From positions 1 to 21,633 of IMG/VR virus record IMGVR_UViG_3300030202_000859: a stretch of 21,633 nt of DNA; one strand, 5' to 3'. A program made the position numbers and the translations under genes. Source of the stretch: a virus. The notes beneath the pieces were generated by a model. That model saw only the letters and a list, made by a program, of their open reading frames with translations, was not told the origin of the DNA and searched no databases. Below, in pieces: positions 1-21,633 of the stretch. Numbering within the stretch: the first letter of the stretch is position 1; each line of letters begins with the position of its first letter.

Positions 1-90
1 AGCCGTATAGAAGAAGCAATGACTAAACTTGAAGAGCGTTTAAGTATGCGACTACAAGAAGCTTTAGACAATCCATTAGTCGGTAATTAA
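1..90 (+). CDS. 3' end of an unidentified rightward gene (partial)
   Basis: The first base opens a frame that runs without stop to TAA at 88-90 and encodes a 29-residue C-terminal tail. The tail is rich in Glu, Arg and Leu with a heptad-like spacing (for example EEAMTKLEERLSMRLQEAL), which suggests a short coiled coil, and it ends in NPLVGN. The start and most of the gene lie left of the window. It is followed directly by a promoter and the virion gene block, so it probably encodes another structural or tail protein, but the tail alone does not identify it. Confidence 0.6.
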   Translation, partial: SRIEEAMTKLEERLSMRLQEALDNPLVGN

Positions 91-119
91 TTGACATTTA
101 ACATTATTTATGTTATAAC
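91..119 (+). promoter_or_regulatory. Near-consensus extended -10 sigma70-type promoter
   Basis: TTGACA (91-96, a perfect -35 box) is separated by exactly 17 bases from TATAAC (114-119, one mismatch to TATAAT). A TG one base upstream of the -10 box (111-112) makes it an extended -10 element. It begins at the first base after the stop codon of the preceding gene. Transcription would start near 126 and leave a leader of about 20 bases before the ATG at 147. This site probably drives the virion gene block with host RNA polymerase, unlike T7 late promoters, which need a phage polymerase. Confidence 0.82.
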
Positions 120-146
120 AGACAATACAAGAAGGAAGAATTAACT

Positions 147-2780
147 ATGTATTTTAACCCTTTAGACATTAGACGTATTATATATCCTAGAGCTTCTGGG
201 TTAATAACTTTTCAAGAAGGACCAGGGGGAATTAGTGAACAGGAAAAAGAACAGTATTTAGGAAATACAGGAGCACCAGGTGATGGAGGAGGATCTGATA
301 ATAATGTAGATACTGATCCTGTAGATCCACCAGAAAAGTTTACCTCTAGTTATCCTGAGTTAGCTGGACAAGAGTTTGCTACTGCAGCTGAAAGAGATGC
401 TGCAGAAGATATGGTTGATAGACAAAGAGAAGAGAAAAAAAGATTAGAAGAAGTAGAAGCAGATAGACAAAAAATGTCTGAAGATGCTAGAGAATTACAG
501 AAAAAACAATTAGAAGACCCTACTTCTCAAGTAACAACTCAAGATGTAACTACTGCAGATGCAGATGCAACTGGTACTTCTATTGCTACAGGCACTGGTG
601 AAGTAGGAGACATAGATAAAGTTACTGCACAAACTGCTGCTGAATCAGATGTAGTTGAGGAAATAAAACCTAAAGGCCCGAAATTAACTAAGATGGAATA
701 TGTACGTAAGTTAATGGCTGATGAAGGTTTAAGTATGGCTCAAGCAAGAGGAAAAGCTGATGGCACTGGACCAGGTTCTTTTTCAGCATACGGAATTGAA
801 TATGATAAAACTCCAGATCCCACACAAGCAGAAACTTACACAGCTACTTCAGTAGAAGATAAAGCTAGAACAGAAGCAGAAAAAGTAGTAGGTGCAGAAG
901 GTACAATATCAGAAGAGTCTAAAGTTGTAGCTGCGGAAGGTGAACTATCAGAAGATGCTAAGGCTAAAGGTGTAGACTTTGATCCAGAAAGGGTTAAAGA
1001 AATAGTAGCTGGTGAAAGAACTGTAGATTCAAAAGAATTAGCAGAAGCACAAGGACTAGATGAACAAGCAGTTAAAGCTTCTATAGCTGAAGCAAATGTT
1101 CCGGATAATATTGTTGCTGCTACTACTACTGTTAAACCAGAAGAGCTACCTACCCCTGCACAAATTGCTGAATCAGATATGGTACAAGCTGCTAATGTTA
1201 CAGATGAAGGTGGGTTAGATGCACCAGCAGTTGCTGCTAAACTAGCAAAATTTACCGTAGATTCTGAAACTATGGCTCAAGCTGCACAAGGTAATGTAGA
1301 TGCTCAGAGTACTATACAAGGGCAGTTAAGTTCTTTAATGCAGGACTTTAATGATGGCACTCCAGCATGGGCTGCAGGAGCTATAAGAGCTGCTAATGCT
1401 GCTATGTTATCTCGTGGCATGGGTGGCAGTACTATGGCTGCATCAGCTATATTACAGGCTGCAATGGAATCAGCATTACCTATAGCTCAACAAGATGCTC
1501 AAGTTTTTGCAACTATGAATATGCAAAACTTAAATAATAGACAGCAAGTTGCTTTATCTAATGCTGCTGCTCAACAAGGACTCGCATTACAAAACTTAAA
1601 CAATGAACAACAGGCTATGTTACAAAATAGTACTAATTCATTTGCCTTACAATCTCAAAACTTATCTAACGTACAGCAAACAACTTTAGCTAATGCACAG
1701 ATTAAAGCTGCATTGCAGGGTCAAAACTTGTCTAATCAACAGCAAGCAAATATAGTAGAAGCTGCTCGTTATGCTGAAGTATCTAATCTTAATCTAAATA
1801 ATAAACAACAAGGTATACTACAAGATAACGCTAATACTATGCAGATAGAAGTAGCAAATCTTAATGCTAAACAGCAAGCCTATGTCGTTAATGCTCAACT
1901 TGAAGCAGCATTACAAGGTAAACAAATAGATAATAAACAACAGGTAGCTATACAAAATGCTGCTCGTTTTGCTGATGCTAATAACCTAACCTTTACTGCA
2001 CAAGAACAAGCTAAGATAAATAACTCTGAGCTTATGAAGACCATAGGTCTAGCAGAACTTAGTTCAGAACAGGCAGCTACATTACAAAATGCTGCAGCTG
2101 TAGCATCAATGGATATGGCTAACCTATCTAATGAACAACAAGCTAAAGTAGCTAATGCTCAAGCTTTCTTATCTATGGATATGGCTAACTTAAGTAATGA
2201 TCAGCAGGCTACTATGTTTAAAGCTCAAGCTATGCAACAAGCATTACTATCTGATCAAGCATCAGAGAATGCAGCTAAACAATTTAATGCAAGTAGTGAA
2301 AACCAAACTAAACAGTTTATGGCTAACTTAAATACACAAGTACAACAGTTTAATGTTGCTCAAAAAAATGCTACTAATCAATTTAATGCTGGTGAAGAGA
2401 ATGCTGTTGCTAAATTTAATACAGAAATAGAAAATCAAAGAGATCAATTCAATGCTAAAAACCAGTTAGTAATAGCACAGGCTAATGCTGAGTGGAGACA
2501 AGGTGTTGAACTTACTAATACAGCAGCACAGAATGCAGCTAACGCAGCTGACGCACTAGCTTCAAATGCTATGACTCAAACTACTTTAGATGCAATATGG
2601 CAACGTGAAAGAGATATGTTAGACTATGCTTTTAAAGCAGCAGAGGGTGCAGAAAATAGAGCTTTAGAACTTGTACTTGCAGAAAAAACTGCTGAACAAT
2701 ATGCCGAAGCAAGAGCTGATGAAAATAGAACCTTTATGTATGCAACATTAGTAAAAACATTATTTGGTGGGATATTATAA
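147..2780 (+). CDS. Repeat-rich virion structural protein, 877 aa
   Basis: This is probably a virion protein, either an internal/ejection protein or a fibrous tail component. An AAGGA motif (132-136) lies 10 bases before the ATG. Residues 80-125 are charged and probably coiled coil. Residues 130-450 are acidic and Ala/Thr/Glu-rich. Residues 405-455 hold an Ala/Met-rich stretch with a RGMGGS element. Residues 460-701 are eleven contiguous 22-residue repeats with a consensus like xNLsNeQQaxlxNAxxxxal. Residues 708-773 are six 11-residue repeats of the form NxxxQFNAxxE, and the C-terminus is helical. The 11/22 periodicity is hendecad-like and predicts long right-handed coiled-coil rods. I recall similar Asn/Gln-rich repeat proteins in marine phages, but none with a proven function. 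It is first in the promoter-driven block and directly abuts the next gene. Confidence 0.85.
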   Translation: MYFNPLDIRRIIYPRASGLITFQEGPGGISEQEKEQYLGNTGAPGDGGGSDNNVDTDPVDPPEKFTSSYPELAGQEFATAAERDAAEDMVDRQREEKKRLEEVEADRQKMSEDARELQKKQLEDPTSQVTTQDVTTADADATGTSIATGTGEVGDIDKVTAQTAAESDVVEEIKPKGPKLTKMEYVRKLMADEGLSMAQARGKADGTGPGSFSAYGIEYDKTPDPTQAETYTATSVEDKARTEAEKVVGAEGTISEESKVVAAEGELSEDAKAKGVDFDPERVKEIVAGERTVDSKELAEAQGLDEQAVKASIAEANVPDNIVAATTTVKPEELPTPAQIAESDMVQAANVTDEGGLDAPAVAAKLAKFTVDSETMAQAAQGNVDAQSTIQGQLSSLMQDFNDGTPAWAAGAIRAANAAMLSRGMGGSTMAASAILQAAMESALPIAQQDAQVFATMNMQNLNNRQQVALSNAAAQQGLALQNLNNEQQAMLQNSTNSFALQSQNLSNVQQTTLANAQIKAALQGQNLSNQQQANIVEAARYAEVSNLNLNNKQQGILQDNANTMQIEVANLNAKQQAYVVNAQLEAALQGKQIDNKQQVAIQNAARFADANNLTFTAQEQAKINNSELMKTIGLAELSSEQAATLQNAAAVASMDMANLSNEQQAKVANAQAFLSMDMANLSNDQQATMFKAQAMQQALLSDQASENAAKQFNASSENQTKQFMANLNTQVQQFNVAQKNATNQFNAGEENAVAKFNTEIENQRDQFNAKNQLVIAQANAEWRQGVELTNTAAQNAANAADALASNAMTQTTLDAIWQRERDMLDYAFKAAEGAENRALELVLAEKTAEQYAEARADENRTFMYATLVKTLFGGIL
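1524..2249 (+). repeat. Eleven tandem 22-residue protein repeats
   Basis: Coding repeats within the 877-residue protein (residues 460-701). Each unit is exactly 66 bases long and there are no indels across eleven units. Units open with a variant of Q/A-N-L-(S/N)-N-x-Q-Q, and an NA dipeptide typically follows about six residues later. The DNA has diverged more than the protein pattern, so these are old repeats held by structure and not a recent duplication. Confidence 0.9.
2268..2465 (+). repeat. Six tandem 11-residue protein repeats
   Basis: Directly after the 22-residue series (residues 708-773) the period halves to 11 residues. Units include NAAKQFNASSE, NATNQFNAGEE and NAVAKFNTEIE. A Phe at position 6 and Asn at position 1 recur, giving one aromatic residue per hendecad turn. 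Confidence 0.85.
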
Positions 2781-3047
2781 ATGACAAAATTTAATTATGA
2801 AAGAACTTACAAAGCAGCAGATGCAGCTTATTATAGATTAGCGGAAAAAGATCCTTTATATAAAACATCTAAAAGAAAACAGTTAGATCCAGATCTAGGT
2901 AGTAGTACAGGACTAGCTAGAAGTCTTATGTCTTCACCAAAAAAACAAGATAACAGTGAAGAGTTAGGTGAACTAACTCTACTATACAATGAAATTAAAA
3001 GTAAAAATGAAGAATTAAAAAGTAATATAATATCTGGAGAGTCTTAA
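2781..3047 (+). CDS. Small protein of the virion block, 88 aa, unknown function
   Basis: A hydrophilic protein with a basic N-terminal third (Lys, Arg and Tyr-rich, up to KTSKRKQ near residue 33). A Ser/Gly linker follows, then a charged C-terminal half (residues 55-85) that looks helical. The ATG follows the TAA of the 877-residue gene with no gap, and a GGTGGGA stretch upstream may serve as ribosome binding site. Its stop overlaps the next start as TAATG. Its position between two virion genes suggests a minor structural or assembly protein. I recognise no family motif. Confidence 0.75.
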   Translation: MTKFNYERTYKAADAAYYRLAEKDPLYKTSKRKQLDPDLGSSTGLARSLMSSPKKQDNSEELGELTLLYNEIKSKNEELKSNIISGES

Positions 3048-3571
3048 TGATTAATCAACCAATACCAGGACAATCTTTAACAGCAGAACCTAAAGGTTAT
3101 CCTTGGGAAAATCCACCTAAATATGTAAAACCATTTGATGCAGCAATGTATCACTTAGAAGAATTAAATGAACCTAAAAAAATTACAGCTGCTTTAGATA
3201 TGTTAGAGTTAGATATAGATATGGTTACATTAGTAAGTGGTATACTTCGTGTGGGTGTTGCAAACGGTATACACACTGTTGATGTTAGTTTACTTATTGC
3301 ACCAGTAATACATGAATTTATTAAAGGTCATGCTGATAGAGCTGGTATAGATTATAATGAAGGTTTTGCTGAAGAAGATATGGATCGTACAGATTTAGAA
3401 TATACTATAAGACAAAAGAAATCAGAAAAACTTTTAAAGAAAATTAAAGAGCAAGATATGCCTGAAGCTATGTCTGAAGGTGTAGATAAAGATATGCCAC
3501 AAGATATACCTGAAGAAATGCCTGAGGCACAACCTCAAGGACTTATGGCTAGACAAGGGAGTGTTATGTAA
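3047..3571 (+). CDS. Conserved marine-phage virion-associated protein, 174 aa
   Basis: The N-terminus PIPGQSLTAEPKGYPWENPP and the core segment GIHTVDVSLLIAPVIHEFIK (about residues 74-93) match a pattern I remember as widespread in marine tailed phages of several morphotypes, whose function is unknown. Residues 1-105 appear folded and largely helical. Residues 115-135 are Lys/Glu-rich, and residues 135-174 are a low-complexity tail with recurring MPE/MPQ elements. The start overlaps the previous stop by one base (TAATG), and its own stop overlaps the next ATG the same way, so translation is probably coupled. A virion or assembly role is inferred from position. Confidence 0.78.
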   Translation: MINQPIPGQSLTAEPKGYPWENPPKYVKPFDAAMYHLEELNEPKKITAALDMLELDIDMVTLVSGILRVGVANGIHTVDVSLLIAPVIHEFIKGHADRAGIDYNEGFAEEDMDRTDLEYTIRQKKSEKLLKKIKEQDMPEAMSEGVDKDMPQDIPEEMPEAQPQGLMARQGSVM

Positions 3572-4731
3572 TGGGAGCTTGGAAAGGTATTTGGTTAGGT
3601 ATGCAAGCAGTTGAAGATGCTAAGTACAAAGGTATACAATTAGATCTTCAAGAAAGAAAGATGGCACTTCTTGAAAAGGAAGAAGAATTAGCAAGAGAAT
3701 TAAAAACTATGAAAGCTTTTACTTCAAGTTTTAATACTAAAATAACTAATCGTTCAGGTACAAAGTTAAATACTGCAAGTATAGATACTTATACAAAAGC
3801 TTTACATCAGTATTTACCTCCAAATATCGCTAGTAAATATATAGGTTTAAACAATCAAAAAGTATTAGATGATTTACTTGGTGTAATGCAGGACTATAAA
3901 AAACAACAATTTGAACAAGGTATTAATGAAGTTGATAAAGAAAAGTATGGAAAAATTTGGAATGGAACTCTTATTAATTCTGGTATGACTTATGATGCAG
4001 CTCAAGATTATATATTTAGTGCAGCTGAAAGTGCTGGTATTGATGTAACTAATCCAACATTTTTATCATGGAAAGAAAATGAAATAGAAAAGTTAACAAG
4101 AGGTTCTGCTATTATTGAACCTGAGTATTTAGTAGCTGATCTAAAAACAACAGAAGTTAAAAATGTACAAGACGACATTATAAAGACTTCTAAATTAACA
4201 ATAGATTCTATACTACAGAATCTGGATGCAACAAGATTAAGTCAAAATGAAGATGTAGTTAATAATGAAAACTTAACACTTAAGGGTACAATTAAACCAC
4301 ATATAAGGCAGGGTTTAGATAAAACAAGAAAAAGGCTAGAGCAGTTAAACGATGCACAAGTAATTGCTCTTACTTCGCCTGATATTTTTGCTAACAAATA
4401 CTCAGAACCTATATATCAAAATAATAATCAGTTAATAAACTTTAATCAAACTATAAAGGCTAATTCAATAACAATAGATTTAGCAGGAGATGCTATTACA
4501 GCACCAGACCCAAATGATCCTAGTAAAAGAGTTGTGACTGAGTATTCTTTTCATAAAAGTCCTACAGATAATCTTCTTCAATGGTATGTAGATTACTACT
4601 TAGCAACTGGTAAAAAATTAATACCAGAGGGTACAAGAATTAGAACAGTTGATAGTACTAATAATTACTTTTTTGCACCTATGATTTACCCTGAGGGTAA
4701 TATAAATACGATTTATCCTGAGGATAGTTAG
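3571..4731 (+). CDS. Putative virion structural protein, 386 aa
   Basis: Unrecognised family. The N-terminus (MGAWKGIWLGMQAVEDAKYK) is followed by an uninterrupted Glu/Lys/Leu-rich helix at about residues 20-50 that should form a coiled coil. The rest is a mixed alpha/beta protein with many Asn and Thr residues and no cysteine motif or catalytic signature that I can see. It overlaps the preceding stop by one base and lies two bases before the 1405-residue gene. In T7-type order this slot, next to the giant protein, is used by internal core proteins (gp14/gp15), so an internal virion or ejection protein is a fair but unproven guess. Confidence 0.75.
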   Translation: MGAWKGIWLGMQAVEDAKYKGIQLDLQERKMALLEKEEELARELKTMKAFTSSFNTKITNRSGTKLNTASIDTYTKALHQYLPPNIASKYIGLNNQKVLDDLLGVMQDYKKQQFEQGINEVDKEKYGKIWNGTLINSGMTYDAAQDYIFSAAESAGIDVTNPTFLSWKENEIEKLTRGSAIIEPEYLVADLKTTEVKNVQDDIIKTSKLTIDSILQNLDATRLSQNEDVVNNENLTLKGTIKPHIRQGLDKTRKRLEQLNDAQVIALTSPDIFANKYSEPIYQNNNQLINFNQTIKANSITIDLAGDAITAPDPNDPSKRVVTEYSFHKSPTDNLLQWYVDYYLATGKKLIPEGTRIRTVDSTNNYFFAPMIYPEGNINTIYPEDS

Positions 4732-4732
4732 A

Positions 4733-7700
4733 ATGGGTGCAACTAATATATTTGATCTTTACCCTCAGTTAAATAGAAATAAAACAAAAGAAGAAGAGAA
4801 AGAAAATATAACTCCTTCTCCTATAGAAGTACCTGAAGAAGTTATAATAGATTCTGTACCTGCAATAAATGCACCTACTAATATACATAACTTATTTCCT
4901 CAAATGAGAAATACTTCTACAGATAATACAGTTGAAGATAATATTGTAGAAACAAAACCTTCCCTACCACCAACTAATATACATGAATTATATAAAGATC
5001 AGATGAATATTGAATCTGGTCTTGTACCTAATTGGAAAACCCACAGTTTAAATAAAGGCATAGATGAAGAGTTTGATGGTAATCTAAATAGGTCTGTATA
5101 TGAGTCAATAAATGATCAATACTTAAAAGATCGTGGAGAAAAAGTTCCAACTGCTTTAATTAATATTAGAAAAATATTAAAAGAAAGGTATGGAATAGAT
5201 GAAAACAATCGTAAACTTACAGAAGAAATAATTTTTAAGGATAAAGATTTACGTAAAGTTGTAATAGAATATATGACAACTAGACGTAGACCTGGTATAT
5301 CTTTAACACCTCTTACTGGAGGATCTGGTTCTCTTTATAGTGGTGCGGATTTTAAACAAATGGAGTTTGCCAAAGTTTTTGAAATGTTTCAAAACAACCA
5401 ACGAGCTTTTGGTACACATGATGTAAGTACAGCAAATGAACTTGTCTTTAGTATGAACGCATCAGATACAGATAAACTTTCTTTAGGTGCAGGATATTTA
5501 TTGTTTAACCATATGGATAATATTTTTACTGGTGAAAGAACTAATAAAGAAATGTTTGATGGAATCTACGATTATGCTAGATACAGTATATTTTCACCAT
5601 CAACAGCGGCATCTTTTATGTTAGCTTACGGAAGTCCTATTGGTAAATTAATTGCCCAAGCAGAAACAAAAGCAGCTGGTGCAGCTGGTAAAAAATTAAT
5701 AACAGCTTGGCACAATAATTTAGTAAAGAATGGATTAACTAAAACTGCTGCAAGCGAATTAGTTGAATCAAAAATACTTAATGCTGCAAATTTTCAAGCT
5801 TTAATTTTACCTGAGATGGTGTTTAATACTGGCATTAATGCTGGCTATCAGCTAGGTCTTATCGAGACAGGTGTACAAGATTCGTTTAGTAAATTAGATA
5901 GTGGAATAATAGCACTTGGAACTCTTCTTGTACCGTTAGGGGTTGTTGGATTTTCTAATTTAGTTGCTAAAGGTAGACAAGGACCACTTAAAAAAACTTT
6001 TTTAGGTTATGAAAAACTTGATAAAGCTTGGGTAAGAGCTGGTCAAGCAGGAATAATTAAACAATCTAGAAATGTAATAGGATCAAAAGCTGTAATTGAA
6101 GCAGTAATGAAAAACTTTAATCTTAAGTTTGGTAAAGATGGTAATCCTATTCCAAATTTAAAAGGTAAAAAAGCAGAAGACTTTATGTTATCTTGGAAAG
6201 AAACAAAAGAACAAGCTGCTTTAAATATAAAAAGACGTAAAGAAGAATTAACAGATGATGATATAACTACAATGTTTTTTACTCATTTTTGGTTAGGTTC
6301 TAAAGATGGAAAAACAAAAGGATACTTTGACATACTACTAGAAAATGGTTATGCTATTCATAGGTCACAGCTAGATGGAAAAGGAGGGACTACTAATGCT
6401 CTTTCTCAAGCAATAAAACTTTTACCTATACAGGTTCAAAGAGGTATTGTAAAAGAGTTTGAAAGTTCTACAGGTTTAAAGTTAAACTTTATGACTGCTG
6501 GACAAAAAACACAAACTCCTACAAGTTTAGCAAGCCACTGGGTAAAAAGTGTATCTAGATCTGGTAGTAATCTATGGCTCGTAGGTGAATTATCTAAACG
6601 ATCAAAAGCTTTAGCCGGTGCTAGTAGAAAAGAAAGACTTGGATTATTACTTGCACCTCATGATTCAACAGGGGGAGCAAAAAGATTTCAATTCGGTTTA
6701 AGCTTTGGTAAAAAATTAGTAACATCTCATTATGCAACCACTGCTGCAAATATAAAAGGTTATGGGTACTTAACTTTTTTAAATGGACTAGGAGAAATAG
6801 CTACCGGTGTTCTTGACCTTAGTTCTGGTGCTGGAAGACGATTAGTCGGTAATACTGTTAGAGCAAAGCAACATTTTGATGAAGGTTTTACAAGTATAGG
6901 AAGTGCTGTCAATAGGGGTTTAACTATATTAGATCCACAAATGTCTTTTAACAGAGCAAAGGCAGTACTTGAACTAAGTCCAGAAGCAGAAAAAAGATTA
7001 TGGAGAAACATATCTGGAGCAGGTGATGCAGCAGATCCTTTAAAACAATTTAATATAACTCCTGAAACTACATCTTGGTTAGGGGAAAAATTCTTTAAAG
7101 GTTTAAATATCGGTTCTTCAGCTTTACAAGCAGCAACCTTTATTAAGGTGCAAGATTATATGACAAAGATAATTTCTTTTGAAGCAAATATGTCAAGAGA
7201 AATAGGTAAACATTATAGGATGAATGCTAATAAATTTTTTCAACAAGCAGACTCTGCTACAATAGTAGTAAGTAAAGACTTCCAAGATAATGTTGTTATG
7301 CCAGCAATAGAACAAACTTTAAATGATGTTGTATCTCAATCTTGGCAAATAAGAGCTAAGAATACAAAAACTTTAATGGCTCAAATTGCAAGTTTTGTTG
7401 AACAAGCTTCAAATAAAACTATATTAGGTGTACCAATTCCTTTTGGTAGTTTTGCTAATAGTGTTATGCAACATACAGGTAACTATACAGGTGTAAATTA
7501 TTTAAGACGTAAGGCACATAGATTAACTAAATACAAATGGCTTAGTCCAGGTGGTAAAAAACCAGGGGATTTAATAAATTTAAACGACCCAAGTGATATA
7601 GAATTAGCTGGAAAAACTTTAGGTTTTGCTGGAATGATGTATGTAGGAGTGTATGGTTTACCTGGTCAAGAACAAATTACAGGTGAAGAACCTAAAGGAG

Positions 7701-8950
7701 CACTCTGGAGAGTTCAAAATGGTTATAGATGGAATCAACAACCTGATGATCAAGGTGGTATAAAAAACTTAAGATATGAATGGCCTTTATCTTTACAACT
7801 AATAACTTCTCAAATGGCTGCTCATAGAGCTTTAGCTAAGTATGAAGAAGACGATTTAAGTTTTAATGGTATAGAAGATTTATATAACTATGCTAAAGAA
7901 GTTGGAACTGGAAAAGCAGTTGGTGATGCAACTAGTAGTTTAGTTAAAGGTATACCTAAACATTTATGGAAAGATTTTTATGAACAACTTGGTGCAACTA
8001 ACTTCAGAAGTTTAACTAAAACTACAAATTCTTTTGGGGATATGTTTAATAACTTAATGTTTGAAGGAGATCTAACAGAAATTATAAATATACCTATGAC
8101 TATAGGTACACAATACGGTCAATTTTTAACAAGACCTCTTGATCCTATTAATCAATTTAGTAAAATACTTTGGGGTGAAAATCAAAACAATGATTTAAGA
8201 CAAACTCATAGTTCTGTGTTAGGTGCTAATTTAAATTATAATAATATGTTTAAATATATTGATGGAATATTACCTGATAAATATCTTCCAAAAGGTGTGA
8301 GAGAAGCTCAAGTTAGAGAGTCTGCTATAAAAGAACCATCTTATGATGTAGGTAGATTAGTAGGAATAAGGTCTGATGTTGTACCTCAGCTTTTTGAAAA
8401 ACTTTTAAATTCTGCTGGAATGAGTGAGTATTTTACCATACAAAAATTTGATGGTCCACCAGAGGTACAAAATTATTTAAATAAAGAAATAAGAAGAGAG
8501 TTAAATTACGCTACTAAAGATTTACTTGAAAATAAATTTAGAGGTGTAGATTTTTCTAGCTTAAATTTACAAACACAACAAAGTGCTGTAAAATGGGTTG
8601 CTAAAAAGGCTAGAAAAGAAGTTATGGACCAGTTAAATAGAGCAGGTCCAAAAGAATATTTAGTAGCAAATCAACTTTCTACTGAAGGCAGAGAAAATTT
8701 TAGGGCTGGTGTAAAAAAATATAGAAAAATATATCCAGGTATTATACCTGAGGCTAGTGCTAGAGTTACTAATGCACAAGTTATAGGTATGATATTATCA
8801 GCTAACAAAGATAAACCTGCAATAGAAGTACTAGAGATATTAAACGATATTAAATCCTATATAAATGATTATAAAAAATTAAAGGAAAATATAGGAGATG
8901 AAGATGGAATTTCTATAGATAAACTATTAATGGAAAGTAGAAGAAACTAA
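4733..8950 (+). CDS. Giant virion protein, probable gp16-like DNA-ejection protein, 1405 aa
   Basis: The longest gene in the window and the last of the virion block. By size and place it corresponds to the large internal core/ejection protein of T7-like phages (T7 gp16 is about 1300 residues). That assignment is by analogy and not by a recognised motif. The disordered acidic N-terminus carries three copies of a short motif: TNIFDLYPQ (residues 4-12), TNIHNLFPQ (49-57) and TNIHELYKDQ (81-90). Residues 100-280 look globular. Residues 285-415 are Ala/Gly/Leu-rich and include a hydrophobic stretch at 390-411 that could insert in a membrane. A second short hydrophobic stretch lies near residue 965. 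The remainder is a long mixed region. I found no transglycosylase or peptidase signature. The stop TAA overlaps the stop of the convergent gene. Confidence 0.82.
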   Translation: MGATNIFDLYPQLNRNKTKEEEKENITPSPIEVPEEVIIDSVPAINAPTNIHNLFPQMRNTSTDNTVEDNIVETKPSLPPTNIHELYKDQMNIESGLVPNWKTHSLNKGIDEEFDGNLNRSVYESINDQYLKDRGEKVPTALINIRKILKERYGIDENNRKLTEEIIFKDKDLRKVVIEYMTTRRRPGISLTPLTGGSGSLYSGADFKQMEFAKVFEMFQNNQRAFGTHDVSTANELVFSMNASDTDKLSLGAGYLLFNHMDNIFTGERTNKEMFDGIYDYARYSIFSPSTAASFMLAYGSPIGKLIAQAETKAAGAAGKKLITAWHNNLVKNGLTKTAASELVESKILNAANFQALILPEMVFNTGINAGYQLGLIETGVQDSFSKLDSGIIALGTLLVPLGVVGFSNLVAKGRQGPLKKTFLGYEKLDKAWVRAGQAGIIKQSRNVIGSKAVIEAVMKNFNLKFGKDGNPIPNLKGKKAEDFMLSWKETKEQAALNIKRRKEELTDDDITTMFFTHFWLGSKDGKTKGYFDILLENGYAIHRSQLDGKGGTTNALSQAIKLLPIQVQRGIVKEFESSTGLKLNFMTAGQKTQTPTSLASHWVKSVSRSGSNLWLVGELSKRSKALAGASRKERLGLLLAPHDSTGGAKRFQFGLSFGKKLVTSHYATTAANIKGYGYLTFLNGLGEIATGVLDLSSGAGRRLVGNTVRAKQHFDEGFTSIGSAVNRGLTILDPQMSFNRAKAVLELSPEAEKRLWRNISGAGDAADPLKQFNITPETTSWLGEKFFKGLNIGSSALQAATFIKVQDYMTKIISFEANMSREIGKHYRMNANKFFQQADSATIVVSKDFQDNVVMPAIEQTLNDVVSQSWQIRAKNTKTLMAQIASFVEQASNKTILGVPIPFGSFANSVMQHTGNYTGVNYLRRKAHRLTKYKWLSPGGKKPGDLINLNDPSDIELAGKTLGFAGMMYVGVYGLPGQEQITGEEPKGALWRVQNGYRWNQQPDDQGGIKNLRYEWPLSLQLITSQMAAHRALAKYEEDDLSFNGIEDLYNYAKEVGTGKAVGDATSSLVKGIPKHLWKDFYEQLGATNFRSLTKTTNSFGDMFNNLMFEGDLTEIINIPMTIGTQYGQFLTRPLDPINQFSKILWGENQNNDLRQTHSSVLGANLNYNNMFKYIDGILPDKYLPKGVREAQVRESAIKEPSYDVGRLVGIRSDVVPQLFEKLLNSAGMSEYFTIQKFDGPPEVQNYLNKEIRRELNYATKDLLENKFRGVDFSSLNLQTQQSAVKWVAKKARKEVMDQLNRAGPKEYLVANQLSTEGRENFRAGVKKYRKIYPGIIPEASARVTNAQVIGMILSANKDKPAIEVLEILNDIKSYINDYKKLKENIGDEDGISIDKLLMESRRN

Positions 8951-9159
8951 TCGTCATCATCTAACATAAAGTCTGCCCAATCATATGCTGATTTCTTAAC
9001 ATCATGCATACGACCAACCCCTCGACCTGCAGAGAGTAACCCAGCTAGAGCTTGTCCAGCTAGGTATCTCCTTGTAGTCAGGGGTTTTATTGTTTTTGGG
9101 TTACGTTTACGCTTAGTAAATTTCTTAGCTTCATCCTCTAGACTTAACTGCTTCTTCAT
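8947..9159 (-). CDS. Small basic protein, 70 aa, unknown function
   Basis: The last gene of the leftward block. The N-terminal half is strongly basic (KKFTKRKRNPKTIKPLTTRR, residues 12-31), so nucleic acid binding is possible. The middle is Ala/Gly/Leu-rich (LAGQALAGLLSAGRGVGR) and the tail is acidic (DFMLDDDD). The start lies 29 bases inside the 3' end of the Rmf-like gene and has only a weak GAGAAAG upstream, so translation may be coupled. Its TAG stop shares three bases with the TAA of the opposing virion gene. I recognise no family. Confidence 0.65.
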   Translation of the reverse strand: MKKQLSLEDEAKKFTKRKRNPKTIKPLTTRRYLAGQALAGLLSAGRGVGRMHDVKKSAYDWADFMLDDDD

Positions 9160-9301
9160 TCTTTTTTACTTTCTCTAGATTTTTAAAGTATTCAACATTA
9201 AAACCATACTCCCAGTCCCTATTGTTTTTAGTATTAATAGTGTAGGGATTACCTAACTTACCCTTACGAAAAGCTAACTTACCTTCTTCAAATGGTCTCA
9301 T
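9131..9301 (-). CDS. Rmf/CrpP-like small protein, 56 aa
   Basis: A short gene with a perfect AGGAGG ribosome binding site (9309-9314) 7 bases before its ATG. The ATG overlaps the previous stop as ATGA. The protein shows the spacing pattern of the ribosome modulation factor superfamily: GxxAxxxG (residues 7-14), NPY (18-20) and WxxGF (30-34). Rmf has GxxAxxxG, CPY and WxxGW at similar spacing. Rmf binds ribosomes and makes them dormant, and CrpP-like relatives are common on mobile elements with debated roles. A Lys/Glu-rich tail (residues 40-54) follows. The similarity is read by eye from a short motif, so the family call is provisional. The gene itself is well supported. Confidence 0.78.
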   Translation of the reverse strand: MRPFEEGKLAFRKGKLGNPYTINTKNNRDWEYGFNVEYFKNLEKVKKNEEAVKSRG

Positions 9302-9564
9302 TTATGAACCTCCTTATACTTACTAATTAATCTTTCTAAATACCATGTAGCTTTTTCTAAATCTTCAAGACCATTTTTATACTCAAATCTCCAAAGGTAT
9401 TTAAGTGTATTACCTGCATGATAAGCATACCTAGAATTCATAGTTGAAATCATTGCTTCAATAGCTTCAATACACTCTATACCATTTTGATTATAGTGTA
9501 ATGGTTTACTAACAGGATTAAAATCTACATCACTTTTTAGATTTTTTTGGTTTTTCTTCACCAT
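9298..9564 (-). CDS. DUF3310 protein (family linked to T7 gp1.7), 88 aa
   Basis: The DUF3310 core is clear: PLHYNQNGIECIEAIEAM, then GNTLKYLWRFEYKNGLEDL and KATWYLERLI. This domain is frequent in phages, and from memory it is also found in T7 gp1.7, a nucleotide kinase needed for dideoxythymidine sensitivity. A role in nucleotide metabolism would fit its place after RNR and MazG. Two starts are possible: ATG at 9579 with no Shine-Dalgarno site, or ATG at 9564 preceded by GGGAG at short spacing. I chose 9564. The domain lies downstream of both. The gene begins inside the 3' end of the preceding 71-codon gene. Confidence 0.88.
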   Translation of the reverse strand: MVKKNQKNLKSDVDFNPVSKPLHYNQNGIECIEAIEAMISTMNSRYAYHAGNTLKYLWRFEYKNGLEDLEKATWYLERLISKYKEVHK

Positions 9565-9745
9565 TATCTCCCAATGCATTTTTTAATTCATTTAATTTAC
9601 CTTGATGCACAGCATCTACGCACCTTATGATATGGTTTAATAAACCTAAAGAATTATCTCCAATCTTAACAGTATTAAGTATACCCACTAACTCAGTATT
9701 ATTTTCATCAACTTCATGTTCTTTATTATCAATAGTAACTTTCAT
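9530..9745 (-). CDS. Small acidic/basic-tailed protein, 71 aa, unknown function
   Basis: AGGAG lies 7 bases before the ATG, 11 bases after the RNR stop. The N-terminus (MKVTIDNKEHEVDEN) looks like a beta-hairpin start, the middle is helical (about residues 33-60), and the C-terminus is charged and ends in KPKKSKK. There are no recognisable motifs. Its place between RNR and the DUF3310 gene suggests an accessory role in nucleotide metabolism, but nothing in the sequence shows this directly. Confidence 0.7.
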   Translation of the reverse strand: MKVTIDNKEHEVDENNTELVGILNTVKIGDNSLGLLNHIIRCVDAVHQGKLNELKNALGDNGEEKPKKSKK

Positions 9746-9756
9746 TTTAGTTCTCC

Positions 9757-11661
9757 TTAGGCACTGATGTCTACAATTTCACACACCTCGCCAGTGCAAG
9801 CAAAGGTTTGTGATGACTTAGTTGTGTCTTCAGCTTCAAACTCTGATAGCTTAGACCAGTCAATTTTATTTGGCATAATACTTTTTAATATCTTATAATC
9901 ATTCTTGTTGCAATCCTGATAAGGTGCTTGTTGGTATATATGATCATCGTGTGGTAAAAAAGATACACCACTTATCTCATCAAAGTTTTCCCAAACAAAC
10001 GCCTGTACAGGTATCCATTCTCCTTTCTTAACTGATATTGTAACAGATGGTTTGTGTTCTGTCCAGTGTCTTTGATAAATTAACCACATATTTAATTGCT
10101 CAATAGCAGTCATATCATTTCTTGTTACTGATTTAGGTGGTGCTTGTACAGGAAAACTAAAGATAGTTGTACTGTCTTCCTTTCCAATAGCAGGTTCAGA
10201 TGGTATACCTTGAGCTTTCATAAACTCTGTTAAAGGATCATTGTTATCTGCTCTTACTGTACGTATGTAGTATGGTGAGTGCCTGGCGTGTATTCCAGAT
10301 GCACTATCTACAAGTTGACTCACTGTACCACTAGGTTTAACACAAGTAATAGCGGTAGAAATAGGTATATCTAAACGCTTTGCCCATTCAGCATTTGTTT
10401 TAATAGCAATACTCTTTAGATGCTCTAATGTTTTACTTAAGCCCTTGTTTGCTGAAGTCATGAGAGGGTTGTCCATAATACCTGTAAGGCTCACACCAAG
10501 TAGCCTTTCTTCTTCTGTATTGTTTTGCCATATCTTACGTAGGTATGGAAACTTAGTATAGGTAGACTGAATAGTACCTAGTATAGTAGCAAGTCTAACT
10601 TTATTTGCTAAAGAATCAAGATTATCTGTTGCTCGTATAACCACCTCAGTAAGGTTACAGAATTGATATGGCCTTAGTATTATTTCACTGCAAGGATTAG
10701 TACCAAAGTCATGTTCAATATCTCTTCTACCATTCTTAGCAGCTTGAGCTTTACTTGCCTGTCTATTAAAGATACCACGCTCTCCACTACCTGATGCCTT
10801 TAATGCAGCCCACTCTCTCATCAATGCATCCTCGTCAGGTTTTTCAGTATAGCATACTGAGTTATTAGATAACTGACGTTGCCCATTTAGTTCCCAAAAG
10901 TTTCCATCTTTTGCGTGTCTCATTCTATCATCAGTAAGGTTAGATAGTGATATCATTGCTGACCTACGTACACCACCTACAACTACTACCTCTCCTATCT
11001 TACACATAAGATCATGACACTCAATAGAGTTAAGTTTTCTTCTCTGGGCATTCGTAAAGATACTAACAGTAAAATTAAATAGATCAATTAGTGGAGCAGG
11101 TCCGGATGCCCTGCCACCAAACGTCTTAAGACGAGCACCAGCAGGCCTAACGAGAGTTGTGTCCCACTTGGGTATCTCACCTGCATACAGCAAGGCTATA
11201 ACCTGTCTGAGGGCTTTAGACCACCCTTCCTTACTATCTTTAACGACAATAGTCGTATCACTATCAAATAACTCTGGTACTTCAGGTAGTTTATTTATGT
11301 ATTGACGCTCAACACTGAAGCCTACACCTGTACCACAGAGTAGTATAAACATAGCTTCATCAAAAGATTTGACATCATCTACTGGTAGATAACTACAGTT
11401 GTACATACAAGTATTGTCTCTGTTTGCAGCTGCACCAGCAGTCATAAGAGATCTCATGCTAGGCATAACATCAAGATTAAGTATAGCTTCTTCTAATTGT
11501 TTAGTAACTTTTGAATTAGAAGATAGTGGCTTTACTACATTATCTATATACCTACTTACTGTTTCAGGCCAGCTTTCCCTACGGTTTTCTTCTTCTACCC
11601 ACCTTGCATATCTTGATGTGTGAATGAATGATTGGTAGTCTGTTGGTAACATATTACTCAT
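9757..11661 (-). CDS. nrdJ: Adenosylcobalamin-dependent (class II) monomeric ribonucleoside-triphosphate reductase, 634 aa
   Basis: Reduces ribonucleotides to deoxyribonucleotides using a thiyl radical generated from B12. All expected residues of the Lactobacillus leichmannii-type enzyme are visible. The NPCSEI loop holds Asn322, the radical-bearing Cys324 and Glu326. Cys335 (FCNLTE) lies 11 residues later, and Cys89 (NCSYLP) is its likely redox partner. The C-terminal CTGEVC (Cys622/Cys627) is the swinging thiol pair. The protein is shorter than the bacterial enzyme (about 740 residues) but looks complete. An AAAGGA site sits 8 bases before the ATG, which overlaps the previous stop as TAATG. 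In phages such enzymes supply dNTPs for rapid replication. Activity would require adenosylcobalamin from the host. Confidence 0.96.
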   Translation of the reverse strand: MSNMLPTDYQSFIHTSRYARWVEEENRRESWPETVSRYIDNVVKPLSSNSKVTKQLEEAILNLDVMPSMRSLMTAGAAANRDNTCMYNCSYLPVDDVKSFDEAMFILLCGTGVGFSVERQYINKLPEVPELFDSDTTIVVKDSKEGWSKALRQVIALLYAGEIPKWDTTLVRPAGARLKTFGGRASGPAPLIDLFNFTVSIFTNAQRRKLNSIECHDLMCKIGEVVVVGGVRRSAMISLSNLTDDRMRHAKDGNFWELNGQRQLSNNSVCYTEKPDEDALMREWAALKASGSGERGIFNRQASKAQAAKNGRRDIEHDFGTNPCSEIILRPYQFCNLTEVVIRATDNLDSLANKVRLATILGTIQSTYTKFPYLRKIWQNNTEEERLLGVSLTGIMDNPLMTSANKGLSKTLEHLKSIAIKTNAEWAKRLDIPISTAITCVKPSGTVSQLVDSASGIHARHSPYYIRTVRADNNDPLTEFMKAQGIPSEPAIGKEDSTTIFSFPVQAPPKSVTRNDMTAIEQLNMWLIYQRHWTEHKPSVTISVKKGEWIPVQAFVWENFDEISGVSFLPHDDHIYQQAPYQDCNKNDYKILKSIMPNKIDWSKLSEFEAEDTTKSSQTFACTGEVCEIVDISA

Positions 11662-12227
11662 TAATTAATTCCTTTCTTAAGTTCTAAATATTTTTTAATA
11701 CTATCGGGCCTTACCAATTTGTGAAATCCATAGAATCCAGTTTTTGTTCCTCTTCTTCGCAAACTTGGGCTAAGAATTAAATCTAATGATTGATACTCAT
11801 TAAGCACATCAGTAGTTGCTAGTCCACAAATATAGAATACTTTATCAGATTGTTTGACAACAATAATTTCAGGTTTGTATGATCTACGAAAGATCACTGG
11901 GAATTTACCTTTTTCAACAGTTTTTACTCCACAGTCGTACCCAATTTTTTTTAAGTCTGGGACATGATAATTGGTAGAAGATCCCACTGAAAAATCAATG
12001 AACTCAGTATCAAGAAATTGTTCTACGGCAGACTCTCCTAAAAAACCAGTGGCCCATCTTTTTTCTTCCATACCAGAGTCAACAATGTGATGACTCTCAT
12101 TCATTTTTTCTTGTACAACTTTTTTTACAAAAGTTTTAACTGTTTTAACTTTAGTGTCGTTTAAAATTATCCTAACAAAAGTAGAGCTATACTTTCTGAC
12201 ACAATCATCATAATTAAAATTTTCCAT
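11661..12227 (-). CDS. Uncharacterised protein with a possible PD-(D/E)XK nuclease core, 188 aa
   Basis: No certain family. Residues 61-102 resemble a nuclease fold of the restriction-enzyme type. There is a helix with Glu65 (GFLGESAVEQFL), then VPD with Asp91, then a strand with CGVKTV holding Lys102. If so, the usual acidic residue two before the Lys is replaced by Gly100, and Asp98 may substitute. The first 50 residues are helical and Lys-rich. The tail is basic (SLRRRGTKTG). A GGGAAAAG stretch upstream is a modest ribosome binding site. The gene sits between MazG and RNR with a one-base stop/start overlap to RNR. The nuclease reading is tentative. Confidence 0.7.
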   Translation of the reverse strand: MENFNYDDCVRKYSSTFVRIILNDTKVKTVKTFVKKVVQEKMNESHHIVDSGMEEKRWATGFLGESAVEQFLDTEFIDFSVGSSTNYHVPDLKKIGYDCGVKTVEKGKFPVIFRRSYKPEIIVVKQSDKVFYICGLATTDVLNEYQSLDLILSPSLRRRGTKTGFYGFHKLVRPDSIKKYLELKKGIN

Positions 12228-12296
12228 TTAATCTTTTCCCTTTAATAAGATTTTATTAGGTTCATACATAAATAATTTTTATCTTTATATCATTAC
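12228..12296 (-). other. 69-base AT-rich gap without a recognised signal
   Basis: One of the few real gaps in the leftward block, between the mazG stop and the 188-codon gene. It contains an AT-only inverted repeat (12243-12258, six-base arms and a four-base loop) that is too weak to call a terminator. A degenerate -10-like stretch has no -35 partner. Confidence 0.4.
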
Positions 12297-12635
12297 TCAT
12301 CTGTAATCTCCACTTCCTTTTATTACGTTACGTGCCATACGGCTGTTTAATTTATTAAGATTGTTCTGTGCTACATCTTCCATGTTTATATTTAAATCAT
12401 TACACATAGCAGCAATGTACCATAGCACATCACCTAACTCATCTGCTATTTTTTGCTTAGTCTCAGGTGAAAAGTAACCACCCTTATCTCTCAGGACTTT
12501 CTTAACCTTACCTGCTACTTCTCCTGCTTCACTAAATAAACCTAGTGCTGGATAAATAACAAGATCTACATCGTCATATATTGCAGTCTTACTTGATTGC
12601 TTTTGATAGTTATTAAAACTATTATCTTTGAACAT
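12297..12635 (-). CDS. mazG: MazG-family nucleotide pyrophosphohydrolase, 112 aa
   Basis: Hydrolyses nucleoside triphosphates to monophosphate and pyrophosphate. In phages it is thought to clean the dNTP pool or lower host ppGpp. The single MazG domain shows the metal-binding helices with the ExxE...ExxD signature: Glu36 and Glu39 in LFSEAGEVAGK, then Glu66 and Asp69 in DELGDVLWYI. The length is typical of the short dimeric or tetrameric phage forms. GAGG lies 9 bases upstream of the ATG, inside the end of the 56-codon gene that it overlaps by 14 bases. It lies in the same transcription unit as RNR. Confidence 0.95.
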   Translation of the reverse strand: MFKDNSFNNYQKQSSKTAIYDDVDLVIYPALGLFSEAGEVAGKVKKVLRDKGGYFSPETKQKIADELGDVLWYIAAMCNDLNINMEDVAQNNLNKLNSRMARNVIKGSGDYR

Positions 12636-12792
12636 TTTTTATTACCTCACATTCTTTAATTTCTAAGTCATCTATATCATATAGACAGTCACTTACTACT
12701 TGCTTAATAACATTTGCGTTATTAACCTCACCTACTTCCAGGAAGTTTGCATCGGGATCTACCGATATTTTTATAATTATTTCATAGTCCAT
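12622..12792 (-). CDS. Small acidic protein upstream of mazG, 56 aa
   Basis: A short frame from ATG 12792 to TAA 12622 encoding an acidic protein that begins MDYEIIIKIS and alternates beta-like and helical stretches (VSDCLYDIDDLEIKECEV). It fills the space between the metallophosphatase and mazG genes and ends 14 bases inside mazG. A GGTGG stretch about 7 bases upstream is a possible ribosome binding site. However, the promoter-like site just upstream would leave a leader of only some 7 bases, so it may be translated mainly from longer transcripts. No family is recognised. It is probably a real gene because the frame is open, well placed and overlap-coupled. Confidence 0.65.
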   Translation of the reverse strand: MDYEIIIKISVDPDANFLEVGEVNNANVIKQVVSDCLYDIDDLEIKECEVIKNVQR

Positions 12793-12805
12793 TTTGAAAC
12801 CACCA

Positions 12806-12833
12806 GTTATACTTTTTATTACTCATTTGTCAA
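12806..12833 (-). promoter_or_regulatory. Internal sigma70-like promoter on the leftward strand
   Basis: Read leftwards, TTGACA (12833-12828) is followed after 16 bases by TATAAC (12811-12806). These are the same two hexamers as the promoter at 91-119, with a spacer one base shorter. It lies in a non-coding gap just after the metallophosphatase stop. It would start near 12799 and serve the 56-codon gene, mazG, the 188-codon gene, RNR and the genes beyond. This would give nucleotide metabolism genes a second entry point. Confidence 0.62.
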
Positions 12834-12835
12834 GC

Positions 12836-13609
12836 CTATCCGTAATAAGATTTAAGTCTTTCAAGACTAACAAACTCTGGATCATAATAACCCTGATCAA
12901 TACTTCTTTTTATTACTACACCTTTCCACCAATCTTTATTAGCTTGACCTGCCCAAGACTCTTCAGCACCTTTAAAACATCCGGCAACTAGACCTATATT
13001 AGGGCTAGGATAAGAGTCATCTTTAAAAAATATAGATCGTTTATGACTGTGACCAACAGTAGTAGAGTGATGTCTTTTATTTAACATAGTATATGCATGA
13101 TGCATACCAGACATAGCAGTACCAAAGTTACCACTCGCAATGTAATGAGCATAAGATATACCATCTTTAGTAAAGATACTTGGAGCAGAGTTTTCATACT
13201 CATAGTACTCATCAAAATAGTAGTCTGTTTGTAAATGTTTAAAACTTATACCATACTTTGTACCCTCAAGTCTTGGATCAAGAGAGATAGCTTTCTTAAT
13301 TCTATTCTCATGATTACCTTCAAGCCCGTAGTACTTAGGTCTCTTACGTTTCATTTGTTTAAATTTTATTCTCAATCTATCCTGTGCATCATTATAATGA
13401 TTAATATCTTTTTCATAGTTCTGAGATACAATAGCTTGTGGGTATCTAGTGTCATAACTATTTAAAGATTTCATATCTGCACCATCACCAAGATCAACTA
13501 CATAATCAGGTCTGATATCATATATAAGTTGTCCAAGTAGATCAAATCTTTCATTAGATATTTCAGGATCTACATGGGCACAGGTAAATACTATTGCGGT
13601 ATTAGGCAT
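12836..13609 (-). CDS. Calcineurin-like metallophosphatase, 257 aa
   Basis: Predicted dimetal phosphoesterase. The motifs are GDGAD (Asp42 and Asp45), GNHE (Asn99, His100), YAHY (His155) and GHSH (His187, His189). The first motif, normally DxH, here reads C-A-H (Cys10, His12), so one canonical metal ligand is replaced by Cys. Relatives in other phages, as I remember them, keep PDAH here. The start at 13609 is preferred over ATG 13624 because GGAG (13619-13622) lies 9 bases upstream of it and nothing lies upstream of the longer start. The start overlaps the previous gene's stop (ATGCCTAA). The substrate is unknown. Marine podoviruses often carry such an enzyme beside replication genes. Confidence 0.9.
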   Translation of the reverse strand: MPNTAIVFTCAHVDPEISNERFDLLGQLIYDIRPDYVVDLGDGADMKSLNSYDTRYPQAIVSQNYEKDINHYNDAQDRLRIKFKQMKRKRPKYYGLEGNHENRIKKAISLDPRLEGTKYGISFKHLQTDYYFDEYYEYENSAPSIFTKDGISYAHYIASGNFGTAMSGMHHAYTMLNKRHHSTTVGHSHKRSIFFKDDSYPSPNIGLVAGCFKGAEESWAGQANKDWWKGVVIKRSIDQGYYDPEFVSLERLKSYYG

Positions 13610-13850
13610 CGTAAAGTTCTCCATAATTTATTTTTACTTGAAGTGGTTCAATATTAGTATTGAAATACTTTTTCATTTCATTAGCTTCATTTAAACTGTA
13701 GAACCAATAAGGGTGAATAATTATCTCACCATCAACTTCTACTTTACATTCATGAAACCACTTAACTCCTTCTGGGTAATCATTATCTGGTAAATCTTTA
13801 ACTGAGATTGGTCCCTCAACTATACCCCATATTTTTATATCCTTTATCAT
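13602..13850 (-). CDS. Hypothetical protein, 82 aa
   Basis: Starts two bases after the endonuclease stop, with GGAG of the ribosome binding site lying in the endonuclease's last codons. The protein is acidic and Tyr/Trp-rich (IKIWGIVEGP, then HPYWFYSLNEANEMKKYF), with an N-terminal beta-rich half and one helix near residues 52-62. There are no motifs I recognise. Its 3' end overlaps the metallophosphatase start by eight bases and contains that gene's ribosome binding site, so the two are probably translationally coupled. Confidence 0.75.
   Translation of the reverse strand: MIKDIKIWGIVEGPISVKDLPDNDYPEGVKWFHECKVEVDGEIIIHPYWFYSLNEANEMKKYFNTNIEPLQVKINYGELYDA
13619..13622 (-). promoter_or_regulatory. 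Ribosome binding site that sets the metallophosphatase start
   Basis: GGAG, read leftwards, 9 bases before ATG 13609. It lies inside the codons that would follow the alternative ATG at 13624, which argues against that longer start. Confidence 0.7.
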
Positions 13851-13851
13851 A

Positions 13852-14199
13852 TCACTCCTTCTTCCAGTTTCTTAATAGTTCCATGTAGTGGTCTAGTTCT
13901 GTGATAACAATCCAAGGATTTCTATCTGAACGATAAAATACTATAGGATCTCCTTTGCCATGGTTAGTAGCTTGATCTAAGTATCCATACACAGTTTTTA
14001 AACCTGTCTTTCTACGTTTAACTTCTATAGTAATAGGTAACTTCTTCCTAGCTGCTGGGCTAAGTTGAATATCCTCACCTGTATCTCCCATAGTTGTACT
14101 TCTAATATCATCAGGTTCAAACTCAGGAAAAGTTTCTAATAACTTATCTCTTATTTCATTTTGACCTACTCTACCTTTTGCTTTTGCTGCTCTAGTCAT
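13852..14199 (-). CDS. PD-(D/E)XK endonuclease, resolvase-like (T7 endonuclease I role), 115 aa
   Basis: A small single-domain nuclease. The catalytic pattern is visible: Glu15 on the first helix (GQNEIRD), Asp43 (GED), Glu59-Val-Lys61 on a strand (ITIEVKRRK), and a following helix with Gln76. Size and order suit a Holliday-junction resolvase or T7 gp3-like endonuclease that resolves branched replication products and breaks host DNA. Its ATG overlaps the exonuclease stop as ATGA, and the exonuclease is immediately upstream, matching the paired nuclease layout of T7-like phages. The exact family (T7 endonuclease I, archaeal Hjc-like or VRR-type) cannot be told by eye. Confidence 0.87.
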   Translation of the reverse strand: MTRAAKAKGRVGQNEIRDKLLETFPEFEPDDIRSTTMGDTGEDIQLSPAARKKLPITIEVKRRKTGLKTVYGYLDQATNHGKGDPIVFYRSDRNPWIVITELDHYMELLRNWKKE

Positions 14200-15062
14200 G
14201 ATATAACCTCAGGTACTTTAGGTTCTTTTTCTATGTGAACTAAATTTTCTATGCCATAAGAGTATCTAAAAGTTCTCATCTCAGGCCAACAAAGTTTCTT
14301 ATACTCACAGTAACTACAGGGCATAGACAACTTGGTATTAGGGCTTGTCTTACTAAATGGTATTGGTTGAATACGTTCTTTAGGAATCTTCTTCGATACC
14401 ATATCTTTTGCATCAAGCATTTCTTTTTCTTTAGTTTTTAGTTCTTCTGTAAAGTCATATACATCTAAACATATATGACCATTTTGTTTATCCAAAGCTA
14501 AGAAAGCACCATGTGTTTTATTTGTAACAAGTGGATCATCTTTACCTGCATACACATATGAACTAAGCTGAGAGATATAACCAAAGGGATCATCATCTCT
14601 TAGTGTACCATTCTTAAACTTCTTAAACGCATAGGTACTACAAGACTTAACATCAACAGTCATACCATCTATGACTGCATCTCTGTGTCCTTTAATACCA
14701 TGCACATCAAGTTTACTCTGTTCACCAGAGACATAGTGACCTGATGCTGCAGCTAAACTTAATAGTAATTCTTCAATCATATCACCATAAAAAAACTTTA
14801 ATAAAGTATTTGGTGTTAAAGGATCACCTTCTCCTGGTTTATTAACCTTATACCATAGCTTACGTTTACAAGGCATACCTATAGAAGATAAAGATAGATA
14901 GCCTCTTGGTTCTTGTGGTTCACTAAACCTTTGATTGGCTACGAGAGATATACTTTTACCTAGTGAAGCACCTAATATACCTGTCCAACCACCCTTACCT
15001 TTAACAACTTTATAGATGTCATCAATAAGAGTATCAATCTGTTTCACTGATTTTACTTCCAT
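14196..15062 (-). CDS. Cas4/RecB-like PD-(D/E)XK exonuclease with iron-sulfur cysteines, 288 aa
   Basis: Predicted exonuclease acting in the place of T7 gp6. Numbered from ATG 15062, one Cys (Cys65, GMPCKRKLW) precedes the core. The core has GHRDAVIDG (Asp128), VDVKS (Asp137, Lys139) and QLSSY (Gln165, Tyr169). It ends in PCSYC...LC (Cys249, Cys252, Cys258). This C-n-C-2-C-5-C layout is the iron-sulfur clamp of Cas4 and AddB nucleases. An in-frame TTG at 15110 would add 16 residues, but that stretch overlaps the small basic gene in another frame, so ATG 15062 is preferred although its ribosome binding site is weak. It probably degrades host DNA and processes recombination ends. Confidence 0.9.
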   Translation of the reverse strand: MEVKSVKQIDTLIDDIYKVVKGKGGWTGILGASLGKSISLVANQRFSEPQEPRGYLSLSSIGMPCKRKLWYKVNKPGEGDPLTPNTLLKFFYGDMIEELLLSLAAASGHYVSGEQSKLDVHGIKGHRDAVIDGMTVDVKSCSTYAFKKFKNGTLRDDDPFGYISQLSSYVYAGKDDPLVTNKTHGAFLALDKQNGHICLDVYDFTEELKTKEKEMLDAKDMVSKKIPKERIQPIPFSKTSPNTKLSMPCSYCEYKKLCWPEMRTFRYSYGIENLVHIEKEPKVPEVIS

Positions 15063-15171
15063 CTTTTCTATGTTTCCTTTTTCTAAATAACTTCTTTGTT
15101 TTGTCGGCAATAACCCTGAGTCGGTACTTAGGGGTACGTACTTCTTTTGCCACAGGGTTACGCCTTTTCAT
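15034..15171 (-). CDS. Very basic 45-aa protein hidden between SSB and exonuclease genes
   Basis: The ATG lies three bases after the SSB stop, and the frame ends with TGA 29 bases inside the exonuclease gene. The product is extremely basic. It begins MKRRNPVAKEVRTPKYRLRV and has a Lys/Arg run near residues 25-36 (KKLFRKRKHRK). The opening RNPVAK followed by a Lys/Arg-rich body matches a set of short phage proteins I remember from many tailed phages, whose function is unknown. There is no clear Shine-Dalgarno sequence, so translation probably depends on coupling to SSB termination. RNA or DNA binding is inferred from charge only. Confidence 0.7.
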   Translation of the reverse strand: MKRRNPVAKEVRTPKYRLRVIADKTKKLFRKRKHRKDGSKISETD

Positions 15172-15174
15172 AGC

Positions 15175-15669
15175 TTAGAACAATACTGATTCTTCAGCTA
15201 CAACTGCTTGAGGTGGGGAGTCAGTATTAACTTCAGACTCATACCTAACAAGGTCAGTAACTTTGACCTTATCCAACCTAGTACCTACTATATCTCTACG
15301 TTTAGTATCATAGACAGCTAGGTGTACCTCTACCTTAGACCCATTGCCAATGAGACCATCAGCGTCTAGATTCCAAGGGGTATCATCAGACTTAAGAACA
15401 ATGGGTGGTCCACTGTCCCAGTCTCTACCTGTATTAAACTTTCTGACAAAGGTAACTCTAGTTCCTCTACCATCTTTATCAGGAGAGCCTTTCTTCATAG
15501 ACCTTGAAGCTTGGAGAAGATTTAAATTATCATCATCGATAATGAGATCAATAGTGCAAGCACCATCAAAATCTTCGTAAGCACCCTCGTAACCTTTATG
15601 GTCACGATTTTGTTCAAAGACCTTAGCCCACTCAGCTATGCCTGATAGCTTTACTTTTCTTGTTGCCAT
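15175..15669 (-). CDS. Single-stranded DNA-binding protein, gp2.5-like, 164 aa
   Basis: Coats single-stranded DNA at the replication fork. It has the layout of the T7-type SSB: a beta-rich OB-like body with conserved stretches KLSGIAEWAKVFEQN, GPPIVLKSDDTPWN and GNGSKVEVHLAVYD. A DLVRYE element follows, then a short unstructured acidic tail that ends in Phe (EESVLF). In T7 gp2.5 the acidic tail with a terminal aromatic residue binds the polymerase and primase-helicase. AGGAG lies 6-7 bases before the ATG. The gene follows the DNA polymerase by 12 bases, completing a helicase-polymerase-SSB cassette. Confidence 0.88.
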   Translation of the reverse strand: MATRKVKLSGIAEWAKVFEQNRDHKGYEGAYEDFDGACTIDLIIDDDNLNLLQASRSMKKGSPDKDGRGTRVTFVRKFNTGRDWDSGPPIVLKSDDTPWNLDADGLIGNGSKVEVHLAVYDTKRRDIVGTRLDKVKVTDLVRYESEVNTDSPPQAVVAEESVLF

Positions 15670-15681
15670 TTTTTTCTCCTT

Positions 15682-17526
15682 CTAATGGACTTCTGCATAA
15701 TTCTTACCATACTGTACATCAATACCTAAGTCAACATTTAACTTAAGCTGATTGTTTAATACTTTAATGGCACGTTTTAAAACACTGGTATGTTCATTTT
15801 GATAACCCTCCTTAACTGTGTTAATCGTTTCATCGTGGAATTGACCTATAATATTAGGTCTATTTAATCTATATAATGCCACCCATCTATCAAAACAATA
15901 TGATCCTGTACTCTGATTGATAGTAGAGAAAGCATCTTTCTCAAACCTAAGACTATGCCAAAACTTACTAACTGGATTTTGTATCCACATCTCACCGTCT
16001 ATATGTCTTATTGGTTGTGACTCTGAGAACTCTTTTACTGACCAATTACGCTTCCAATAAGCATCAAGTAAATCTTGAGCCTTATCCCTAGTCATACCTG
16101 TCTCACGAGATAACTTAGCTGCACCTACACCATAGGTAGCAGAATAGTTTACTACTTTATAGTCTTTGCGTAAAGCTTTTAGATCTATAACCCCTGAGTT
16201 ATGTTGATCAATTTGTTTTTGTGTTATCTCTCCTGCGTGTTTAGCTAAGTCTAAATGTGGATCAAAGCCATCTTGTGACATCTCATTTACATACTCAGGA
16301 TCATAAGGCTTCATGTAATGACGCTTAGTTGTATCTTCAAGTGATGTCATATCAGCACCACACAGTACATGATTGTCAGGTGCTACTAAACAACTACGTA
16401 TTTCTTTACCCCAAGGCTTGTCTACCCCAGGTAGATTAACTAAAGGCTTCTTGTGTTTAAACCTAAGTGTATTAGTAAGACCATCTATCTCTGCCTTAAC
16501 ATAGCCATCACGTTCACAGTCAATAAAACCTTGGAAGATTGCAAGCCTATGTTGTATAATAGTAAGGCCATCAAGTATTTCAACTGCTGGGTTCTGATCT
16601 ATAAGTAATCGTACTGACTCAGTAAGCTCACCATTCTTACGCACCTGAGGTACTTTCTTTTCTTCACCAGTCTCCTTGTTCTTATTGTATTTGTAGGTAC
16701 ATGGTTGCCAACCTAAGAATGTAAGCCAATCTTTTACCTGATCAGTTGAGTTAGGGTTAGCAGGTTCTGCACCCTTTACTACAGTTACTTCTCCTGTATA
16801 GGTAGCAGGTAAGCCATACTCATCAAGTAGCTTAAACCATCTATCACCATGTGCAGATAGAGAACCATCTTTCTTATAACAAACCTTAGGCTTAGTCTGT
16901 ACTTTAAATAGCTTACGTAGTGGCATTACATTACATAACTCTTTAGTCTTGTAGTCTTGTTCCCTAGTCAGTTTGTCAACACATTCTTGTGCAAGATCTA
17001 AGTTTAACTTCCAACCACTTGCTTCTGCACTTGCTGCACAATCCATCTTAAAAGATAAGTACCTAAAAAACCTATCTAATTGTACCTTGTCTTTGTATAT
17101 GAATAGAAATCGTTTGAGTAGATTTTGCCACAGTAACCAATTAATCTTAACATCTTCTTGACAACGGTGTGCATACTCTTCACGAGATAAGTTAGTCCAA
17201 TCATTTACTTTAGGTTTAGGTACACCAAAGTCTTGACCAAATGAATCAAGTCCATGCTTACCTCTATTGGTATTAAGTACCCAAGACATAGGTAAAGTAT
17301 CAAATAGTCTAGCCTTGATCTTAATACCTAATAACTTTTCAATTAAAGGTATATCATAACGAACAATGTTATGTCCTATCAATCCCCTTTGACTAAGTAA
17401 CAAGGTACGCATCTCATCATAAGAGAACAATGTCTTTATTTCTGAACCATTAGAAGTATACGACAAGCAATGTATTTTTGTAGCATCTTCCAATAGGTTG
17501 TCTGCTTCTACATCAAATACAATCAT
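15682..17526 (-). CDS. Family A (T7-like) DNA polymerase with 3'-5' exonuclease, 614 aa
   Basis: The replicative polymerase. Exonuclease domain (residues 1-140): Asp5 and Glu7 in FDVEADN, Asp58 in GHNIVRYD and Asp125 in CQEDV. Polymerase domain (from about residue 340): TNTLRF before LVNLPGV, motif A Asp391 (GADMTSLE), motif B Arg453, Lys457 and Tyr461 (RKDYKVVNY) and motif C His564-Asp565-Glu566 (FHDE). Tyr461 corresponds to the residue that makes T7 polymerase accept dideoxynucleotides. Residues 205-300 form a thumb-region insert with few recognisable features and no DnaJ-type zinc motif. The length is slightly below that of T7 gp5 (704). The ATG overlaps the helicase stop as ATGA, so the two are coupled. 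Confidence 0.97.
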   Translation of the reverse strand: MIVFDVEADNLLEDATKIHCLSYTSNGSEIKTLFSYDEMRTLLLSQRGLIGHNIVRYDIPLIEKLLGIKIKARLFDTLPMSWVLNTNRGKHGLDSFGQDFGVPKPKVNDWTNLSREEYAHRCQEDVKINWLLWQNLLKRFLFIYKDKVQLDRFFRYLSFKMDCAASAEASGWKLNLDLAQECVDKLTREQDYKTKELCNVMPLRKLFKVQTKPKVCYKKDGSLSAHGDRWFKLLDEYGLPATYTGEVTVVKGAEPANPNSTDQVKDWLTFLGWQPCTYKYNKNKETGEEKKVPQVRKNGELTESVRLLIDQNPAVEILDGLTIIQHRLAIFQGFIDCERDGYVKAEIDGLTNTLRFKHKKPLVNLPGVDKPWGKEIRSCLVAPDNHVLCGADMTSLEDTTKRHYMKPYDPEYVNEMSQDGFDPHLDLAKHAGEITQKQIDQHNSGVIDLKALRKDYKVVNYSATYGVGAAKLSRETGMTRDKAQDLLDAYWKRNWSVKEFSESQPIRHIDGEMWIQNPVSKFWHSLRFEKDAFSTINQSTGSYCFDRWVALYRLNRPNIIGQFHDETINTVKEGYQNEHTSVLKRAIKVLNNQLKLNVDLGIDVQYGKNYAEVH

Positions 17527-19124
17527 GCCGCAATCTCTCTCCTTGTAACAAAGCTTTCTTCCTTAAGTATGGTAGTCTCTGGATCATAGTAAACAGTACC
17601 AGCATTGCCTAACTTAGCAAACGGTCTGTTCTTATCTATGAAAAATGTAGTTGTATTCTGTACTACTTCATCTTCAGACTCAACATCTCTCTCAATCTTT
17701 ATACAGATAATTGCTTCTTCTTCAAGAGATGCTGCATACTTTGTACGCCCATCATCATTTACCTGTGATATAAATACTACACCTATGTTAAGTTCCTTAG
17801 ATAACTGTGCCATACGTGCTCCTAATGTTGTCAGTGTACTGGTAGCACCGTCTACTCCTGTGTTACTTAGATAAGCTAACCTCTGTACATGATCTACAAA
17901 GATATAACTAGCACCATAGACTGATGCCGCCAGTCTTACATACTCTAGTAACTTAAGTGGATCATCATGTGAACGCATCTCAAATACAATAGTACGATCA
18001 CCATCTGTTGCTTCCTGTGCAGCAGCTACTACTTGATCCTCAGTAAAGCCATTCTCTCTTGCATCATCTTTAGTTCTAACATTTGCACCTAGACGGTACG
18101 TAGCCATAGCTCTGTAAGTAGTAGACTTCATCTCCTCCATATGTAGTAAGGCTATACGGACATCAGGATCTTGTAGTAAACCTACCTCAAAGTATCTTAC
18201 TACCTCTGTCTTACCCATACCTCGTGGTGCTTTGATAAAGGTAAGTCCACCCTTCACCATACCCCTGGTCTTAGAATCAATACCCTCATGTCCGGTGGGT
18301 ACATACTCGTATGGGTTCTCGTTACGTATAGCTGCATCAACCTCTTCATCAGAGCAGAAGAAATTATCAGGTGAATACCTCTGAGGTTTCATTGCTGCCC
18401 ACTTAAGATCTTCACCATCTCCATTGGTAAGGAAGTCATTAGCATCTTTGTGTTTAGACATAGGTACATAGTAGAACTTCTCAGCAAGAGCTTCATACAA
18501 TCTCTCAGCTGCACGTTTACCTGCATCATCTAACTCACCTGCATAGATAACTTCTTTAAAAGAGTTAAGATAGTTGTAGTTTTGCTTAACAAACTTCTCA
18601 CCTATTGATGCACTAGGTAATGACTTAACAGGAAACTTCTCACCAAGTACTTGATAGAGACTTGCTGCATCAAACTCACCCTCTGTTATATAGATACGAT
18701 GTGATGAACCTGCATTAAAGTCTGGTCCAAATAGATGGTTCATACCTAAACCTCTATCCTTTACCCAAGACTTAGACTTATCATTGTAATCCCTATACTT
18801 TACAGTATGTGGATACTTATAGGCATATCTAACAGGCTGACCATCTTCACCTGTCTGTACTTGTATGTTATAGAACTGACATACACTAGGCTTGATACCC
18901 CTTATGTTATTATAGGTCATCCCTTTTACTGGTATCTCCATTACATTAATCCTTTTCTTTACGGGATACTCTTTACTCACCCAGTCAAAGAGTTCAATAT
19001 GTTTCTTTGCTGGATACGATTCACCACAACTGTGGCAAAAACCAAAGCCATCATCATTCCAATTAAACGCATCGGAAGATCCACAATCCACAAACGGACA
19101 GGCTTGATGTGGGTTATCACTCAT
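17523..19124 (-). CDS. Primase-helicase, T7 gp4-like, 533 aa
   Basis: Unwinds DNA and primes lagging-strand synthesis. Numbered from ATG 19124, a zinc ribbon comes first (Cys9, Cys14, Cys30, Cys33). The Toprim primase core follows: Glu148 in ITEGEFDA and Glu197-Leu-Asp199-Asp200 in GELDDAG. The RecA-type helicase has a Walker A APRGMGKT at 299-306, Walker B Asp411 (IFVDH) and FISQVNDDG. In the Toprim DxD motif the first Asp is Glu, a conservative change. The upstream ATG at 19130 is only one base from the AGGAG site, whereas 19124 is seven bases from it, so the shorter protein is preferred. The start overlaps the 42-codon gene by eight bases and the stop overlaps the polymerase start. Confidence 0.96.
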   Translation of the reverse strand: MSDNPHQACPFVDCGSSDAFNWNDDGFGFCHSCGESYPAKKHIELFDWVSKEYPVKKRINVMEIPVKGMTYNNIRGIKPSVCQFYNIQVQTGEDGQPVRYAYKYPHTVKYRDYNDKSKSWVKDRGLGMNHLFGPDFNAGSSHRIYITEGEFDAASLYQVLGEKFPVKSLPSASIGEKFVKQNYNYLNSFKEVIYAGELDDAGKRAAERLYEALAEKFYYVPMSKHKDANDFLTNGDGEDLKWAAMKPQRYSPDNFFCSDEEVDAAIRNENPYEYVPTGHEGIDSKTRGMVKGGLTFIKAPRGMGKTEVVRYFEVGLLQDPDVRIALLHMEEMKSTTYRAMATYRLGANVRTKDDARENGFTEDQVVAAAQEATDGDRTIVFEMRSHDDPLKLLEYVRLAASVYGASYIFVDHVQRLAYLSNTGVDGATSTLTTLGARMAQLSKELNIGVVFISQVNDDGRTKYAASLEEEAIICIKIERDVESEDEVVQNTTTFFIDKNRPFAKLGNAGTVYYDPETTILKEESFVTRREIAA

Positions 19125-19245
19125 TAACATTCTCCTCTATCTCAAAGTTTACAGTTCTTATTCCTTTAATCTTTCCTACCATAAGGTAATCGAAAGGGCA
19201 AGTCTTTAACCACTCATGTAGTATTTCTTCTTGTGATTTATCCAT
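19117..19245 (-). CDS. Small protein upstream of primase-helicase, 42 aa
   Basis: A strong GGAGG site (19252-19256) sits 6 bases before the ATG. The frame fills the gap between the 96-codon gene and the helicase, overlapping each by eight bases (ATGGATAA and ATGAGTGA). The product has an N-terminal helix, an EWLKTCPFDY element (residues 11-20) and a beta-like C-terminal half ending acidic (EIEENVNE). I remember short WLxxCP-type proteins in other phages but know of no function. Overlap on both sides and the good ribosome binding site make it a convincing gene. Confidence 0.8.
   Translation of the reverse strand: MDKSQEEILHEWLKTCPFDYLMVGKIKGIRTVNFEIEENVNE
19132..19136 (-). promoter_or_regulatory. 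Ribosome binding site that sets the primase-helicase start
   Basis: AGGAG lies within the last codons of the 42-residue gene. Spacing is one base to ATG 19130 and seven to ATG 19124, so the second is the likely initiator. Confidence 0.72.
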
Positions 19246-19528
19246 AAAAATCCTCCACAAAATCTGAATAATCAGAACTCACCATAAGCATATACTCATT
19301 ATTCATACCACTTGATGGCTGATCTATTACAACTAAAGCATCGTATCCATTCTCTCCATTACTGCCTTTAATATTATCACTACAACTTTGTAGCATTGTA
19401 ATCTCAAGGTCATTTGTACAGTCTACATATACTGCTGCACCTATATCTAACTTCAACATAGGTAAAGAGTGTACTTGTTTAATCATCTCTTTACGTGATG
19501 CACTGTAAGTTTCGGTAGTCATATTCAT
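19238..19528 (-). CDS. Hypothetical protein, 96 aa
   Basis: AGGAG lies 7 bases before the ATG, and the start overlaps the methyltransferase stop as ATGA. The protein is acidic and Met/Ser-rich, with an N-terminal helix (ASRKEMIKQVHSL), a stretch that looks like paired strands (KLDIGAAVYVDC, then YDALVVIDQ), and an acidic end (DYSDFVEDFYG). No family is recognised. Tight coupling to the methyltransferase and to the 42-codon gene suggests an accessory function in the same transcription unit. Confidence 0.75.
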   Translation of the reverse strand: MNMTTETYSASRKEMIKQVHSLPMLKLDIGAAVYVDCTNDLEITMLQSCSDNIKGSNGENGYDALVVIDQPSSGMNNEYMLMVSSDYSDFVEDFYG

Positions 19529-20577
19529 AGTTCTGCTCCTTTCAATATATGAGCAATAACATCTACAGTAAATCCATTACCTAACATCTTATACCTTTGG
19601 GTATTACTAACATGATTAGTATAATTATCAGGTACTGTCTGTAGTCTCTCACATTCAAGAGGTGTGAGCTTCCTCCAGTGTAGCTTATCTACACTATCCC
19701 ATTCATGTCTATCATAGCTACCTCTACCGCCTGATCTGACAGTCTTAGACTTTTCTCTAATAGGTGATGTCATTACCTTAGGTTCTCTGTGACCACCACC
19801 CATAGTTGTAAGTGTAGGTGCTTTACCTTCTGGGCTATAGACTCTTTTGATTATGTCAAAACCTTTTATATCTGCTTCACCTACTTGTATACAACTTTGT
19901 ACATACCCATTTGCATAGCCATGAGTACCTGCACAAAGAACTCCAGACTTACCTTTAGAATCATGAATAGTGTTAGCTTGAGATTTATAGTTAGGGTTTA
20001 ATTGATTACCACCCTTATAATTTATAATTAGATTTTTTCCTGCAAGAAATTTATCATCTACCTCATCTTCAAGTATATCAGATAAGATAATACCTTTATC
20101 ATCTGGTAAATCAAAGTCTATGTTAGTCCAGAATAATCTATTCCTATTCTGTGCTGATACAAGTGAAGAGTTAAACTGTTTAGGTTTTACACCAAGGTAC
20201 TTACTAATAATATCCTGGTTCTCTTGTTTCATTCTTACATTTTCTAGAATAAAATACTTAGGGTTTAACTCATTCTTCAAGCGAACAAACTCAAAGAATA
20301 AACTAGACCTAGTACCTTCTTTTAATCCTTTACCTTTACCTGCAAAAGATAGATCTTGACATGGGCTGCCACCAATCAACAGGTCTACCTCACCCACATC
20401 TTCAGCCTTAACATCACAGACATCACCAAGTTGTTCTATGTCAGGGTAATTTTCATGAGATACTTTAATAGCATACTTGTCTAACTCACTTGCTTTGTAG
20501 CTTGTCACTGCTATGCCGGCTCTATCAAGTGCTATTCTAGCACATGACATACCATCAAATAAACTTAATACTCTCAT
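19525..20577 (-). CDS. DNA (cytosine-5) methyltransferase, 350 aa
   Basis: Transfers methyl from S-adenosylmethionine to C5 of cytosine in a specific sequence. Numbered from ATG 20577: motif I LSLFDGMSCARIAL near residue 4, motif IV with catalytic Cys73 (GGSPCQDLSF), motif VI ENV (112-114), motif VIII QNRNRLFW (from 143), a target recognition region at about 165-300, motif IX LTPLECERLQTVP and motif X LGNG. All motifs are present, so it looks active. AGGAG (20586-20590) lies 8 bases before ATG 20577, which overlaps the previous stop as ATGA. The longer start at 20607 lacks such a site. No cognate restriction enzyme is visible, so it is probably an orphan that protects phage DNA from host restriction. 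Confidence 0.95.
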   Translation of the reverse strand: MRVLSLFDGMSCARIALDRAGIAVTSYKASELDKYAIKVSHENYPDIEQLGDVCDVKAEDVGEVDLLIGGSPCQDLSFAGKGKGLKEGTRSSLFFEFVRLKNELNPKYFILENVRMKQENQDIISKYLGVKPKQFNSSLVSAQNRNRLFWTNIDFDLPDDKGIILSDILEDEVDDKFLAGKNLIINYKGGNQLNPNYKSQANTIHDSKGKSGVLCAGTHGYANGYVQSCIQVGEADIKGFDIIKRVYSPEGKAPTLTTMGGGHREPKVMTSPIREKSKTVRSGGRGSYDRHEWDSVDKLHWRKLTPLECERLQTVPDNYTNHVSNTQRYKMLGNGFTVDVIAHILKGAEL

Positions 20578-21086
20578 GCTGCTAACTCCTGTGTTGTTTG
20601 TAACCATGTAGGCATTGGTCTGTTCTTATTCCACCTTGCAAAGTCCATCTTACCACGCTGATAGAATGCACGATAGGCTTTGATAGGCCACCTCTCGTCT
20701 GTCTTAAGATCATCGTGACCTGAGAAACACTGGGGGTGTGGTGTTATAGAACCTTCGGGTATGTAGTAGGAACCTTGGTTAAGAACATCATAGTGCTTTG
20801 CACAACCATGCTTTCTGCCATACCTATGTGTATATTCATCAAGCATGGCATCGTATAACCGCCAAGCAAATCTATAGTTTTGATCAGTCTCCATAGCCCA
20901 CAGTGTACAAGGGTGTCTCTGATGCACTGCTTTATAGAGATTGTTTTTCTCTGCATACTCTGGTGCATGATGCCACAGTGCAGTACATAACATCTGTGCT
21001 TCTTCGAGTGGCATCTTGACAATGTGTTGGTCACATAACGACCTAGCTATGTCTTGTGGATCGTGATCAATTATAAACCTATTCAT
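20574..21086 (-). CDS. Conserved phage protein, 170 aa, possibly DNA-repair related
   Basis: The protein opens MNRFIIDHDPQDIAR and carries CDQHIVKMPLEEAQML (about residues 18-33), HPCTLWAMETDQNYRFAW (58-75), EYTHRYGRKHG (84-94) and AYRAFYQRGK near the end. I recognise this as a recurrent family in tailed phages. Relatives are sometimes labelled pyrimidine-dimer DNA glycosylase, but I cannot see the T4 endonuclease V signature here, so function stays open. Conserved His, Asp and Cys residues in the first half could bind metal. AAGGA (21093-21097) lies 6 bases before ATG 21086, which I prefer over ATG 21101. It is coupled to the methyltransferase. Confidence 0.8.
   Translation of the reverse strand: MNRFIIDHDPQDIARSLCDQHIVKMPLEEAQMLCTALWHHAPEYAEKNNLYKAVHQRHPCTLWAMETDQNYRFAWRLYDAMLDEYTHRYGRKHGCAKHYDVLNQGSYYIPEGSITPHPQCFSGHDDLKTDERWPIKAYRAFYQRGKMDFARWNKNRPMPTWLQTTQELAA
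20586..20590 (-). promoter_or_regulatory. Ribosome binding site that sets the methyltransferase start
   Basis: AGGAG, read leftwards, 8 bases before ATG 20577. It lies inside codons that the longer alternative from 20607 would have to translate. Confidence 0.72.
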
Positions 21087-21092
21087 TTTAAT

Positions 21093-21097
21093 TCCTT
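21093..21097 (-). promoter_or_regulatory. Ribosome binding site that sets the 170-aa gene start
   Basis: AAGGA, read leftwards, 6 bases before ATG 21086. It falls within the second and third codons of the alternative start at 21101. Confidence 0.65.
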
Positions 21098-21633
21098 TCA
21101 TATTAATTTAAGTTGCTCAGGTTTTCTATAAACACTTTCTAATTTAGGGTGGTTAATTTCTGTAAACTCTAGGTCACAAAAGTTACCGCAATCCGGCATT
21201 ACTATTTTTTGTTTGCGGCCAGCATCTGGATCTAGTTCATCTAGAAATATATTTCTTATACAAGAGTGACCTACTGCACGTTCTGCTTCTGCCATTTTCT
21301 TAAACGAATCTGGAAAATCTTCTCGTATCTTATTCCAATAACCCATACCACCTTTAACACAACCAATACAATTATTATTATTATAACCTAAGTCATACAT
21401 AACAGGTCTTTTTATACCCTGTTTTTCTAGAAAGAATAAACTCTCAGGCTTAGTCATCTTATTATGTATTAAAGGGAACAGAGGTTTAGCTTCTGGATAC
21501 TGTTCTTTAAATCTAATAGCTCTATTAATTTCTTTCTTACTGTACTCAAACCCAAACACCTGACCAGAATAATCTAAAGTTTTTTCTATTCTCTGCCTAA
21601 CTTTTTTCTTTAGTACAAGAGTGCAGCGAGCAC
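21098..21633 (-). CDS. PAPS-reductase-like protein, 5' end outside window (partial)
   Basis: The frame is open from the right edge to TGA at 21098, so only the C-terminal part (about 178 residues) is seen. An internal GTG at 21559 is not a convincing start, because readable codons continue upstream to the edge. Typical elements of the phosphoadenosine phosphosulfate reductase/DndC-like group are present: KPLFPLIHNKMTKPESLFFL, then NNCIGCVKGGMGYWNKIR, FPDSFKKMAEAE and a terminal CGNFCD. The cysteines (two near 21360-21370, one near 21262, two near 21178-21190) could bind a metal or iron-sulfur cluster. The ATP-binding SGGxDS loop would lie beyond the edge. Such phage proteins are linked to sulfur transfer or nucleic acid modification, but the actual role is unknown. 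Confidence 0.82.
   Translation of the reverse strand, partial: ARCTLVLKKKVRQRIEKTLDYSGQVFGFEYSKKEINRAIRFKEQYPEAKPLFPLIHNKMTKPESLFFLEKQGIKRPVMYDLGYNNNNCIGCVKGGMGYWNKIREDFPDSFKKMAEAERAVGHSCIRNIFLDELDPDAGRKQKIVMPDCGNFCDLEFTEINHPKLESVYRKPEQLKLI

Follow-up and report, generated by a model that had tools for sequence, protein, structure and literature searches.

We found that, in the main clade of a family of phage proteins related to HMO-2011 gp25, the repeat domain changes in length almost only by whole blocks of five 22-residue units, that is by 110 residues. This is most likely because one structural period is made up of five units, so that only whole periods would keep the domains at the two ends correctly related to each other. 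Both this rule and the fixed 11-residue register described below hold irrespective of the role of the protein.

The window, by which we mean the whole stretch of DNA that was analysed, comprises the first 21,633 of the 25,487 bases of a virus record. The repeat protein (877 residues) is encoded by an open reading frame at positions 147–2780 on the plus strand, as are all features described here, and was recognised as a homologue of HMO-2011 gp25 by tblastn matches to 27 phage records. Its N-terminal region (residues 1–370, positions 147–1256) differs in length among homologues, the distance from the first Met to the N-terminal anchor being 155–1153 residues. The conserved N-block (residues 386–459, positions 1302–1523) was delimited by invariant alignment columns, shows the pattern P-x-W-A ... 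GSS/GST ... E-S-A-L-P-I-A and is predicted to be helical (pLDDT block means 57–83). It is followed by eleven 22-residue units (residues 460–701, positions 1524–2249) and by six 11-residue units of the FNAxxENAxxQ type (residues 702–767, positions 2250–2447), whose number is essentially constant in the main clade. The conserved C-block, found by HMM, and the C-terminus (residues 768–877, positions 2448–2777) complete the protein, and long helices were predicted for them with low confidence.

The gap-free division of residues 460–701 into eleven 22-residue units, made in the earlier note, was confirmed. At a lag of 22 the identity within the array was 0.35 (z 11.7); 5000 shuffles averaged 0.112 (sd 0.020) and never exceeded 0.186, and for any lag from 5 to 60 the best identity in 1000 shuffles was 0.239. 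The description of the repeats as exact holds for the length of the units but not for their sequence, the DNA identity between any two of the eleven 22-mers being at most 64%. Tandem Repeats Finder reported only 1.9 copies at the array. The hendecads proved to be real as well, with a lag-11 identity of 0.328 over residues 702–779 compared with 0.102 (sd 0.036) in shuffles. They do not, however, form a separate register of six repeats at residues 708–773, as had been suggested: the 11-mers run from residue 702 (460 + 11 × 22 = 702), and the division at 708–773 is another phase. Residues 702–778 are seven more 11-residue stretches in common register with the 22-mers, and residues 460–778 make up a single 11-residue register. 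At the change from 22-mers to 11-mers only the halves of the 22-mer cease to differ, and the register is unbroken.

Array lengths in homologues were measured between anchors, which were HMM hits in the blocks flanking the array. In the first sample both blocks were present at 132 of 136 loci (the 136 include the yardsticks 7-11, PVA1 and H6/1), giving 118 distinct cores. The second sample, used as a test, came from three more scans with 209 loci, of which 205 had both blocks, and 113 new distinct homologues were left after proteins already present in either sample had been removed. Both samples consist of the best 80 among at most 600 stretches per scan and are not random, and the search patterns lay mostly in the N-block. 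The anchor distance ranged from 136 to 653 residues in the first sample and was 4 modulo 11 in 117 of the 118 cores; in the second sample this was the case for all 113. Thus the 11-residue register was kept in 230 of 231 distinct homologues, the exception being L091, which is 2 residues short near unit 25. The lengths of the flanks fall in all classes modulo 11, both upstream from the first Met (n = 110) and downstream (n = 118). The 118 spans, with 32,863 residues between them, do not contain a single proline. The constraint on length that the earlier note had read from the lack of indels in one protein was in this way strongly supported: the number of units varies among homologues while the register is kept without indels.

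In the 103 rows of the main clade the length was 213 in 40, 323 in 41, 433 in 10, 543 in 4, 653 in 3 and 202 in 3, with 334 and 651 found once each, so that 98 of the 103 lay on the series 213 + 110n. These arrays contain 6, 11, 16, 21 or 26 units and then the hendecad part, which stays constant while the number of 22-mers varies; no arrays of 8 or 14 units were found in the main clade. Taken by length alone (at least 200 residues), the first sample gave 98 of 106, a number made up of the main clade and three rows of length 301 outside it. Of the second-sample proteins with this minimal length, which were assigned by length and not by a tree, 108 of 112 lay on the 110-residue series and the other four had a length of 202. 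Both samples together, again by length alone, gave 206 of 218. Six of the seven arrays of length 202 are without the 11 residues directly before the first unit, the seventh, L271, beginning normally, and L066 (length 334) contains an extra 11-mer within the array. Outside the main clade 2–4 and 8–9 units were called, and there the five-step rule fails.

Changes between length classes were counted on quick trees that excluded the variable part, and recombination of arrays could inflate these counts. The 103-row tree needed at least 17 changes, or at least 14 when 202, 334 and 651 were merged into their neighbours; the parallel numbers for the 213-row tree were at least 25 and at least 22, and the 118-row tree with all lengths needed at least 24. 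Two proteins, L066 and L091, did not keep the register in the 103-row analysis and were excluded from the 213-row tree. The 6-unit arrays form one clade. When arrays were compared in pairs, the extra stretch was one contiguous five-unit run in six of eight pairs and two such runs in L079/L115, and for the pair L015/L100 the alignment scattered the five extra units.

The 110-residue steps could also be a matter of history, if five units were duplicated early and unequal exchange or swapping of arrays between phages thereafter added or removed only that block. We consider this a serious possibility, though one that falls short of an even chance. Long arrays repeat five distinguishable unit types, and in agreement with a historical origin protein identity at lag 5 was the highest of all lags in arrays of 21 units (0.386, 4 rows) and 26 units (0.447, 3 rows); the sole lag-5 pair of the 6-unit arrays was also the best one (0.403, 40 rows). 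In DNA, lag-5 means were 0.49–0.54 in seven arrays with 21 or 26 units and were top among the listed lags in six of them. On the other hand, no pair of units within the ten arrays checked exceeded 73% DNA identity, which argues against recent duplication there. In the 11-unit arrays (41 rows) similar unit types recur at lag 3, so that the type is not strictly bound to the phase modulo 5, and lag 3 (0.359) and other lags gave a higher identity than lag 5 (0.304); yet the main clade is without the arrays of 8 or 14 units. It also speaks against this explanation that the step between 6 and 11 units, likewise of exactly five, occurs as a single event on the tree.

Unit statistics were pooled over 1072 units from rows that keep the 22-residue register. 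Position 4 was Ser, Asn, Asp or Thr, which are typical helix caps, in 96.8% of the units, compared with 18.9% at the equivalent place in the other half of the unit, position 15, and 28% overall. Position 7 was Gln in 89.5% and position 11 Leu, Val, Ile or Met in 98.4%, and Gly was most frequent at position 22 (17%). Structure prediction with AlphaFold2 gave an all-helical array in both runs, the better one being of moderate confidence. The first run (19 sequences) showed longer helices at a pLDDT of 52. The second (75 sequences; pLDDT 63, pTM 0.40, monomer model) placed the start of a helix at position 5 in ten successive units (2–11; pLDDT block means 60–78), with helices of 8–20 residues (mostly 13–20) and turns of 2–9 residues (mostly 6–9). 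In the 22-mers of the window protein the hydrophobic power was 17.9 at a period of 3.667 residues compared with 111.9 at 2.2 and 141.5 at 2.76, and a single hydrophobic stripe of 3.67 residues was not found in them. We read the 2.2 peak as an alias of half the helical period, which would give the 22-mers two opposite hydrophobic faces. Because of the helix starts in the second run, the caps at position 4 and the two hydrophobic faces, we prefer, within the limits of a monomer model, units of one helix each stacked upon one another to a helix without interruption. The hendecad part, with a peak at 3.68 (38.4) second to that at 2.2 (55.7), fits a long helix better than the 22-mers do.

The earlier note had proposed that the protein may form a long right-handed coiled-coil rod. 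Such a rod would have one unbroken helix per chain and several chains wound around each other, with the 11-residue register phasing the core. The helical prediction and the strict register without proline, continuous across both parts, are in line with this proposal, as are the 3.68 peak of the hendecad part, the longer helices of the first run and the tolerance of L066 for an extra 11-mer. A helix running through the 22-mers is nevertheless disfavoured by the breaks in the second run, about one per unit, by the N-cap signature in every 22 residues together with the enrichment of Gly at the end of the unit, and by the weak 11/3 and strong 11/5 power of the 22-mers. Such a rod also leaves unexplained why the steps are of 110 residues rather than 11 or 22, and we regard it as doubtful. 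The further suggestion that the array is a molecular ruler for the length of capsid or tail had the register constraint in its favour. With record length, taken in the first sample as a proxy for capsid size, array length showed no relation (rho −0.04, p 0.85) in 26 records of 50–60 kb with a length of at least 200, three of them rows of 301; units ranged from 6 to 26 among records of this size, and for all 35 records rho was −0.20 (p 0.26). By arithmetic, 26 units would measure about 86 nm as a single straight helix. A size ruler is therefore very improbable.

By tblastn the 27 matching phage records all had an identity below 60%, with an E-value of 9e-58 to HMO-2011. A spring-water Caudoviricetes genome headed them, together with HMO-2011-type phages that infect Roseobacter, SAR116 and SAR11 hosts; more distant members came from phages of Rhizobium, Sinorhizobium, Vibrio, Aeromonas and Pseudoalteromonas. 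In a scan of genome contigs at least one match lay in a MAG labelled Euryarchaeota, which we read as a phage contig. In the records inspected the repeat gene is usually followed by at least one small gene, a gene for about 165–200 residues, a gene of medium size and then a very large one. In the window these are an 88-residue protein (positions 2781–3047), for which PHROG and Pfam searches found no family; a 174-residue protein (3047–3571), matched by blastp in all eight cassettes compared (E 4e-8 to 1e-31); a 386-residue protein (3571–4731), which by gene order stands in the place of the T7 gp15 or P22 gp20 gene and had no match in any of these eight cassettes at the sensitivity of blastp; and a 1405-residue protein (4733–8950), the product of the last and largest gene of the cassette. 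The latter is homologous to the CRP-9 gp36 product (blastp E 4e-41), was matched among the eight in CRP-9 only, and has one very hydrophobic segment (KD19 1.97 at residue 392). Place and order of the cassette are shared by HMO-2011, CRP, HTVC, CHOED, Slicky01 and Rhizobium phages. Insertions of additional genes into it occur in HTVC phages, and HTVC033P has more genes after the large one.

Gene order and the labels of related families make an internal, ejection-type role in the virion our best guess for the repeat protein, which the earlier note had assumed to be a virion protein. PMC8954989, a review of ejection proteins, describes as a rule that these are encoded by a cluster of late genes whose last open reading frame is very large, and that such proteins are often matched through synteny only; a legend to maps of RCA phages in PMC6918029 names an internal virion protein D, the gene not being specified. 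The window protein itself matched no family in PHROG or Pfam. Among eight relatives scanned, two distant ones, CRP-212 and CRP-738, matched PHROG 4287 (DNA ejection protein), and CRP-3, CRP-212 and CRP-738 matched PHROG 6121 (virion structural protein), over 361 residues in CRP-3, 356 in CRP-212 and the C-terminal part only in CRP-738. The large partner of HTVC033P carries the polyvalent-protein domain LPD38 (E 1.3e-23), and phage polyvalent proteins are injected along with the DNA; that of Slicky01 matched virion structural protein families, and four other homologues scanned gave no convincing match. The best-supported role is that of a protein of the ejection cassette with a helical part that contributes to the channel, and in our view its chances are about evenly balanced.

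An outer tail fibre or appendage with the repeat as its shaft appears improbable, although several records have genes with a tail-fibre annotation upstream and the Peptidase S74 chaperone, known from fibres, stands at the C-terminus of three of seven relatives scanned (CRP-3, CRP-212 and CRP-738), of which CRP-738 in addition gave a weak match (E 0.003) to a long-tail-fibre profile. The S74-bearing relatives match ejection- or head-type PHROGs more strongly, the PHROG 4287 match itself resting on the S74-bearing C-terminal part, partly in CRP-212 and wholly in CRP-738. The S74 part further matches proteins annotated for DNA ejection or injection in Salmonella phage 7-11, Vibrio phage PVA1 and Pseudoalteromonas phage H6/1, and the repeat gene lies directly before the late cassette, which again speaks against a fibre. 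A Pfam search found no Peptidase S74 (PF13884) in the window protein.

Returning to the internal virion protein, we propose that it is the first product of the ejection cassette and, judging from gene order and family labels, packaged in the head, from which it would leave ahead of the DNA and help to build a channel through the host envelope. Each 22-residue unit would most likely be one helix, capped at position 4, and a short turn; according to the moderate-confidence model the units may stack into a solenoid-like rod that passes into a continuous helix of 11-residue repeats, and lengthening by whole periods would leave the domains at its two ends properly related to each other. Taken jointly, a protein inside the virion of an HMO-2011-type podovirus, a solenoid-like helical repeat domain and a structural period of five units make a picture that we think has an equal chance of being right or wrong. 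Several observations count against it. The window protein itself matched no PHROG or Pfam family, the PHROG 4287 match of its relatives depends in part or wholly on the S74-bearing end that it is without, CRP-738 gave the weak long-tail-fibre match, and no homology to known ejection proteins was detected in a comparison of low power. Steps of five units would flip a solenoid of up-down hairpins, and the extra 11-mer of L066 is awkward for a helix-turn unit. AlphaFold2 confidence is moderate, the lengths of helices and turns vary, and the 19-sequence run gave longer helices. Unit counts are 2–4 and 8–9 outside the main clade, and unit type is not strictly tied to the phase modulo 5. More speculatively, and with a small probability, the array may be a new alpha-helical superhelix with five single-helix units (110 residues) per turn, possibly a sleeve or spring wide enough to surround DNA, in which phages would add or remove complete turns and so adapt the ejection channel to their host. 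Arrays of 6–26 units that change almost only in fives are a rare natural experiment with a sharp structural prediction: the steps hint at a structure extendable only by whole five-repeat blocks, and the length of an ejection-type component becomes open to comparison between phages.

Sequence searches of the PDB with the repeat protein, the 1405-residue protein and the family profile gave noise only, and matches to prions (E 0.5–1) were read as an effect of N/Q-rich composition. Foldseek found no match in the PDB with E below 0.9. The PDB look-alikes of the model were mostly designed helical repeats and other helical proteins, and their scores may reflect no more than a common arrangement, since the best Z of 8.5 does not rise above the noise for helical models. 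Among the best of them were de novo designed helical repeat proteins (DHR; Z up to 8.5), which does not imply a relation. Among the 50 structural look-alikes listed there was no phage ejection protein, a result that excludes nothing. In BFVD five matches had E below 0.001 with 23–41% identity and look like family members, none with an informative name. Helix repeats of the apolipoprotein type are 22 and 11 residues long and share with the window protein a unit of 22 = 2 × 11; the window array differs in having few charges, no proline and an N-cap in each 22 residues. A lipid-binding 22-mer of this type was set aside because of the few charges and the two opposite faces.

In searches of open-licence PMC texts neither these repeats nor the virion proteomics of the HMO-2011 group came up, and no mass spectrometry or cryo-EM of any member was found. 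The family is new in detail and not in kind: its members appear to be podovirus ejection-cassette proteins, and their array was not found described in the literature searched. The window cassette resembles gp14-gp15-gp16 of T7 and gp7-gp20-gp16 of P22 in gene order, in place and in having the largest gene last. It differs in its first protein, which has 877 residues and a repeat array, compared with about 180–240 residues given for T7 and P22 in PMC8954989. Sequence homology to T7 gp11–16, to P22 gp7, gp20, gp16, gp1 and gp10, or to ejection-region proteins of phiEco32, 7-11 and H6/1 was undetectable with hhalign, a comparison of low power with single-sequence targets, in which none of the 18 proteins tried, the controls among them, exceeded a probability of 0.9%. 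The nearest known systems are found among the HMO-2011-type phages, which are among the commonest marine phages described. The homologues in CRP-3, CRP-212 and CRP-738 have 3 units and an added S74 chaperone, which the window protein is without; HMO-2011 gp25 and seven of the ten CRP phages measured have 6 units, compared with 11 in the window protein. HMO-2011 gp25 and its counterparts in Roseobacter CRP, Pelagibacter HTVC and Vibrio CHOED phages, all annotated as hypothetical, share with the window protein a homologous sequence, the same place in the cassette and 22- and 11-residue repeats in one register.

The best conserved of the cassette neighbours of the repeat protein was the 174-aa protein encoded at 3047-3571 in the window (start PIPGQSLT ... 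PWE). Within the end of its gene an imperfect 12-base repeat was found at 3453-3525. The large cassette protein of HTVC033P (10715-14896 in L039, the locus of its repeat-protein homologue) was found to carry the polyvalent-protein domain LPD38 (Pfam, E 1.3e-23). A short way upstream of the repeat protein, the same phage has a putative ferrochelatase gene together with two genes for 2OG-Fe(II) oxygenases, at 5142-7256. In HTVC115P (L004) a gene annotated as toxin-activating lysine-acyltransferase was inserted into the cassette directly after the repeat protein, at 10987-11436.

In CRP-738 (L041), CRP-212 (L043) and CRP-3 (L040) the C-terminus of the repeat protein was fused to a Peptidase S74 auto-chaperone, a domain which is also present on ejection-type proteins of other phages. 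The homologue in MW202701.1 (L001, 8350-10941) bears the annotation 'huntingtin', the name of an alpha-solenoid protein; this is probably an automatic label. Among the matches listed, the sole one on a genome contig was in PAZU01000016.1 (L136), from a MAG labelled Euryarchaeota, and we consider this contig to be probably a phage contig that was binned into the MAG.

On the minus strand of the window, at 9757-11661, we recognised by eye a gene whose sequence looks like that of a ribonucleotide reductase. The reductase of HMO-2011 sits near the corresponding place.
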